DNA from: Candidatus Saccharimonadota bacterium
Lineage (GTDB): Bacteria; Patescibacteriota; Saccharimonadia; Saccharimonadales; Saccharimonadaceae
Assembly: GCA_017514805.1 (NCBI GenBank)
Contig: JAFWIP010000002.1
Span: 1 to 64,000 of the forward strand
Direction of reading: 5' to 3'
DNA length: 64,000 bases
Part shown: in pieces, positions 1-64,000 of the stretch
Layout: each line of letters starts with the position of its first letter
How positions within the stretch are numbered: the first letter of the stretch is position 1
Made by a program: the position numbers and the translations under genes
Notes under the pieces: model-generated
Told to the model about the DNA's origin: nothing
The model's database searches: none
What the model saw: only the letters and a program-made list of their open reading frames with translations

Positions 1-1794
1 ACCTACGGTATTTACGGAAATGCACGCACAATCAATCTCGGCGAAGACGAAGGCGGACAACCAAGCATTACTTCCCCGGAGATTGTTGGCGGAGAATACG
101 GTATCTACAGCGGCGCATACAATTTCTATGATGGGATCATTAAAGGCAAACTTGATCCATATGAAAATCCAGACATAATCAATACTATTGTCGACGGCTA
201 TACGATTAAATACGACACCGACACAATTGACGGCGAAACATATCAAACTAGCTATCTCATCTCCGAATATGATGTCGCAAAAATCGGCAGCACAAATTAT
301 ACAAGCCTCCAAGATGCAATCAACGCCGCAGTCGCAAACGATACAATCGAATTAATCGCCAACAACTACATCTTTACGGACATATTAATCCCAAGTGACA
401 AAGAAATAACAATCGATCTCGCTGGCTTCAATATTGTAGCCAGCCACCCATTCACTAATGCCGGCAAGACGTTAATTACTAACTCAAGCGCCACATCCCC
501 GACCCTCAATTATCGCTTCTCGCAGTACTATATTACAAACGCTGCAGACGCGGAACTAGAACTTAATGGAATAGACATCAATTCCGTCAATGGCGTAGAT
601 AATGCCGGTACACTAAAGATTACAAATACTTCAATCACGGCAACAAAAACTGGCATCAAAAACACTAACTTCCTTACCATCAACACCACAACAATAACAA
701 CGCAAGACACCGCAATCACAAACACGGGCACAATTCGCGACACTGCAACAAATCAATCATCACTAACCGGCAAAAACTACGCTCTATATACTAACGGAGG
801 TGATATCGAGCTAAATAACACGACATTAACGGCAAACACCGCCTATTATCAAAATACTAACGCAGTAGCATCTTTTGCCGACGATAGTCTAGACGGAAGA
901 ATTAGTATTAATAGCGGCACCACTACCTTTGCTGATAGCACCTTCACTGAAACTGGCGTAAAACTCACTAGACTATTAATGAATAGTGGCGACACGGCTA
1001 TAATAAATAGTACTTTCACATTAACTTCTGAGAATATGAACTACTGGGGCGGCGAAGAAGAAATGACCAATGTCGTGAGTAATAGCAATTCCCTCACGCT
1101 CACAAACGTCGATATTGATGTCGTAGGCACTGGTTACATTGATAAAAATGTATATGGAATATATAATACTGGATCACAATTAATCGCCACAGACGTCGAT
1201 ATCGCTTCTTCATTCTCTAATCTAACTGGCGGCGGCGGAACATTCCTTGGTATTTATAATGGCACAGGCACATTAGACTATAAGTCTGGAACTATTACCG
1301 GGAACTTCTATAACATGTACGGTATCCACAACGAATCCGGCACACTAAATTACGATTCTGGCACAATTACTGCTACCGCAAACACTACTTCTACCGGCAT
1401 CTACAACAATTCCGGCGCCGTAAATATTCTCTCTGCTACTATCAATGCAAATGCAACAACGGCCTACGGCGTAAACAATAATACCGGCGAAATTACCTTA
1501 GGCGAACCAGAGCCATCAGATTCTGAAGATTGGGGCAAAGCTACCGCTCACGTCTCAATTATTAATCCTTCGATTCGAGCTATTGGCACTACTACTGGCT
1601 ATGGCGTCAAAAACGGCGCAAGCGGACGCATTAACTACTACGACGGCATCATCACTGCCAGTACACATCCAATGCCAGAAATACCTGCCGTTCCAACCAA
1701 AGCAGAATATCTCTACGAGCCAAAAATTCACACCGACGGCGACGGCTACCAGTACATGATTCTCGAATGGATGCGCGAACAACCCGGCAATTAG
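1..1794 (+). CDS. C-terminal part of a large repetitive surface protein (beta-helix type), 5' end outside window
   Basis: The frame is open from base 1 to the TAG at 1792-1794, so 597 residues are visible and the N-terminus lies upstream. The protein is built of short irregular repeats rich in Asn, Thr, Ser, Gly and Ile with recurring YGIYN, GTLDY and GTITA-like turns. Such spacing is typical of right-handed parallel beta-helix (pectin-lyase-like) adhesins. It has almost no Cys and few Lys/Arg. No membrane anchor or sorting motif is visible at the C-terminus, which ends in a charged segment. An extracellular adhesin or surface fibre is inferred. Substrate and anchoring are unknown. It is followed by queA after 17 bp, whose own promoter overlaps this stop codon. 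Confidence 0.7.
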   Translation, partial: TYGIYGNARTINLGEDEGGQPSITSPEIVGGEYGIYSGAYNFYDGIIKGKLDPYENPDIINTIVDGYTIKYDTDTIDGETYQTSYLISEYDVAKIGSTNYTSLQDAINAAVANDTIELIANNYIFTDILIPSDKEITIDLAGFNIVASHPFTNAGKTLITNSSATSPTLNYRFSQYYITNAADAELELNGIDINSVNGVDNAGTLKITNTSITATKTGIKNTNFLTINTTTITTQDTAITNTGTIRDTATNQSSLTGKNYALYTNGGDIELNNTTLTANTAYYQNTNAVASFADDSLDGRISINSGTTTFADSTFTETGVKLTRLLMNSGDTAIINSTFTLTSENMNYWGGEEEMTNVVSNSNSLTLTNVDIDVVGTGYIDKNVYGIYNTGSQLIATDVDIASSFSNLTGGGGTFLGIYNGTGTLDYKSGTITGNFYNMYGIHNESGTLNYDSGTITATANTTSTGIYNNSGAVNILSATINANATTAYGVNNNTGEITLGEPEPSDSEDWGKATAHVSIINPSIRAIGTTTGYGVKNGASGRINYYDGIITASTHPMPEIPAVPTKAEYLYEPKIHTDGDGYQYMILEWMREQPGN

Positions 1795-1797
1795 TGC

Positions 1798-1803
1798 TAT
1801 AAT
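1798..1803 (+). promoter_or_regulatory. -10 box TATAAT for queA, near-leaderless
   Basis: TATAAT preceded by TGC (extended -10) ends 8 nt before the queA ATG at 1812. Transcription would start at or 1-2 nt before the start codon, and there is no Shine-Dalgarno site. Confidence 0.65.
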
Positions 1804-1811
1804 ATACCCCA

Positions 1812-2837
1812 ATGTTAGTTTCAGATTATAATTATGACCTCCCCGAAGAGGTGATTGCTCAGCATCCGCCAAAAATTCGCGGCACTACTCGCCTGCTCGC
1901 ACTCAATCGCAAGACTGGCGAAATTACCGACAGTCATTACGCTGAGCTTGATAGCTTTTTGAAGCCAGGCGATCTTCTAGTTCTTAATGACACAAAAGTA
2001 ATGCGCTCTCGCGTCTTTACTGAGCGCGAATCTGACGGCCATCCACGTGAATTCGTCGTCCTAGAGCGTCACAGCAAAAACATCGATCACGTCATGTATC
2101 GCGGCAAACTTCACGTCGGCGAAAAACTCATCGTCAAAAATGTTGCTACCGACGAAAAAACTGACGATATTATCGAAATTCAAGAAATCCTTGGCAACGG
2201 TATCGCCACCGCAAAAGCGAACCGCCCACTTGAAGAAATCGCCCAAGATTATGGCAACGTCCCCCTTCCCCCATACATGCATCGCGATGCCGAGCCGGAA
2301 GATGTCGAACGCTACCAGACTGTCTGGGCTAAAGATTTTGGCTCCGCTGCAGCGCCAACCGCCAGCCTCAATATGACTAAAGAATTACTCAAAAAACTCC
2401 AAGACAAAGGCGTCGAGATTAAGTATCTCACCCTTCACGTCGGTCTTGGTACTTTCCTGCCAATTCGCAGCGACGAAGTCGAAGGTCACAAAATGCATTC
2501 GGAATGGTTCCAGATTCCAGCTGACACGCTCACGGCCATCAAAAAGGCGAAAGCAGAGCACCGCCGTGTCATTGCTGTCGGTACTACCGTTACGCGCACG
2601 CTGGAATATTGGGCAAAAACCGGCAAGACAGAGGGCGAAGATGATATTTTCATCTATCCAGGTTTCAAATTCGAGGCCATTGATGCCCTAGTCACGAATT
2701 TTCACGCACCAAAATCTACCGTCCTCATGCTAACTGCTGCCTTTGCAGATTGGAAAAATCTAAAACCGGCCTACGAGCACGCCGTAAAATCTGGATACAA
2801 ACTATTGAGCTACGGCGATTCTATGTTTATTTATTAA
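1812..2837 (+). CDS. queA: S-adenosylmethionine:tRNA ribosyltransferase-isomerase QueA
   Basis: A 341-residue protein of normal family length. QueA transfers the ribosyl moiety of AdoMet to preQ1 at tRNA position 34, making epoxyqueuosine in the cytosol. Family hallmarks are the N-terminal YDLPEEVIAQHP segment, LVLNDTKVMRSR near residue 55, and the region around residues 178-215 (AAPTASLN and LHVGLGTFLP). The usual AAPTAGLHFT motif reads AAPTASLNMT, so the His of the family is Asn here, a notable deviation. It starts leaderlessly 8 nt after a -10 box. tgt lies 2.3 kb downstream, so preQ1 salvage into tRNA is plausible; no preQ1 synthesis genes are present in the window. It converges with the next gene, overlapping by 4 bp. 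Confidence 0.93.
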   Translation: MLVSDYNYDLPEEVIAQHPPKIRGTTRLLALNRKTGEITDSHYAELDSFLKPGDLLVLNDTKVMRSRVFTERESDGHPREFVVLERHSKNIDHVMYRGKLHVGEKLIVKNVATDEKTDDIIEIQEILGNGIATAKANRPLEEIAQDYGNVPLPPYMHRDAEPEDVERYQTVWAKDFGSAAAPTASLNMTKELLKKLQDKGVEIKYLTLHVGLGTFLPIRSDEVEGHKMHSEWFQIPADTLTAIKKAKAEHRRVIAVGTTVTRTLEYWAKTGKTEGEDDIFIYPGFKFEAIDALVTNFHAPKSTVLMLTAAFADWKNLKPAYEHAVKSGYKLLSYGDSMFIY

Positions 2838-5062
2838 TCCCCTGAGCAATTAATCTCGTCATCAACATCTTTGCCGAGGCGAATTTTCATACCGGAAAGC
2901 GTACCGTTCAAATACCTCTCATACTTGCCGCCAGCAACATCTTCATTATAAGTTGCACCAAACATTACTGTTGGCACCTCGAAATACTGATTATGCGGCG
3001 TATTGTCACCTATATATTCATAGTCGCCATCATTTATCGCATAACAAAGCGCATCATTTTTTCGCACAAATCGAACCCTTTGAATCGACGATATATCTCC
3101 AGCATCGTTCTTATAATTTAACACTTTCGACTTATTCACGACGACATTCGCACCAATCATTAATCCTGTTTTGCCATCATAGCGGCGTACTACAATACCA
3201 GGATATGCATTGGCTGCCCTCTCTTGAGTAACGTTCAAGAAAGTCGCTCTTTCGCCATTTTTCGCTAAATCAAATTCATTAATCGTGAATTCAATATAGA
3301 AATCTTTATGCGCATTGTCGGCATCATACAATTTCACGCCCGTATCAATATATTTCTGACCAGCATAATCGGCGCATTCTTCACCAGTAATATCATCCGC
3401 TTCCCTCGCGCCATGCGCACCACTCGCACTACTTTTAATTCCATTAAACGTACAAGCACCGTCATGCGAATACACTATCGGGAATTCACTCTCAACATAT
3501 TCAGGACCAACCGTCACATCGTTATCTAGCGTGATAGTTATTTCTTCGTCAGTATCGCCATTTGACCACTTATCCAGCTTCAACCCTTCACGCTTTTTTG
3601 CCTTCAAGGTAACCTGCGTTCCATAGTAATGCAAGCCGGAAGCGTGAGAAGATTCAACGAATTGCGAATCCTTAATCGTCAATCTTCTCTGCTCACGAAC
3701 ATATTCATACTCAATCTTCATTTGCCCGTCACCAGTAATCGTTTTCGTCTGCGCATCCGGAGTCATAAAACCGTCAACGACAAATGGCGCCGGAGTCACC
3801 TCGCTATCGGTCGTACCAACAGTTATAGCGGCCGGACGCGTGATATAATCATATCCCTTCCCGTCTACTGTCATAAACTTATCAACGACCGTATATGGCG
3901 TATCCTTCTTTGCTCGCCAAATCGCGAACAAATTATATACTCCAGGCTCATCGCGTAGATTCTCTATTGCTCCACCATCCGAATAATCATTGCCAGAACC
4001 ATCCACTGTAGAGTTCCAGCCAATAAAATCATAACCGGCGCGAACTAATTCATTTCTCCGTAAATTCGCCGCCTCGTCATATGTAAACTGTTGTGACGCC
4101 ATCGTATTTTCTGCACCATTGCCATTAAATTGAACACTATATTCAATTGGCGTATAACGTGCGTATAGCACTAAGTCGTCTTCGACCGGAGTATTAAAAT
4201 CAAACAACTCTCCATTCTTCAACTGCCAGCCATCAAAGTTATAACCCTTTTTAGTTGGCATCGCCACATCTGCCGCCATCTCTCCATAGCCTAAAGCATC
4301 CGAGGCAATCTGCTCGTCGCCTTCATTGTAATAATCGACTATTACGATATCTCTTAATGTAATCCCCTCCTTAATAGCAACGCCATACTCACCCGCAACT
4401 GCATTTACGAATGGTAATGGTAAGCAAGCAAAAGCGAGCAAAACAGCTGTCACGATAACCTTTTTATCATTGCTCCAATGCTTCATATGGAAAATTATTA
4501 AAATGAGTAAACCAATCACAGACAAAGCGAGAATAACTCCAAACACCGAAATATTATCCCATGTGCTAGGATTCGCAATCGTAAAGCTCATCTGGCTACC
4601 ATCCGTAAACTTAAAGACAAATTCAATCGTTAAATCTTGGTTACGCTTCCCCGCATCAGATACCGATTTTACATAGCTAGTCTTTAAGACGAAATCAAAA
4701 CTCTCACCTGGCTGAATTTCGTCACTCGCAAAGTTGTTAAACGAAAAGTCAAACAGCTCGCCTTGGTAGCTCGAATCGACATTCTCAACGACTCTACTAG
4801 TATCGCTATTATTTTTTATCGTAATCTTATATGTTACGCTATCGCCGAGTCGATGAAAGACGATGTTGTTATGAACAATATTATTATCGTAATCCGTAAC
4901 TCCACCAGTAGCAGTCGGACTCATTTCCGTGACCTCTACATTCGTAATCACGAAAGGGATCGACTCAGCAGTCACTCGTATAAAACCAAAGCTCGTTACA
5001 GCGAAAATAGAAAGCAAAAACAAGCCCAAACGCAAGATACTCTTTCTATTCCTCCACAACAT
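2834..5062 (-). CDS. Membrane-anchored surface protein with InlB B-repeats
   Basis: A 742-residue protein. Residues 10-30 form a signal/anchor segment. Residues 35-165 form an extracytoplasmic beta-rich domain. Two membrane segments lie at about 171-193 and 201-222. Residues 240-303 and 305-383 are two InlB B-repeats (Listeria-Bacteroides repeat) recognised by GYNFDGW, GYDFIGWN and the closing ARYTP and AIWR. A third divergent copy is near 480-525 (LKLDKWSNGD). Residues 530-735 resemble a LamG/concanavalin-like jelly-roll, inferred only. Such proteins usually bind surfaces or partners. Having the repeats after two internal membrane segments is unusual. The -10 TATAAT ends about 14 nt before the ATG. 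Confidence 0.7.
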   Translation of the reverse strand: MLWRNRKSILRLGLFLLSIFAVTSFGFIRVTAESIPFVITNVEVTEMSPTATGGVTDYDNNIVHNNIVFHRLGDSVTYKITIKNNSDTSRVVENVDSSYQGELFDFSFNNFASDEIQPGESFDFVLKTSYVKSVSDAGKRNQDLTIEFVFKFTDGSQMSFTIANPSTWDNISVFGVILALSVIGLLILIIFHMKHWSNDKKVIVTAVLLAFACLPLPFVNAVAGEYGVAIKEGITLRDIVIVDYYNEGDEQIASDALGYGEMAADVAMPTKKGYNFDGWQLKNGELFDFNTPVEDDLVLYARYTPIEYSVQFNGNGAENTMASQQFTYDEAANLRRNELVRAGYDFIGWNSTVDGSGNDYSDGGAIENLRDEPGVYNLFAIWRAKKDTPYTVVDKFMTVDGKGYDYITRPAAITVGTTDSEVTPAPFVVDGFMTPDAQTKTITGDGQMKIEYEYVREQRRLTIKDSQFVESSHASGLHYYGTQVTLKAKKREGLKLDKWSNGDTDEEITITLDNDVTVGPEYVESEFPIVYSHDGACTFNGIKSSASGAHGAREADDITGEECADYAGQKYIDTGVKLYDADNAHKDFYIEFTINEFDLAKNGERATFLNVTQERAANAYPGIVVRRYDGKTGLMIGANVVVNKSKVLNYKNDAGDISSIQRVRFVRKNDALCYAINDGDYEYIGDNTPHNQYFEVPTVMFGATYNEDVAGGKYERYLNGTLSGMKIRLGKDVDDEINCSGD

Positions 5063-5123
5063 AAGTAATACTTATGATTATACGCCGATAATGCTTATGG
5101 TGCAATAAAATGACCTCTTTTGC

Positions 5124-7403
<2,280 letters not shown>

Positions 7404-7407
<4 letters not shown>

Positions 7408-8768
7408 TTTTTATACTGCCACTTCACGCCGTCGGCCGAATCAAGCAATTCTATTCCTTGCTCTAGAATTTCATCACGCAACTTATCGGCCGTCGCATAT
7501 TCTTTTGATTCCTTGGCCGAAATACGTTCCAAAATTTTTGCCTTAATTTCGTCAGAAATATCAGGCGTAGTCTTGCCAATCTCGAGGCCAAAGGCATCAT
7601 CGATAAATTTCAAGAATTCATTGCTTGGCGCTAAGCCACTCTTCGCAACACCATCAAGCACTGCAAAAGCACCTGCAGAATTCAAGTTCGAATTCAAATG
7701 TTCTAATATCTCATTGCGCTCAGCATCAAAATCCGACTTCTCTACATCCTGCCAACGCAATGCTGCAAAGTTCCGATAGTTCATCAAACGAGCGTGCGCT
7801 GCTGCCAACTGTTCAAACGAGAAATCCCTCTCCGCCTGATAATGTCCTTGATATAGCCACATCTTGTAGTCCATCGGCGTATAACCGCGTTCCGCCAAAT
7901 CCGAGAAGTAATAAACATTACCAATTGATTTTGAAATCTTCTGCCCTTCTGCCGTAATGAAATTATTATGCAACCAAAAGCGCGACATTTGTACGCCAAA
8001 TGCACCTTCACTCTGTGCAATCTCATTCGTATGGTGAACTGGAATATGATCAACGCCGCCACAGTGGATATCGATTGGCTCGCCGAGCTGCTCATGAATA
8101 ATTGTCGAACATTCAAGATGCCAGCCAGGATAACCCATTCTGCCACGGTATTCCCACTTCATCGCATGGTCTTCGCCATCACGAATCCACTTCCATACCG
8201 CAAAATCCGACGCATTACGCTTCTCGTCAGAAAACTCTACGCGCGCGCCTGCTCGCAAGTTCTCCAAATCAAGCCGCGCAAATTCTGCATACTTCGGGAA
8301 TTTGGAAGTATCAAAATATAAACCATCAGTCGTATCATATAGGTAGCCTGCTTTGTCCAAAGCATCAACTACTTTTTTGTCCGCTTCAATAAAATCAGTC
8401 GCACGACAAATCGCATATGGCTCAATCAATCCGAGACTATGAAAATTCTCTAGGAAATCGTCCATATACATCTGCGCAACTTCCCAGACCGTCTTCCCCT
8501 CACGGCGCGCACCTTTTTCCATCTTATCTTCGCCGTCATCGGCGTCAGATGTCAGATGACCAACATCGGTAATATTCAATACACGCTTCTCATGCCAACC
8601 ATTCAGACGAATGACGCGCACAAGCAAATCCCAATATGTATACGAAGTAAAATTGCCAATATGCGCAAAAGAATACACCGTCGGACCGCAGGTATAAATC
8701 TTAACTTCATTCGGATTAGCCGGAACAAACTCTTCAATCTGGTGCGTCAGCGTATTATATAGTTTCAT
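7404..8768 (-). CDS. cysS: Cysteinyl-tRNA synthetase
   Basis: A 454-residue class I aminoacyl-tRNA synthetase that charges tRNA-Cys. It shows the N-terminal YTCGPTVYSFAHIGN segment, with the zinc-binding Cys and the HIGH-type signature HIGN. The central zinc ligands are in WHLECSTI and GGVDHIPVHHTNE, the KMSKS-type loop reads KISKSIGN, and a short anticodon-binding region follows. The length is normal for a compact bacterial form. The start ATG is preceded by TAAAAT with a 6 nt gap, so it has its own leaderless promoter although it follows the zinc-ribbon operon by only 18 bp. Confidence 0.96.
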
Positions 8769-8774
8769 ACAACT

Positions 8775-8780
8775 ATTTTA
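8775..8780 (-). promoter_or_regulatory. -10 box TAAAAT for cysS, leaderless
   Basis: On the minus strand TAAAAT ends exactly 6 nt before the cysS ATG. It lies just upstream of cysS, at the end of the preceding zinc-ribbon gene. Confidence 0.65.
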
Positions 8781-8786
8781 TCACCG

Positions 8787-10931
8787 TTACAGCTCAATGT
8801 CCTGCTTCTCAAGGAAGCTTTCGTCAACCTCAACGCAGGTTAAAACAACATTGTATCTATTCCCAGATATTTTACTGCTACCAAACAATTCTTCGCGTAG
8901 ATCACAAAAATCATATTTGCTTCCACTTTTATCAGCATACAAGTGCATTACATACGGATGGTCTGTTATATCGTCCGTTTCTCTTGTCATATGTCTTATT
9001 CTTAATTCATTTCTCACGATATGCTCAAGCTCAGTAGCGGCATCCGTCGCAAAGCGCGACGACGACAACGATTTCTCCGATGTCTCCATCGTCGATACCC
9101 AGATCCCAGTCTTCGTTAGCAGAGACGGGTCGATAATCTCCGTATACTTATCCTTCGCTTTGTAATTATAGAAAGCCATAGTCGATACAGCGGTAGATTT
9201 ATCGTAGTTTCCACTACTCACAGCATCGTCAATCTTACTCATGAGTCGCTTGTAGCTTCTCGAATATCCGGAGCCAGAGTCATCTCCACTTTTACTCTTA
9301 TCGCCGAAATCATGATCGCCAAAGATAATTATCATGACAAACGCAAGCGCAAACAATACCATCGGAATCACAAAGAAACAAATAATAAGTACCTTCACAA
9401 TTGTCGATGCCATCTTCTTATTTTTCGCAATCTGCTCTTCGGTCATTTGTCCGGTCGGCGTCTGGCTTGCCTTCGAACCGACCATTCGACCAATTCCGAT
9501 GAAGTTAGCCATCTTCTCGCCCATCATGCGCTCGCCCGCCTTCGCGACCACGCCTTTTACGATTGAATCGTTTCTGCCAGCAATACTTGCACTACGCAAA
9601 CGGTTTCTACGTCCGAGCGAAACATCAGTCTTCTTTAGATTCTTCACCTCTGCAGGAGTCTCGGCCTCATGTTTGTGGCGCGCATTCATATTGCGGTACT
9701 TTGCCGACTTAATCCAATAGAAGATAAAGCCTGGCGTCAAACCCGCCAAACCAAGCCAAAATGGGTTATCGTCGTCAATATCCGCAAATAGCCAAAAACG
9801 CATCCACCAAAAGCCCATAATCGCGCCGATAATCTCAAGAATCGCCGAAACAATCAGAAGACGCGTCTTATTAATTGGAACGGACCCCATCGTTTCCCCA
9901 GTACGAGCATTTACGGCAACATAGTGAAGCATCTTCTTTTTGCCGTCATCCTGCAAGTAGCTATAAAGCCAAACTGGTAAATATGCCGCCTTATACTTTG
10001 CGCCCTTAGTCGTTATCTCCTCAGAATCCCATTTCGCACCACGGTTATAGTACTCCATCGATTCCTTCACCTTGTAACGCGCAATATCTCCAACTTGCAG
10101 CTTCAGTTGCTCGCGCAAATCATCAACATTCGTTGTACGACGCTCCGAAGCAAAACCGAGCAAATAATTTGGATTCCATGCCACCGCATTCTCTGTATCG
10201 AATGGCATAATCGCATTAATAACGTTGTTCGTATTCACGCGCACATCTTGCTGTAGGCGTTCGCTCGAAGATTCAATTGTCAAATCATCAATCAATAAAT
10301 CAAAATCGCGTGTCACCGAGAAAGCTTCTGCATCGTAATAGGTCGTCTTATGATTGCCGCTGCCAGAGGTATAGCGACGAATCAAATGCTCCGCTTCGCC
10401 CTTCATTTCGGCATGCGCATTCACATCCACAATCATATATGGCAAATACACACCCATCACGTTGTCTGGCGCAAACTCTTTCTTGAACTTTGGATGCGCG
10501 AAGAACTGACGTTTCTTTACGAACTCGCGAATATTTCCTTCCGCAATCTCCTTTTCGGTCTTAAATGGCAAAACCAAATCTGGTACAGCGCCGTTTGGCA
10601 TCTTTTCGTTTAGCGACAAGACATGGCGACACCAGTGGCAACGCGCGCTCACCGCATCATCGGTATTAATCACAACTTCTGCGCCACAAGCCGGACATTT
10701 TAGGGTAACAATTACTTTTTCATCCGGAATAATATCGGTCGCACCCTCCTCGATATTAATTCCCTTCAAATCTTCTACGCCACCACGGGCATTCGCGATT
10801 TCATCATCAAAAAGCGTGCGACAAGAATTACACTTCAGCTTTCCAGATTTTATATCTAACTTTACATCAGAACCACCACAGTTCGGACAGCGATTGATGC
10901 CATTTTTCTCACTTTTTGTCGCTTTTACCAT
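8787..10931 (-). CDS. Zinc-ribbon membrane protein, large paralogue (YdjG-like)
   Basis: A 714-residue protein with two N-terminal zinc ribbons: CPNC at 15-18 with CNSC at 34-37, and CPAC at 79-82 with CHWC at 98-101. A conserved soluble domain (residues 115-350) contains YLPYMIVD, FDLLIDDLTIESS, AVAWNPNYLLGF and LPVWLYSY, and is closed by AVNARTGETMG. Three hydrophobic segments follow at about 356-378, 392-408 and 511-537, then a Ser/Gly linker and a C-terminal domain of about 160 residues. The first 350 residues match the next gene upstream in the operon, so the two arose by duplication. The fold recalls Bacillus YdjG-type proteins linked to membrane stress. Function here is unknown. The ribosome site AGGG is weak. 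Confidence 0.75.
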   Translation of the reverse strand: MVKATKSEKNGINRCPNCGGSDVKLDIKSGKLKCNSCRTLFDDEIANARGGVEDLKGINIEEGATDIIPDEKVIVTLKCPACGAEVVINTDDAVSARCHWCRHVLSLNEKMPNGAVPDLVLPFKTEKEIAEGNIREFVKKRQFFAHPKFKKEFAPDNVMGVYLPYMIVDVNAHAEMKGEAEHLIRRYTSGSGNHKTTYYDAEAFSVTRDFDLLIDDLTIESSSERLQQDVRVNTNNVINAIMPFDTENAVAWNPNYLLGFASERRTTNVDDLREQLKLQVGDIARYKVKESMEYYNRGAKWDSEEITTKGAKYKAAYLPVWLYSYLQDDGKKKMLHYVAVNARTGETMGSVPINKTRLLIVSAILEIIGAIMGFWWMRFWLFADIDDDNPFWLGLAGLTPGFIFYWIKSAKYRNMNARHKHEAETPAEVKNLKKTDVSLGRRNRLRSASIAGRNDSIVKGVVAKAGERMMGEKMANFIGIGRMVGSKASQTPTGQMTEEQIAKNKKMASTIVKVLIICFFVIPMVLFALAFVMIIIFGDHDFGDKSKSGDDSGSGYSRSYKRLMSKIDDAVSSGNYDKSTAVSTMAFYNYKAKDKYTEIIDPSLLTKTGIWVSTMETSEKSLSSSRFATDAATELEHIVRNELRIRHMTRETDDITDHPYVMHLYADKSGSKYDFCDLREELFGSSKISGNRYNVVLTCVEVDESFLEKQDIEL

Positions 10932-10949
10932 TTTATTACCCTTTTCTTT

Positions 10950-12446
10950 TTACCAATCATATGAAAAACCTCTACTTGAATCGCTCCCGGACGAATGACT
11001 CGAACCAGAACTACGGCTCGAACCGCCACTGGAGTATGAACGGCTACGATATGAACCAGAGCTTGAACTTGAACTTGAGCTAGAACCGTCACTCGGCATC
11101 AATGCTGCTAGAACTAAAATCAAGATAAGTGACACGATGACTATAATTAGTCCAATTACGCTCGAGACGGAACTACCGCGTCCATTTGCATGCGTATAAT
11201 TTGCGCCATTACGGAACCGTGAGCGTTCGACGCCAAGCATTTCATCGCGCCCGTGCGACAATGAACCTATCACGCGCTCATCATTACGGAAATCTATTTC
11301 CTTCTTGTAAGATTTTCCCTTCTTTGAGAAAGTATCCTTTGTTTTTAGACCCTTAATCTCGAACCGAGTTTCATTCTCATGATGATGACGTGCCTCAATA
11401 TTCTGGCCAGAATTGCCCTTCGTCGGTACACAGCCTACCGTTTCGCCCGTACGCGCATTAATTGCAATATAGTAGATACGCGAATCTTTCTCACCCTTGT
11501 AGCTGTATAGCCAAACCGGCAAATAGGCTGCCTTCCACTTCGAGCCATTTACCTTTAGATGTTCATTCTCCCAGTGAATACCGCGGTCATACTGCGACGC
11601 ATCTGCCTTTATCTTACGGCGTGCTACATCGCCAGCTTGTAGGGCCACTACCTCTTTCAAACTATCCGTATCAACGCTCCGACGCTCAGAGGCATAGCCG
11701 CGCAAATAATTTGCATTCCACGCTACCGCATTCTCAGTGTCATATGGCAAGATTGCGTTAATTATATTGTTCGAGTTAACGTAAGTATCCTGATTTAACC
11801 GATTAGCCGATGATTCAACCGTCAAATCATCGACTAATAGGTCAAACTCGCGCGAAATCAAATACTCCTCATACTCATAGGGAGGATAGGTCGCTTCACC
11901 AATAGTCTTCTGTGCTTCCCCGTCCGAAGTCCAATGCGAATTAAGATCAATAATCATGTACGGGAAATACACCCCACGCACTTCTTCCGGGTTAAACTTC
12001 TCCTTAAATTTTGCATCGAGAGATGATGAATTTAAATCTACCGCATCACGAACTTTCTCGATCGCTTCTTCTTTCGTCATCTTAAATGGTAAGACCAAAT
12101 CTGGGATCGCGCCGTTCGGCATCTGCTCATTCGCCGAAAAAATATGTCGACACCAGTGACAAGAAGCGCTCGTCGCCTCTTCGGTATTGAGCACTACCTC
12201 GGCACCACAGGCCGGACATTTAAAAGTCAGAATTATATCTTCACCAGGTACAATGTCTGCTGCGCCCTCGTGAACTTTATCCCCTTTCAGCTTATCCATC
12301 CCGCCAGCAGCATTGCTACTCTTGGCGTCAAAAAGCGTCTTGCAAGTCTTACATTTCAATTTTCCACTCTTTGCATCGGTCGCGATATCGCTGCCCCCGC
12401 AATGAGGGCAGCGATTTAGACCGTTTTTAGCTGAAAGTTCAGCCAC
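10950..12446 (-). CDS. Zinc-ribbon membrane protein, small paralogue (YdjG-like)
   Basis: A 498-residue protein starting at GTG, directly after the SPFH gene. Two zinc ribbons (CPHC/CKTC and CPAC/CHWC) within the first 105 residues are followed by the same conserved domain as its larger paralogue: YFPYMIIDLNS, FDLLVDDLTVESS, YLPVWLYSY and IAINARTGETVG. A single membrane helix lies at about 430-450. The last 50 residues are almost only Ser, Gly, Arg and Tyr, a low-complexity tail that should be disordered outside or under the membrane. Position between the SPFH protein and the larger paralogue suggests one complex. The exact role is not known. Confidence 0.75.
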   Translation of the reverse strand: MAELSAKNGLNRCPHCGGSDIATDAKSGKLKCKTCKTLFDAKSSNAAGGMDKLKGDKVHEGAADIVPGEDIILTFKCPACGAEVVLNTEEATSASCHWCRHIFSANEQMPNGAIPDLVLPFKMTKEEAIEKVRDAVDLNSSSLDAKFKEKFNPEEVRGVYFPYMIIDLNSHWTSDGEAQKTIGEATYPPYEYEEYLISREFDLLVDDLTVESSANRLNQDTYVNSNNIINAILPYDTENAVAWNANYLRGYASERRSVDTDSLKEVVALQAGDVARRKIKADASQYDRGIHWENEHLKVNGSKWKAAYLPVWLYSYKGEKDSRIYYIAINARTGETVGCVPTKGNSGQNIEARHHHENETRFEIKGLKTKDTFSKKGKSYKKEIDFRNDERVIGSLSHGRDEMLGVERSRFRNGANYTHANGRGSSVSSVIGLIIVIVSLILILVLAALMPSDGSSSSSSSSSGSYRSRSYSSGGSSRSSGSSHSSGSDSSRGFSYDW

Positions 12447-12451
12447 CTAGA

Positions 12452-13576
12452 TTACTCCGCTGGAGTCTCTGGTGTTTGTGGAGCTTCTGGCTGAGCAGGA
12501 GCATTATTCTGCTGCATCTGCTGCGCAATTGGGTTCTCGCTACCGCCGTTGTTCATGACGTTCATGCCAGCAGCACCCATAGCGCCCATGCCAAAGCCCA
12601 TACCCATCATGCCGTTCGTACCGGCATTATTACCTGCAGCATTGAAGCCTTCAGCAACCTGAGTCTGTGCGTATGCATTGCCAATATTGCCCTGCATCAT
12701 GTAACCAGTAGTAAACTTGTCGACCTTTGCGACAGAAGCTTCGTCCCAGTCGAGACCGCGTGGTTGAACATTTACAACCGCGATACCATACTTGGTACCC
12801 CACTGATAATTTTGTTCAACAGCTTCGTTGACGCTCTTCGCGAATTCAACCGTACCACCTTGGATGTCATCGATGGACTTACCGCCCTTGGTAAATGCGG
12901 AAAGTGCGGTTGCGAGTGAACCGATAAAGCCAGAGAAGAGGCTATCTTCGACACCGCCATCGCCTTCACCGAGATCAAACTGAGAGCGACCCTGACCGGA
13001 AGTAACATCGGTTGGGATGAGATTCTTGAACATGAGAACTGGGTCTACAACCTTAATAGTGTAGGTACCGTTGCTCGTAACTGCAAGCATAGCGCCACCG
13101 AACTTACCATCAGTGTAGCGGATTGGGTTCTGCGTGCCATATGGCAAACCCATGATATCCTTGAGGTTTACATAGTAAGCCTGCTGTTGATTGCCTGGCT
13201 GACCACCAAACTTGAACTGCTTGAAGCTCTGGCCAAAGGTGCTTGCGAAGAAGCCATCACCAGCGAACATAGACTTAGCTTCTGGAATGTTCTCGGAAGT
13301 ATAAGTGTAGCCACCTGGTTCTGCGACGACGCTTACGATTGCACCGTTCTCAACGGTGATGAGACAGGTACCTTCTGGAACCATAAACTTCGAACCGTTA
13401 GAAATAACGTTCGCATTCTCTTCACCATCATTGTTTTCGCTACCATCTTTCTTGACTGCAACAGCCTTTGCGATTAAGGTATGATCGGTCATCGTGCTTG
13501 GCGGAGCCATGTATTCCAACCACTGGTTGGCAAATGCGCCACCGAGGGCACCACCGAAAGCTTTTAGAAATGCCAT
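12452..13576 (-). CDS. SPFH-domain protein, YdjI-like
   Basis: A 374-residue protein. The start is fixed by a GGAGG site 9 nt upstream and a TATAAT box further up. Residues 20-300 carry the YdjI/virion-core-type SPFH fold, seen in QWLEYMAPP, FMVPEGTCLITVENG, GGYTYTSENIP and the region PRGLDWDEASV that ends the domain. The C-terminal 70 residues are rich in Met, Gly, Asn, Gln and Pro, and lack the zinc ribbon often found in YdjI homologues. In Bacillus the homologue is encoded with YdjG, YdjH and PspA. Here it heads an operon with two zinc-ribbon proteins, but no PspA gene is in view. A membrane scaffold role is inferred. Confidence 0.82.
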   Translation of the reverse strand: MAFLKAFGGALGGAFANQWLEYMAPPSTMTDHTLIAKAVAVKKDGSENNDGEENANVISNGSKFMVPEGTCLITVENGAIVSVVAEPGGYTYTSENIPEAKSMFAGDGFFASTFGQSFKQFKFGGQPGNQQQAYYVNLKDIMGLPYGTQNPIRYTDGKFGGAMLAVTSNGTYTIKVVDPVLMFKNLIPTDVTSGQGRSQFDLGEGDGGVEDSLFSGFIGSLATALSAFTKGGKSIDDIQGGTVEFAKSVNEAVEQNYQWGTKYGIAVVNVQPRGLDWDEASVAKVDKFTTGYMMQGNIGNAYAQTQVAEGFNAAGNNAGTNGMMGMGFGMGAMGAAGMNVMNNGGSENPIAQQMQQNNAPAQPEAPQTPETPAE

Positions 13577-13610
13577 TCTGGGATTTCCTCCATTAAGTTT
13601 CTATGCTTTT

Positions 13611-13616
13611 ATTATA
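13611..13616 (-). promoter_or_regulatory. -10 box TATAAT of the SPFH/zinc-ribbon operon
   Basis: Minus-strand TGCTATAAT (extended -10) lies about 35 nt upstream of the SPFH ATG, leaving a leader with a GGAGG ribosome site, unlike the leaderless genes. Confidence 0.6.
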
Positions 13617-13625
13617 GCAAATTCC

Positions 13626-13979
13626 CTAAAAAAGACCCGAAATAGGCATTTCGTTCTTCTGCTCGTCATCAGAGCTATTATTAATAGCATCCTCAAACAT
13701 TCTAATGCTTTCTTCGGCCGTTCTTGGACCTTCGCTTTTGTTTTGCGGCTCGTCATTGCCAAGATTATTCTCTTCGCTCTCCTGCCCTCGCATCTGATCT
13801 AGGTCTGACTTTACTCCTCCGCCAAATTCCCCCAACAGCCTATCGATTTCTAATAATTTCTCACCAAATTCTTGCGGCGAATACGGAAACCGCTCGTATT
13901 CACTTAGCGAATCCCAACCACTGTCCGACGTCCGCTCCGTCTTTTCATAACTTTTACTTCTAGTTTCCAAGCCACGCAT
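13626..13979 (-). CDS. Hypothetical acidic 117-residue protein
   Basis: The family is not recognised. The ATG is preceded by AGGAGG at good spacing. The protein is highly polar, with many Glu, Asp, Ser and Asn, no membrane helix and no Cys. A central helix-prone stretch (EKLLEIDRLLGEF) and a second near SIRMFEDAINN stand out. It follows the Mrr-type endonuclease by 41 bp on the same strand and is probably the last gene of the defence operon. It could be an accessory or regulatory protein, but nothing in the sequence proves it. Confidence 0.55.
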   Translation of the reverse strand: MRGLETRSKSYEKTERTSDSGWDSLSEYERFPYSPQEFGEKLLEIDRLLGEFGGGVKSDLDQMRGQESEENNLGNDEPQNKSEGPRTAEESIRMFEDAINNSSDDEQKNEMPISGLF

Positions 13980-14020
13980 CTCGTCCTCCTAGGTATTTTG
14001 AATAATAATAACACATCCAA

Positions 14021-14902
14021 TTACTCGGCATCATAAAAGCTATCAAGCTCATAAGTCTGAACCGGAAAAACATATAGCTCATACTTCTTTACGAGCCGCA
14101 CAAGATCATCGCCGTCAATCAAAGTAATTGGCGTGCCAGCACGAGCCGCCTCACGAGCAGCCGGCGTATAGCGTGAGTTTGTTATGAAAACCCCGTAATC
14201 CGCCTGGAATCTATTCATTGCGCCCAAGAAGCCATTTATCTCGACAGAGCCGACACTGCCCTGCCAACGCTTGCACTGAATCACGACGCGCGAAGTACGA
14301 AAATCATCTGTGCGACAATAACCATAGCCATCAATCCCGCCGTCATTCGACAGTTGCGTCCCAGTTTCGGTGAATTCTATGCCCATCTTATTTAATAAAG
14401 CACGCGAAAACAACTCGAATTTTTTGGGCGACATCTTACTAATTGCGGCCAACAGCTTTTCTCGAAAATCATTCAAGTATTCATTCTCAACTGTATTCTC
14501 CGCTTCTACTTCGTCTTTCTTCTTTTGTTTTTCGTTATTATGCCAATAGCTAATAGAAACATCATAGACATCTCTGTCAATCTCAAACGTTTTCATATCA
14601 ACGTTAATACCCTTCTCGGTCAGCTGTACCACAGGATTACCACGCGAATACGATACAAAACCAGCAACCAAAAGATTTTTCAAAGCAAAATTAAACTTAT
14701 AATCAAACGGCCGCCAAGGAGAATTAGTCTTCTTACTAATCTTTTTAACTTCTGAATACTCCGCTATGCCCTCATCATTATCAATAATATATTCACGAAG
14801 AGCTGCCTTATCTGCTCGACCGCCATTCTTCTGCAGCCCATCCATAATTGCAGTCGCAATTTGTTTTTCTTTATCAATCTCTCTTAAATCATCGAATGAC
14901 AT
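14021..14902 (-). CDS. Mrr-type restriction endonuclease
   Basis: A 293-residue protein. The ATG at 14902 is chosen because GGGAGGAA lies 5 nt upstream; a TTG five codons earlier would fall on the ribosome site. Residues 1-110 form a winged-helix Mrr_N-like domain ending in VVQLTEKG. Residues 155-285 are an Mrr_cat nuclease domain of the PD-(D/E)XK class, with FELFSRALLNKMG, GGIDGYGY and the catalytic VVIQCKRW, then GVFITNSRYTPAAREAA. E. coli Mrr cuts methylated DNA. Here it is encoded behind a methyltransferase and a probable type II nuclease, which raises the question of how self-damage is avoided. Confidence 0.88.
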   Translation of the reverse strand: MSFDDLREIDKEKQIATAIMDGLQKNGGRADKAALREYIIDNDEGIAEYSEVKKISKKTNSPWRPFDYKFNFALKNLLVAGFVSYSRGNPVVQLTEKGINVDMKTFEIDRDVYDVSISYWHNNEKQKKKDEVEAENTVENEYLNDFREKLLAAISKMSPKKFELFSRALLNKMGIEFTETGTQLSNDGGIDGYGYCRTDDFRTSRVVIQCKRWQGSVGSVEINGFLGAMNRFQADYGVFITNSRYTPAAREAARAGTPITLIDGDDLVRLVKKYELYVFPVQTYELDSFYDAE

Positions 14903-14934
14903 ATTTCCTCCCGACAATCATTACTCTTTATTCA

Positions 14935-15582
14935 TTAAAGGCTATATTGAAGTCTTGAATGAATTTCTCCTCTGTCAATCATAGTTTTAATTTCTCCAGG
15001 ATATCCGCTACACCGCAAATCCCAACTATTCAAGAATACTCTTAATATATATTCTATTGCTTCTTCTTCCGTTCTCGCCGACCATTGCCGATTAGCGCTC
15101 CAATTACACTGAAACGGAGGATTACTCCCATTTGGCTGCAAATTGCTAATTCTCTTTAAAGAAGTCCAAAACACGTCCCTAGAATCATTTTTATTGACGA
15201 CTAAATAATAATAATCAAATCCACGTCGAATATTGTTAGATACAATACTATTGAAATCCGGCCAATTGTTAGGTAGATTTTTTAATCCAGTAAGTGCATA
15301 TCCCATTCCCTTCTTCGATGATAAATTATCGGCAGAATTATTTGATAGATCAGATACTTTTATATTCACAAACAATTCCCCCTCATTATTAACGATGCAA
15401 AAATCATACCAAGCTCTTGCACGGGGAATATCAATCATACCTCCATACGGCGATTCTCGCAGTTCTTCTAATATTTCATGTTCGTTCACTCCAGAATTAA
15501 CACGCCCATCAGCATCATTGCTCGATAAATCAACTGGATGCCCCCTCAAATAGGCCACTATCTCATCCAAATATCTTTCCAT
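14935..15582 (-). CDS. Probable type II restriction endonuclease
   Basis: A 215-residue protein, starting at the ATG with GGAGG 9 nt upstream; a start 11 codons earlier would overlap the methyltransferase by 53 bp and has no ribosome site. The stretch ARAWYDFCI, then ELFVNIKVSDLS and SADNLSSKKGMGYALTG, resembles small restriction enzymes that have a D...(x)IK nuclease core. Here the residue before I-K is Asn where PD-(D/E)XK enzymes have an acid, so the active site is uncertain. The 20 bp overlap with the upstream methyltransferase is typical of a restriction-modification pair. The recognition site cannot be read from sequence. Confidence 0.6.
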   Translation of the reverse strand: MERYLDEIVAYLRGHPVDLSSNDADGRVNSGVNEHEILEELRESPYGGMIDIPRARAWYDFCIVNNEGELFVNIKVSDLSNNSADNLSSKKGMGYALTGLKNLPNNWPDFNSIVSNNIRRGFDYYYLVVNKNDSRDVFWTSLKRISNLQPNGSNPPFQCNWSANRQWSARTEEEAIEYILRVFLNSWDLRCSGYPGEIKTMIDRGEIHSRLQYSL

Positions 15583-16708
15583 CGATAGGAGCCTCCAATA
15601 ATGATTTTTGTGCAAATATATATCTACCGCCGGTCATGAATCCTAGCGCATTCCAATCAAGAGAATTTAGAGCATCAACCGCTTTTTCTAGATTTATATT
15701 CTTCTTCGGGAATAAGGCCAACAATGAACCATCCCACCTATCGCATTCATTAATAAAAAACGGGCTAGCAATGCGAGTCTTACAATTAACATAAATCCGC
15801 GGCTCACCCTCGCGAAAATCCACTGGCCTCCCCCACATAAACCATGTCTTTTCATCGAATGCCTTAATTCCACGAGATATTAATACATCTTTATACTTCA
15901 AAAGCGCATCATCTTCTTTTTGGTAAATCATCCTGCGAAGACTACCGTCTGAGCGTGTTTTAGAATAAACAAACTCAACACCTCTATCATTAACAAAATA
16001 CTTGTCGGCACCACTAACAGCGCCAACCTTTATATCAAAAAAATCCCCAAGCCTCTCATTTTGCCCATCTCTCACGAACGAGATAAGGCCATCGCTTTCG
16101 ATAAACTGATATTCGCCATCAAAGGTATTTGTTTTTCTTCCAAAATCCTCTTTCTCAAAACGAAAAATACACACATTCGGACAAGCGCCATCGAATAACC
16201 GTTCATCGCCATAGTCATAAAAATCAGTAATCGTACCGGTTTTATAAAGCAATTTATTAACTACTTTTGCAGATGTAAGTTTTATAAAATCTCTAGGGAC
16301 AATAAATATTAATTCACCGCCATCATTCAGATGCTTTACGCATTTTTCAATAAAATACAAATACAGATTTGCCTGCACTTTAATAGATGTTTTATGTTTA
16401 ACCTGAAATAGCGAATTATCAACATACGGCGGATTACCTATGATAGTGTCGAATTTCTCTTCTAATGGATAATCAAAAAAATCCATTACAATAACATCAT
16501 TGCTAGTAACGACTTCTGGATCGATTTCAAGAAAAACAGAATTTTTATTTTTAACTTTATTAAACGCACCGTCGCCACAAGATGGCTCCAGTAATCTACC
16601 GCCATTGTTCTTTATTAACGATATACACTTATCTACTAGTTTCTCCGGTGAAAAGAATTGTCCATATTTCTGTCTATGGCTAGCATTAGCAAATTTTTCG
16701 CGTGGTAT
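15563..16708 (-). CDS. Adenine-specific DNA methyltransferase (Eco57I-like), apparent ATA start
   Basis: The frame holds a full 381-residue N6-adenine methyltransferase if read from ATA at 16706-16708. Motifs in order are the N-terminal RQKYGQFFSPEKL (residues 13-24), AdoMet motif I LLEPSCGDGAF (39-49), FLEIDPEV with the ribose-binding acid (59-66), and the catalytic NPPY (92-95). A target-recognition part follows. No ATG, GTG or TTG lies between an upstream in-frame TAG and Met75, which would cut away motif I. AGGAGG stands 4 nt before the ATA, exactly where a start codon is expected. So either ATA is the initiator or the start codon has mutated from ATG. Two terminators lie just upstream. 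Confidence 0.8.
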   Translation of the reverse strand: MPREKFANASHRQKYGQFFSPEKLVDKCISLIKNNGGRLLEPSCGDGAFNKVKNKNSVFLEIDPEVVTSNDVIVMDFFDYPLEEKFDTIIGNPPYVDNSLFQVKHKTSIKVQANLYLYFIEKCVKHLNDGGELIFIVPRDFIKLTSAKVVNKLLYKTGTITDFYDYGDERLFDGACPNVCIFRFEKEDFGRKTNTFDGEYQFIESDGLISFVRDGQNERLGDFFDIKVGAVSGADKYFVNDRGVEFVYSKTRSDGSLRRMIYQKEDDALLKYKDVLISRGIKAFDEKTWFMWGRPVDFREGEPRIYVNCKTRIASPFFINECDRWDGSLLALFPKKNINLEKAVDALNSLDWNALGFMTGGRYIFAQKSLLEAPIDGKIFG

Positions 16709-16730
16709 GGCGCCTCCTAACCCCTAACGC

Positions 16731-16760
16731 CGCAAAAGAAAAGACACCGTTGCCGGTGTC
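16731..16760 (-). terminator. Intrinsic terminator 2, just upstream of the methyltransferase
   Basis: Minus-strand hairpin GACACCG-gcaa-CGGTGTC followed by TTTTCTTTT. It lies between the non-coding RNA gene and the methyltransferase, so read-through from upstream would be reduced. Confidence 0.75.
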
Positions 16761-16772
16761 GGATATTCATAT

Positions 16773-16798
16773 AAAAAACAGGACACCGCGCGGGTGTC
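16773..16798 (-). terminator. Intrinsic terminator 1, end of the structured RNA
   Basis: Minus-strand hairpin GACACC-cgcgc-GGTGTC followed within 3 nt by TTTTTT. Its 5' arm shares three bases with the closing stem of the RNA. The stem repeats that of terminator 2. Confidence 0.8.
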
Positions 16799-16939
16799 TA
16801 AACCAAATCGCACCTAGACCATCACTTGCGCAATGCTCCAGAATGTTAAGCGCGATGCCCTGATTAATACTCTCGAGCAAGACGCAAACTGTGCGATTTA
16901 CATTTGCAGCTAGGTGCGATAATTAAAATTGGTTTAGAC
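16773..16939 (-). ncRNA. Putative structured non-coding RNA with own promoter and terminator
   Basis: Read on the minus strand, an extended -10 box TGTTATAAT ends 6 nt before base 16939. From that base a closing stem GUCUAAACCA pairs perfectly with UGGUUUAGAC (16930-16939 with 16796-16805). An asymmetric internal loop comes next, and then a second perfect 11 bp stem, AUCGCACCUAG with CUAGGUGCGAU (16910-16920 with 16807-16817). About 90 nt inside hold further small hairpins, for example GCAAA/UUUGC and GCGC/GCGC. The terminator follows at once. The predicted +1 falls exactly on the first paired base, which is strong support for a discrete RNA of about 150-165 nt. The family is not recognised; the long terminal stem and open middle resemble 6S RNA, but no diagnostic 6S, SRP, tmRNA or RNase P motif was found. 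Confidence 0.65.
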
Positions 16940-16945
16940 AATTCT

Positions 16946-16951
16946 ATTATA
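16946..16951 (-). promoter_or_regulatory. -10 box TATAAT of the structured RNA
   Basis: Minus-strand TGTTATAAT (extended -10). A 6 nt gap puts +1 at 16939, the first base of the closing stem. Confidence 0.65.
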
Positions 16952-17061
16952 ACACCTACGCTAGCCAATGAGCACAATTATTATACACTTGTTTCGAAAA
17001 GAGTCAAAAATTTCAAATCACCTCTGTTATTTATCGTTTTACAAGCCCTCTCCTCCCCCGG

Positions 17062-17067
17062 TATAAT
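17062..17067 (+). promoter_or_regulatory. -10 box TATAAT for the CdiA-like nuclease, leaderless
   Basis: TATAAT ends exactly 6 nt before the ATG at 17074; there is no ribosome site. Confidence 0.65.
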
Positions 17068-17073
17068 ATTCTT

Positions 17074-17523
17074 ATGGTTAAAACCAAAATCATACTCCAC
17101 CCGTCAAAAACCGCTCTCGACAAGATTTTTCATGCCAATACTAAAAGATATCGCTTCCATTTTTCCCAATTAAATCCATCCGAAATCATCGCAATCTGCT
17201 CTATTATTGAAAACTACCATCCGACAACAATCATAAAAATTCCAGAGGTTGCATATCCAGAGAAGAAACGCACTCCAGATTTCTTAATTGACGGGGTCCG
17301 CTATGAAATCAAAGCGCCTCGCTCTATTCATTGCGTTCATAGCCTCTATACGAAAGCCAAAAAGCAAGTCCGCAAGAACGGCTTCATAGTATTTGAGTAT
17401 ATGAATATCGAAAACGCATCACTCTTCGATTTCGTAGAAAAAACCTACAAATACTGCAACCGTATACAGCCATGGGGATTCATCCTCATGAATCACGGCA
17501 ACATTCTCTACTCCACGCGCTAA
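17074..17523 (+). CDS. Small PD-(D/E)XK-like nuclease related to CdiA C-terminal toxin domains
   Basis: A 149-residue stand-alone protein. The key stretch is TPDFLIDGVRYEIKAP at about residues 69-84, a PD...EIK core as in the CdiA C-terminal tRNA nuclease domain, which is also found at the ends of some phage head proteins. A helix with KAKKQVRKNG and a strand GFIVFEY follow, as in that fold. It has no signal peptide, no secretion domain and no obvious adjacent immunity gene. It sits beside the restriction-modification operon, transcribed away from it, with its own leaderless promoter and a strong terminator. It could be a domesticated toxin, a toxin with an unseen antitoxin or a defence effector. 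Confidence 0.6.
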   Translation: MVKTKIILHPSKTALDKIFHANTKRYRFHFSQLNPSEIIAICSIIENYHPTTIIKIPEVAYPEKKRTPDFLIDGVRYEIKAPRSIHCVHSLYTKAKKQVRKNGFIVFEYMNIENASLFDFVEKTYKYCNRIQPWGFILMNHGNILYSTR

Positions 17524-17546
17524 CAATACCCCCAATCACAATCAAA

Positions 17547-17580
17547 AAATAAATCAGGCACATGTCCTGATTTATTTTTT
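17547..17580. terminator. Intrinsic terminator after the CdiA-like nuclease
   Basis: Stem of 12 bp, AAATAAATCAGG with CCTGATTTATTT, followed by a T run on the plus strand; the A run on the other side would also let it act for the minus strand. Confidence 0.8.
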
Positions 17581-17598
17581 CATTCTCAAAGAAGTTAC

Positions 17599-17625
17599 CG
17601 AAAGGAGGAATGTATCCTCCTTTCG
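17599..17625 (-). terminator. Hairpin at the 3' end of ppa
   Basis: A perfect 11 bp stem CGAAAGGAGGA/TCCTCCTTTCG lies just after the ppa stop codon. It lacks a clear U run on the minus strand, so it may stabilise the mRNA 3' end rather than terminate. The arm would also hide a GGAGG sequence. Confidence 0.45.
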
Positions 17626-17638
17626 AAGCGAAGCGTTT

Positions 17639-18172
17639 TTAATTCGCCTTCTGCCAGCGATCAATCGAAGCCTCGATAACCTTCGTAGCCTCATCTACGC
17701 CAAAGAAACCTTTAACGGTAGTCGTACCAGGCTTCTTGAGGTCCTTGTAGTGATTGAAGTGGAATTCAACCTGTTCGAACCAGCGCTTTGGCAAATCTTC
17801 GAGCGTCTTGACTGCATCGCCATTGTTGCGATCATCATCGACAACTGCGATAATCTTGTCGTCAACTTCCCCATCATCAACAAACTTCATTACGCCAAGT
17901 ACGCGTGCCTTGAGATAAATACCAGTCGTAAGTGGCTGATCGGTCACAACGAGCACATCGAGCTCATCGCCATCCTCATCAAGCGTCTGCGGAATGAAAC
18001 CGTAGTTGCAAGGCTTCGCGAATGCAATTGGCTCAATACGATCAAGCATAAAGCAAGCGCGCTTGCGATCCCACTCAATCTTATGGTTACTACCAGTTGG
18101 AATCTCAATCACAACATTGATGGTGCCGTCTTTGTACTCGCCCGGATCCAAAATCTGATTAAAATCTGCCAT
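17639..18172 (-). CDS. ppa: Inorganic pyrophosphatase, family I
   Basis: A 177-residue soluble enzyme that hydrolyses pyrophosphate and so pulls biosynthetic reactions forward. The family I signature DEDGDELDVLV (about residues 65-75), with its metal-binding Asp residues, is complete. IEIPTGSNHKIEWD near the N-terminus, PCNYGFIP, and DDRNN with a late KRWFEQVEFHFNHYKDLK are also typical. Length matches bacterial homohexameric enzymes. The start follows AAAGGAG at good spacing. Its promoter diverges from that of gap. Confidence 0.95.
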   Translation of the reverse strand: MADFNQILDPGEYKDGTINVVIEIPTGSNHKIEWDRKRACFMLDRIEPIAFAKPCNYGFIPQTLDEDGDELDVLVVTDQPLTTGIYLKARVLGVMKFVDDGEVDDKIIAVVDDDRNNGDAVKTLEDLPKRWFEQVEFHFNHYKDLKKPGTTTVKGFFGVDEATKVIEASIDRWQKAN

Positions 18173-18195
18173 TAAAAACTCCTTTCGTTTCCCCT

Positions 18196-18222
18196 ATTAT
18201 ACAACACTAGATATGATATAAT
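18196..18222. promoter_or_regulatory. Divergent -10 boxes for ppa and gap
   Basis: Minus-strand TATAAT at 18196-18201 serves ppa, and plus-strand TGATATAAT (hexamer 18217-18222) serves gap. The two overlap closely, so polymerases may compete. Both genes have short leaders with ribosome sites. Confidence 0.55.
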
Positions 18223-18265
18223 AAGCATAAGAAAAATCTAGATTTATATAGGAGAAAATTACCAA

Positions 18266-19276
18266 ATGGTCAAACTTGCAATCAATGGGTTTGGGCGCAT
18301 CGGTCGCAACGCTTTCAAAATCGCTTTTGATCGCGACGACACTGAGATTGTTGCTATCAATGACCTTACCGACGCAAAAACTCTTGCACATCTATTAAAA
18401 TATGACTCTAACTACGGTACCTATGGTCTTTCCGTAGATTACGATGACGAGAATATTATTGTCGACGGCAAGAAGATTCGTGTCCTCGCCGAAAAGGAAC
18501 CAGCTAACCTTCCCTGGGGTGATATGGGCGTAGATGTCGTTATCGAATCGACTGGCTTCTTTACCGATCCAGCTATGGCTCACGATCACATCAAGGCTGG
18601 CGCCAAAAAAGTCGTTATCTCTGCTCCAGCTAAGGGTGAAGGCGCCAAAACTATCGTTCTCGGCGTTAATGAAGACGATATTACCGCTGATGACGAAATC
18701 ATTTCCAACGCATCCTGCACTACGAACTGTATCGCGCCAGTTATGAAGGTTCTCGAGGATAATCTCGGTATCGAAAAGGCGATGATGACCACCGTCCATA
18801 GCTACACTGCTAGCCAGAAGCTTCAGGATGCTCCTGCTAAGGATCTCCGCGAAGCTCGCAACGCCGCTGAGAATATTGTTCCTACGACCACTGGCGCCAG
18901 TAAGGCTGCTGCGCTCACAATTCCTAGTCTCAAGGGTAAATTTAATGGTCTTTCTGTCCGCGTTCCAACCCCCGTTGTTTCCCTCTCAGACATCACTGCT
19001 ATCAGCAAACGCCCAACTAGCATCGAAGAAATCAACGATATCTTTCGCCGCGCCGCTAAGGAAGATTACTATCAAGGCATCCTCGCTGCAACCGATGAGG
19101 AACTCGTTTCTATCGATTACCGCGGCAACGCTCACAGCTGTATTGTCGACCTCAAACTTACTGATGTTGTCGATGGCAACCTCATTAAGGTCGTCGCTTG
19201 GTATGACAATGAGTGGGGTTACAGCAACCGCCTCGTAGAACTTAGTGTCGATTTCGGCAAGATGGGCAAAGATTAG
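18266..19276 (+). CDS. gap: Glyceraldehyde-3-phosphate dehydrogenase
   Basis: A 336-residue enzyme oxidising glyceraldehyde-3-phosphate to 1,3-bisphosphoglycerate with NAD(P). The N-terminal nucleotide site AINGFGRIGRNAFK, the catalytic Cys in SNASCTTNCIAP (about residue 154), the His region TVHSYTASQKLQD and the C-terminal WYDNEWGYSNR are all present. Asn-Asp at the end of the second strand (VAINDLTD) suggests NAD preference. The ribosome site AGGAG lies upstream. It is the first gene of a five-gene sugar-phosphate operon. Confidence 0.97.
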   Translation: MVKLAINGFGRIGRNAFKIAFDRDDTEIVAINDLTDAKTLAHLLKYDSNYGTYGLSVDYDDENIIVDGKKIRVLAEKEPANLPWGDMGVDVVIESTGFFTDPAMAHDHIKAGAKKVVISAPAKGEGAKTIVLGVNEDDITADDEIISNASCTTNCIAPVMKVLEDNLGIEKAMMTTVHSYTASQKLQDAPAKDLREARNAAENIVPTTTGASKAAALTIPSLKGKFNGLSVRVPTPVVSLSDITAISKRPTSIEEINDIFRRAAKEDYYQGILAATDEELVSIDYRGNAHSCIVDLKLTDVVDGNLIKVVAWYDNEWGYSNRLVELSVDFGKMGKD

Positions 19277-19277
19277 T

Positions 19278-19718
19278 ATGCACGTCTACCTCGGCGCCGA
19301 TCATCGCGGCTACCAACTCAAAAACGACGTTATTAACTGGCTCGTTAGCCAACAAATACCTTACACGGATTTTGGTGCCACCGAATATAACGCCGAGGAC
19401 GATTTTAATGACTACGCAAAAAAGGTCGCCGAAGCTATCCTCCGCAATCAAGACGAGGATTCTTTCGGCGTACTTCTCTGCGGTTCCGGCCAAGGCATGT
19501 GCATGCAAGCAAACCGCTACAAGGGTATCCGCGCCGCTCTCTGCGACACTGCTAGCGAGGCCTACGAAACACGCGGACACAACAACGCGAACGTACTCTG
19601 CATTTCTGCAGATAATGCTCGCGACCATTTCTCTGAAATTCTAGATACATTCCTGGATGCCAAAGCGCTTCCAGACGAAAAATATAAAAGGCGCTGCCAA
19701 AAGTTAGACGAGGAATAA
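19278..19718 (+). CDS. rpiB: Ribose-5-phosphate isomerase B
   Basis: A 146-residue RpiB/LacAB-family protein interconverting ribose-5- and ribulose-5-phosphate. The start is the ATG right after the gap stop codon (TAG-T-ATG), so translation is probably coupled; a longer reading frame into gap is not needed because the conserved YLGADHRGYQLK begins here. FGVLLCGSGQGMCMQANRYKG contains the catalytic Cys region, and the anion-binding GHNNANVL follows. It sits between gap and rpe, giving a compact non-oxidative pentose phosphate set. Confidence 0.93.
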   Translation: MHVYLGADHRGYQLKNDVINWLVSQQIPYTDFGATEYNAEDDFNDYAKKVAEAILRNQDEDSFGVLLCGSGQGMCMQANRYKGIRAALCDTASEAYETRGHNNANVLCISADNARDHFSEILDTFLDAKALPDEKYKRRCQKLDEE

Positions 19719-19721
19719 TAT

Positions 19722-20372
19722 ATGGCTATCTCCATTGTCGCACCAACAATCTTAACGAAAAACCCAACCGAATACAAAGAGATCGTGCAGAAATACAATG
19801 CCTTCACGAAGCGTGCTCATATCGATATCTCGGACGGCACTCTCTCCCCAGACGTCACCGTAAGCGAAACTGCTACTTGGTGGCCTAAAGGTTGGCAGGT
19901 CGATATTCATATGATGACCGCCAATCCTGCCGCGCACGTCGACAATCTTATTAAGCTACATCCAAACCTCGTCATTTTCCATGCCGAGGCAAAGGATGAT
20001 TTACTTCCTATTTTTGACGCCCTCAAGCAAAATGGCATGAAAGTCGGCGTCGCTCTCGTTAAGAGCGTCTACCCACCATCGATCAAGGCCGTCCTCGAGG
20101 CTGCCGACCATGCTATGATCTTCTCTGGCGAAATGGGTAAATATGGCGGCAATGCCGACATTCTTCTCCTCGAAAAAATCCCAATCATTCGCGAAATTCA
20201 TAGCGGTATCGAAATCGGTTGGGATGGTGGCGCAAATCTCGAGAACATCCGCACGCTCGTCCATGGTGGCGTCACGGTCGTCAACGTCGGTAGCGCTATC
20301 GCTAATGCTCCCGATCAGCAAAAGATGTACGCCGCCCTAATGGCCGAGACCGAAAAGGAGGATCCAATTTAA
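19722..20372 (+). CDS. rpe: Ribulose-phosphate 3-epimerase family protein
   Basis: A 216-residue TIM barrel. The metal-binding HIDISDG (family HLDVMDG) is near residue 33, VDIHMM near 63 and FHAEA near 88. The phosphate-binding end GWDGGAN and VNVGSAI matches the family VDGGI. The substitution of the usual FVPN after the second motif by TLSPDVTV is unusual, so a related pentulose or hexulose phosphate could be the substrate. It starts 4 nt after rpiB and overlaps the next gene by one base. Confidence 0.82.
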   Translation: MAISIVAPTILTKNPTEYKEIVQKYNAFTKRAHIDISDGTLSPDVTVSETATWWPKGWQVDIHMMTANPAAHVDNLIKLHPNLVIFHAEAKDDLLPIFDALKQNGMKVGVALVKSVYPPSIKAVLEAADHAMIFSGEMGKYGGNADILLLEKIPIIREIHSGIEIGWDGGANLENIRTLVHGGVTVVNVGSAIANAPDQQKMYAALMAETEKEDPI

Positions 20373-21325
20373 TGGCACGCATCGTAAGTATTGGAGCCGC
20401 GCTCCAAGACGTCTATCTCATTGATCATGATGATTTCGGCACAAACAGCCGCGGTTTTTTCAATCAAATCGAGCTTGGCACCAAGGTAGATATCGATAAG
20501 ATCAAATTCAGCACCGGCGGCGGGGCCACTAATGCCGCTACTACTTTCGCGCGCCATGGTCACGAATCTATCTTTATGGGTTGCCTTTCTAACGACCCAG
20601 CCGGCCAGGCTATTCTCAATTCCCTCGACGACGAAGGCATCGATTCTAGCTATATCACTTATCTCAATCGTTATCAGACCGGTTATTCTGTAGTCCTTCT
20701 CGCCCCTAGCGGCGAACGCACTATCCTAACTTGTCGCGGCGCAAGCGCCCATTTTGACGCACTCAGTCCAGACGACCTCGAGACTGCCTGCCCTGATTGG
20801 CTCTACGTCACCACTTTTCGCGGTGAGATGGATGTACTCGATCGCTTCTTTACGAAGGCTAAATCGCTTGGCGCAAAAATCATGTTTAATCCAGGGAATC
20901 TTGAACTAGAACACCTCCGCAAATTCCTCGGCCTTCTCTCCGACGTCGATGTTCTCCTCCTCAACAAAACCGAAGCCCAAAAAGTCGTCGACGGCAAACT
21001 ACTTACCGAGCTCATCGCAAAACTAAAAAATTATGTACCAAATGCCATTATTACCGATGGCAACCAAGGCGCTATCGCTACTGATGGCAAAGAAATTTAT
21101 CGTGCCGGACTCTATGAGGATGTCCCGATTAAAGATTCGACTGGCGCCGGCGACGCTTTTGGCTCTGGCTTCCTCGCCGCTTACGCCGACGGACAATCAT
21201 TCAAAGATTCCCTAATCTTCGCTAGCGCCAATTCAACTTCCGTTGTCCAGCATGTCGGCAGCAAGGATGGCATCCTTACAAAAGGCGCAAGATTACATAA
21301 TATGCCAATGGAGGTAATTCGCTAA
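20372..21325 (+). CDS. PfkB-family carbohydrate kinase
   Basis: A 317-residue ribokinase-like enzyme. GGGATNAATTFARHGH is the first PfkB signature, and the second, DSTGAGDAFGSGFLAAY, holds the catalytic Asp near residue 257. The middle lid region carries AILNSLDDEGID. The position behind rpe and rpiB points to phosphorylation of ribose or another pentose, or a nucleoside; the actual sugar cannot be fixed. It starts at a TAATG overlap with rpe and is itself joined by TAATG to the next gene. Confidence 0.85.
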   Translation: MARIVSIGAALQDVYLIDHDDFGTNSRGFFNQIELGTKVDIDKIKFSTGGGATNAATTFARHGHESIFMGCLSNDPAGQAILNSLDDEGIDSSYITYLNRYQTGYSVVLLAPSGERTILTCRGASAHFDALSPDDLETACPDWLYVTTFRGEMDVLDRFFTKAKSLGAKIMFNPGNLELEHLRKFLGLLSDVDVLLLNKTEAQKVVDGKLLTELIAKLKNYVPNAIITDGNQGAIATDGKEIYRAGLYEDVPIKDSTGAGDAFGSGFLAAYADGQSFKDSLIFASANSTSVVQHVGSKDGILTKGARLHNMPMEVIR

Positions 21326-22050
21326 TGGACACTGTTGTGACAAACTGGCTCGACGCTATCGCAAACGAAAAATTAGATATTGATGACGTAGAGCGCTCTC
21401 TGCGCTATGCTAAAGATCTCGAGCAAGGCCTCGCCAAAGTACGCACCTTCGCTCAAGGTGTCACTATCTTCGGTTCTGCCCGTCTCCCAGAAGACGGCAA
21501 ATGGTGTAAGCTTGCCGAGAAGCTCGGCTATGAACTCGCCCAAAACGGCCACGCCGTTATTACAGGCGGCGGCCCAAGCATCATGCAATCCGCAAACAAA
21601 GGCTGCTATGAGGCCGGCGGTCGCAGTATTGGTCTCAATATCGAGCTCCCTCACGAACAGCATATCAATCCCTACGTAACCGATTCCATCGAATTCCGCT
21701 ACTTCTTTGCTCGCAAAGTAATGCTCACAATCGCAAGTAAAGTATACGTCTTCTTCCCTGGCGGCTTTGGCACCCTCGATGAATTCTCCGAAATCCTCAT
21801 CTTAATGCAAGAAGGCAAAATGCCAAAAATGCCTATGTTCCTCATCGGTAAGAATTTCTGGAAACCTCTCGATAAATTCTTCGAGACTAAAATGCAGCGC
21901 CAGCTTCATACTATCAAGGCAAACGATCGCCACATCTATAAGATTACTGACGATATCGAAGAAGTCGTAAAAGCTGCCAATAAGATTGGCCACCCAAGCA
22001 TCCACGATAATCTCTATAATAATTATTCTGGCAAAAACACCCACATCTAA
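21325..22050 (+). CDS. LOG-family nucleotide 5'-monophosphate phosphoribohydrolase-like protein
   Basis: A 241-residue protein with the Rossmann-like LOG fold. The signature PGGFGTLDEFSE (about residues 150-161) and the preceding ITGGGPSIMQSANKGCYEAGG match enzymes that release the base from AMP-type nucleotides, including cytokinin-activating LOG and bacterial PpnN/YvdD proteins. It ends the gap-rpiB-rpe-kinase operon with one-base overlap to the kinase. A role in recycling ribose-5-phosphate from nucleotides would fit the neighbours; this is inference. Confidence 0.88.
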   Translation: MDTVVTNWLDAIANEKLDIDDVERSLRYAKDLEQGLAKVRTFAQGVTIFGSARLPEDGKWCKLAEKLGYELAQNGHAVITGGGPSIMQSANKGCYEAGGRSIGLNIELPHEQHINPYVTDSIEFRYFFARKVMLTIASKVYVFFPGGFGTLDEFSEILILMQEGKMPKMPMFLIGKNFWKPLDKFFETKMQRQLHTIKANDRHIYKITDDIEEVVKAANKIGHPSIHDNLYNNYSGKNTHI

Positions 22051-22057
22051 TTCGGTT

Positions 22058-25000
22058 TTATTTTGCCACAACCCCTTCTTCCCCAAATATTTCTTTCAAT
22101 CCAGAGACCAAGACATCTTCTAACTCAACTCTGAACGGCATACGCATTGCCTTCTTGTCTGGACCAATCACTAAGATGACTTCAGATAGACCAGGATAAG
22201 TACCGCACATCTTCTTGAGATCCATCAATGCTTTCGTATTTGATGAATCCTCGACGCGTATGAACAATTTCTTTAACTTTGCTGGCTTCGCATTAATCTC
22301 ACTCTCAGAAGTCTTAAAATGCGTTGCCGGCTTCTCTGCCGCCCTACGATAACCACCGCCGCCGCCTCCGACTGCGGTTGCTGCCGTTTTTCCGCGCGGA
22401 GCAGATGGCGCGACGCCTTTCGTTGGCGTCTTTAAGGTTGCGCCAGTCGACTCATAATTATCTAATTCCTCGTCTGTAACTACGGAAATTTCTTCGGCAT
22501 TTATCTTCGCCTCATCAGTTAATATGCCGTCCCTATCGCGCGCATTTACCTTGCCAGACACTTTTACAACTGTATCAACAATCAATTTTGCGCCAACCTC
22601 TTCAAAGGTCCTCGGGAACACCGTTACCTCAATTTCGCCAACCTTATCCTCAATCTTCACAAAGGCCATCTTTGAACCAGACTTCGTGATCAAAGTACGC
22701 ACATTTGTAATCAGACCACCCACAATCACCGCCGCTCCATCAAGATTCGGTTTAATCTCATTCGTCGGCATCGTCTGTTCTTGGAAATATGTATCATATT
22801 TATCGAGTGGATGCGCCGAAATATAGAGGCCCATCAAATCACGCTCCCACATCAGCATCTCTTTCTCGGTATATTTCGTTGGCGCTGGCTGAATTTCTAC
22901 CTCTGGAATCTCCGCCGCCGCGCCCATCGCACCGAACAAATCTGTCTGGCCAGATGCCGCATCTTTCTGCATTTTGTTTCCGTAAGCTTGTATCTTATCG
23001 AGGTTGAACAATAAATCTGAACGGTCGCCAAATCGGTCAAATACCCCTGTTTTAATTGCCGATTCCCAAGATTTTTTGTTAAACTTCGTTGCATTCACGC
23101 GCTTTGCGAAATCGCAAATCGACTTAAATGGACCATTTTTATCACGCTCATCAATTACTTCCTCAGCAAGCGCCTTACCCATACCCTTAATTGCCGCCAA
23201 GCCGAAGCGTACTTTTTTCTCTTTACCGACCGTTGCGAAGTCCGCATAAGACTCATTAATATCTGGGCCAAGCACCGGAATCCCCATGCGTTTACATTCA
23301 GTCATCTCAATTGCAAGACGATCCGTCCAACGCATATCCGCCGTCATTAATGCCGCCATAAAGGCATCAGGATAATAAGCCTTCAGATAAGCCGTCCAAT
23401 ATGCAACCAAAGCATAGCAAGCCGCGTGGCTCTTGTTGAAACAGTAGTTCGCGAAGTCGAGCAACTGGCTCCAGAAAGTCTCAGCAATCTCCTCCGTTGC
23501 ACCACCAACTTTCACCGCACCCTCGACAAAGAGCGGCTTCATCTTATTCATGAGGTCGACTTTCTTCTTACCTACCGCCTTACGTAAAGTATCTGCCTGA
23601 CCACCAGTAAAGCCACACCATTCCTTCGACGCCTGCATGAACTGCTCCTGGTAAATCAAAATACCATAGGTACTCTTTAATGAGTTCTCGAGACCAGGAT
23701 GTAAATAGGTAATCGGCTCTTCCCCGTGTTTACGCTTAATGAAGCTCTCAATGAACTGCATTGGCCCCGGACGGTAAAGCGCGTTCATAGCGATAAGATC
23801 ATCAAATGCCGTCGGCTGAAGCTCACGCAAATATCGCTTCATACCCGCAGATTCAAACTGGAATACGCCCGTCGTATCACCTCTACGGAACAACGCATAC
23901 ACATTATCGTCGTCCAACGGGATCTTATTCATGTCGATAACTTTGCCATGGACCTTCTTAATAATACGCAAAGTCTGCTGAATCACAGAAAGGTTGGAAA
24001 GGCCCAAAAAGTCCATCTTGAGTAGGCCAAGCTCCTCAACCTGTGGGCCAGGATACTGCGTTGCAAGTGGCCCCTTGGCCGAAACCTCCAACGGCATGAA
24101 CTTCACCAAATCATCAGGCGCAATCACGACACCACAAGCGTGGACACCGTGCGAGCGAATCGTGCCCTCTAGGCGCATCGCTAGATCAATCACTTCTTTT
24201 GCGGTCGGATTCGTCTCATATTCTTTCTTAAGATCAGGATCATCCTTAATCGCATCTTTCAACTTCACGTGATGCCCCATCACTGGATCCGGCACCAGCT
24301 TCGCAATCCTATCCGCCTCCGCATACGGCACATCAAGCACGCGCGCCACATCGCGCACCGCGTTCTTTGCCATCATCTTGCCGAAGGTTACGATGTTACT
24401 CACGCGCCCCTTACCATATTTCTGCGTACAGTACTCAATCACCTCGTCACGACGGTTATCCTGAATATCGGTATCGATATCTGGCATCGAGATACGATCT
24501 GGGTTCAAGAAACGCTCAAAGAGAAGATCATACTTCAACGGATCCAAATCCGTAATATGAATCGCATAGGCAAGCAACGCACCAGCCGCCGAACCACGCC
24601 CTGGACCATAAATAATTCCCTGGTTCTTACCCCAGTTAATGAAATCCTGGACGATCAAGAAGTAACCGTTATAGCCCATACCATCCACGACAGACAATTC
24701 GTAATCAATACGGTCAAGAATCTTCTTCGGCAACAACGGACGAATTTCCTCAACGCTCTTTTTTGCCGCCTCTTCTTTCGTCAAAAAGCCATAGCGCTCA
24801 GCCAAACCACGAAACACCATGTTATCGAGGTATTGCTTCTCTGTCTCGCCAGTATCAATTGGGAATTTCGGAATCAAAATACGCCCAAGGTCAATCGTTA
24901 CGTTACAGCTATCCGCAATTTTCTTCGTATTCAAAATCGCCTCCGGGCAGGTCTTCTGCCAACGCGGCAATAATTCTTCCGGCGTAATCACATGCAACTG

Positions 25001-25768
25001 AAATTCCTTCAGCGACATACGCTTCTCATCTGTAATACGCGAACCAGTACCAATGCATAGTAGCACCTCGTGCGCATCCTGGTCCTCGTGCTTAATGTAG
25101 TGCGCGTCACAAGTCACCACTAGCGGCAAGTCCATCTCTTTTGAGAGCTGCATCAAAGTATTATTAATCTTGTTCTGCACATCCCAATGTGTCGGCGAAT
25201 CTGGATGGCCGTGATCCTGCATCTCCAGATAAAAGCGCCCTTTAAAGGTCTCTGAATACCACTTAATCAGCTCTTTTGCGCGATCCATATCATCGTTGCG
25301 AATCGCCATCGAAATCTCCGAACCCGCACAGCCAGACAGACAAATAATGCCTTCATTGTACTCTTCCATCAGCTTATGATCGATACGCGGCTTGTAGTAC
25401 TTACCGTCCGTCTCCGCAATCGTCAACATTCGGCAAAGGTTCTCAAAACCCTTATTCGTTTGCGCCAACAAAGTAATATGAAAACGCTCTTTATCGTAAG
25501 CCGGATCCCTGTCCTCTAACTTACGCGCCGCCACATAAGCCTCTAAACCAAGAATCGGCTTGATGCCCGCATCATTCGCGGTCTTATATAGTTCAATTAA
25601 ACCAGACATCGTGCCGTGGTCGGTCACCGCCACTGCCTCCATGCCGGTCTCTTTCACGAGATTCACCAACTCATCAACCTTCGTCAGGCCATCTAGGAGT
25701 GAATAGTGCGTATGGTTATGCAAATGCACAAAATCACTCGGTTTTAGTTGAATCTCCTCCTTCGTCAT
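22058..25768 (-). CDS. dnaE: DNA polymerase III alpha subunit
   Basis: A 1236-residue replicative polymerase. The N-terminal PHP domain starts at FVHLHNHTHYSLLDG and includes VTDHGTMSG. The catalytic palm carries PDIDTDIQD (about residues 435-443), GRGSAAGAL and VTFGKMMAKNAVRDVAR. A fingers domain with KSHAACYALVAYWTAYLK is followed by a C-terminal OB fold (AAVIVGGLITNVRTL) and a low-complexity Gly/Ala linker before a last domain. ATG at 25768 is preferred over an upstream TTG because TAGAAT ends 7 nt before it. Its single AAGGAGG lies inside the coding sequence. Confidence 0.96.
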   Translation of the reverse strand: MTKEEIQLKPSDFVHLHNHTHYSLLDGLTKVDELVNLVKETGMEAVAVTDHGTMSGLIELYKTANDAGIKPILGLEAYVAARKLEDRDPAYDKERFHITLLAQTNKGFENLCRMLTIAETDGKYYKPRIDHKLMEEYNEGIICLSGCAGSEISMAIRNDDMDRAKELIKWYSETFKGRFYLEMQDHGHPDSPTHWDVQNKINNTLMQLSKEMDLPLVVTCDAHYIKHEDQDAHEVLLCIGTGSRITDEKRMSLKEFQLHVITPEELLPRWQKTCPEAILNTKKIADSCNVTIDLGRILIPKFPIDTGETEKQYLDNMVFRGLAERYGFLTKEEAAKKSVEEIRPLLPKKILDRIDYELSVVDGMGYNGYFLIVQDFINWGKNQGIIYGPGRGSAAGALLAYAIHITDLDPLKYDLLFERFLNPDRISMPDIDTDIQDNRRDEVIEYCTQKYGKGRVSNIVTFGKMMAKNAVRDVARVLDVPYAEADRIAKLVPDPVMGHHVKLKDAIKDDPDLKKEYETNPTAKEVIDLAMRLEGTIRSHGVHACGVVIAPDDLVKFMPLEVSAKGPLATQYPGPQVEELGLLKMDFLGLSNLSVIQQTLRIIKKVHGKVIDMNKIPLDDDNVYALFRRGDTTGVFQFESAGMKRYLRELQPTAFDDLIAMNALYRPGPMQFIESFIKRKHGEEPITYLHPGLENSLKSTYGILIYQEQFMQASKEWCGFTGGQADTLRKAVGKKKVDLMNKMKPLFVEGAVKVGGATEEIAETFWSQLLDFANYCFNKSHAACYALVAYWTAYLKAYYPDAFMAALMTADMRWTDRLAIEMTECKRMGIPVLGPDINESYADFATVGKEKKVRFGLAAIKGMGKALAEEVIDERDKNGPFKSICDFAKRVNATKFNKKSWESAIKTGVFDRFGDRSDLLFNLDKIQAYGNKMQKDAASGQTDLFGAMGAAAEIPEVEIQPAPTKYTEKEMLMWERDLMGLYISAHPLDKYDTYFQEQTMPTNEIKPNLDGAAVIVGGLITNVRTLITKSGSKMAFVKIEDKVGEIEVTVFPRTFEEVGAKLIVDTVVKVSGKVNARDRDGILTDEAKINAEEISVVTDEELDNYESTGATLKTPTKGVAPSAPRGKTAATAVGGGGGGYRRAAEKPATHFKTSESEINAKPAKLKKLFIRVEDSSNTKALMDLKKMCGTYPGLSEVILVIGPDKKAMRMPFRVELEDVLVSGLKEIFGEEGVVAK

Positions 25769-25775
25769 ATATATT

Positions 25776-25781
25776 ATTCTA
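25776..25781 (-). promoter_or_regulatory. -10 box TAGAAT for dnaE, leaderless
   Basis: Minus-strand TAGAAT ends 7 nt before the ATG at 25768 and no ribosome site precedes the start. Confidence 0.5.
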
Positions 25782-25868
25782 TCACGAAAACGCCGCAAAA
25801 ATCGCTCTTACCAGATAGCGCTCATGCTTGCCAAGCATTACTAATAATTATTACACTAAATAAGTAAT

Positions 25869-25903
25869 CCGTAGATTAAGTAACTTACCAGTCTACGGTT
25901 TTT
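25869..25903 (+). terminator. Terminator-like hairpin in the leader of the first thyA
   Basis: CCGTAGA pairs with TCTACGG across a 16 nt loop and is followed by TTTTTG. It stands 35 nt before the thyA start with no plus-strand gene upstream, so it may act as an attenuator. A weak promoter (TTGCCA, 18 nt, TACACT) lies just before it. Confidence 0.45.
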
Positions 25904-25937
25904 GTTTTGCTCGGAAAAATGAGGAGGTGGTAAATCT

Positions 25938-26786
25938 ATGAGTAAAGCAGATAAAATCTATATCGACATGTGCAATGCAATTATTGCCAACAATGTTGAC
26001 ACTACCGGCGAAAAAGTCCGCCCAAAATGGGAAGACGGCACTTCGGCTTATACAATCAAAAAGTTCGGCATCGTCAACCGCTATGACCTTCGGGAAGAAT
26101 TTCCGGCAATCACTTTACGCAAGACCTACATCAAGTCGGCGATTGACGAAATTCTCTGGATTTGGCAGAAAAAGTCCAACAATGTTCACGACCTTAATTC
26201 GCATGTCTGGGACGAATGGGCAAACGAAGACGGCAGTATCGGCAAGGCCTATGGCTATCAGCTCGGCGTCAAACACGAATACAAAGAAGGCTGGTTCGAC
26301 CAAGTCGACCGCGTTCTTTATCTCTTAAAAAATGAGCCTTACTGTCGCCGCATCATGACCAACATCTACGTACATCAAGATTTGCACGAGATGAATCTCT
26401 ATCCATGCGCATATGGCATGACCTTTAATGCCGAGAAGCGCCCAGGCGACAAGAAGTTCACTCTCAATGCCATATTAAAACAGCGCTCGCAAGATGTCCT
26501 TGCGGCCGGCAACTGGAATGTCGTTCAGTACGCCGCCCTAGTCATGATGATCGCGCAAGCCGTCGACATGATCCCGGGCGAATTGGTTCACGTTATTGCT
26601 GATGCACATATTTACGACCGACACATACCGATCATTAAGGAACTCATCCAGCGCGAACAGTTCCCTGCTCCAAAGGTAACTCTAGACCCAAGCATTACAG
26701 ATTTTTATGCATTTACGCCAGACAGCTTCAAGATTGAAAACTACAAACATGGCGAACAAATCAAGAACATCCCAATCGCAGTTTAG
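25938..26786 (+). CDS. thyA: Thymidylate synthase, copy 1 (Firmicutes-like ThyA)
   Basis: A 282-residue enzyme making dTMP from dUMP with methylene-tetrahydrofolate. The nucleophile is Cys in LYPCAYGMTF. RIMTNIY supplies an Arg, and RSQDVLAAGNWNVVQYA stands in for the usual RSNDxxLGxPFN motif. HVIADAHIYDRHI closes the dUMP site. This sequence type is the one seen in many clostridia and differs clearly from the second ThyA in this window. The ribosome site GAGGAGGTGG is very strong. A folA-like gene follows after 14 bp. Horizontal acquisition from a Firmicute is inferred. Confidence 0.93.
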   Translation: MSKADKIYIDMCNAIIANNVDTTGEKVRPKWEDGTSAYTIKKFGIVNRYDLREEFPAITLRKTYIKSAIDEILWIWQKKSNNVHDLNSHVWDEWANEDGSIGKAYGYQLGVKHEYKEGWFDQVDRVLYLLKNEPYCRRIMTNIYVHQDLHEMNLYPCAYGMTFNAEKRPGDKKFTLNAILKQRSQDVLAAGNWNVVQYAALVMMIAQAVDMIPGELVHVIADAHIYDRHIPIIKELIQREQFPAPKVTLDPSITDFYAFTPDSFKIENYKHGEQIKNIPIAV

Positions 26787-26800
26787 AGGGAGGTGATTCT

Positions 26801-27289
26801 ATGTTTTTAGTTGTAGCCGTTGATCGCAACTGGGCAATCAGCACAGACAACAGCTTAGTCTACCGCATTCCGGTCATAAAGGCTCAATTCCGCGAACACA
26901 TCAGGGGCAAAATCGTCGTTTATAACCGCAAAACTTTAGAGAGTTTCCCGGGCGGCCAACCCCTAGATGACTGCAGAAATCTAATCTACACTCGCGACAT
27001 GAGCTACAATTGCGACGGCGCAACTATTATACATAGTATCGAAGAGTTAGATGCCTTTCCATTCGACGAGCTCTTTATTATAGGCGGCGCCAACGCTTAT
27101 CGGCTATTGTATAAGAAATGCAAATACGCCTACGTGGCCTACGTTGATTCAGTTTCAGTTGGCTGTAATGCCTTCTTCCCGGATTTATCCCGAAAAAGCA
27201 ACTGGAGCATAATTGACCAAACCGCATCTCTGCAATTCAATGGCCTATCATATAAGCTCATAACTTATACCAACAATGCTGTAGACTAA
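26801..27289 (+). CDS. Divergent dihydrofolate reductase-like protein, copy 1
   Basis: A 162-residue DHFR-fold protein with a near-perfect ribosome site GGGAGGTGATT. VVAVDRNWAI, RKTLESFPGGQPL and LFIIGGANAYRLL mark the family. Two key places are altered. The segment equal to IPADLxxF reads IPVIKAQF, so the catalytic Asp (E. coli Asp27) is absent. The NADPH-binding VMGRKT reads VYNRKT, losing a Gly. It may be inactive, have another role or act on a different substrate. A second DHFR with the catalytic Asp is at 58.7 kb. Position after thyA copy 1 suggests both genes came in together. Confidence 0.8.
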   Translation: MFLVVAVDRNWAISTDNSLVYRIPVIKAQFREHIRGKIVVYNRKTLESFPGGQPLDDCRNLIYTRDMSYNCDGATIIHSIEELDAFPFDELFIIGGANAYRLLYKKCKYAYVAYVDSVSVGCNAFFPDLSRKSNWSIIDQTASLQFNGLSYKLITYTNNAVD

Positions 27290-27294
27290 AAAAT

Positions 27295-27320
27295 AAGCCA
27301 CTCCAACAGGGGTGGCTTTT
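27295..27320 (+). terminator. Intrinsic terminator after thyA-folA copy 1
   Basis: AAGCCAC/GTGGCTT stem with a 10 nt loop, followed by a short T run. Confidence 0.7.
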
Positions 27321-27330
27321 CCCTACCCTC

Positions 27331-27359
27331 TTGACAAAACATAAGAAGTTTGCTATAAT
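27331..27359 (+). promoter_or_regulatory. Sigma-70 type promoter for the 217-residue protein
   Basis: TTGACA, 17 nt spacer, TATAAT with extended TGC. It gives a leader of about 45 nt containing GGAG before the ATG at 27411. Confidence 0.8.
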
Positions 27360-27410
27360 GGCTATATTGGGTATCAAAAATACAAATCTTAAAACAAAAG
27401 TGGAGAAATA

Positions 27411-28064
27411 ATGGACAACGATCCAGCCGCGCGTAATAGCAAACCTATTGAATCAACCCCTTGGGACACCCTTTCGGAAGAAGCCGAAAAATCCCCAACC
27501 AAAGTCGACCTCAAAACCCCAGAATATGATGAGCTATTTAGCAAAGCTGAATATTACATTAAGAAAGCACCAGTAGAAATCGTCCCTGTCACCGAAGAAG
27601 GTCTCAAAAACGGTCAATACGAGGACAAGGATGTTTCCTACGACGAGGAACAAGGCGAATATATCGTAACAACCTACGTCATGAACAAGCAAGAAGACGG
27701 CAGCCGTGTTGCCGAAGTCGAACAGACTCGCGTCGTAAAACCGGGCGATTGGCTCGCCACTAACCCGAAGAAAGTCGAAACCGACCACGCCAATAACTAC
27801 CCTATGTCAGACGAATCCTTCCATAAACTCTTCCAACCGTCTGACCAAGAGAATATATATTATAAAAAGGTTCCAGTTAAGATGATCGAGAACCCAACTG
27901 GCGGCGACGTCGTAATTGACGACCCTTGGGGTAAACCAGGCGAAAACAAAACCATGAGCGGAGACGCTAACTGTCACTTCGCCGAAGACTACAAAGGCCG
28001 TCGCTACATTATTAGCGAAAACGACTTCAATAATACATATGTCCCTGCCGAATCAGGCGAGTAA
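27411..28064 (+). CDS. Hypothetical 217-residue soluble protein
   Basis: I do not recognise the family. The protein is acidic, lacks signal peptide, membrane helix and Cys pairs (one Cys near residue 187). It contains VVKPGDWLATNP near residues 108-119 and a later GDANCHFAEDYKGRRYIIS, which read like a small beta-rich binding domain. PGDWxxTNP segments occur in proteins that handle modified nucleobases or act as small beta barrels, but this is not enough for a call. It has a consensus promoter, GTGGAG as ribosome site and a strong terminator, so it is a single-gene unit that is probably well expressed. Confidence 0.6.
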   Translation: MDNDPAARNSKPIESTPWDTLSEEAEKSPTKVDLKTPEYDELFSKAEYYIKKAPVEIVPVTEEGLKNGQYEDKDVSYDEEQGEYIVTTYVMNKQEDGSRVAEVEQTRVVKPGDWLATNPKKVETDHANNYPMSDESFHKLFQPSDQENIYYKKVPVKMIENPTGGDVVIDDPWGKPGENKTMSGDANCHFAEDYKGRRYIISENDFNNTYVPAESGE

Positions 28065-28075
28065 CCTAGATTAAT

Positions 28076-28104
28076 AAAAATACCCCCGACTTGGGGTATT
28101 TTTT
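28076..28104. terminator. Bidirectional intrinsic terminator
   Basis: AAAAATACCCC/GGGGTATTTTT stem of 11 bp between converging genes. Confidence 0.85.
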
Positions 28105-28663
28105 ATCTCGCCAATCTCAAATAGTAGAATCGCTCCACATTCCCGAAGCGCCCAGCAATCTCATTGTCGCGCTTCCCCACTATTACAAATCCATTCGCTT
28201 TTAGCCAAAGCTCAAAATCCGCGATGATCTCGCGTCGCATCTTATTATTCTTCACGACACCATTCTTCAGCTGAAACGGTTTTGCTTCGAATTGCGGCTT
28301 CAACATTACAAATAATTCCGTGCCCGCACTTGCGAGCATTTGCTTCGCATAGCCAAGCACCTCGCGCAAACTTATGAAGCTCACGTCTGCTAGAATCAAA
28401 TCCACTGGCTCACCCAAAACAAACTCAAAAATATCTGTCTTCTCATGCAACTCAATCCGCTCATCAAACCTAAGCGGCGCCTTCATCTGGTTTGTCCCCT
28501 TCTCGACCGCAATCACTTTATTTGCGCCACTCTTCAACGCAAACTCCGTAAAACCACCCGTCGACGAACCAATATCTAGGACTACCTTTCCGCGAAAATC
28601 AACACGCAATGCCTTTGCGGCATCCGCAATCTTATATTCCGCCCGTCCAACTACTTCGTTCAT
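28103..28663 (-). CDS. TlyA/FtsJ-like rRNA methyltransferase without S4 domain
   Basis: A 186-residue protein matching the methyltransferase half of TlyA (2'-O-methylation of 16S/23S rRNA). VVLDIGSSTGGFTEFALKSGA is AdoMet motif I. LILADVSFISLREVL, LFVMLKPQFEA and the closing FYYLRL follow family order. The usual N-terminal S4 RNA-binding domain of about 60 residues is missing, and the leaderless start fits a protein that truly begins at MNEVVGRAEYKI. It may need a partner for RNA binding or have another target. It is followed by a lipid kinase gene. Confidence 0.83.
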   Translation of the reverse strand: MNEVVGRAEYKIADAAKALRVDFRGKVVLDIGSSTGGFTEFALKSGANKVIAVEKGTNQMKAPLRFDERIELHEKTDIFEFVLGEPVDLILADVSFISLREVLGYAKQMLASAGTELFVMLKPQFEAKPFQLKNGVVKNNKMRREIIADFELWLKANGFVIVGKRDNEIAGRFGNVERFYYLRLAR

Positions 28664-28669
28664 ATCTAT

Positions 28670-28675
28670 ATTATA
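28670..28675 (-). promoter_or_regulatory. -10 box TATAAT for the TlyA-like gene, leaderless
   Basis: Minus-strand TATAAT ends exactly 6 nt before the ATG at 28663. It lies between the lipid kinase stop codon and this start. Confidence 0.7.
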
Positions 28676-29593
28676 TCAGCGCGAAACAACTAATAGTGGC
28701 TTTCCAACTTTCACGATTTCCACCGTGCGCACACCAGAAATCATCTTGTACTCCCCCTCAGCCTGAATCATCACCTTCGTCGCCTTCGGGAACACGATAC
28801 AATCATAATCGCTCTCCACGCCAGGAATCCGCTTAAATACCGACTTCGTCATCATCGGCACCAACTTACGAAACTTCTTCATCTGACCAGTCATGCTTAA
28901 GAACGCCGCATCCTTCTGGTACCAATCAGACCCCTTCATGATCTTTGCAACCGAACGCCCATTCACTGCCATGTAATCAGAGACTTTCTTACACTCAATA
29001 AATTCCTCTGATGAATCGCCAAGATGAAATGTCTCAGGCAAAAACACACGGCGGCGATTCTTAAACCACCACCCCATCAAAGTAAACAAGCTATAAATTG
29101 TCTTTCGGCCACCCTTACGCAAAGTCTTTCTCGTCTTCGGATTATCGAAAACTGCACACGCCTCCGCAAACATACCCAGCGTAAAGTAGCACATGCCGAA
29201 TCGCCAATGTTTCCCGTTAATCTTACATTCCAAAGGATATACTCGTCTAACATGACCTTTTAAAATATCATCAAGCTTCAAATTGCCAAAGGTCCGCGCA
29301 ACGTCATTGAAGTTGCCATAGCCAATCACGCCAAACTTCACATTCTGCGCCTTCGACAGCATAATACCGTTTATCGCAATATTAGCCGTACCATCACCTC
29401 CGGCCGCAATCACTAGATCGCCCGAACTCAGAATCTTCGCCAAACGCTTTGCATTCTCGTCGACATTCGTTGGCGCCACCTCAAATTTGCCAATCAAAAT
29501 CCCCTTCAATCCGTGCAAACGCTCAATAATATCCTTCTTTACGGACTCGTAGTGCGAACTTCTCGGATTATAGACAATAAACAAACGTTTCAT
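28676..29593 (-). CDS. Diacylglycerol kinase-family lipid kinase
   Basis: A 305-residue soluble or membrane-associated kinase of the DgkB/YegS type. The N-terminal FIVYNPRSSH, the catalytic loop VIAAGGDGTANIAINGI (residues 60-76) and GYGNFNDVARTFG, replacing the usual GTGNDFAR, identify the catalytic domain. A C-terminal beta domain follows. It could phosphorylate diacylglycerol or an undecaprenol-like lipid for recycling. Its start overlaps the previous gene by 4 bp, so it is in operon with the membrane protein upstream. Confidence 0.85.
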   Translation of the reverse strand: MKRLFIVYNPRSSHYESVKKDIIERLHGLKGILIGKFEVAPTNVDENAKRLAKILSSGDLVIAAGGDGTANIAINGIMLSKAQNVKFGVIGYGNFNDVARTFGNLKLDDILKGHVRRVYPLECKINGKHWRFGMCYFTLGMFAEACAVFDNPKTRKTLRKGGRKTIYSLFTLMGWWFKNRRRVFLPETFHLGDSSEEFIECKKVSDYMAVNGRSVAKIMKGSDWYQKDAAFLSMTGQMKKFRKLVPMMTKSVFKRIPGVESDYDCIVFPKATKVMIQAEGEYKMISGVRTVEIVKVGKPLLVVSR

Positions 29594-30312
29594 ATTTTTT
29601 CGGACAATTTATTATTTAACTCTTCTATTTTCGCATAAAAAACTAAAATGTCATCTCTTGACATTCCCAAAATATCATCTAGGTTTATCTCGGCATATTT
29701 TTCCTCAAGCTCTGCGCCGATATTATGCATCTTCCCATAATCCTCTATTAAACCTTCCTTCTTTGCGCCATTATCATGTAACTCATGATAATTCGCCATC
29801 TCGGCCCGATACTCGCTCAATTCTTCTCCAAGAACTTTCAAGTACTCGCTGCTCGAAGCCTTCAATTTCTCGATATTCTCATCCGTTAAATCTAATAGAA
29901 GTTTTACATCTCCCCAAATTGTATCCAATTTTTCAATCTTCGAATATTCCGTCTTTACCGACTCATACGCCTGCGCAATTGCCTCATCTTTTAGTACGTT
30001 CGAAGCCGACAAAGATTCTATATAGTTCCTGCACTTCTCTGTTGCCGCCTCAAATTCGTCAATCTTTTTTTGATCAGCTTCATTAAAATCTAAGCTTTCC
30101 GGTTTATTGTCTAGAAAATCTTCAATTGTACTCCTTGTACCAGCAATCGCCGACACCATATCATGCGCCTCTGCATAGGCAATCCTCTCGCGCGTCAAAG
30201 CTAAAGTTGCAAAAACACCAAGCAGTGCCACCACTCCTACTATTCCAAGAATGAATAATTTTTTATCTCGCGTCATTTCACGACGCACCTTCTGTTCCTT
30301 AGCTCTCCTCAT
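29590..30312 (-). CDS. Hypothetical single-pass protein with coiled coil
   Basis: A 240-residue protein of unknown family. A basic N-terminus (residues 1-17) leads into one membrane helix at about 19-40, with the remainder outside the membrane by the positive-inside rule. Residues 60-240 are almost all helical, rich in Glu, Lys, Leu and Ala, and should form long coiled coils. It lies between the DUF3152 protease and the lipid kinase in one operon, with near-contiguous stops and starts, which suggests a common envelope function. Confidence 0.6.
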   Translation of the reverse strand: MRRAKEQKVRREMTRDKKLFILGIVGVVALLGVFATLALTRERIAYAEAHDMVSAIAGTRSTIEDFLDNKPESLDFNEADQKKIDEFEAATEKCRNYIESLSASNVLKDEAIAQAYESVKTEYSKIEKLDTIWGDVKLLLDLTDENIEKLKASSSEYLKVLGEELSEYRAEMANYHELHDNGAKKEGLIEDYGKMHNIGAELEEKYAEINLDDILGMSRDDILVFYAKIEELNNKLSEKI

Positions 30313-30313
30313 C

Positions 30314-30898
30314 TTATCTCCTTACCCACAACTCGCTTGGAAGCGGCCACGGATTTGGCCTACAGCCTCTCAGACCGGTCGATTGCTGTAGCATTATCGG
30401 ACCAAGACCATTTGGTATTTCACAAACTGGAATATGTGGATGGCCAAGATAATGACCGGTCTCATGATTCACTACCATTCGCCTGTAATCGAGCAGGCTC
30501 ACACCTAAAGCATTATAAGAATCTGATGCATTCATCCAGCGATCATCGTTAATCAAAATCAGCTGCCCAACCTGACAGCTTAATTTGTCCGAACAAATTG
30601 TTGGCGAAGCGTTCTTTACCTCTTCACCGCTCGCCAAAATCACGTGCGCTTGTGCGCCACTCTCAACTTCTACCATTTTTACGCCAGCGCGAATCCACCC
30701 ACGCTCATCGGCATAAATATCCGCAACTATTCGACGGAATTCTTCGATATCACCTTTAACCGTCCCGCGCGTAGTGATATCGTAACTAATTGTATAGTTT
30801 GCATTACTTCTATAATATTCATCCGCAGTTTTTTGAGCCGACAACTGTGCCGACGCCACCTCCCTTGCTATCGCTAGACTAACGATACCATTTAACAT
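30314..30898 (-). CDS. DUF3152-type zinc metalloprotease
   Basis: A 194-residue protein. The zinc site VNHETGHYLGHPHIPC (about residues 140-155) gives HExxH-like HETGH with a third His downstream, and the family tail IMLQQSTGLRGCRPNPWP is very well conserved. DUF3152 proteins are mostly known from Actinobacteria, where they are secreted. The N-terminus has a short hydrophobic patch (NGIVSLAIA) but no complete signal peptide, so it may be exported through the partner upstream or be truncated. The ATG starts 2 bp after the previous stop codon, so translation is coupled. The substrate is unknown; host proteins are a possibility. Confidence 0.82.
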   Translation of the reverse strand: MLNGIVSLAIAREVASAQLSAQKTADEYYRSNANYTISYDITTRGTVKGDIEEFRRIVADIYADERGWIRAGVKMVEVESGAQAHVILASGEEVKNASPTICSDKLSCQVGQLILINDDRWMNASDSYNALGVSLLDYRRMVVNHETGHYLGHPHIPVCEIPNGLGPIMLQQSTGLRGCRPNPWPLPSELWVRR

Positions 30899-30900
30899 TC

Positions 30901-31632
30901 CTATTCTTCATCCTCAATCGCCACCACTGGGCAACTTACCACTCCTGCAAGTGCCTTCTTTTCTTCGTCGGAAGAATCTTTGCAAGGATTCTTCTCATCT
31001 TCGCTATTATAAGCGGCAATCTTCCACTGATTGTCCGATTTGCGCGCATAAGCAAACGCTCGAATTACGCCCGCAGCATTCGTCATCTTTAGGCTTACGA
31101 CTCTGTACATTCCATTCGACTTTGCAAAATTAATTGCTGCGTCTGATGGATCCCAAGAAGTAACGATTCCGTACTTATCATTCAGCAAAGTATGGATTTG
31201 CTGAATGTCCGTACCAGACAAAATCTCGTCTTTACCGAGCGTCGTCAAAGCCTCTTCCTGACTTTCGACATTGAGCGAATTATAAATCTGGCTCAACTTA
31301 TCGTTTGCTCTTTTCTTCTCTTCTTCCTGAACAATTGCGTTCGCATTAAAAGCATTCGCAATAATAACCATCACGATTACCGCGATAAACATGCCGATTG
31401 CAATAATGATTGCGCAAATAGCAGCCCGTTGCCAAATATAATCAACGACTTTACGGCCGCTCACGACACCGTTCGCATTCACAGCATTTACGACATTCAT
31501 CTGGACATCGCCCTTTGTCGTCGTCTGCACGTCAAGCTGATTTGGCGCAGCATTTTCTACTGCAGTGAAAAAATTATTCGGCTGACCGCTAGACATTCCA
31601 TTTCCTTGCGGAAACTGTTCTTGTGGATTCAT
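30901..31632 (-). CDS. Hypothetical single-pass membrane protein, first gene of the protease operon
   Basis: A 243-residue protein. A polar Gln/Asn-rich N-terminus of about 70 residues precedes one strong membrane helix at 72-97. The outside part has a helical region (103-150) and a compact alpha/beta domain with a Cys pair near residues 216 and 233. It has a promoter TATGCTAAAAT and a GAGGAG ribosome site. The family is not recognised. It opens an operon with the DUF3152 protease, the coiled-coil protein and a lipid kinase, so it may anchor or present the protease. Confidence 0.6.
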   Translation of the reverse strand: MNPQEQFPQGNGMSSGQPNNFFTAVENAAPNQLDVQTTTKGDVQMNVVNAVNANGVVSGRKVVDYIWQRAAICAIIIAIGMFIAVIVMVIIANAFNANAIVQEEEKKRANDKLSQIYNSLNVESQEEALTTLGKDEILSGTDIQQIHTLLNDKYGIVTSWDPSDAAINFAKSNGMYRVVSLKMTNAAGVIRAFAYARKSDNQWKIAAYNSEDEKNPCKDSSDEEKKALAGVVSCPVVAIEDEE

Positions 31633-31746
31633 AACTCCTCACCCATACTCCTTATGCTTTAATTTTAGCATAAATCGTCTCGCGAATTCAACTACCGATT
31701 ATCTCGCCGCACGCCTCTCATGTATTGTGAAACTAGTTTCCATTTT

Positions 31747-31796
31747 GGAAATTTGTTTTCTCTATAACGCAATTGCTCTAGAGAAAATATTTTTCC
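31747..31796. repeat. Imperfect inverted repeat, 18 nt arms
   Basis: GGAAATTTGTTTTCTCTA faces TAGAGAAAATATTTTTCC with a 14 nt loop. Outside the arms lie TTTCCATTTTGGAAA and TTTCCATTTTAGAAA, near-identical direct copies. Confidence 0.6.
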
Positions 31797-31856
31797 ATTT
31801 TAGAAATCAATCTCATAATACCCATAACAGCACATATACCGCCAACCTTCATAAAC

Positions 31857-31893
31857 AAAAAGGAAGTCGCGACATGTGCGTGACTTCCTTTTC
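31857..31893 (-). terminator. Terminator of the tRNA-Ser(GGA) transcript
   Basis: AAAGGAAGTC/GACTTCCTTT stem; on the minus strand it is followed by TTGTTT. Confidence 0.7.
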
Positions 31894-31911
31894 GAATAAG
31901 TTCTTCTTAAA

Positions 31912-31939
31912 CAATTTTCTTCTTTCAAGAAGAAAATTG
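31912..31939 (-). other. Perfect hairpin directly downstream of tRNA-Ser
   Basis: An 11 bp stem CAATTTTCTTC/GAAGAAAATTG with a 6 nt loop begins 6 nt after the CCA end. It could guide 3' processing of the tRNA precursor. Confidence 0.5.
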
Positions 31940-31945
31940 AGTACT

Positions 31946-32035
31946 TGGCGGAGAGAACAGGATTCGAACCTGCGAGAGCCTTGCGACCCTACACGCTTTC
32001 CAAGCGTGCTCCTTCAACCACTCGGACACCTCTCC
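31946..32035 (-). tRNA. tRNA-Ser(GGA)
   Basis: A 90 nt type II tRNA with acceptor GGAGAGG, anticodon stem-loop CGCTTGGAAAGCG (anticodon GGA), a long variable arm, a TTCGAATC T loop and encoded CCA end. Confidence 0.96.
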
Positions 32036-32090
32036 AGCTCTCTGTATTTTAACACAACTTTTTACTTTTTCCCAGCCCTATACCACTCTA

Positions 32091-32118
32091 TTGACTATTA
32101 GCTATTTAATAGTATAAT
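32091..32118 (+). promoter_or_regulatory. Sigma-70 type promoter for the 105-residue protein
   Basis: TTGACT, 16 nt spacer, TATAAT. The leader is about 55 nt and ends in AGGAGGGGG before the ATG at 32179. Confidence 0.75.
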
Positions 32119-32178
32119 TATGAATACTTGAATTCATGTGGCACATTATCAAATTTTTCCAATTAGGAGGGGGCGCTT

Positions 32179-32496
32179 ATGGCTATTTTGATTTTTGAAG
32201 TATTGCAGAGAGGCGAAGAACGATTGACGCGCGAAGAGCAAATTCACGTGTTAACAGAAAAACTGGGGGGAATGCCGTTCGACGACGTACAATTCAAAGG
32301 CGGATCCCATTACACTAACCCATTAAACTTAGCAGGCGAGCTTGAAGACGGATCATACTTATTGTTTATCAAAGATACAAAAACCGGTATCGATCCAGAA
32401 GTCTACGAGGCGAGCGCCGAAATTAGAAGATGGCTTCTTGGTCATCGACACGATACAAGTTATGAGGCAATAGAAAAATACAAAGGCAGGCACTAA
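32179..32496 (+). CDS. Hypothetical 105-residue protein
   Basis: The family is not known to me. It is a charged, soluble protein with an N-terminal strand (AILIFEVLQ), a helix rich in Arg/Glu (EERLTREEQIHVLTEKL) and a C-terminal helix carrying RRWLLGHRHDTSYE. There is no Cys, signal peptide or membrane helix. It has its own consensus promoter, an extremely strong ribosome site and its own terminator, so it is an independently and probably highly expressed small protein. Nothing in the surroundings points to its role. Confidence 0.6.
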   Translation: MAILIFEVLQRGEERLTREEQIHVLTEKLGGMPFDDVQFKGGSHYTNPLNLAGELEDGSYLLFIKDTKTGIDPEVYEASAEIRRWLLGHRHDTSYEAIEKYKGRH

Positions 32497-32503
32497 TTGG
32501 CGT

Positions 32504-32536
32504 AGGGCTGGTTTCATTAAAAAACCGGCCCTTTTT
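32504..32536 (+). terminator. Intrinsic terminator
   Basis: AGGGCTGGTTT/AAACCGGCCCT stem (one G-T or mismatch position) followed by TTTTT. Confidence 0.8.
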
Positions 32537-32620
32537 CATGCTTTAGCATTTTCATTTACTATAAAAACAGAGTATAATTATTGTTAATTGCAACATTAAC
32601 TAATTATTTTTTAGGGTAAA

Positions 32621-33697
32621 ATGCCAAATCAAGACAACGATACAATCATCGAGCTAAAAGCCGTCTCGAAACGCTACGGTTTTGGCGATGCTGAGTCTTA
32701 TGCCCTTCGCAACTTTGATCTCACTGTTAAGCGCGGTGAATTCATCATGATCATGGGCCCATCAGGCTGCGGCAAAACGACATTACTAAACATTATCGGT
32801 CTCCTCGACCAAGCCAGTTCTGGTGAATACATTCTCGCTGGCAAGAACGTCGCTCGAGTCTCCTCGCGCAAAAAGGCCCGCTTCCGCGCAAAAGAAATCG
32901 GCTTCATCTTCCAGAATTTCAATCTTGTACCGAATCTCTCAATTATTGAAAACGTTTCCCTTCCGCTTATCTATTCTGGCTACCATAAGACTCGCCGTCT
33001 TCGCATGGCTGACAACATTCTTGAGCACTTCCATCTTCGCGAGCGCGAGTATTACATGCCTTACCAACTTTCCGGCGGCCAACAACAGCGCGTCGCAATT
33101 GCGCGTAGCTTGATCGCAAACCCTAGCATTATTCTTGCCGACGAGCCAACAGGTAACCTCGATAGCCGCAACAGTCATATCATCATGGAAGAACTTCAAG
33201 AGATTCATTCTCTCGGCAACACGATTATCATGGTGACACATAACCCTGCCCTCACTACCTACGCTACCCGCGTAATCAATATGCTCGATGGCGAAATCGA
33301 CACGGATATCAAGACCGTCGACGATTCCGACTTACCTCGTAGCGGCGGCAAAAATGAAAAAGTCTCCGTCAAAGTTCTCCCATCTCGCGATCCTATCCAG
33401 ATGGAAATTCAGTCTGACAGCGATGTCATCGTCACCGGTGAAAATGTCACCACGGCTGAGCCGACCTCAACCGAAGAACCGGAGGAAGAAGCCCCAGCAG
33501 AGCCAGTCGAAGAGCTCCCAGAAACTACCGAAGCCACCGAAGAGCTCACCGAAAAACTCGGCGAGATCCAAGAAGAAGCTAAAAAAGAAGCCGAAGAAAA
33601 ACCAGTCATCAAACGCAAGACGACTAAAAAGACTTCCACAAAGAAGACTACCCGCAAAAAGACCAAAAAATCCACCAAAAAGGAGGGCAAAAAATGA
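32621..33697 (+). CDS. MacB/LolD-type ABC transporter ATP-binding protein with Lys-rich tail
   Basis: A 358-residue protein. Residues 8-235 form the ATPase: Walker [14 protein letters not shown] loop [11 protein letters not shown], signature [14 protein letters not shown], Walker [14 protein letters not shown] and the H loop MVTHN. This is normal for LolD/MacB/FtsE-type exporters. The remaining 120 residues are unusual: an acidic Glu/Pro/Thr-rich linker (about 265-325), then about 28 residues consisting mostly of Lys, Thr, Ser and Arg, like a histone H1 tail. It overlaps the permease gene by 4 bp. A TATAAT about 40 nt upstream serves both genes. Confidence 0.92.
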
Positions 33698-34923
33698 GAT
33701 TCCTAGTTAATACCCACTTCCATCTCGCAATTGACAGCCTACGCCAAAACCGTGGCCGCACTTTCTTGTCTGCCCTCGGCATCGCAATCGGCGTCGCTAG
33801 CATCGTCTTGATTCTTTCCCTCACGGGCGGCATCAACCAGCTTATTAGCACAAATAGCAATAAGGACAATGCAAACTTAATTCTCGTTCGTCCATCAAAT
33901 GGCAAAGAGGTCACTGACAGTATTATCGCTGAGCTTACGAATGCTAGCCAATACTCAAAATCCAACCTCACTCTAGAAGATGTCGCAACAATCAAAGAAG
34001 TTGATGGCGTAGAAGCAGTTGCTCCGCTCGCAATCAGCAACTCAACCATCACAATCGCCGACAAGGCCTACCCTTCCACTACTATCGTAGCCACGCAGGA
34101 TGGCCTCAAAGATATTCTTGGCCTCCAACTAAAGAGCGGCCAGTTCCTCGATTATAGCCTCAAAAAGAATGTCGCAGTTCTCGGCTATAACGTCGCAGAA
34201 CAAATCTTTGGCACCACCGAAGCTGCAACCCGCACCTTCAATTACGGCGGCCAACAGTTCATGGTTGTAGGCGTCCTAAACGAGCTCAATGACCCAATTA
34301 ATTTCAATGGTGTTGATTTCGACAACTCTATTCTTATTAATATTGATTTCGCTAGTACATTCGAATCTTCTATCCAGATCCAACAAATCAATATCCGCAC
34401 CAAAACAACCGATGTAGTCAACGATACCATCTCTTCGATCAACGAGAAGTTATCTAAGGCAAAGAAAAGCGACAAAGATTACCAGATCGTTTCTGGCACC
34501 GAGAACCTCCATCCAGCCGGTTCCCTACTATCGATTATTTCTAATATGCTCACCCTCGTTGCTAGCATCTCGCTAGTCGTCGGTGGCGTCGGCATCATGA
34601 ATATCATGCTCGTCTCCGTCTCCGAACGTACTCGCGAAATCGGTATTCGCAAAGCAGTCGGCGCAAGCTCGAGCCATGTGCTTCTCCAATTCCTCTTCGA
34701 ATCAATCATTCTTAGCGTTATTGGCGGTTTGATGGGCTTCATTCTCGGCTACGTCTTCGCCTTCTTGATTTCGCTAATTACGCCATTTGCGCCACATATC
34801 TCATGGCAAATCCTTGGCATTACTGGCGGCGTTAGCCTCATCGTCGGCGTCCTCTTCGGCGTCTATCCAGCCCTAAAAGCTGCCCGCAAAGATCCGATCA
34901 CAAGCCTCAAATTCTACAGATAA
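33694..34923 (+). CDS. MacB/FtsX-type ABC transporter permease
   Basis: A 409-residue permease with the MacB layout: helix 1 at about 20-42 (FLSALGIAIGVASIVLILSL), a large periplasm-side MacB_PCD domain (45-275), then three helices near 285-310, 335-360 and 375-395 in an FtsX domain. SVSERTREIGIRKAVGASS is the conserved coupling segment to the ATPase. These exporters move lipids, peptides or lipoproteins out of the membrane or transmit mechanical force. It is co-transcribed with the ATPase. A strong terminator follows. Confidence 0.93.
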   Translation: MRFLVNTHFHLAIDSLRQNRGRTFLSALGIAIGVASIVLILSLTGGINQLISTNSNKDNANLILVRPSNGKEVTDSIIAELTNASQYSKSNLTLEDVATIKEVDGVEAVAPLAISNSTITIADKAYPSTTIVATQDGLKDILGLQLKSGQFLDYSLKKNVAVLGYNVAEQIFGTTEAATRTFNYGGQQFMVVGVLNELNDPINFNGVDFDNSILINIDFASTFESSIQIQQINIRTKTTDVVNDTISSINEKLSKAKKSDKDYQIVSGTENLHPAGSLLSIISNMLTLVASISLVVGGVGIMNIMLVSVSERTREIGIRKAVGASSSHVLLQFLFESIILSVIGGLMGFILGYVFAFLISLITPFAPHISWQILGITGGVSLIVGVLFGVYPALKAARKDPITSLKFYR

Positions 34924-34935
34924 CCAATAGCGATC

Positions 34936-34967
34936 AAAAAACCTCCGTCATAAGCGGAGGTTTTTTT
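34936..34967. terminator. Bidirectional intrinsic terminator
   Basis: AAAAAACCTCCG/CGGAGGTTTTTT stem between the permease and the converging repeat protein. Confidence 0.85.
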
Positions 34968-34970
34968 AGT

Positions 34971-37721
34971 TTAAGCCGCAGCCGGTTGCGAATCGCTACC
35001 AGATTCAACCGCCGGAATCAAACCATTCTCGCGAAGAATCTCAATCTGGCGTGCAAGATACTCATTATCGCTCGTATCGAGCGTACCCTTCAATGCCGCC
35101 TTCTTATACTCATCAGGGAGATTGTTGTATCCGCTAATTGCGTAATATAGCTCATTCATATCCCAGTTATTTAACTCAGTACGGCCAGCCTTTGCTGCCA
35201 CAATCTCTCTAAGTCTCTCTGGAGATACCTGAATTAAGCGAATATCATCGGCATTCTGAATCTCGACAAAGCTATCAATGCGCGTCTTGCGCTCCAGTTC
35301 ATTTGCCTTCTCAATTAACTTAATCTTCGACGCACGAACAACATCTTCGACATTACCGATTAGCGGGATATTATCACCAATCTTACTTAGCGTCGTCAAA
35401 GCCTGGAACGCATTAAATGCCTCGTTGTTGCGCACGGCATCAGCGTCATAGTTTCCACTAATATAGTTTCGACGCACATCGGCAGGAGTATGATTCCAGA
35501 CGTAAGCTGCCCTATTTAGCTCATCAAAGTATGCATGCGCTTCCGCATCGCTACCAGCAAAGCTATAGGCAACCAAATCTTCCAGCTCACTAGGCGTAAA
35601 CTCAACCAGCATCACCTGCTCGCTTTCTTTGCCGTCAACTTTCTCCGCCGAAGCAAACTTACCTAATTCACGATTCTTGATTTTGTCCTTATTTTCTTGA
35701 GGCATCTCGATATTCTCTGGCATATTATCAATAAAGCCCGCACCAACGAGATCCATGAGCTGCGCAGCCTTACGTGGCGCTGAGTCACCAAAACCATCAA
35801 ACCGACCGACAATCATTAAACGACGCACAGATTCACTGTAGCTATTCCAAGCATCCGCAGCGGCTCTAACTGAATCTAAATTATTGTAAACAAAGCGCTC
35901 CTGCTTCGTCCATAATTCAGACATACCAATATCCGTCGGCGCATTCACTTCGTGAATAACCTGAACCTTCGACTTTTCAACCTCGGAAGCAAGCTTGACT
36001 GCCTCTTTAATTGCCTCGAACTTATCTTGAGGAATAGAAACAATCGATTTCGCGTTCTCGCCAAGCGCTAACACTAATTCTCTGTTTCCAAGCACAAACG
36101 CAGTGCGTTCCGCTTTTTCAGCTTCACTTATGTCAGAATCTTTCTGTTCTGCCTTCTTACCCGGCTCGCTACTTGCCGGCTCACTTTCGTTTTTCTTGGA
36201 AGCCAAATTTGCTTTGATTTTGCTGGCTTTCTCGAATAAGGATTTAAATTCCTCTTGAGACATCTTTTTAATCGTACCAGGTTTATCGTAACCTAGGTCT
36301 ACTAGAATATCCGCATAAACGGCAATAAACTCTCTACGAACTTTTCTGGTTAGCTCTTTCGTCTTTTCAGGGTCATTCTTTGCAAAATCAGCAACTTTCT
36401 CTGCCACTGCAGCATACTCTTCGTCAGACAAATCCCTAATCTCTTTGAAGCTCTTATACCCAAGCTCCTTCAGAATGCCTTGGTTAAGAATGCAGAAATC
36501 TTTTCGTTCTTTTTTCTTCTCGTCAGCGTCTTTTTTCTCAGGATTTGCCGCGCCGAGCTCCGCCGCTTTCGCCTCAACTTTATTAGCTAAGTCGATAACA
36601 TCATCGATACTCATCTTTTTAATGTCGCTAGCAAACACCTTCGAATCAACAAGATGAATAATTTCGCTCTTTTCGGTGTAGTAGGCATGCTTGGCAGAAT
36701 CAAACATTTCGGAAAAACCTTTATCTTTGTAGTCCGCATTATTTGCTAAGTCATCGTAGCTAGATATGCCAAGTTCTTTCCAAAATACCTTCGTTTTATC
36801 AAAGAGCGCTCTTTCCTCAGCCTCTTCTTTATCCTCAACGTCCTCTTCGCTAGGATCCGTATCCTCTTCTTCCGTCGGTTCTTCCTCATCTTCATCATCG
36901 TCTGGCTCAAAATCTCCAGATCGTATTTTCTTAACAATATCCACGAACTCGTCGGGAGTCAGAGAATTAGTTTCATTAAATGATTTGTAACCTAACTTAC
37001 TAAACTCTTCAGAATGGACGTCATAAAGTTTAAATCTGAAAACTTTCCCCTGGACTTCTTCAAAATCTTCTTTAGATAGTTTCTTTATGAAACCCGGCCG
37101 ATTATAACCAAGCTCTTCTAATGCATCTCGGTATTCTTTAATGAAAGAAAGACGATCTTCCGTCTCACCATCTTCTTTGTCTTCTTCGTCCTCAGCAACA
37201 GTTCCAGATTCAACTTTTTCATCATCGCCTTCAGTTTTAACTTCTTCATCGTCCTCAGATTCGTCATCCCCATCTTCATCTTCAGGCTCAACACCCTCGT
37301 CATCATCTTCCTCAGACTCAACCACTGGTTCCGGCTCAGCATCCTCATTATCATCTTCCTCAGACTCAACCACTGGTTCCGGCTCAGAATCCTCACCGCC
37401 ATCATCAACCTCGGCCTTGTTTTTATTTAGGTTTTTTACGTAATCTACAATCGCCTGTCGCTGTCGCTTTTTTTCTAGCTCTTCCTGCTCGGCGTCCTCT
37501 TCCACAGACTCTTTGATTTTCAAAAAATCTTCCATCGATATTTTCTTAAACGTTCCAAACGTTTCATGACCAAGCTTTTTCATTAGCTCAGGATTATTCA
37601 TCCAGAATTCTTTTAGCTCTTTAGTATCAACTGTTTCTTGTTTTTCCATATTTTGCCATTCCGCTCCTGAATTATTCGTAGGATCAGTGTCTCCCTTCCC
37701 TAGTTCATGGTTTGAGCTCAT
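34971..37721 (-). CDS. Large acidic protein with tandem 35-residue repeats
   Basis: A 916-residue protein; the ATG at 37721 has GGAGG 8 nt upstream, and a GTG five codons earlier would sit inside that site. It has no signal peptide or membrane helix. Six or seven copies of a roughly 35-residue unit occur, with a consensus like F..n.eiLkeLGyksf..ikklS.eEF..i.ekv; examples are ILKELGYKSFKEIRDLSDEE and ILVDLGYDKPGTIKKMSQEE. Between the first and second copies lies a very acidic linker with the repeated EPEPVVESEEDD. The C-terminal 300 residues carry a second repeat, about three copies ending in DNIP/IP. I know no family of this kind. Its start codon overlaps the stop of a 45-codon gene. Confidence 0.75.
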   Translation of the reverse strand: MSSNHELGKGDTDPTNNSGAEWQNMEKQETVDTKELKEFWMNNPELMKKLGHETFGTFKKISMEDFLKIKESVEEDAEQEELEKKRQRQAIVDYVKNLNKNKAEVDDGGEDSEPEPVVESEEDDNEDAEPEPVVESEEDDDEGVEPEDEDGDDESEDDEEVKTEGDDEKVESGTVAEDEEDKEDGETEDRLSFIKEYRDALEELGYNRPGFIKKLSKEDFEEVQGKVFRFKLYDVHSEEFSKLGYKSFNETNSLTPDEFVDIVKKIRSGDFEPDDDEDEEEPTEEEDTDPSEEDVEDKEEAEERALFDKTKVFWKELGISSYDDLANNADYKDKGFSEMFDSAKHAYYTEKSEIIHLVDSKVFASDIKKMSIDDVIDLANKVEAKAAELGAANPEKKDADEKKKERKDFCILNQGILKELGYKSFKEIRDLSDEEYAAVAEKVADFAKNDPEKTKELTRKVRREFIAVYADILVDLGYDKPGTIKKMSQEEFKSLFEKASKIKANLASKKNESEPASSEPGKKAEQKDSDISEAEKAERTAFVLGNRELVLALGENAKSIVSIPQDKFEAIKEAVKLASEVEKSKVQVIHEVNAPTDIGMSELWTKQERFVYNNLDSVRAAADAWNSYSESVRRLMIVGRFDGFGDSAPRKAAQLMDLVGAGFIDNMPENIEMPQENKDKIKNRELGKFASAEKVDGKESEQVMLVEFTPSELEDLVAYSFAGSDAEAHAYFDELNRAAYVWNHTPADVRRNYISGNYDADAVRNNEAFNAFQALTTLSKIGDNIPLIGNVEDVVRASKIKLIEKANELERKTRIDSFVEIQNADDIRLIQVSPERLREIVAAKAGRTELNNWDMNELYYAISGYNNLPDEYKKAALKGTLDTSDNEYLARQIEILRENGLIPAVESGSDSQPAAA

Positions 37722-37855
37722 ATTATCGTCCTCCACCGAAAACCATAGTTCTCGCCACTATCCTGACCCGTCTTTGCCTCATTCTTCGCGAAGCCAGACT
37801 TCTCGGATTTGCGGCCGAATTCAATACCAAACCTGTTACCTCTAAAAAATCCCAT
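37718..37855 (-). CDS. Small 45-residue protein, translationally coupled to the repeat protein
   Basis: An ATG with AAGGA 6 nt upstream and a TATAAT about 20 nt upstream opens a 45-codon frame, rich in Gly, Arg, Lys, Phe and Asn (starts MGFFRGNRFGIEFGRKSEKS). Its TGA overlaps the ATG of the 916-residue protein in ATGA, the classic coupling arrangement. Its C-terminal codons contain the GGAGG used by the next gene. It might be a true small protein or a leader that controls the large gene. Confidence 0.6.
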   Translation of the reverse strand: MGFFRGNRFGIEFGRKSEKSGFAKNEAKTGQDSGENYGFRWRTII

Positions 37856-37911
37856 AATTATCCTTATGCTAAATTATACCACAAGCACTTAGGAAAACAG
37901 AGTATTTGAGT

Positions 37912-37917
37912 TATAAT
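37912..37917 (+). promoter_or_regulatory. -10 box TATAAT for tsaD, leaderless
   Basis: TATAAT ends 7 nt before the ATG at 37925, with TTTGAGT just upstream, the same upstream context as the DegT-like gene at 41489. Confidence 0.65.
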
Positions 37918-37924
37918 AGTTAAG

Positions 37925-38965
37925 ATGAAAATTCTCGGTATTGAATCTTCTTGCGACGAGACCGCCGCAGCTATCATTGAGGACGGACAAAAAGTCTTGT
38001 CCAATGTTGTCGTATCGCAAATCGATATCCATGCTGAATACGGTGGCGTTATTCCCGAAATTGCCGCGCGCAGCCACATCGAAGCCATTAATCCAGTTAT
38101 CAAAAAGGCCCTCAAAGACGCCGGCGAAACCCTCGACAGCATCGACGCCATCGCCGTCACCCACACGCCAGGACTAGTCGGCTCCCTTCTCGTTGGCACT
38201 CTCGCCGCCCGCACTCTCGCCATCACTCACAATAAGCCTTTCTACCCTACTCACCACCTCAAATCTCACATCTACGCTAACTGGCTTAGCGGTTATCAGC
38301 CAGAATTTCCACTTCTTGCCGCCGTCATCTCTGGCGGACATACTCAGATTATCTACATGGAGCGCCATGATCATTTCGAAATCATCGGCAGCACGCGTGA
38401 CGACGCCATAGGCGAATGTTTTGACAAAGTCGCTAAAATCCTCGGCTTACCATATCCAGGCGGCCCAAACATCGCGAAAATAGCCTTAAACGGCAATCCT
38501 AATCGCTACCAACTCCCTATTCCAAAAGTCGACGGTCTCGATTTCTCATTCAGCGGCATTAAAACTGCCGTTCTCCGCGCCGTCCAAAAAGAGCTCAGTC
38601 TCCCAATTACTACTCCTTCACATGAACTAAAAAACCATCTAACCGACCAACAGATTGCCGACTTCGCCGCCAGCTTCCAAAAAACCGCTGTCGATATCAT
38701 TATTAAAAAGCTCAAAAAAGCCACCGAACTCCATCCCGAGACCAAATCTATTCTTCTCGCCGGCGGCGTCTCTGCTAATGAGCTACTCCGCAACGAACTC
38801 CATAATGCCTTCGATCAAACCCATCAAGTCTACGTCCCAGAGTTCAAATATAGCACCGACAACGGCGCCATGGTCGCCTCTGCCGCCTACTACTCTGTTC
38901 AATCCGGAGAAAAATCGAGCGATCCTTACTCGCTCGACATCTCCCCACGCTCGGTTATTTCTTAA
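37925..38965 (+). CDS. tsaD: tRNA N6-adenosine threonylcarbamoyltransferase TsaD
   Basis: A 346-residue Kae1/TsaD enzyme that installs the threonylcarbamoyl group on A37 of ANN-decoding tRNAs. GIESSCDETAAAI at the N-terminus, the metal ligands in THHLKSHIYANW (family HxxxH), LLAAVISGGHTQI and the late STDNGAMVA with a metal-binding Asp are all present. Length is normal. TsaB, TsaC and TsaE are not in the window. It is transcribed leaderlessly and converges with a Fem gene, overlapping by 11 bp. Confidence 0.97.
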   Translation: MKILGIESSCDETAAAIIEDGQKVLSNVVVSQIDIHAEYGGVIPEIAARSHIEAINPVIKKALKDAGETLDSIDAIAVTHTPGLVGSLLVGTLAARTLAITHNKPFYPTHHLKSHIYANWLSGYQPEFPLLAAVISGGHTQIIYMERHDHFEIIGSTRDDAIGECFDKVAKILGLPYPGGPNIAKIALNGNPNRYQLPIPKVDGLDFSFSGIKTAVLRAVQKELSLPITTPSHELKNHLTDQQIADFAASFQKTAVDIIIKKLKKATELHPETKSILLAGGVSANELLRNELHNAFDQTHQVYVPEFKYSTDNGAMVASAAYYSVQSGEKSSDPYSLDISPRSVIS

Positions 38966-40040
38966 TTGCTTTTAGCTTTCGCTTCGCAAAGCTGCCACCA
39001 CGCCTAATCAAACGCTTCGTTTTTTGAACCCTGTACTTCATCGGATTAACGACAAATCGAAACCCGCCAATATACTCTTCTACAATCACACCAAATCCAC
39101 TCTTAAACTCGAGCAAATGGTTATTATTTGAAAAATCGCCTTCGATTCCGTAGAAGTTAATTCTCTTTTGCCCTGCCTTTAGGCATTCCGCAATCTGCCA
39201 ATCCTGCATATAGGTCATACCATTCCACTGGCGAAGCTCTTGAATCGTTCCGGACGAGAAGGTTTCTGTTTCGTCTTTAAAATTAAAAACAATACGCGAA
39301 GAAACGAGCTTATCATCTTCCTTCGTACGAACCTCCATGAAGCTCACTTGGTCGCCAAAGGCATCCCAAATGTCCTCATAATAATCAATGCCTCTTCCCC
39401 AACCTTCAACGCCATTTTTACGATTGCTGCTATTTAACGGCGCAATCCATTCCGCCAATTCTTTTTTGTCAGTCAGAACATGAATTTTAAGACCACTGGA
39501 TATTTTTCTTAACTTATTACGAACATTCTTTTTGTACGACGCCTGCACCTCGGCCATATCTTTAAACTGAGACAGATCCTTCACTGTCATCCATCGAATC
39601 ACCTTCGGATCTACAGCAACCGTCCTGCCCATATAAGAATAGTTCAAATCCTTAAATAGTTTGAACGTTTTATCGTGGTTGAATTCATTTATTACTCCAC
39701 CCTTCACGTCACGTGTGCTCAAAAGCTCGGCCGGATAAATTTCCAAAGTCACATATTGCTTTTCTTTAGCAAAATCTTGCAACGCCTTAGCGAAATAGCG
39801 CAGCACTTTCGTATCGTACTTTTTCATCAAAGGCCCCATCTGGACGAGCAAATTACCATCCTTACCCATCACGAACGCAGCCGCCACCAATTCGTCTTTA
39901 TTGAAAACACCGAGGAACCAGACTTTCCATCCCATTTTCTCTCGTACAATCTTACGCTCAGTTCTCTGATAAAATCCGCCGCCTTTTATATTCTTGCGGA
40001 ATTTTGCGAATTCTTTGCCGTCAATCTCTTTCAAAATCAT
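38955..40040 (-). CDS. FemAB-family aminoacyltransferase, copy 1
   Basis: A 361-residue member of the FemX/FemAB family (lipid II aminoacyltransferases with twin GNAT folds, using aminoacyl-tRNA). EIDGKEFAKFRKNIKGGGFYQ opens the protein. GWKVWFLGVF, QMGPLMKKYD and YSYMGRTVAVDP belong to the first GNAT. LRKISSGLKIHV starts the second, which ends in RINFYGIEGDF and GGFRFVVNPMKY. The C-terminus is strongly basic. It overlaps copy 2 by 4 bp, so both are one operon. The amino acid added is not known. Confidence 0.88.
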   Translation of the reverse strand: MILKEIDGKEFAKFRKNIKGGGFYQRTERKIVREKMGWKVWFLGVFNKDELVAAAFVMGKDGNLLVQMGPLMKKYDTKVLRYFAKALQDFAKEKQYVTLEIYPAELLSTRDVKGGVINEFNHDKTFKLFKDLNYSYMGRTVAVDPKVIRWMTVKDLSQFKDMAEVQASYKKNVRNKLRKISSGLKIHVLTDKKELAEWIAPLNSSNRKNGVEGWGRGIDYYEDIWDAFGDQVSFMEVRTKEDDKLVSSRIVFNFKDETETFSSGTIQELRQWNGMTYMQDWQIAECLKAGQKRINFYGIEGDFSNNNHLLEFKSGFGVIVEEYIGGFRFVVNPMKYRVQKTKRLIRRGGSFAKRKLKAIKK

Positions 40041-41086
40041 CGTTTAATCAACCTCTTCGCGCGATTAGTAATCTTGCCGATGAATACCTTTCTCGGTTTC
40101 AGCACAATGCGAAATCCGCCAATATATTCCTCCGTTACGCCACGAAGACCACTCTTGAAGCGCAACAATGGATTATCTAGCGAAAATTTTCCATCCATAC
40201 CAAATAGATTTAAACGCTTCTGACCACACTTGAGACATTCCTCAATCTGCCAACCCTTAATTGCCGTCGAACCATTAAACTTCTTATTTTTCTCTATTGA
40301 GCCCGCTAAGAATGCCACCATTTCATTTGGATGCATAATGTCTACTTCGCTCGACACGAGCTCGCCATTATCCTTACGACGAACCTCTACAAAAATCGCA
40401 TCCTTGCCAAAACAATCCCAAATATCTTCAAAGTATTTTAGTGGACGTGTCGGGATTCCATTACGACGGTTGCTCTCACGCAATGCCTCGATCCATTCAC
40501 CAAGCTCAGACTTTTTCGTTAACCGGCGAACGTCAACTTCCCTGCGTGTATGACGCAGCTTCTTTCTCGTACTTCCATTGAAGCTCATCTCGGCATCATA
40601 AATCGTCTTTAAGCCAGTCAAATCCTTCGTATAGACCCAGCGCTGTGCCTTATTCTCAATCTCCACCGTAAAGCCTTCGTGTTTATATCCCGCTTCAGCA
40701 AAAATATCAAACACGGCCTGCTGATCAAATTCTTCAATCTTTGAACCGTCAATTTCACGCGTCGAAATCAAAAGTGGCGGAAACACTTCAATCTGCCAAT
40801 AGCCATTTTTCTCTGCGAACTTTTTAAACTCAGTTGCAAAAAACTTCACTAGTTTCTTGTCGGACCAATCCATAACTGGTCCCATTTGTACCCAAGCCTC
40901 ATGATTATGCTCAATAACAAGAAAAACGCCGACTGTCTTTTCTTTATCGACAACGCCCATTAAACGTGCGCCATAATTCATCCTCTTGCGAAGCTCTGCG
41001 CGCTGAGCAGTCTGAAAAAAATTCCCGTATTTATTTTTGCGTTCAAACTTAGAAAAATCACTCGCCTTTAATTCAACAAACTTCAT
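40037..41086 (-). CDS. FemAB-family aminoacyltransferase, copy 2
   Basis: A 349-residue paralogue of the next gene downstream with the same order of motifs: FSKFERKNKYGNFFQTAQRA, MGVVDKEKTVGVFLVIEHN, VQMGPVMDWSD, WVYTKDLTG, then the second GNAT with RRNGIPTRP and RLNLFGMDGKFS, and a basic end. Fem enzymes build or extend the peptide branch of peptidoglycan. Two tandem copies are likely to add successive residues, as FemA/FemB do in Staphylococcus. The start is leaderless: TATAAT, 6 nt, ATG. Confidence 0.88.
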   Translation of the reverse strand: MKFVELKASDFSKFERKNKYGNFFQTAQRAELRKRMNYGARLMGVVDKEKTVGVFLVIEHNHEAWVQMGPVMDWSDKKLVKFFATEFKKFAEKNGYWQIEVFPPLLISTREIDGSKIEEFDQQAVFDIFAEAGYKHEGFTVEIENKAQRWVYTKDLTGLKTIYDAEMSFNGSTRKKLRHTRREVDVRRLTKKSELGEWIEALRESNRRNGIPTRPLKYFEDIWDCFGKDAIFVEVRRKDNGELVSSEVDIMHPNEMVAFLAGSIEKNKKFNGSTAIKGWQIEECLKCGQKRLNLFGMDGKFSLDNPLLRFKSGLRGVTEEYIGGFRIVLKPRKVFIGKITNRAKRLIKR

Positions 41087-41092
41087 ACTACT

Positions 41093-41098
41093 ATTATA
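41093..41098 (-). promoter_or_regulatory. -10 box TATAAT for the tandem Fem genes, leaderless
   Basis: Minus-strand TATAAT ends exactly 6 nt before the ATG at 41086, between this start and the preceding gene's stop. Confidence 0.7.
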
Positions 41099-41435
41099 CT
41101 CTAAGCAGAGGAAGCAGCATACTTATGATTAACAACCCAATAATCACTAATATCAAAATCAAACCATCGCGCATCATTTTATTATTTGACACGCGTCGAG
41201 ATGGCTGCTTTTTTGTATAAGCTCTCTCGAGGATAATCTGAGTTATACCTGCAATAGTCGCAATCGATATCAGAATCATCGGCATCAAAAACATCATTAC
41301 CAAAATACCGTCTGCCGAATTATCTCTAACAGACATCAGGGCTGGCAAAAAGAAAAATGGCGACACAATCGACAAAACCAAAAATAGCCATTTCATACAT
41401 TTTGCAATCTTAAGAGGCAAAGGCTTGCTATTCAC
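41094..41435 (-). CDS. Small three-helix membrane protein
   Basis: A 113-residue protein starting at GTG. Hydrophobic segments lie at about 13-32, 42-65 and 88-110, with a basic loop (residues 70-86) that should be cytoplasmic. The family is not recognised. The -10 hexamer TATTAT ends exactly 6 nt before the GTG, so this seems to be a leaderless message with a GTG start. It lies directly upstream of the tandem Fem genes, so an envelope role is plausible. Confidence 0.55.
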   Translation of the reverse strand: MNSKPLPLKIAKCMKWLFLVLSIVSPFFFLPALMSVRDNSADGILVMMFLMPMILISIATIAGITQIILERAYTKKQPSRRVSNNKMMRDGLILILVIIGLLIISMLLPLLRV

Positions 41436-41441
41436 ATAACA

Positions 41442-41447
41442 ATAATA
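41442..41447 (-). promoter_or_regulatory. -10 box TATTAT for the GTG-started membrane protein
   Basis: Minus-strand TGCTATTAT (extended -10) ends 6 nt before the GTG start at 41435. Confidence 0.5.
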
Positions 41448-41476
41448 GCATAAAAAACACTACCGTCTTTTTGAGT

Positions 41477-41482
41477 TATAAT
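41477..41482 (+). promoter_or_regulatory. -10 box TATAAT for the DegT-like gene, leaderless
   Basis: TATAAT ends exactly 6 nt before the ATG at 41489; TTTGAGT precedes it as at tsaD. Confidence 0.7.
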
Positions 41483-41488
41483 TTACTT

Positions 41489-42688
41489 ATGAACTATGAG
41501 GAGTCCTGTCAAAAAGTACGCGAGCAACTCGCAGCTCTAAGCCAAACCAAAGCCGAAGATTGGCATCTCTGCCTAAAGGCTCGCTTCGGTATGGCAATTG
41601 TTTTCGAAGCTATCCGCGACACTCTTGGCGCCGGCGAAGTTATTACAACTCCATACACTTGTATTACCTCTATCAATCCTATTCTTGTTTCGGGCCTAAC
41701 ACCCGTATATTGCGACATCGATAAGTCCCTCCTGAGTATCGGCAAACCTGACGACAAGCTAGCAAAAGGCAAAACTCGCGCCCTCGTCATGCAGCATACT
41801 CTGGGAATGATTAGCAACAAAGCAAATCTTCGCAAATACGCTGACAAGCACAAACTAATTTTAGTCGAAGATGCCGCACACTGTGTCACCCGTTTTGCTC
41901 GCGACAAAGACAATCGGATTCTCGCTGACATTTCCGTCCATTCTTTCGGTGTCGAAAAAGTTCTCACCGGTACAAAATTCGGCGGCGCAATCTGGATTAA
42001 TCCTCTACTCCGCCAAAAGATGCCTAAACTTTACGCGAGAATTATCGAAAAATTCTCAATGCTCAAGACGCCGGATCGCCAAATGGCCTTCCGTATGCGC
42101 ACCTATCGAGTCAATAATGCAGTAATTCAGCGCCTACATGGCAAACCACGCCAAATTCTCCGTAACTTCGAAATAAAAACCGGATTACTTGAGCCGGCAA
42201 TCTATCCATTCGAACAGGACGGACATCAAGACGAACCGCGCAAAACAAATAAATATATCAACGAGCGCATACTAGATCAGCTATCTTTGCTAAAAACGAA
42301 CTATATTCGCCGCGAAACAAATGTAGATATCTATCATAGCAAACTAAAATCGAAACACTTTAGCAAAATCACAAAACTGCACGAACCATTACTGGCCTAC
42401 CCGATTGAGTTCAAAACAATCACAAAGGCCAACCAAGCCTACGATCTATTGTCGAGCCAAGGATATTTCATTAGAAGATGGTATGCACCTCTGTTATACC
42501 CAGGACCAAACTCCATTAAGCTCTACCGTTACGATCCGAAGAAAACGCCGATTGCAGAAGATATTTGCAAACGCGTTCTCTGTCTCCCTACCGACTTGCC
42601 CGCAATCGAGACAAATAAAATTGTCAAGTTACTCACAGACGAAAAATCCCCTGTGGAAAAAGCTGTGGAAAACTACAAAAAGAAATAA
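41489..42688 (+). CDS. DegT/DnrJ/EryC1-like PLP-dependent aminotransferase
   Basis: A 399-residue protein, started at the ATG 6 nt after the -10 box. VITTPYTCITSINPILVSGLTPVYCDID, TLGMISNKANLRKYADKH, LILVEDAAHC (PLP-ring Asp) and ISVHSFGVEKVLTGTKFGGAIW (with the Schiff-base Lys candidate in VEK) follow DegT family order. Such enzymes make amino sugars for polysaccharides or cell-wall glycans. Its last part is divergent and ends in Lys. Fem-family genes on both sides suggest a role in a wall or glycan modification that uses an amino sugar. Confidence 0.82.
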   Translation: MNYEESCQKVREQLAALSQTKAEDWHLCLKARFGMAIVFEAIRDTLGAGEVITTPYTCITSINPILVSGLTPVYCDIDKSLLSIGKPDDKLAKGKTRALVMQHTLGMISNKANLRKYADKHKLILVEDAAHCVTRFARDKDNRILADISVHSFGVEKVLTGTKFGGAIWINPLLRQKMPKLYARIIEKFSMLKTPDRQMAFRMRTYRVNNAVIQRLHGKPRQILRNFEIKTGLLEPAIYPFEQDGHQDEPRKTNKYINERILDQLSLLKTNYIRRETNVDIYHSKLKSKHFSKITKLHEPLLAYPIEFKTITKANQAYDLLSSQGYFIRRWYAPLLYPGPNSIKLYRYDPKKTPIAEDICKRVLCLPTDLPAIETNKIVKLLTDEKSPVEKAVENYKKK

Positions 42689-42708
42689 TATATCACCACG
42701 CGCATAAA

Positions 42709-43647
42709 ATGAAGCATCATTTTCTCCAATCAACCGACTGGGAAGCCTTCCAAAAAGCCGAAGGCTTCGAGATTTTTCGCGAAAAAGGCAAAAATTTCGA
42801 ATATATGGCAATTTTGAAGCCAACTTCACTTGGAAATTACCTATTTTTGCCCTACGGACCGACACTCAAAGAAAAATCTGCGCTAAAATCCGCCGCAAAA
42901 TCGATAAAATCGCTCGCAGAATCAAAAAAAAGCTTTTTTGCGCGAATTGAGCCCACAATCCCCTTCTCAAAAGCCGAAATGCGCAAAATCGGCGCGAAAA
43001 AATCCGCACATTTTGACCCGGAACACACCTGGATCATGGATTTGGACCAGACTGAAGCCGAAATTTTCCAAAGTATCGGCAAAAACAAATCTCGCGCCTA
43101 CAAAAACCGCGCCCAAAAAGGAATTTCCATCCGAACTAGCAAAAACCGAGCGGACATGGAAATATTTTTCAAATTTTACGCCGAAGTTGCAGAAAAAGAC
43201 AATTTTCAAACAAACGAGCGGAAATACCTCGAAAATCAGCTAAAATTCGACTTCGCAACCCTATATATCGCCGAATATGCCGACGAAAAAGGCAAAATTA
43301 CCCCTATTGCAGCAACCATCATGTATACCGGCGACGAAGCCTGCTATTACGCCTACGCCGGCGCAGATTACGAATTTCGCAAAAAAGAAGCCGGCGCAAT
43401 TTTGCTAATCCAAATGATTTTCGACGCCAAGGCCGCCGGAAAGAAATTTTTCGATTTTTGGGGCATAACCACCTCAGACAACCCGAAAGACCCATGGTAC
43501 GGCTTCACGAAATTCAAAAAATCTTTCGGCGGTTCGCAAATTGACTACGCCGGCACCTACGACATACCAATAAATAGACGAAAATATCTCTGCTATTCCC
43601 TGCTCCGCCCAATAAACAAACTAAAGCGCAAAATATTCAAAAAATAG
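42709..43647 (+). CDS. FemAB-family aminoacyltransferase, copy 3
   Basis: A 312-residue Fem protein, shorter than its two neighbours. FLQSTDWEAFQKAEGF, LPYGPTLKEKSALKSA, IEPTIPFSKAEMRKIG and HTWIMDLDQTEAEIFQSIGKN belong to the first GNAT-like half. KGISIRTSKNRADMEIFF starts the second, which ends DFWGITTSDNPKDPWYGFTKFKKSFGG, a typical FmhB/FemX ending. Codons here are visibly richer in AAA, ATT and TTT than in the flanking genes, which could mean separate origin. It begins 20 bp after the DegT-like gene. No ribosome site is seen. Confidence 0.86.
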   Translation: MKHHFLQSTDWEAFQKAEGFEIFREKGKNFEYMAILKPTSLGNYLFLPYGPTLKEKSALKSAAKSIKSLAESKKSFFARIEPTIPFSKAEMRKIGAKKSAHFDPEHTWIMDLDQTEAEIFQSIGKNKSRAYKNRAQKGISIRTSKNRADMEIFFKFYAEVAEKDNFQTNERKYLENQLKFDFATLYIAEYADEKGKITPIAATIMYTGDEACYYAYAGADYEFRKKEAGAILLIQMIFDAKAAGKKFFDFWGITTSDNPKDPWYGFTKFKKSFGGSQIDYAGTYDIPINRRKYLCYSLLRPINKLKRKIFKK

Positions 43648-43668
43648 GCCGAAAGGCCTCATTTTTTT
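43646..43668 (+). terminator. Intrinsic terminator with GAAA tetraloop
   Basis: AGGCC-GAAA-GGCCT stem followed by CATTTTTTT. Confidence 0.75.
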
Positions 43669-43868
43669 CGATCAAATTCTCCTAAATCAAATAAAGGCTG
43701 CTTATCTTTATCAATAATTCCCTGCGCCTTTTTAAGCAATTTTTCGAGCGCAATCTCAGAATTCGCAGAGCCAACATGAACGGTTTTAACTAATTCCCCG
43801 TTCTTCTTCCAGCAAACCTGAACGCCAGTCGCGCCGCTTGCCGTCGGAAATTTTCGAATAAACGCCAT
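43659..43868 (-). pseudogene. N-terminal fragment of an IS1634-like transposase
   Basis: A 69-codon frame starting MAFIRKFPTASGATGVQVCW and continuing with VHVGSANSEIALEKLLKKA. This is the start of IS1634/IS4-group transposases, which are common in Actinobacteria. The catalytic DDE part (some 400 residues) is absent; the frame stops at FDLGEFDRKK. No terminal inverted repeats were found. It may be a relic, or a kept small protein reused for another purpose. Its position after the Fem cluster and before a 415 bp gene-free region fits an old insertion site. Confidence 0.55.
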
Positions 43869-44284
43869 AACCCAATTTTACACCATTTTACACATCGATT
43901 CCGCTTATACTTATCCTTTATTAGATTCTACTTGCTTTAGCATCCCGCTTACGCTATAATAGAAACATCAAGCGAGTTACGATCGTTTGGTAGGTAAAAG
44001 ACGCAAGAACATTTGACGGACGAGATGCATTTACGGTACATTTTTCTGATTTGTCAAGTTTCATGTGAAAGTGATAATGCTTTTTGCATACCATTTTCAT
44101 GTGAATTATTTTGTTTATGCCTAAATTCACCTCTGTTAAGAGCAGGGAAGAGCACCTATCAACTTCCGAAAACTCAACGAACTTCCGAAAAATCACATAG
44201 TAGAAATATGTTCTAATATAAACATAAGCTATCATCTAAAACTACCTCTGTTATAACAAAGTAGAAATATGCTATAATATCAGT
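43869..44284. other. 416 bp region without a convincing gene, upstream of valS
   Basis: It contains a promoter-like TATAAT at 43955-43960, two copies of TTTCATGTGAA, two copies of AACTTCCGAAAA, two copies of ACCTCTGTTA, and a duplicated promoter block before valS. Short frames on both strands (64-93 codons) have no recognisable protein features. An unrecognised RNA starting near 43966 cannot be excluded. Confidence 0.5.
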
Positions 44285-44288
44285 ATGA
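44205..44288 (+). repeat. Imperfect direct duplication of the valS promoter block
   Basis: TAGAAATATGTTCTAATATA (first copy, beginning near 44201) and TAGAAATATGCTATAATATC (second copy) are about 62 bp apart. The second carries the active-looking -10 box and ATG; the first has ATA in place of ATG. Confidence 0.55.
44273..44278 (+). promoter_or_regulatory. -10 box TATAAT for valS, leaderless
   Basis: ATGCTATAAT (extended -10) ends exactly 6 nt before the ATG at 44285. No T-box or ribosome site is present. Confidence 0.72.
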
Positions 44289-46846
44289 AATTTAGCAAAG
44301 CTTATGAACCGGACCAATATGAGCCAGAGATTTACGCCCTCTGGGAAAAATCCGGTGCCTTCAAACCTACTGAAAACAAAAACGCCGAGAATTACACAAT
44401 CGTCATGCCACCGCCAAATGCCAATGGCAACCTACATATCGGCCACGGTTTAACAATTGCCCTTGAGGACATCCTTACGAGATACCATCGCTTAAAGGGC
44501 GACAATACCTGGTATATTCCAGGCGCTGACCACGCTGGCTTTGAAACGTGGGTCGTCTATGAGCGCAAACTCGAATCAGAAGGGAAGACTCGCTTCGATT
44601 ATGGTCGCGACGAACTCTATGATCAGGTCTGGAATTTCGTTCACGAGCAGCGCGGCAATATGGAGCTTCAGCTCCGTGCACTAGGCGCATCATGCGACTG
44701 GGACAGCCTCACCTTCACCCTCGATCAAAAAGTCGTTGATACCGTTTATAACACCTTCGAAAAGCTCTGGAAGCAAGGCCTCATCTATCGCGGCGTAAAA
44801 CTCGTCAACTTCTGCACGAAGCACCAAACCGCCTTCGCAGATATCGAAGTAACACATAAAGACGAGAAGGGTAAGCTTTGGCAAATCGCCTATCCGCTCG
44901 TAAAGCCAAAAGACGGCATCGAGGAGATTATCGTCTCGACCACCCGCCCGGAGACTCTTCTTGGCGATACAGCGGTAGCCGTTAACCCCGAGGATAATCG
45001 CTACAAGAACATAATCGGGCAGAAAGTCAAGCTACCACTCACGGACCGCGAAATTGAAATTATCGCGGATGAACATGCAGATCCTGAATACGGCACTGGT
45101 GTGGTAAAGATTACTCCAGCTCATGATCCGAACGATTACGAAGTTGGCGAACGCCACAATCTAGACATGATTACCGTCATCGGTTTTGATGGCAAAATGA
45201 CCGCCGAAGCTGGCGCCAACTACGAAGGCCTGACTACGGCCGACGCTCGTCAAAAAGTCCTCTCCGACCTCGAAACGCAGGGCCTATTAAGAGGCGAAGA
45301 GCCAATCGTTCACTCTGTTGGCCACTGTTACAAATGCGACACTGTAATTGAACCACTCCTAAAAGAGCAATGGTTCGTCAACGTCGAGCCGCTCGCACGC
45401 GACGCCATTAACGCACTCGAAGCAAATCGCATCAAATTCCATCCAGACAACAAGAAGCGCGTCCTCATCAACTACCTCAAGAATCTCAAGGACTGGAACA
45501 TTTCCCGCCAGATTCCATGGGGAATTCCTATTCCTGCTTTCGTAAACGTCGACGATCCAACCGATTGGATTTTTGATAAGCGCGTCGATCAAACCGAGAT
45601 AGAGAAGGGCGGCAAAACTTATCGCCGCGACGAAGATACCTTTGACACCTGGTTTAGCTCTGGCCAGTGGCCATACATCACTACTAGCGACCGCAAACAG
45701 CATTACCCAACTAGCGTCATGGAAACTGGCGCAGACCTCCTCTTCCAGTGGGTCGGACGCATGATTATGCTCGGCCTCTATAATACCGGCGAAGTCCCAT
45801 TCAAAGACGTTTATATGCACGGTATGGTGTTAGACGAAAAAGGCCAAAAGATGTCTAAGTCTAAGGGCAACGTCATAAATCCAATCGAAATCGTCGCCCA
45901 GTACGGCTCCGACGCACTCCGCCTCGGCCTCATCGCTAGCCGCAGTGCCGGCGTCAACCAAGCCTTCAGCAGTAGCAAAGTCATCGCCAGCCGTAATCTA
46001 TGCAACAAACTCTGGAATATCTCCCGCCTCATTCAAGACATGGTCGACAAAGCCGAAAAGCCAAACGGAGAAGCCGAAGCAACCAGCAATGGCGAAGATT
46101 GGATTTGCCGCGAGATCAACAAGACCAATAAAGAAATCCAAAAGCTCCTCGCAAAATATCGCTTCGCAGAAGCCGGCGACGCTATTTACGACCTTATCTG
46201 GAATAAATACGCCGACTGGTTCCTCGAAGGCGAGAAGCTCTGGAAGAATATCCCGCTCCTAAAGACAACCTTGGAGCAAATCCTTATTATGCTCCATCCA
46301 TTCGCTCCATTCGTTACAGAAACGATTTGGCAGACACTCAGCTGGACTGAAGGTATGTGTATCACACAGAAATGGCCTTCTGAGCTCAAATTTAGCGCTA
46401 CAAAGGCCGCAAAGTTCGAAGAGCTTATGATTATCGTCACAAACATCAGAAGCCACTTCCAGAGCCTCCCAGGCGCTAGTAGCTATCCGGTCGCATTCTA
46501 CGACGACAAACTCGTCTACGATAATCAGCTTCTCATTCAACACTACACTAAGGCGCCAGGTATACCAGAGATCAAGCCAGAAGACGCTAATGGCCTCCAT
46601 CTTGCAATCGCTGGCCACCCAAATATCTACCTCGAAATTCCAGCCGATATTCACGCAAAGTACAAGGCTAACCTCGAAGAGCGCATCTTGAGCCTCGGCA
46701 AAGAAATCGACGTTCTCGAAACTCGCCTCCGTAACCCAAATTACGTCAAGAAGGCGCCAAAAGAGCTCGTCGACGAAACTAAGCAACAACTCGAAACCAA
46801 GCAGCATCTTCTCGAAGATATGAAAGCTGAATTCGAGCTTGTCTAA
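44285..46846 (+). CDS. valS: Valyl-tRNA synthetase
   Basis: An 853-residue class I synthetase that charges tRNA-Val. PPPNANGNLHIGHGL holds the HIGH signature. The editing domain (about residues 190-340) has TTRPETLLGDTAVAVNPED. QIPWGIPIPAF and DTWFSSGQWPY precede the KMSKSKGN loop at about residue 522. The anticodon-binding domain follows, and the last 70 residues form the ValRS coiled coil (LGKEIDVLETRL). All parts are present at normal length. It has a leaderless promoter in a duplicated block. Confidence 0.97.
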   Translation: MKFSKAYEPDQYEPEIYALWEKSGAFKPTENKNAENYTIVMPPPNANGNLHIGHGLTIALEDILTRYHRLKGDNTWYIPGADHAGFETWVVYERKLESEGKTRFDYGRDELYDQVWNFVHEQRGNMELQLRALGASCDWDSLTFTLDQKVVDTVYNTFEKLWKQGLIYRGVKLVNFCTKHQTAFADIEVTHKDEKGKLWQIAYPLVKPKDGIEEIIVSTTRPETLLGDTAVAVNPEDNRYKNIIGQKVKLPLTDREIEIIADEHADPEYGTGVVKITPAHDPNDYEVGERHNLDMITVIGFDGKMTAEAGANYEGLTTADARQKVLSDLETQGLLRGEEPIVHSVGHCYKCDTVIEPLLKEQWFVNVEPLARDAINALEANRIKFHPDNKKRVLINYLKNLKDWNISRQIPWGIPIPAFVNVDDPTDWIFDKRVDQTEIEKGGKTYRRDEDTFDTWFSSGQWPYITTSDRKQHYPTSVMETGADLLFQWVGRMIMLGLYNTGEVPFKDVYMHGMVLDEKGQKMSKSKGNVINPIEIVAQYGSDALRLGLIASRSAGVNQAFSSSKVIASRNLCNKLWNISRLIQDMVDKAEKPNGEAEATSNGEDWICREINKTNKEIQKLLAKYRFAEAGDAIYDLIWNKYADWFLEGEKLWKNIPLLKTTLEQILIMLHPFAPFVTETIWQTLSWTEGMCITQKWPSELKFSATKAAKFEELMIIVTNIRSHFQSLPGASSYPVAFYDDKLVYDNQLLIQHYTKAPGIPEIKPEDANGLHLAIAGHPNIYLEIPADIHAKYKANLEERILSLGKEIDVLETRLRNPNYVKKAPKELVDETKQQLETKQHLLEDMKAEFELV

Positions 46847-46854
46847 CAGAGCAT

Positions 46855-46886
46855 AAAAGAGCGGTGCGTCAAAGCCTGCTCTTTTT
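46855..46886 (+). terminator. Weak intrinsic terminator after valS
   Basis: AAAAGAGC/GCTCTTTTT stem with a 15 nt loop. Confidence 0.5.
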
Positions 46887-46894
46887 GCTTACCC

Positions 46895-46923
46895 TTGACA
46901 AATTCGACATTGTATGCTAAAAT
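46895..46923 (+). promoter_or_regulatory. Sigma-70 type promoter for the 86-residue basic protein
   Basis: TTGACA, 17 nt spacer, TAAAAT with extended TGC. The leader of about 70 nt has a TTGCGAA/TTCGCAA hairpin and a strong GAGGAGGTGAT site. Confidence 0.8.
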
Positions 46924-46997
46924 ACACATAGTTACTTGCCCCTTGCGAAACAGTTCGCAAACCGGTCAGAACGATATTTCCCGAGGAGGTGATTATT

Positions 46998-47258
46998 ATG
47001 CAGGGAAAAAAAGTGAAGATCCAGCGTATAGGCGCAAAAAGCACATTGTATTTTAGAAACTACGCACATCATGTATCTCCAAAGACAGTAAGCAAACTTA
47101 TCAACAGTGCGATACTGGCAAACAAATGCTCTTATGCAGAGACAGACAAGATTAGCTGCGGCGAAATTACGCTCGCATTTAACCCCCTGAAGCACAGCAG
47201 AAGAGAAAGAAGAATGCTTGAAAGAAAAGTATCAAACACGATAGAAAGCTGCAATTAA
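46998..47258 (+). CDS. Hypothetical small basic protein (86 residues)
   Basis: The ATG at 46998 is placed 8 nt after GAGGAGG; an ATA/ATG three codons earlier lies too close. The protein is Lys/Arg/Ser-rich, with pI clearly basic, two Cys and no membrane helix. Sections such as KVKIQRIGAKSTLYFRNYAHH and HSRRERRMLERKVSNT suggest nucleic-acid binding, but no named motif is present. It has its own consensus promoter, leader and terminator, so it is a single-gene unit. Family and role are unknown. Confidence 0.55.
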   Translation: MQGKKVKIQRIGAKSTLYFRNYAHHVSPKTVSKLINSAILANKCSYAETDKISCGEITLAFNPLKHSRRERRMLERKVSNTIESCN

Positions 47259-47260
47259 CA

Positions 47261-47287
47261 AAAGCCGGCATTGCGCCGGCTTTTTTA
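47261..47287 (+). terminator. Intrinsic terminator
   Basis: AAAAGCCGGC/GCCGGCTTTT stem with ATTGC loop and T run. Confidence 0.85.
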
Positions 47288-47294
47288 CTCGCTC

Positions 47295-47323
47295 TTGACA
47301 TTTTATCCCGTTTATGCTAATAA
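47295..47323 (+). promoter_or_regulatory. Sigma-70 type promoter for the 341-residue protein
   Basis: TTGACA, 17 nt spacer, TAATAA (TATGCTAATAAT). The ATG at 47351 lies about 27 nt downstream of the box. Confidence 0.7.
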
Positions 47324-47350
47324 TAGACATAATAATTGCGAAAAACAAAC

Positions 47351-48376
47351 ATGAAAACCGTTCAAGATTACAGAATTACCGACTCCGAGGACAACTACGA
47401 GACGGAGCGTGACAAGAAGTTTTCGGCCCTCGTTGATGCCTTCGAGAGTAATCGCACTTCAGTAAATAAATTCTTCCGCGCTCGCGGTTTTAACAGAAAC
47501 GAAGTTAAACAAGATGCCGACTTCGTCGAAGATAAAGAGTACGAAATGCTCGAAAATGCCGGCATGATTTCTTCTCTCGATACAGACAAAGCGCTTGAAG
47601 CTATCCTATTTTACATGGGTTCAAGCGATCAGATTTTTAATCGCGAATCCTATACAGAGCCGGGCTCCGATTATGACGACTTCGTCAACGGCGTGGACAT
47701 CATCTTCGGTTTTCCAAATGAAGGCTCAAAATATGACACGGTTTTTAGCATTGATGCCTGCAGCGCCACTCTCCCCGAACCAATCGCCAAAAAATTCAAA
47801 AACATCGAAAAACATTCCAGAGACAATACGCCAGGCTGTAATAGAATTAAGTATTTTGAGCACGGCGGCAAGTTCACCCATCTCAACTGTACGCCAAACT
47901 ATATAGTCGGGACGATGCCATCGCATGTCGCAAGTGCCGTTGACGCGCTCGAACTCAAAGACGGCATTATTCAGCCATGCGCAATCGATGAAAATCTCCG
48001 TAAAAAAATCCTTATCGAAATTCTCCTCCAATCGCAAACCGGAGCACTAGCCTGTAATCTCGTAGAGGAACCTGATAATTTTACAGAGAGAGCGAAAACC
48101 TCACACAAAAGAATCCATGCAGCCTGCACCGACGCACTCTATCAAATCTTTGGGATTGACAAGGAAGCCGACGAAGCAAACGAAGAATTCGATAAAGCCA
48201 TATTAGAATCGTTCAAAACTCTTGCCAGCGACGATCTGACCTTTAAATATATTTGCAACGAAGCACTCAGCAGGAGAGCAACCGTTCGTGAACTCGTTCA
48301 CGGCAAAAGAATGCGAAGAGCAGAGAAAACTAGAAGGCGAGCTTTTCCTGAATCTCACGAAACTCATCTTCCGTAA
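47351..48376 (+). CDS. Hypothetical 341-residue soluble protein
   Basis: Not a family I recognise. ATG 47351 is preferred to an upstream TTG because the frame before it is short and unsupported. The protein is acidic in the first half and has a basic C-terminus (GKRMRRAEKTRRRA). A middle part with GVDIIFGFPNEG, YDTVFSIDACSATLPE and CNRIKYFEHGGKF looks like an alpha/beta fold and includes DIIFGF...FSIDACS strands that vaguely recall PD-(D/E)XK nucleases; this is speculation. It overlaps the converging HIT gene by 47 bp. Confidence 0.55.
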   Translation: MKTVQDYRITDSEDNYETERDKKFSALVDAFESNRTSVNKFFRARGFNRNEVKQDADFVEDKEYEMLENAGMISSLDTDKALEAILFYMGSSDQIFNRESYTEPGSDYDDFVNGVDIIFGFPNEGSKYDTVFSIDACSATLPEPIAKKFKNIEKHSRDNTPGCNRIKYFEHGGKFTHLNCTPNYIVGTMPSHVASAVDALELKDGIIQPCAIDENLRKKILIEILLQSQTGALACNLVEEPDNFTERAKTSHKRIHAACTDALYQIFGIDKEADEANEEFDKAILESFKTLASDDLTFKYICNEALSRRATVRELVHGKRMRRAEKTRRRAFPESHETHLP

Positions 48377-48704
48377 GGCTCAAAGTTCTACCATACTCCC
48401 AAGTTTCATCCATCGGCATTAGGTGGACATGCGCATGTGGCACATCCGTGCCAATCACCTTCATCAAAGTACGGCGACCAGACACTTCCTCGATTCGCGC
48501 CGCTACTTTTTTTACGGCCGCCCATAGGGCATGATAATCTTCGTCACTGAGCTCATATATTTTATCAACTTCAACTTTCGGGACAACAAGCGTATGTCCT
48601 TTACTTTCTGGGTTAATATCTAGAAAAGCAAAAGTCTTCTCATCTTCATATATCTTATAAGAAGGGATTTCGCCTGCAATAATCTTCGAAAAAATACTCG
48701 CCAT
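48330..48704 (-). CDS. HIT-family nucleotide-binding protein
   Basis: A 124-residue histidine-triad protein of the Hint/HinT type. SIFSKIIAGEIPSYKIYED and FAFLDINPESKGHTLVVPK form the N-terminal part, and the triad HAHVHLMP (about residues 90-97) carries the catalytic His. Such proteins hydrolyse nucleoside phosphoramidates or aminoacyl-adenylates. The ribosome site AAAGGAG precedes the ATG. It is encoded alone, next to tRNA-Ser. Confidence 0.94.
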   Translation of the reverse strand: MASIFSKIIAGEIPSYKIYEDEKTFAFLDINPESKGHTLVVPKVEVDKIYELSDEDYHALWAAVKKVAARIEEVSGRRTLMKVIGTDVPHAHVHLMPMDETWEYGRTLSLTEDEFREIQEKLAF

Positions 48705-48743
48705 AATTACTCCTTTTTCTCCATTTTATCAGACAATGGGATC

Positions 48744-48766
48744 AAAAATGAGACCTACACGGTCTC
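48744..48766 (-). terminator. Terminator of tRNA-Ser(CGA)
   Basis: Minus-strand GAGACC-gtgta-GGTCTC followed by ATTTTT. Confidence 0.75.
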
Positions 48767-48770
48767 TTCC

Positions 48771-48858
48771 TGGCGGAAGCGAGAGGATTCGAACCTCCGA
48801 GACGTTGCCGCCTACACGATTTCGAGTCGTGCGCCTTCAACCACTCGGCCACGCTTCC
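48771..48858 (-). tRNA. tRNA-Ser(CGA)
   Basis: An 88 nt type II tRNA with acceptor GGAAGCG, anticodon stem-loop CGACTCGAAATCG (anticodon CGA), long variable arm, TTCGAATC T loop and encoded CCA. Confidence 0.96.
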
Positions 48859-48926
48859 ACTTCCTATCTTATCACAAACCCCCGTTAAAACAAATCCAGA
48901 CTATACTTTTTCCGTACCGTTTATGC

Positions 48927-48932
48927 TAAAAT
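48927..48932 (+). promoter_or_regulatory. -10 box TAAAAT for the wall hydrolase, leaderless
   Basis: TTTATGCTAAAAT (extended -10) ends exactly 6 nt before the ATG at 48939. Confidence 0.7.
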
Positions 48933-48938
48933 TAAATC

Positions 48939-51900
48939 ATGCAAAGGTGGACAAGAGTTAAAATAGCTAAGACTATTTTTCTATGTCTTCTCTCAACGCT
49001 TATAATCTGTCAGCCTAGCCTAGCTTTAAAGGCTGACAAGCTCGATAAATGGGCCAACAACAACATCATGTTCTACGACCCAGACGAATGCGAAGACAAG
49101 GGCACTCAGACCTGTTCCGCCAAGCCTGAAGGCAAAGACATCACGTGGATCGGTGACTCATACACAGAGGGCGCCAAAAGACTAATCAAAAAGAAAATGA
49201 CCGGCGTCGAAATCCATAGCCAATCTAGTAAAGTTTTCGGCCAAGGCGAATCAAGCAATAAAGGCGGTCTTAAAATACTCGAAGAGCTAAAAAACGGCAA
49301 TAAACTCAGAAAGTATGTCGTCATGGCATTAGGTACAAATCTTGACACCTCCGATAAAGACAGCACAGTTAAAGAATTCGAGGAAATGCTCAGCAAGGGC
49401 GGTAAAGATAAAACTTATATCTTAATGAAGCCTTTCACGAAAGACCTTACTTACACTTTCTTTAACGAAGCAGTCGATGAATTCAAGAAAAATAACAGTA
49501 ATGTTCTTGTTGCGGATTGGGAAAGCGCCGCAAAAGACAAAGTAGACGAATTCTTCAAATCAGACTCCATCCACCCAACTGACGGCGACGGCTATCAGAC
49601 TTTCGTCGACACATTTTACAACGCACTTCCTGGCGGCTGTAACGCCAAGAAACTATCAGGCAACAGTAACCTCGAAAAAATCTGGAACTACTACGTAGAC
49701 GCAAATATCGACGGCGTATCTACGAATGCAGCCGTTATTGCCGGGATCCTCGGAAATTACCAACAGGAGTCAGGTTTTAATCCATTCGCAGATAACGGCG
49801 GCGGCCGCTACGGTCTTTTTCAGTCCAATTCACAAGACTTTATTAACACGGTTAATACAAAAACTGGCGGTAATTATTGGGGTAAAACCGACGCACCAGA
49901 AGACGTAAACGATATCGCCATCCAAGCAGAGCTAGACTGGCTTCAAACAAGTAGCGACTACCTAACGTCCATGTGGAACACCTGGTTCGTCGGACAAATC
50001 AACAATGTCGGCGAAGACAAACCAGAAAGTTATGCCGAATTATTTGAGATGGGCGTCGAAGGTGCCGTCGGAGGAAGCGATCCAATATTGGATAGCGGCG
50101 TAAGTCAAATTGAAAATAATAAGTATGGCCAACACTACAAATGGCAAGAAATGGGCCAACGCCGTGACTACGCTCGCGAAATCTACAACACTTACGCTAA
50201 CAATGGCTCCGGCAGCGATTCTTCAAGTAAAACTACTTCATATACTGCACCAAAAACTAACAACCTCCTCGCCGACAAACCATCCTCATTCCCGAGCGTC
50301 GATCAGGCTAAATTAATGGCTACAAACTCGTACACCTGGGAAGACGGCTGGCTAACCGATGGCGTACCAGGAATCGAAAAAGAAGATGTCACACAAGCCG
50401 GAGATCTGGACGAGCATCCAAACACCTACGGCACAACGGACGGAAAGCCAAATAAAATCCTTCTCCACAATACAGAAGGCGAAAGCGTAGGCTATGCCGC
50501 ATATCCAGCCGGAAACAAGTATCCAGCGCACTTCATCGTAGACATTCATAAACAAAAGGGTTACCAAAACTTCCCGATCACTACCACGGCTGCAGCTACC
50601 GTAGCAGCAGACTCATCTTCTGTGCAGATCGAGATCGTCGGCTACGTATGGGGATCAAAACCAGACAATCCATATGACCTCTCAAACTTCTCAGCAAATG
50701 ATTGGGATTATCTAGCCGTGTTACTCGCCGCAATCGCCAGCGAAACCGGAATCCCGCTCACTACAAGCGTAGAATGGGAAGGCAGCAATATTCGCTTCGC
50801 GGGCTCAGACGGTACATATGACACGGCAAAAGAAGAGTTCAAAAACAACATTAAGGGGGTTGTTGGACACATGCATTCGCCAGGCATCGGCAACGATTTA
50901 GGAGATAACCACACCGACCCAGGCAATATTTGGCCATCTCTCGAAGAAGCAATTGCAAGAAATCCTGACGCAAGCAAATTTGGCGGCAACGGCTCAACGA
51001 GTACGACATCCTGCCAAGACGAGGACGACCCAGAAGTTGAAACTGTCGACGGGGAAGATCTCGCCGAAACAGCAGTTGGCATGACATGGCCGGTCCAATC
51101 AAACGGTAATTGCCAGACTAAGAGCGGCGATTGGGTGCCATTCGAAACAAATAAGGAAGACTGTTATGATAATCCAACAGATACTTACCAAGATGAATTT
51201 GACAGGCTCGGCATGAGTGGCAGCCTCCAAGACTGTGGGCATTTCATCGCAACCGTTGTACATTCGCTTGGCGTCGATAACGACTTCCCGAAGGGAGACA
51301 CAGATACACAGGGCGATCATCTGGCAAGCGCAACAGATATTTGGGAAAAGGTTGACGCAAAGAGCGAATCCGATCTCAAACCAGGCGACATCATGTGGTA
51401 TAACGGCCATATCGAAATGTACGTTGGCAGCTATGGCGGCTCTTACGGCAAAATCGCCTCAGCATCAGCCGGCGGCCCAGCCTACGTCGGTATTATCCGC
51501 AGTATGCGCATGGAAAGAAAAGGCGAAGATGCCACCGTCTATCGCTTAATTCCACAAACATCTGGCGGGGGACTTCTTTCCGGCGGAATGACACTCGAGC
51601 AAGCGCAGCAATTCATGGAAGCGTACCGCAGCCTATCGCCTAGAAGCTATCCAAACAGCGAATTCTCAAAGTGGAACATTCCAGATACTACAAGTTGTAC
51701 GTCTGACCTAGAAAACTGTGTTGCATTTAGCTCTTGGTTTATTCATGAATATACTACCGCTAATCTAGGCCTACCACATGGCGGCCAAGTAGTATCTACG
51801 CTATTAAGCAGCAACCAGGGCTTCGTCGATGGCGGCACGACTCCAAAAGTCTATGCAATCTTCAGCGTTAAATCCGGTTCCACCCTCTGTGGTGACTCTC

Positions 51901-52085
51901 CATGCGGACATACCGGCGTAGTCCTCGGTATCGATACGACGGCAAACAAGATTATTATTGGCGAAGCAGGCTGTTCAGCATCATATGACTGGACAAACGC
52001 TCACGAATACGACTTGTCTACATATACAAGCGGTGCATACACTTACGCCTACACTGACAATATTCGTAAGACAGGAAAGAATTAA
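48939..52085 (+). CDS. Secreted multidomain cell-wall hydrolase (SGNH, lysozyme-like, amidase, two Cys peptidase domains)
   Basis: A 1048-residue protein with a signal peptide (1-30, ending SLALKA). Residues 69-230 are an SGNH hydrolase, with WIGDSYTEG (D73, S74) and DSIHPT (D209, H212). Residues 243-420 resemble the phage tail lysozyme domain, with the candidate Glu277 in NYQQESGFNP. Residues 500-680 match Amidase_2, with zinc ligand candidates H510, H644 and H658 in HTDPG. Residues 755-870 are NlpC/P60-like (C766, H824). Residues 910-1040 are a CHAP domain (C927, H991, E1009). Ser/Gly/Thr linkers join the parts. Together they could cut glycan, amide and peptide bonds and remove acyl groups. 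The start is leaderless. A single-pass protein gene follows by 1 bp. Confidence 0.85.
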   Translation: MQRWTRVKIAKTIFLCLLSTLIICQPSLALKADKLDKWANNNIMFYDPDECEDKGTQTCSAKPEGKDITWIGDSYTEGAKRLIKKKMTGVEIHSQSSKVFGQGESSNKGGLKILEELKNGNKLRKYVVMALGTNLDTSDKDSTVKEFEEMLSKGGKDKTYILMKPFTKDLTYTFFNEAVDEFKKNNSNVLVADWESAAKDKVDEFFKSDSIHPTDGDGYQTFVDTFYNALPGGCNAKKLSGNSNLEKIWNYYVDANIDGVSTNAAVIAGILGNYQQESGFNPFADNGGGRYGLFQSNSQDFINTVNTKTGGNYWGKTDAPEDVNDIAIQAELDWLQTSSDYLTSMWNTWFVGQINNVGEDKPESYAELFEMGVEGAVGGSDPILDSGVSQIENNKYGQHYKWQEMGQRRDYAREIYNTYANNGSGSDSSSKTTSYTAPKTNNLLADKPSSFPSVDQAKLMATNSYTWEDGWLTDGVPGIEKEDVTQAGDLDEHPNTYGTTDGKPNKILLHNTEGESVGYAAYPAGNKYPAHFIVDIHKQKGYQNFPITTTAAATVAADSSSVQIEIVGYVWGSKPDNPYDLSNFSANDWDYLAVLLAAIASETGIPLTTSVEWEGSNIRFAGSDGTYDTAKEEFKNNIKGVVGHMHSPGIGNDLGDNHTDPGNIWPSLEEAIARNPDASKFGGNGSTSTTSCQDEDDPEVETVDGEDLAETAVGMTWPVQSNGNCQTKSGDWVPFETNKEDCYDNPTDTYQDEFDRLGMSGSLQDCGHFIATVVHSLGVDNDFPKGDTDTQGDHLASATDIWEKVDAKSESDLKPGDIMWYNGHIEMYVGSYGGSYGKIASASAGGPAYVGIIRSMRMERKGEDATVYRLIPQTSGGGLLSGGMTLEQAQQFMEAYRSLSPRSYPNSEFSKWNIPDTTSCTSDLENCVAFSSWFIHEYTTANLGLPHGGQVVSTLLSSNQGFVDGGTTPKVYAIFSVKSGSTLCGDSPCGHTGVVLGIDTTANKIIIGEAGCSASYDWTNAHEYDLSTYTSGAYTYAYTDNIRKTGKN

Positions 52086-52086
52086 T

Positions 52087-52851
52087 ATGAGAAACTTAAA
52101 AGAATACCTCAACGAATCCTCAGAAAACAGAAGAAGATTCATAAAAATCGTTATCTTAGTCTCTCTTCTATTGTTTATTAGCATAATCGCAGTACTATCT
52201 TTTATCTCTCTATTGCCAATCGAAGACGAATTGAGAATAGATAATCTGCCTAGCCTAATTAGCGATATGCCAGATAAAAAACGTCATTCAGTCTACCGAA
52301 CACTCTATCGAATGGTCGATCAATACGTCGAGACTCCACCGCTATCCGGAGGCCTCATTCGCAAAGAAACCTTAGAGCATCACAACAACGGCGACACAAG
52401 CAATGGCCATTTCATTGTTGATATCGAATCAATTCGCCAATCATATGAAATTCATTACGAGTGGTCAAAGAAAGAGAACGAACAAGACATTTCGTCCACC
52501 TCCGTTACGATAGACTGTATTTCAGATAAGTCACTCATGATATACGACGACTTTGGCTGCAAACCAAGTAATCAGTATGATCCAGAATCAAAAGTTAGCC
52601 CATACGTCTTCATGACCTCCTATCTCCCATATACCGAAAAAATGTCTAATGGCGAGCTACTCTACATCTACCTTCGCACATATTTGAATACCAAAAATTA
52701 CTTCGAGCTCTCCGCAAATGACACTTGCGGCAACAAAGCACTCTTAGATGAAGTATTCGAAAGATCTCAAAAATTCTTCGCCTCGCACGACGTAAAGCTA
52801 GAAGAACTCGATTATAAAATTCGCGACCTCTGTAACGGCGGCGCGCATTAA
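52087..52851 (+). CDS. Hypothetical single-pass protein downstream of the wall hydrolase
   Basis: A 254-residue protein starting at the ATG 1 bp after the hydrolase stop codon (TAA-T-ATG), so translation is coupled. A basic N-terminus leads into a strong membrane helix at about 20-44, and the remaining 210 residues should be outside. That part has three to four Cys that may form disulfides (CISDKS, GCKPS, NDTCGN, RDLCNGG). The family is not recognised. As the only partner in the operon, it may be an immunity protein, inhibitor, chaperone or membrane dock for the hydrolase. Confidence 0.6.
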   Translation: MRNLKEYLNESSENRRRFIKIVILVSLLLFISIIAVLSFISLLPIEDELRIDNLPSLISDMPDKKRHSVYRTLYRMVDQYVETPPLSGGLIRKETLEHHNNGDTSNGHFIVDIESIRQSYEIHYEWSKKENEQDISSTSVTIDCISDKSLMIYDDFGCKPSNQYDPESKVSPYVFMTSYLPYTEKMSNGELLYIYLRTYLNTKNYFELSANDTCGNKALLDEVFERSQKFFASHDVKLEELDYKIRDLCNGGAH

Positions 52852-52857
52852 TCCATC

Positions 52858-52884
52858 AAAAAGCCGCCTATCTGGCGGTTTTTT
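52858..52884. terminator. Bidirectional intrinsic terminator
   Basis: AAAAAGCCGCC/GGCGGTTTTTT stem. Confidence 0.85.
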
Positions 52885-52889
52885 GATAT

Positions 52890-53078
52890 TTAATACTCTC
52901 TAGACTTGTTCGAGTCCACTTTCTCATCATCTTCATCATCATTAAATTCGTCAAAGTTCCAACCGTTATCGTAATTTTCGCCATACTTATCAACAAGGGA
53001 ATTATCATAATCGTCAGGCAGCTCGCGACACCACTCAGATTTAGTACCAGGAATTTTTCTTTTTTCGCCGCTCCCCAT
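52890..53078 (-). CDS. Hypothetical acidic 62-residue protein
   Basis: The ATG is preceded by AAAGGAG at good spacing and by a TATGCTAGAAT promoter. The protein is very acidic, with Asp/Glu/Asn runs such as NDDEDDE, one Cys, and several Trp and Tyr. No family is recognised. The mimicry of nucleic acid by such acidic proteins is known but not shown here. It is a monocistronic unit that converges on the wall-hydrolase operon. Confidence 0.5.
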   Translation of the reverse strand: MGSGEKRKIPGTKSEWCRELPDDYDNSLVDKYGENYDNGWNFDEFNDDEDDEKVDSNKSREY

Positions 53079-53130
53079 ATCAGTCTCCTTTAACTAAGTT
53101 ACTGTCTTCATTCTAGCATAACGCAACCAA

Positions 53131-53162
53131 CAAAAAGCACCCTATAAATAGAGTGCTTTTTG
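53131..53162. terminator. Terminator of tRNA-Arg
   Basis: CAAAAAGCAC/GTGCTTTTTG stem 20 nt downstream of the tRNA on the minus strand. Confidence 0.75.
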
Positions 53163-53181
53163 TTTTAGATTTCAAATTGAA

Positions 53182-53258
53182 TGGTATGCCCGATACGATT
53201 CGAACGTACGACCTTTAGCTCCGCAAGCTAACGCTCTATCCAGCTGAGCTACGGGCAC
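53182..53258 (-). tRNA. tRNA-Arg(GCG)
   Basis: A 77 nt tRNA with acceptor GTGCCCG/CGGGCAT (first pair G-T), anticodon stem-loop TTAGCTTGCGGAGCTAA, thus anticodon GCG, T loop TTCGAATC and encoded CCA. Most bacteria use ACG with inosine instead. Confidence 0.93.
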
Positions 53259-53435
53259 ATATAGATAGAAATCTAAAAATCTAAATACTGTGGATCAATA
53301 TACGCCAGTGAGTATCTTACGAACGTAAAACGCCCAAAGGACGCATATTTCCACCGTTCAAAGATTAAACGAACGTCGCGCCAGCAAAAGCAAAACGTGA
53401 TAAACGGTATTATAGCACATTTTCTTAAGAAATGA

Positions 53436-53441
53436 TATACT
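53436..53441 (+). promoter_or_regulatory. -10 box TATACT for the pseudo-MurE gene, leaderless
   Basis: TGATATACT (extended -10) ends exactly 6 nt before the ATG at 53448. Confidence 0.65.
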
Positions 53442-53447
53442 TTATTT

Positions 53448-54179
53448 ATGGCAGATAAGCAGAAGAAATCCGGACTCAAACCAAAACTTCAAAAAGCCAA
53501 GGCAAAATTCTTTAAAACTTACTACAGCAACCCTGCAAAAGATTTAAAGATTATTGTCACTACTGGCGCAAACGGGCGGGATATCACTGCGCATTACTTA
53601 CAAGAGATCCTAAAAGGTCGCGACAAGCGCACGGGCCTCGTAATCAACCCAAAAAGCACCTCAGATCTCTATAAACAATTATTCAAGATTTGGAAGACTG
53701 GCACCGATTATGCCGTCGTCTCGGCTAATAGCCACGCCCTCGCTAATCATCTATTCTATGGCATGCCAATCTATGCCGCCGTCATTACCGACGATATCAA
53801 TAGCTCTTCTATTGACTCTCAATCGGATGACGAGCGCGCCATTCTATTCAACACAAAGCCAGACTTCAGCATTCTTAATCGCGATGATTCGAATTATCGT
53901 ATCTTCGTTGAATACCCGAGCAAAACCGCAACTTTCTCTTACGGCAATGATCGCAGCGCCGATCTAAAAGTTACCCCAGGCAAGATTTATAAGATGGGCG
54001 CCGAAGCTACTCTTACCTACAACAGTGAACGTTTCGAAGTAGCTACCTATGTTACTGACCCAGCCGCTAGCTTATATATGGGCGCCGCTGCCATGACCGC
54101 TTTTGCTCTCGGTTTTAAATCCGAAGAAATCGTCGACGGCATCGCAAACTACGAACCAAAACAACCAGCAGAGAAATGA
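53448..54179 (+). CDS. Degenerate MurE-like Mur ligase central domain
   Basis: A 243-residue protein that aligns with the central domain of Mur ligases and of the MurE at 55901-57148. VTTGANGRDITAHYL matches VTGTNGKTTT, but the Walker A Lys-Thr is changed to Arg-Asp. VVSANSHALANHLFYGMPIYAAVITDD matches VLELTSHALAQHRDLGIPIEIAVMTNV. The C-terminal ligase domain and the N-terminal substrate domain are missing. ATP-dependent ligation is therefore unlikely. It could be a regulator or partner of MurE, or a binding protein for a wall precursor. It overlaps the next gene by 4 bp and has a leaderless promoter. Confidence 0.75.
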   Translation: MADKQKKSGLKPKLQKAKAKFFKTYYSNPAKDLKIIVTTGANGRDITAHYLQEILKGRDKRTGLVINPKSTSDLYKQLFKIWKTGTDYAVVSANSHALANHLFYGMPIYAAVITDDINSSSIDSQSDDERAILFNTKPDFSILNRDDSNYRIFVEYPSKTATFSYGNDRSADLKVTPGKIYKMGAEATLTYNSERFEVATYVTDPAASLYMGAAAMTAFALGFKSEEIVDGIANYEPKQPAEK

Positions 54180-55027
54180 TCAATCAAAAACTCCTAGTAT
54201 CAGGCGCAGACTTTTTTGCGGACGAATTCGAAATCAATCCTTACTACAATAAGGAGCAAATTGACGTTAAAAAAGCTTGTGCCGAACATGCCGAAATCCT
54301 TAAGTGTTTTGAGCAAGCTGGCATCGAACTAATAAAAGTTGCAGCACCAGAAGGCTGCCAAGATGGCGTATATACCGCTAACTGGGCTCTCATCAAAGAC
54401 GGCGTCGCCATCATGTCTCGCCTTCCAGAAGCTCGAAAAGCCGAGGAGCCTTACGCTAAGGCCCAGCTTCAATCCCTCGGCTATAAATGCTATGACGCAC
54501 CAAAAGACCTTCTATTCTCAGGGCAGGGAGATTCTCTTCGCTGTGGCAAATATCTTTTTGCTGGCCGCGGCTATCGCTCCGAACCAGCCGCTCAGGCTTT
54601 CGCCGCTAAGACACTCGGCCTAGAACTTATTCAACTTCATACAAAACCGCAGCTAAACCCAGATGGCACCGAGCATATCAATCCGTTCACTAATCATGCC
54701 GATAGCTTCTAGTACGACCTCGATCTCGCACTCTCGATTATCGACGATCACACCATCGCTTACTGCCCAATGGCTTTCGATGACGCCTCGCGCGCTCAAC
54801 TCGAAGCCATTAACGACCTAGACAAAATCATCGTCGATTTCAACGAATGCACGGAGGGCTTTGCCTGCAATCTCGTCAGTACCGGCAAACATGTCATTAT
54901 GTCTAACAAAGCACCAAAACTTCAAGCTGAACTTGAAGCACGCGGCCTCACTTGCCTCACCCCAAATGTCACCGAATTAAAGAAGGGTGGCGGCTATATT
55001 CGTTGCGTTAGCCTATGGCTAAGTTAG
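54176..55027 (+). pseudogene. Amidinotransferase / dimethylarginine dimethylaminohydrolase-like gene interrupted by TAG
   Basis: One frame of 283 sense codons is broken only by a TAG at 54710-54712. The first part (178 residues) has PEGCQDGVYTANWALI and LFSGQGDSLRCGKYLFAG, typical of the DDAH/arginine deiminase fold. After the TAG the frame goes on as YDLDLALSIIDD, FNECTEGFACNLV and GGGYIRCVSLWL, which holds the expected catalytic Cys. TAG could derive from TAC (Tyr) by one base. So this is a nonsense mutation, a base-calling error or a recoded codon. If only the first part is made, the active Cys is lost. It may act on arginine or a guanidino compound. It overlaps the pseudo-MurE gene by 4 bp. 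Confidence 0.75.
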
Positions 55028-55084
55028 TAATTTTAAGCTATAATTAAAGACAGTCTATAAATTAATCAACTAGGAGTGTTTTTT

Positions 55085-55858
55085 ATGAGCGAAAATGTTC
55101 TTGGTGCTAACAAAGCTCCAAAAACCGACAAAAAATCAAACGCCGGCATTATCGTTGCTATTATCGTAGCAGCCCTTATCATTGCAGGCGGCGTCGTCGC
55201 AGCTGTACTACTTATCCCACAGCTCACTAAAGGCGGCGACAATAATGGCGACAACAGCTCGCAAACCGCCGATAATAACGGTGGCGACAACAACGGTAGC
55301 AATGGCGGTAGCAGCGATAAGTATACTGATCCAGCTAAGGTTGACGATGCTTACTTCATTAAGATCGACGGCAAGAAGTACACCTTCCGCAGCAAGCTCT
55401 CCGACCTCAGCAAGTCTGGCTACGAAGTCAACAGCAAAGTCAAAGACGAAAAGGTTCCTGCTGGTAAATATATGATCATGATCGGCGGTGGCTACCTCAC
55501 AAACAAAGAGAACGACACCGACTTCAAGGTCACTCCATACAACGATTCCAGCGACGATACTACCTTCCCAAATGCTATGCTTGGTAGTGTCACTATCAGC
55601 GACTCTTATGATAAAGACGAGCAAGCTATCCTTGAAAAGATCGAATTCTACGGTGGCATCCATCTCGGTAGTAGCCGCGAAGAGCTCATCGAGGTCTTTG
55701 GCGAACCAAGCGAATCCAAAGAATACGACAACTACAAGGGCGGCAAGTACGAAAAGATCGAATTCCAGGCCAAGACTTGGAAGGAATTCGAATTCCAGGT
55801 TGAAGACGGCAAGGTTACCGAAATGACCTGGACCAACTACGGCAAGCTCAACCGCTAA
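55085..55858 (+). CDS. Membrane-anchored extracytoplasmic protein, 257 residues
   Basis: The ATG at 55085 follows AGGAG at 8 nt; a GTG three codons before it is less likely. Residues 1-18 are basic, residues 20-45 form the membrane helix, and 50-80 form an Asn/Gly/Asp/Ser-rich linker. The rest is a compact alpha/beta domain beginning at DDAYFIKIDGKKYTF, with GGIHLGSSREELIEVFGEP near the end, which resembles small SmpA/OmlA-like or DUF4309-type folds with a helix-strand repeat. No enzyme motif is visible. A terminator follows, so it is a single-gene unit. Confidence 0.6.
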   Translation: MSENVLGANKAPKTDKKSNAGIIVAIIVAALIIAGGVVAAVLLIPQLTKGGDNNGDNSSQTADNNGGDNNGSNGGSSDKYTDPAKVDDAYFIKIDGKKYTFRSKLSDLSKSGYEVNSKVKDEKVPAGKYMIMIGGGYLTNKENDTDFKVTPYNDSSDDTTFPNAMLGSVTISDSYDKDEQAILEKIEFYGGIHLGSSREELIEVFGEPSESKEYDNYKGGKYEKIEFQAKTWKEFEFQVEDGKVTEMTWTNYGKLNR

Positions 55859-55871
55859 AGATTAGTCCAAC

Positions 55872-55902
55872 AAAAATATCTCCCATAAGGGAGATATTTT
55901 TT
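55872..55902. terminator. Bidirectional intrinsic terminator
   Basis: AAAAATATCTCCC/GGGAGATATTTTT stem between converging genes. Confidence 0.88.
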
Positions 55903-57148
55903 ATATCTTTTTCAAAGCTTTCTTTATTTCGTCTAGCTCATAATAATCGTGAGCACCGTCTGCACGCTCAATCGTCTTCTCGTTGCCTTTGCCGAGGAAG
56001 AGCACTGTATCGCCTTTCTTAGCCATCTTGCAGCACTCTAGAATCGCGCTAGGACGATCATGCACCATGATGAGATCTTTACCATCTTTCTTACCACTCT
56101 TGCGCGCACCAGCCGCAATCATTTCAAGAATCTCTTCTCCTGGCGTGTCGCGATCATCTTCCTCAGTTAGCACGACAATATCGGCATACTTACCAGCAAT
56201 TTCCCCCATCGGCTCACGCTTCGACGGATCACGTCTACCGCCAGCCGAACCAAACATTACGATCAATCGACCTTCGGTCGCCTTTTTCATATCTGGCAAT
56301 AGTTTTTCGAAGGCATCAGGCGTATGAGCGTAATCCATAATTGCCGTAAACTTCTGCTTACCATCAATCTTTACCATGCGACCTTCTACCTCGGTTAGCG
56401 CATAAATGCCATCCACAATTTGTTTATCGCTCAGGCCCAAGCGACGCCCAACCGCAACGCAGGCTAGGGAATTAGAAACATTAAATTGTCCGGCAATCCT
56501 CGTCTTTACTTTTAGTCCATCATCAAGCTCATATTCTACACCGTCTGGACGAAGCTTAACCTTCTTTGCGCGCAAATCACCGCCCTTAATTCCATAAGTC
56601 GCATACTCAGAAACATCCTTCTCAAAGAACTCCGCCGAAGGATCATCAGCATTAATAATGCCATACTTTGCCTTTTTAAACATCTTGCGCTTCGCGTCAC
56701 GATAACGTTCGAAGGTCTTATGGTAATCTAGATGTTCATGCGTCACATTCGTCATTACCGCAATCTCAATCGGAATACCCAAATCTCTATGCTGTGCCAA
56801 AGCATGGCTCGTCAGCTCTAATACTAGATATTTTGCGCCAGAATCGACAATTGTCTTAATGCGTTTATTCAATAAACTAACATCAACTGTCGTCATATGT
56901 TCTTTTTGTTCATGAATCTCGTCAACACCCCAACCAACCGTCGTCATTACGCCTGCCTTGTAACCAGCGTGGTTTAGCATCTTCCAAATCATAAACGATG
57001 TCGTCGTTTTGCCATTCGTGCCAGTAACGCCAATTACTGTAATCTTACGCCCAGGAAAACCTTTCAACGTACCAAATAATATCGATTTACCAATATGATA
57101 AGGAACAACTGCCGAATCATAAAACGGAATTTTTTCTTTCATACCCAT
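55901..57148 (-). CDS. murE: UDP-N-acetylmuramyl-tripeptide synthetase MurE (no N-terminal domain)
   Basis: A 415-residue Mur ligase that adds the third amino acid to UDP-MurNAc-dipeptide. VIGVTGTNGKTTTSFMIW is the ATP site, VLELTSHALAQHR and TNVTHEHLDYH follow, then AGQFNVSNSLACVAVG, EGRMVKI, DYAHTPDAFEKLL and FGSAGGRRDPSKREPMG of the C-terminal domain. The amino-acid motif that reads DNPR in meso-diaminopimelate enzymes is DDRDTPGEEI here, so the residue added is unclear. The N-terminal uridine-binding domain is shortened. Its ATG is leaderless. Confidence 0.9.
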   Translation of the reverse strand: MGMKEKIPFYDSAVVPYHIGKSILFGTLKGFPGRKITVIGVTGTNGKTTTSFMIWKMLNHAGYKAGVMTTVGWGVDEIHEQKEHMTTVDVSLLNKRIKTIVDSGAKYLVLELTSHALAQHRDLGIPIEIAVMTNVTHEHLDYHKTFERYRDAKRKMFKKAKYGIINADDPSAEFFEKDVSEYATYGIKGGDLRAKKVKLRPDGVEYELDDGLKVKTRIAGQFNVSNSLACVAVGRRLGLSDKQIVDGIYALTEVEGRMVKIDGKQKFTAIMDYAHTPDAFEKLLPDMKKATEGRLIVMFGSAGGRRDPSKREPMGEIAGKYADIVVLTEEDDRDTPGEEILEMIAAGARKSGKKDGKDLIMVHDRPSAILECCKMAKKGDTVLFLGKGNEKTIERADGAHDYYELDEIKKALKKI

Positions 57149-57154
57149 ACAACA

Positions 57155-57160
57155 ATTTTA
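57155..57160 (-). promoter_or_regulatory. -10 box TAAAAT for murE, leaderless
   Basis: Minus-strand TAAAAT ends exactly 6 nt before the first ATG at 57148. Confidence 0.65.
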
Positions 57161-57234
57161 ACACTTATTAATCCCATGTTATACTCTATAAAAGTCACCA
57201 TGTTTTTTGTTCTTTTCAGAGAGGAGTGATATAT

Positions 57235-57681
57235 GTGCAAATTAAAAAGTATCTCATTTGGTTATCGCCATCAATCTGGTTCGGACTAACTATTTTCCTA
57301 ACCATCCAAAACGGCGAATCTAGCGGGAAGCTCTCACTTTATCTCGCCGAAAAAATCTGCTCCACGTTAAATATCCAAGATATTTACATTACGGAAGTAA
57401 TCCTGCGCGACTGCGCCCATTTTGGCATTCATCTCGTATTAGCCTTACTAACGATGATTGCCACCTATTACGACAACCTAGATCCATTCTATGACGCAAT
57501 TATTTCATTATTGCTCTGTATAATAATTGGAATCACTGACGAACTGGCTCAAATCGTAATACCTGGACGCTCCTTCGAGCTCGTAGATATACTTCGCAAC
57601 ACCGTTGGTATACTTACTGGCGCAGTAATCTTTCATCTTTTTTACAGCGTAAAATGCTGCTCTAAAGCCGCCCATCACTAA
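57235..57681 (+). CDS. VanZ-family membrane protein
   Basis: A 148-residue protein. GTG 57235 lies 8 nt after GGAG; another GTG lies three codons earlier. An ATG at 57233 is in another frame and gives only a short peptide. Four membrane segments (about 4-24, 60-80, 90-108, 118-138) and the family residues in LRDCAHFGIHLVLALL and GITDELAQIVIPGRSFELVDILRNTVG match VanZ, known from teicoplanin resistance and from small envelope proteins. The charged DELxQ...R..D motif could be functional. The role is unknown; the neighbour is MurE. Confidence 0.85.
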   Translation: MQIKKYLIWLSPSIWFGLTIFLTIQNGESSGKLSLYLAEKICSTLNIQDIYITEVILRDCAHFGIHLVLALLTMIATYYDNLDPFYDAIISLLLCIIIGITDELAQIVIPGRSFELVDILRNTVGILTGAVIFHLFYSVKCCSKAAHH

Positions 57682-57696
57682 TCTGGGTGGCTTTTT
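57664..57696 (+). terminator. Intrinsic terminator after the VanZ gene
   Basis: AAAGCCGCCCA/TGGGTGGCTTT stem followed by TT and then the thyA copy 2 promoter region. Confidence 0.8.
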
Positions 57697-57725
57697 CTGA
57701 TACAATAGATACAAATGGAGGAACT

Positions 57726-58679
57726 ATGAGTAAATTCGACGATCAATATCTTGATCTCTGCGAAAAAATCTTGAAACACGGCGAACGCATCGTTAATTAC
57801 GCTACAACCGACAAGCGCAAAGACAGTGGCGCAAAAAGCAATATTCCAGATCACGCCGCCCAAGGCGCGCTACAGTCGGCCACAATTCGCCTTCCTCATC
57901 AGATTCTTCAATTTGACTTATCCGAGGAATTTCCAATTCTCACTACTAAATTCGTTGCCTTTAAAACAGCCGTCCTCGAAATGCTCTGGATTTATCAGCA
58001 GCAAAGCAATGACGTTCGCTGGCTTCATGATCGCGGTATCAAAATTTGGGACGAATGGGAAATTCCCGAAGACGGCAAGTATCAGGGCAGAGAATGGGAT
58101 CCAAAAGAATTTGCCCACACCATTGGCACTGCTTACGGCTGGATCGTTAAGCGCTATCAGCTCACTCAAAGTCTCATTGAAACCCTCAAGACTAACCCAG
58201 GCAACCGCCGTATGATCATGTCGCTCTGGCAAAACGAGTGGCTTCCGACCGCCGCTCTTCCTAGCTGCGTTTGGAATACGCAATGGCATGTATCAAAAGC
58301 CGATTCAGAAAAACCTCGCCTCAATATGATGGTCACCGTCCGCAGCAACGATGTTCCACTCGGCATGCCGTTTAATGTTGCTCAATATGCCGTTCTTTGT
58401 CACCTCATTGCTCAATCTGTCGGCATGGAGGCCGGCCAGATGACCTACGTCATCAATGACGCCCATATCTATGAAAACCAAATCGATGGCATCAAAGAGC
58501 AGCTCCGTCGCCGCGACGAAAAAATCGCGCAAGACGGCAAGCTATTCGATGCGCCAAAGCTTTGGATTAATCCAGACATTAAAGATTTCTTCAAATTTGA
58601 TAGTTCGAAAGAGCTCAAAGATATTAAGCTCATCGATTATCAGCACCAAGGCAAAATTAAAATGGATGTAACCGCCTAA
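57726..58679 (+). CDS. thyA: Thymidylate synthase, copy 2
   Basis: A 317-residue ThyA. The ATG at 57726 is fixed by GGAGG 4 nt upstream and a TACAAT box. LTTKFVAFKTAVLEMLWIY, the nucleophile Cys in LPSCVWNTQWHV, RSNDVPLGMPFNVAQYAVL and YVINDAHIYENQ are all standard. An insertion around residues 95-125 (DGKYQGREWDPKEF) is present. It differs strongly from copy 1 at 25.9 kb, so these are not a recent duplication. It overlaps the next gene, folA, at the stop codon. This pair looks like the native set. Confidence 0.95.
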   Translation: MSKFDDQYLDLCEKILKHGERIVNYATTDKRKDSGAKSNIPDHAAQGALQSATIRLPHQILQFDLSEEFPILTTKFVAFKTAVLEMLWIYQQQSNDVRWLHDRGIKIWDEWEIPEDGKYQGREWDPKEFAHTIGTAYGWIVKRYQLTQSLIETLKTNPGNRRMIMSLWQNEWLPTAALPSCVWNTQWHVSKADSEKPRLNMMVTVRSNDVPLGMPFNVAQYAVLCHLIAQSVGMEAGQMTYVINDAHIYENQIDGIKEQLRRRDEKIAQDGKLFDAPKLWINPDIKDFFKFDSSKELKDIKLIDYQHQGKIKMDVTA

Positions 58680-59161
58680 TGAGCTTCTCTTTAATCGCCG
58701 CAATCGGCCAAAATAACGAACTAGGTAAAAAAGGCGGCCTCGTCTTTAAAATTCCTGGCGATCTTAAATTCTTTAAAAAAGTCACCACTGGCCATCCAGT
58801 TTTTATGGGCCTCAATACTTGGCGTAGTCTTCCAGGTAAGCTTCCAAATCGCGAGCACTTTATTCTCACGCCAGACGCCAAAGACGTACCGGCCGACCTA
58901 AATGCTGTCACCGACTTAGATGCTTTTATTGCCAATCATAAGTCCGAAGATACTGAATATTTCGTAATCGGCGGCGGCATGGTCTATAAGCAAATGCTTC
59001 CACACTGCGACAAGCTCTACCTTACCGAAGTAAATGCAACTGACACTGAAGCCGATACTTTCTTTCCAGAGTTCGACCACTCTCTCTACAAAAGAGAAGT
59101 CCTCGCACATGGCGAGGACAATAACATCTCTTACGATCACGTACTCTATACTAAACTATAG
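58679..59161 (+). CDS. folA: Dihydrofolate reductase, copy 2
   Basis: A 160-residue DHFR that regenerates tetrahydrofolate. SLIAAIGQNNELGKKGGLVFKIPGDLKFFKK shows the catalytic Asp in IPGDLKFF. FMGLNTWRSLPGKLPNREH replaces the usual MGRKTWES, with Leu-Asn in place of Arg-Lys, and FVIGGGMVYKQML closes the cofactor site. The ATG overlaps the thyA stop codon (TAATG), so the two are translationally coupled. Unlike the copy 1 protein it keeps the acid needed for catalysis. Confidence 0.93.
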   Translation: MSFSLIAAIGQNNELGKKGGLVFKIPGDLKFFKKVTTGHPVFMGLNTWRSLPGKLPNREHFILTPDAKDVPADLNAVTDLDAFIANHKSEDTEYFVIGGGMVYKQMLPHCDKLYLTEVNATDTEADTFFPEFDHSLYKREVLAHGEDNNISYDHVLYTKL

Positions 59162-59776
59162 ATTCGTCGTATAACCGTCACTATCAACACAGTTCACTAA
59201 ACCGTGTAATACTTCTTTTTGCTGCTGAGAGAACTGGTCACAACCCATTTCGCTCTGGGTAGCCAAAATCTTCTTCCAAGAAGAACCGGACTTATTTTCC
59301 TTATACATATATAGATAGTAGCCACCAACTTCAGCATCTTCAACGGCGTTGCCGCCAGCAACAACATACTTGCCGTTCTCAGTCATCTGAAGCGTAATAT
59401 CAGTGAAATCTTTCAAACCTTCAGCCTGCTTTGCAGCACTCTTTAAGGAATCAAAATTAATATTTATAGTATCCGACGGAGTAGTATTAGTGCTCGTTTC
59501 CGTCGGCTCATTAGACGTATCACACTCCGTTTCAGTTGGCTCCGATTGTTTTTCTTCAAGCTCAGCAATGCGAGCATTCTTCTCGTCGACTTTCTTTTCT
59601 AAATCAGAAACTTTCGAATCGTCTTTATTAAAGAATAAAATACCGGCAAAAACACCGACGCCGATCAATAAAACAAGTGTAACGATTGAGCAAATCATCC
59701 ATCCTTTGCCACTTTTCTTTTTCTCTGGCGCTACTGGAGTCTGACCAGTCAAGCGAGCCTCAAAAGAGTCTTCCAT
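59156..59776 (-). CDS. Hypothetical single-pass protein with Thr/Ser/Glu linker
   Basis: A 206-residue protein. The N-terminal 24 residues are cytoplasmic, a membrane helix spans about 26-49, residues 53-76 form a short coiled coil (DLEKKVDEKNARIAELEEKQ), and an 80-105 linker is rich in Thr, Ser and Pro. The C-terminal domain has three Cys. No family is recognised. AAAGGA precedes the ATG. It overlaps the folA stop by 6 bp on the other strand. The layout matches the many small anchored proteins in this window. Confidence 0.6.
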   Translation of the reverse strand: MEDSFEARLTGQTPVAPEKKKSGKGWMICSIVTLVLLIGVGVFAGILFFNKDDSKVSDLEKKVDEKNARIAELEEKQSEPTETECDTSNEPTETSTNTTPSDTININFDSLKSAAKQAEGLKDFTDITLQMTENGKYVVAGGNAVEDAEVGGYYLYMYKENKSGSSWKKILATQSEMGCDQFSQQQKEVLHGLVNCVDSDGYTTNL

Positions 59777-59891
59777 AAAATCCTTTCTTATTAGTTGTTA
59801 TATATTATACGCTAATGCTTAACGCGCCGCAAAAATATCATTTTTTATGCTAAACTTAAATTAATATTAATTAAGCAAGGAACAATTATCC

Positions 59892-60278
59892 ATGCCAGAA
59901 AAAGAAGCAAAGAAGAATACTGGTCTTATCGCCGGTATCATCGGTGGCGTTGTTGCAGTAGTTGCAATCGTCGTCGTTATCGTTATCATTATCGCCAATG
60001 GCGGTAGCAAACTCTCCGGTAAATATAACGTCTACAGCATGAAGGAAGGTGACACTGAGATCACCGCAGAAATGCTCAAGACCTTCGGTATGGATGACGG
60101 CTACATCGAGTTCAAAGATGGCGGCAAAGGTACCATGAAGATCAACGGCCAAACCCAAGATTTCACATATGACGGCAATAAAATCACCGCTGACGGCGAA
60201 ACCAAGGAACTCAAGGTTGACGGCGACAAGGTTACCCTCGAACCAGCCGACGGTACTTCTATTACCTTCAAGAAATAA
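59892..60278 (+). CDS. Hypothetical small membrane-anchored protein with beta domain
   Basis: A 128-residue protein. A short basic N-terminus leads into a very hydrophobic helix at about 12-37 (rich in Val, Ile, Gly). The rest is a beta-rich domain of repeated GKYNVY, DGYIEFKDGGKGTMKING and DGNKITADGETKEL hairpins, a lipocalin-like or streptavidin-like pattern often seen in small bacterial surface proteins. AAGGAAC lies upstream as a ribosome site, with TAAACT as the box. A strong terminator follows. Function unknown. Confidence 0.6.
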   Translation: MPEKEAKKNTGLIAGIIGGVVAVVAIVVVIVIIIANGGSKLSGKYNVYSMKEGDTEITAEMLKTFGMDDGYIEFKDGGKGTMKINGQTQDFTYDGNKITADGETKELKVDGDKVTLEPADGTSITFKK

Positions 60279-60294
60279 TAATTATTTCTAAACA

Positions 60295-60325
60295 AAAAAC
60301 TCCTCCAATTCGGAGGAGTTTTTTG
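60295..60325. terminator. Bidirectional intrinsic terminator
   Basis: AAAACTCCTCC/GGAGGAGTTTT stem between converging genes. Confidence 0.85.
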
Positions 60326-60334
60326 ATTGCTTCA

Positions 60335-61813
60335 TTAATCCTGTAGTAAGAACTTCGAGAGTTTACTATTGCTCCAATCTATATACTGATACTTAACAAA
60401 ATCTTCTGACTGCAAAAATACGGCGCTGTCTATATTCTTATAGTCCGGCACCTCGCCTTCAAAAGTATGTTTTACTCTCATCATCACCTCGCCAAACGAA
60501 CTTAAACTTACGAATATGAGACAGCCAAGCAATACATGCGTATAGAACTTATCTCTCTTCCATTCTTCTATCAAATTCTTTGCTACGATGAAACAAAATA
60601 TATTTAAAGCCGGCAAGCTCGCGCGCATACATAAATCGTTATACATTCCCATTATTATGAAAGGGAATATCGCCAAACAAATTGCCGCACTTAGCAAAGT
60701 CGTATTCTTCCTCTCTTTGCGCCGTAATAGCAACATCCAAATTATCCAGCTCGCATGAATAAATACAAATGCCCATTTGCGTCCACCGTAATTTAGCAGC
60801 TCCAGCCCCATCTTCGCTGATTCTGGCTTCGGCTGCAATAGGTTACACGCAATATACCCAACTAATATTACGGCTATTATTGCCGCAGTAATATTTCTAA
60901 GTGTAATTATTGATTTCCATAATTCTTTACGCTCACCTTTAGCACTTACTAAATCAAACAAGAAGGCAAACACCATCACCATTCCTATACCTAGAAATAC
61001 AAATGTTGAGTGAAGGATTAGTGGAGCAGCTATCAATATCCAGGAACCATACTGCCTCCTTCTCGACAAGAAGAGCGCTACCGCAACAAATGATGCGACT
61101 ATCTGCGGCGCGACAAAACTCATCGCAATACTATTAGCAGAATATTGAACACGCAAATCTTCAGAGAACCAGTGACTTCCTACACCAGCAATCCCCATAG
61201 TTCCATCTTTGTACGGAAACCAATATCGATAGATGCCCGCAAGTGGACTCATGAAAGTTGCAAATAGTACCATACTCGCCACAATTAATAACATCGAAGC
61301 CGGTTTATTTTTCCCGAACAGCTTATAGATAATCAACATTGCAATAAATAATCCAAACGAGAACCATATCAACATTACTACTTGCGCAGCGCCGAACCCG
61401 AGGAATTTTCCAAAGAATGCTGGGACAAGGTAGCCTCCGATATAGTAAGACAAAACCCCTTGGTCGCTACCAAAGTCATAACGCACCGGCCACGGCTTCT
61501 CAGACATCGAAGAGAGCAATACATTATGCTTCTTCCAGTCGTATGCCTGCTCAAAGAAACCGCCTACACCACAAACTGCGCACCAAGCGGTAATTATTGC
61601 TAACGATATAACGGCAAAAATCGCAAACTTCTTCGTTATTTTCACTGGCGCAATTTTATGCTTTCTGAAAAACAAAACAATGGCAATAATTGACAATACT
61701 AGAACCGGTATGGCAATAAACCATCGGATCCATAAAATCAAAAACAATGCAATCGGCATATATAACCAAGCCAAACCAAGCAAATAGGCCAATTCAACAG
61801 GCTTTTTCTTCAT
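60335..61813 (-). CDS. Polytopic membrane protein, about 11 helices, unknown family
   Basis: A 492-residue protein with hydrophobic segments through its whole length, about 11 in number. One long outside loop lies between helices near residues 85-115 with EQAYDWKKHNVLLSSMSEKPWPVRYDFG, and another near 195-225. Such loops after the first helices are found in GT-C glycosyltransferases and related polyprenol-sugar enzymes, and WPVRYDFGSDQGVLSYYIGGYLVPAF is the kind of loop seen there. That is inference only; no Asp-Asp or Asp-Glu catalytic pair is obvious. A TATAAT box and GTGGAG site precede the start. Confidence 0.6.
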   Translation of the reverse strand: MKKKPVELAYLLGLAWLYMPIALFLILWIRWFIAIPVLVLSIIAIVLFFRKHKIAPVKITKKFAIFAVISLAIITAWCAVCGVGGFFEQAYDWKKHNVLLSSMSEKPWPVRYDFGSDQGVLSYYIGGYLVPAFFGKFLGFGAAQVVMLIWFSFGLFIAMLIIYKLFGKNKPASMLLIVASMVLFATFMSPLAGIYRYWFPYKDGTMGIAGVGSHWFSEDLRVQYSANSIAMSFVAPQIVASFVAVALFLSRRRQYGSWILIAAPLILHSTFVFLGIGMVMVFAFLFDLVSAKGERKELWKSIITLRNITAAIIAVILVGYIACNLLQPKPESAKMGLELLNYGGRKWAFVFIHASWIIWMLLLRRKERKNTTLLSAAICLAIFPFIIMGMYNDLCMRASLPALNIFCFIVAKNLIEEWKRDKFYTHVLLGCLIFVSLSSFGEVMMRVKHTFEGEVPDYKNIDSAVFLQSEDFVKYQYIDWSNSKLSKFLLQD

Positions 61814-61867
61814 CTCATAACTCCACTATTTCTTTAATTATAGCATGCCTAATCTCTAAATAATTAA

Positions 61868-61894
61868 TTAGCACTCGCCGCTTGACAGTGCTAA
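61868..61894 (+). promoter_or_regulatory. CIRCE operator upstream of groES-groEL
   Basis: TTAGCACTC, 9 nt, CAGTGCTAA. One base differs from the consensus GAGTGCTAA. This is the HrcA repressor site, so an hrcA gene should exist elsewhere in the genome. Confidence 0.92.
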
Positions 61895-61910
61895 TTTGCC
61901 GCGCTAAACT
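61882..61910 (+). promoter_or_regulatory. groESL promoter overlapping CIRCE
   Basis: TTGACA, 17 nt spacer, TAAACT. The -35 box lies inside the CIRCE spacer and right arm, so HrcA would block polymerase. Confidence 0.85.
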
Positions 61911-61945
61911 GGAGGTAGAATTAATTTCAGGAGGAAATTACATCA

Positions 61946-62200
61946 ATGTCTATCAAACCTCTCGCCGACCGCGTTGTCGCCAAAAAAGACGCCGCCACCA
62001 GTACGACCGCTTCCGGTATCTTACTTGGCGAAGCTAAGGAGAAGCCAAATACTGCCACTATCGAATCCGTCGGCCCAGACGTCAAGAGCGTTAAAAAGGG
62101 CGACCGTATCCTTTACCGCGAATATTCCGCAACCGAGCTCAAATACGACGGCAAGGATTACCTCATCGTCAAAGAAGAAGATATTTTAGCAACACTATAA
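61946..62200 (+). CDS. groES: Co-chaperonin GroES
   Basis: An 84-residue GroES, somewhat shorter than the 95-97 residues of most bacteria. It starts MSIKPLADRVVAKKDA, carries the mobile loop SGILLGEAKEKP, then GDRILYREYSATELKYDGKDYLIVKEEDIL at the end. The shorter form has a compact roof region. AGGAGG is the ribosome site. GroES caps the GroEL cage that folds client proteins. It is 10 bp before groEL in a HrcA-controlled operon. Confidence 0.96.
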   Translation: MSIKPLADRVVAKKDAATSTTASGILLGEAKEKPNTATIESVGPDVKSVKKGDRILYREYSATELKYDGKDYLIVKEEDILATL

Positions 62201-62210
62201 GGAGTTATTT

Positions 62211-63836
62211 ATGGCAAAAAAGATTTTTTACGATGCTGAAGCCCGCGAGAAAGTACTTGGCGGCGCCAAGGCTCTCTATGATGCAGTCAAGGTTACCTTT
62301 GGCCCAAAAGGCCAGAACGTCGTAATCGAAAAGAGTTATGGCGCACCGACCATCACTCATGATGGCGTCACTGTCGCTGAGGCCGTCGACCTTGGCAACG
62401 AAGACGAAGAAACCCTCGGCTACCAGATGGGTGCAAAGCTTATCAAAACCGCAGCCCAGAAGCTAAACAAGGTTGCCGGCGATGGTACTACTACCGTCAC
62501 TGTCCTTACTTATAACATTCTCGCCGAAGCAAACAAGCTCATTGCTGCCGGTCACAATCCAATGGACCTCCGCAGGGGCATCGAAGCTGCCGGCGCAGAA
62601 ATCGTAAAGGGCATCAATAAGACCGCTGAGCAAATTGAAGGCGACGATAGTAAGGTCGCTGAAGTTGCTACCATTTCTGCTGGCGATGCTGAAATCGGCA
62701 AACTCATCGCTAACGTTATCTCCAAAATTGGCAAAGATGGCGTCGTTACTGTCGAGCAAGGTCAAGGCCTCGAGATGCAATCCGAAATCACCGAAGGTTA
62801 CACCTACGACAAAGGCTACGCATCGCCATTCTTCGTTACCGACACTCAGCGCCAAGAAGCGATCTTTGATAAACCAGAAATCCTTATCACCGATAAAAAG
62901 ATTTCTGCCGTCAATGATATTGTCCCATTCCTCGAAAAGATGGCTCAATCCGGTCGCAAAGATCTCGTCATTATCGCCGAGGAAGTCGAAGGCGAAGCTC
63001 TCTCCGTCCTCGTCCTCAACAAACTCAAAGGCGTCTTTAATACACTCGTTCTCAAGGCTCCAGCCTTTGGCGACAACCGCAAACAAATCATGGAAGATAT
63101 TGCTGTTCTCACTGGCGCTACCGTTGTTTCCAGCGAAAAGGGCATGAATCTTGAAGAATCTGGTCTCGAAGTACTCGGACAGGCTCGCAAGATTATTGCT
63201 ACTAAAGACCAGACTACTATCATTAATGGCGCTGGCGACACTCGCGAGGTTAAAGCCCGCATCGCCGACATTCAGGCTCAGTCCGAAGCCGCCATGTCTG
63301 ATTACGAAACCGAACAATTTAATAAGCGTGCTGCCGCTCTAGCCGGTAAAGTCGCCGTTATTAAGGTTGGCGGTGCTACCGAAACGGAAATCGACGAGAA
63401 GAAGTATCGCGTCGATGATGCTGTTGCCGCAACCAAGGCCGCTCTCGATGAAGGTATCGTCCCAGGCGGTGGCGTCACACTCGTCAACCTCGCTAAGGGT
63501 ATCAAGGACGACAACGCCGGCGCAACTATCCTCAAGAACGCCCTCAAGGCTCCATTTACGCAAATCATGGAGAACGCCGGCCTCAATAGCCAGGCTCTCC
63601 TCGCTCAAGTAGAGGCCGCTAAAGATGGACAGGGCATTAACGTCATGAAACCAGCCGAAGGTCTTGTCGATCTTAAGAAAGCTGGCGTCGTCGACCCAGC
63701 TCGCGTCACTCGCGAGGCCGTCCAAAACGCCGTCAGTATCGCCGCCACAACTATCACCATGGGAGCACTTATCGTAGACCTCCCAGAGAAAAATGACCCA
63801 GCCGCAGCAGCCGGAATGGGCGGCGGAATGTATTAA
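62211..63836 (+). CDS. groEL: Chaperonin GroEL
   Basis: A 541-residue GroEL. TFGPKGQNVVIEK and ITHDGVTVAEAVDL bind nucleotide, VAGDGTTTVTVLTYNIL includes the catalytic Asp region, EGYTYDKGYASPFFVTD belongs to the apical domain, and GIVPGGGVTLVNLAKG to the intermediate domain. The end, AAGMGGGMY, is a short version of the GGM tail. GGAG precedes the ATG. Length is normal. It acts with GroES in the cytosol. Confidence 0.98.
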   Translation: MAKKIFYDAEAREKVLGGAKALYDAVKVTFGPKGQNVVIEKSYGAPTITHDGVTVAEAVDLGNEDEETLGYQMGAKLIKTAAQKLNKVAGDGTTTVTVLTYNILAEANKLIAAGHNPMDLRRGIEAAGAEIVKGINKTAEQIEGDDSKVAEVATISAGDAEIGKLIANVISKIGKDGVVTVEQGQGLEMQSEITEGYTYDKGYASPFFVTDTQRQEAIFDKPEILITDKKISAVNDIVPFLEKMAQSGRKDLVIIAEEVEGEALSVLVLNKLKGVFNTLVLKAPAFGDNRKQIMEDIAVLTGATVVSSEKGMNLEESGLEVLGQARKIIATKDQTTIINGAGDTREVKARIADIQAQSEAAMSDYETEQFNKRAAALAGKVAVIKVGGATETEIDEKKYRVDDAVAATKAALDEGIVPGGGVTLVNLAKGIKDDNAGATILKNALKAPFTQIMENAGLNSQALLAQVEAAKDGQGINVMKPAEGLVDLKKAGVVDPARVTREAVQNAVSIAATTITMGALIVDLPEKNDPAAAAGMGGGMY

Positions 63837-63866
63837 TACATTTCTCAAAAAAAACACTACCATTAT

Positions 63867-63898
63867 AATGCTTACGTTGTATAATATACGTAAGCATT
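63867..63898. promoter_or_regulatory. Perfect palindrome enclosing a -10 box, probable operator
   Basis: AATGCTTACGT and ACGTAAGCATT (11 bp arms) flank a 10 nt centre that contains TATAAT at 63880-63885. This fits a repressor site over the promoter of the next gene. It could also be a hairpin at the groEL 3' end, though no T run follows. Confidence 0.6.
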
Positions 63899-63905
63899 AT
63901 TTGTT

Positions 63906-64000
63906 ATGGTCAAAAGAAAAAAGGTCACAGATTATTTACCGTCCGCACGCAAATGCGTCTTTATCGCATTTGTTTTGCTCGTCTCTGCTATTACTTTCTT
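63906..64000 (+). CDS. Start of a membrane or secreted protein, 3' end outside window
   Basis: ATG at 63906 opens a frame through the window end with 31 full codons. The N-terminus is strongly basic (MVKRKKVTDYLPSARK), followed by a hydrophobic stretch CVFIAFVLLVSAITF, so it begins with a signal peptide or a membrane anchor. There is no ribosome site; the -10 box TATAAT inside the palindrome lies 20 nt upstream. The family cannot be told from so short a piece. Confidence 0.55.
   Translation, partial: MVKRKKVTDYLPSARKCVFIAFVLLVSAITF

Follow-up and report, generated by a model that had tools for sequence, protein, structure and literature searches.

It is an open question how epibiotic Saccharibacteria cross the host wall and which role their essential type IV secretion system has (PMC11665869). 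The Saccharibacterial type IV secretion locus lies near dnaA and is essential for the epibiotic growth of Southlakia; in that organism, the genes reported as essential include homologues of lysozyme and peptidase that follow virB4 (PMC10633639, PMC12102498). Comparable enzymes are the VirB1-like hydrolases of Gram-positive systems, namely, PrgK of pCF10, TraG of pIP501, Orf14 of Tn916, and CwlT, which combine a glycan cutter with a CHAP or NlpC domain on one exported protein and for which three domains at most have been published. PrgK, functionally the best-studied multidomain relative, has its degrading activity in the middle domain alone, and in Tn916, Orf15, Orf14, and Orf13 are the VirB6, VirB1, and VirB8 components (PMC12857230).

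Here, we analyze a protein encoded in a 64,000-nucleotide stretch of a Candidatus Saccharimonadota contig (the window), for which a sequence-only reading had proposed a secreted wall hydrolase with five catalytic domains (Table 1). It resembles the VirB1-like enzymes in pairing a glycan cutter with CHAP and NlpC-like modules, yet it has five modules, adding SGNH and Amidase_2; it carries a conserved box directly after the signal peptide; and no VirB4 or VirB6 gene adjoins it. On balance, we favor the view that it is a surface-tethered wall-opening enzyme that evolved from a VirB1-type secretion hydrolase.

Table 1. Features of the hydrolase and its downstream gene, in window coordinates
Feature	Position	Strand	Residues or remarks
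1048-aa five-module exported wall hydrolase	48939..52085	+	whole ORF; without internal stops
Sec signal peptide, aa 1-30	48939..49028	+	hydrophobic core, SLA cleavage-like site; relatives share layout
N-terminal box KWANNNIMFYDPDEC, aa 37-51	49047..49091	+	constant in family regardless of next module
SGNH/GDSL module, OatA-like, aa 61-235	49119..49643	+	S74, N134, D209, H212
Phage_lysozyme2 (phi29 gp13-like) module, aa 236-427	49644..50219	+	E277
Amidase_2 module, aa 463-675	50325..50963	+	H510, H644, D660
NlpC/P60-like module, aa 716-849	51084..51485	+	C766, H824
CHAP module, aa 877-1042	51567..52064	+	C927, H991
Type W partner gene, 254-aa single-pass membrane protein	52087..52851	+	starts 1 nt after hydrolase stop codon

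The signal peptide supports the proposed secretion of the protein, in whose sequence we saw no lipobox, LPXTG motif, or further transmembrane segment. Single-sequence searches of Pfam, PHROGs, and the PDB detected only the lysozyme (Phage_lysozyme2, PF18013; residues 244-419; E = 2e-9; 38.1 bits against a curated cutoff of 28.2) and the CHAP module (PF05257; residues 925-1008; E = 1e-7; 32.5 bits against a curated cutoff of 26), and a search of NCBIfam gave no matches. Since the SGNH, amidase, and NlpC modules are strongly diverged and were thus missed by single-sequence Pfam, relatives were collected and family profiles were built for the modules. Compared with the PDB, the SGNH profile best matched 6vjp/5ug1 (E = 4e-24), the extracellular, C-terminal SGNH acetyltransferase domain of OatA. 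The class blocks GDS, GxN, and DxxH are present with their Ser, Asn, Asp, and His, and the window module keeps the catalytic S/D/H and N of that domain. The lysozyme profile best matched phi29 gp13 (3csq; E = 4e-19). The amidase profile matched XlyA (3hmb; E = 8e-5), and the NlpC profile matched MepS/Spr (2k1g; E = 2e-4); that of CHAP gave a weak additional match to lysin L2. Because the lysozyme and NlpC rows came out misaligned when domain fragments were included in an alignment of the full length, AlphaFold modeling was limited to the amidase-NlpC half (residues 454-872; mean pLDDT, 80). The model matched Staphylococcus aureus AmiA with a probability of 1.00 (E = 2e-4), and the PlyL and Ph2119 amidase folds were also matched at 1.00. 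NlpC alone gave a weak match in Foldseek, with 8auc at rank 29, and the Pfam NlpC/P60 (PF00877) scores of its relatives all fell below the cutoff. All five proposed modules are therefore supported, two by Pfam and three by family profiles, with the NlpC/P60 assignment being tentative.

The sequence-only reading had also named catalytic residues for each module; the catalytic residues are intact, with one reassignment in the amidase. Across family members, the SGNH positions S74, N134, D209, and H212 are kept in 38, 37, 33, and 36 of 39 sequences, respectively; lysozyme E277 is kept in 30/30, NlpC-like C766 and H824 in 21/21, and CHAP C927 and H991 in 16/17. In the NlpC-like module, we recognized this Cys-His pair of the papain-like site but not its third polar residue. 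The amidase pair named, H510/H658, is probably wrong in its second residue: H658 occupies the position of AmpD Lys162, is a His in just 9 of 15 members, and is an Ala in two relatives (L041 and L067) that retain the zinc ligands. Judging by the AmpD/T7-lysozyme motif, the ligands are most likely H510, H644 (GHMH), and D660 (TDPG). In four accessory relatives (L089, L059, L098, and L113), the amidase zinc ligands are lost, and L089 lacks the SGNH nucleophile as well, which suggests that such modules are pseudo-enzymes. Five active sites need not equal five activities either, because PrgK degrades with its middle domain alone. The SGNH module could remove acyl groups or perhaps transfer them, since its closest likeness is the extracellular acetyltransferase domain of OatA. 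Yet OatA has a fused membrane acyltransferase-3 domain that feeds acetyl groups, and the lack of such a fusion in the window protein leads us to favor an esterase over a transferase.

A box profile and family search found two family hydrolases in this genome, the window copy and a 597-aa LYS-SGNH-NLP paralogue 33 kb downstream on the same contig (G000:C11:85043-86836). Directly before the paralogue come genes for an ATPase of VirB4-like type (TraG P-loop; E = 1e-28) and for a membrane protein of 927 aa that has no Pfam match and is VirB6-like by position and hydrophobic segments; downstream of the paralogue lie a membrane protein gene, recF, dnaN, and dnaA. The genus has 29 such core copies in the order VirB6-like gene, hydrolase, type C partner, typically with 4-nt overlaps. 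As in the Gram-positive systems, the core paralogue has a VirB6-like gene on one side and a gene for a membrane protein on the other, and it shares with the essential Southlakia locus (SEML1_0006-0019) a Saccharibacterial type IV setting with lysozyme and peptidase genes. Reports on Southlakia mention no box, partner family, accessory copies, or module shuffling. Because no VirB4 cluster surrounds the window copy, we classify it as paralogous to a VirB1-like protein rather than as VirB1 itself. The position of the core copy could also indicate that these enzymes remodel the epibiont's own wall, opening it locally in VirB1 fashion for assembly of a secretion channel or surface structure. The gene order is that of VirB4, VirB6, VirB1, and VirB8 in orf16-orf13 of Tn916, where we take orf16 to be VirB4, and Mur ligase genes within the window suggest that the epibiont has a wall of its own. 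Yet we judge this explanation somewhat unlikely, given that the window copy lies away from secretion genes, that its five modules exceed the three or fewer of published VirB1-like proteins, and that accessory copies swap modules as described below.

One feature that unites the family is the box, with the consensus N-[GN]-I-x-[YF]-Y-[ND]-P (NNIxFYDP), which directly follows the signal peptide in nearly all members. We detected it in 75 of the 93 family ORFs, which were picked by catalytic domains without regard to the box, and it spans all arrangements, compared with 0 of 663 other neighboring ORFs. Most family ORFs that lack it encode VirB6-CHAP fusions or unrelated proteins with a single domain, are broken, or have a variant of the box. 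When the search with the box profile was widened to samples of the class and the phylum, matches were confined to genomes of the same family. We rejected the box as a tag of other exported cargo, since its profile (A10) matches just the two hydrolases in this genome.

The second constant element is the gene downstream. Among the 72 box-bearing hydrolases that have a downstream gene in the contig, 69 are next to one for a W- or C-type membrane protein with a single pass, and 22 accessory loci show the order C, hydrolase, W. Were the enzyme a free digestive lysin that liberates wall fragments as food, with no attachment or secretion role, its signal peptide and broad range of predicted bond specificities would be in keeping. 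This seems quite improbable, however, given that a conserved box and a membrane protein encoded alongside indicate an enzyme held at the surface and that the protein is kin to the secretion-locus copy. The window partner gave a good model (mean pLDDT, 85.8), which comprises a membrane helix and, outside the membrane, two small alpha+beta domains. Foldseek returned no confident fold match, with VirB8-like OrfG and TraM at E values of 0.76-1.1 and a probability of ~0.1, and sequence comparison of the partner with VirB8 gave no match. Of 17 C-type partners, 13 include a PEGA domain, and comparison of the W and C profiles revealed just one short shared stretch. We nevertheless regard the partner as a VirB8 candidate because orf16-orf13 of Tn916, in which Orf13 is VirB8, show the same succession of VirB4, VirB6, hydrolase, and partner. 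VirB8 is a single-pass membrane protein with an NTF2-like extracellular domain, and the topology and locus position of the partner fit. Types W and C together may be the VirB8 component that published surveys missed in Saccharibacteria.

Strict pairing of hydrolase and partner would likewise be expected if the hydrolase were secreted to lyse competitors or the host, with the membrane protein encoded downstream shielding the producer. The partner evolves fast (15-30% identity), and its type tracks module content: W-type partners accompany 48/50 hydrolases with AMI, CHAP, C39, or M23 modules versus 2/13 without them (Fisher P = 9e-9, a post hoc test). However, in phylogenetically independent pairs this association comes to 3:0 or fewer (P = 0.25), and its significance is lost. 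Moreover, a second partner-like gene lies upstream at many loci (the 22 noted above), the secretion locus has a fixed partner as well, and the fold search with the partner model recognized no inhibitor fold. A hydrolase-inhibitor pair appears unlikely, although we count it, like remodeling of the epibiont's own wall, as a live rival.

The family is a mosaic. Of 101 related genomes, 55 contain family members, among them the genome studied here and all but one of its 44 same-genus relatives (43); these are metagenome-assembled genomes, some incomplete, with mechanical gene calls. A first scan of a contig database with the window protein as the query gave no relatives, but an alignment of core copies did retrieve them, and those with names are Candidatus Saccharibacteria metagenome-assembled genomes, many from ruminant and other gut samples. 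These sequences support a Saccharibacterial origin of the window protein. Among Saccharibacteria of one family, about 11 module types combine into 48 arrangements by our count, six-module proteins included; the count covers all domain-bearing ORFs, depends on the module profiles built here, and includes a few fragments, truncated genes, or single-domain proteins. Further module types are glucosaminidase, GX92 (SleB-like in appearance, by eye), M23, C39, SLT-like, and 3D, with VanY, GH3, and Amidase_3 in one distant member. In another family of the order, a 1200-aa secretion-locus hydrolase comprises lysozyme, SGNH, GH3, Amidase_3, and NlpC modules (L119:5113-8715, minus strand) and is preceded by an SGNH and VanY protein (L119:8728-11001, minus strand).

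The order SGNH-LYS-AMI-NLP-CHAP, which had been thought undescribed, occurs in the window protein alone among the sampled genomes, but wall hydrolases with several catalytic modules are frequent in this lineage. The novelty therefore lies in the family and its organization rather than in the window order. Five-module proteins are common, and six modules occur in two proteins, both from one genome. The nearest orders are SGNH-LYS-AMI-CHAP (in G013 and G301) and SGNH-LYS-GX92-NLP-CHAP (seven cases). Module by module, the best matches of the window protein stem from different genomes and arrangements, and the module trees conflict: its SGNH module clusters with SGNH-LYS-GX92-NLP-CHAP proteins, and its CHAP module with VirB6-like fusions and other arrangements. 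Likewise, LYS-SGNH-GX92-M23-CHAP proteins split between two separate supported CHAP clades. Several VirB6-like secretion-locus proteins bear CHAP on their C-terminal side (L046:810-4124, L062, L066, L074, and L088), mostly close to the window CHAP. This shuffling bears on the target. The epibiont's own wall should be near-uniform in the genus, yet accessory copies swap their cutting modules freely between species. Because the cutting modules differ between close species, we favor the host wall as a plausible target.

Phage enzymes offer further likenesses. The tail lysozyme phi29 gp13 also joins a lysozyme to a peptidase, and phage endolysins with CHAP and Amidase_2 share two module types and multi-catalytic wall lysis. 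Yet gp13 is a virion part, whereas the window protein is chromosomal and exported by a signal peptide; compared with the endolysins, it has more modules, a signal peptide, and a partner gene, and no cell-wall-binding domain was recognized. That the gene itself is a phage endolysin or prophage remnant, as the tail-type lysozyme module might indicate, is barely conceivable: a search of 2.9 million viral contigs with the core copy found no relative, chromosomal housekeeping genes flank the gene on both sides, and the protein combines a signal peptide with a family-wide partner gene.

We thus return to a tethered wall opener as the preferred explanation. The mosaic family would descend from the VirB1-like hydrolase encoded in the type IV secretion locus of Saccharibacteria. 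Sec would export the window hydrolase, which would stay at the surface of the Saccharibacterium, probably retained by the NNIxFYDP box and the downstream single-pass membrane protein, as their co-occurrence suggests. At the contact site, the predicted modules would attack several bonds of one wall polymer: SGNH would alter O-acyl groups, most likely stripping them so that the lysozyme can act; the lysozyme would cut glycan; Amidase_2 would cleave the MurNAc-L-Ala bond; and NlpC and CHAP would cleave peptides of the stem or cross-bridge. The target would most likely be the wall of the host bacterium, and frequent module swapping would fit host-specific wall chemistry. More tentatively, the family may form a polymorphic system in which a fixed leader box and a dedicated partner are combined with exchangeable cutters. 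These would open walls in a host-matched manner and be linked to the type IV machine, their module content would help set host range, and the partner family would include the VirB8 reported missing. One export or tether tag and one partner with swapped cutters would connect gene content with host wall type in a testable way, and hydrolase and partner are candidate parts for a secretion system in which VirB1 and VirB8 were reported hard to find.

Finally, the surroundings of the gene show several minor features. At 48890-48941, a TATGCTAAAAT-like element lies about 10 bases upstream of the hydrolase start codon, with no clear Shine-Dalgarno sequence, hinting at a leaderless transcript. On the plus strand, 53448-54179 encodes a small protein with a Mur ligase middle domain alone (E = 2.8e-7), and a fuller Mur ligase is encoded on the opposite strand at 55901-57148. 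Between them, 54176-55027 (plus strand) is a dimethylarginine dimethylaminohydrolase/amidinotransferase-like gene interrupted by one in-frame TAG stop codon (54710-54712) in an otherwise open frame.
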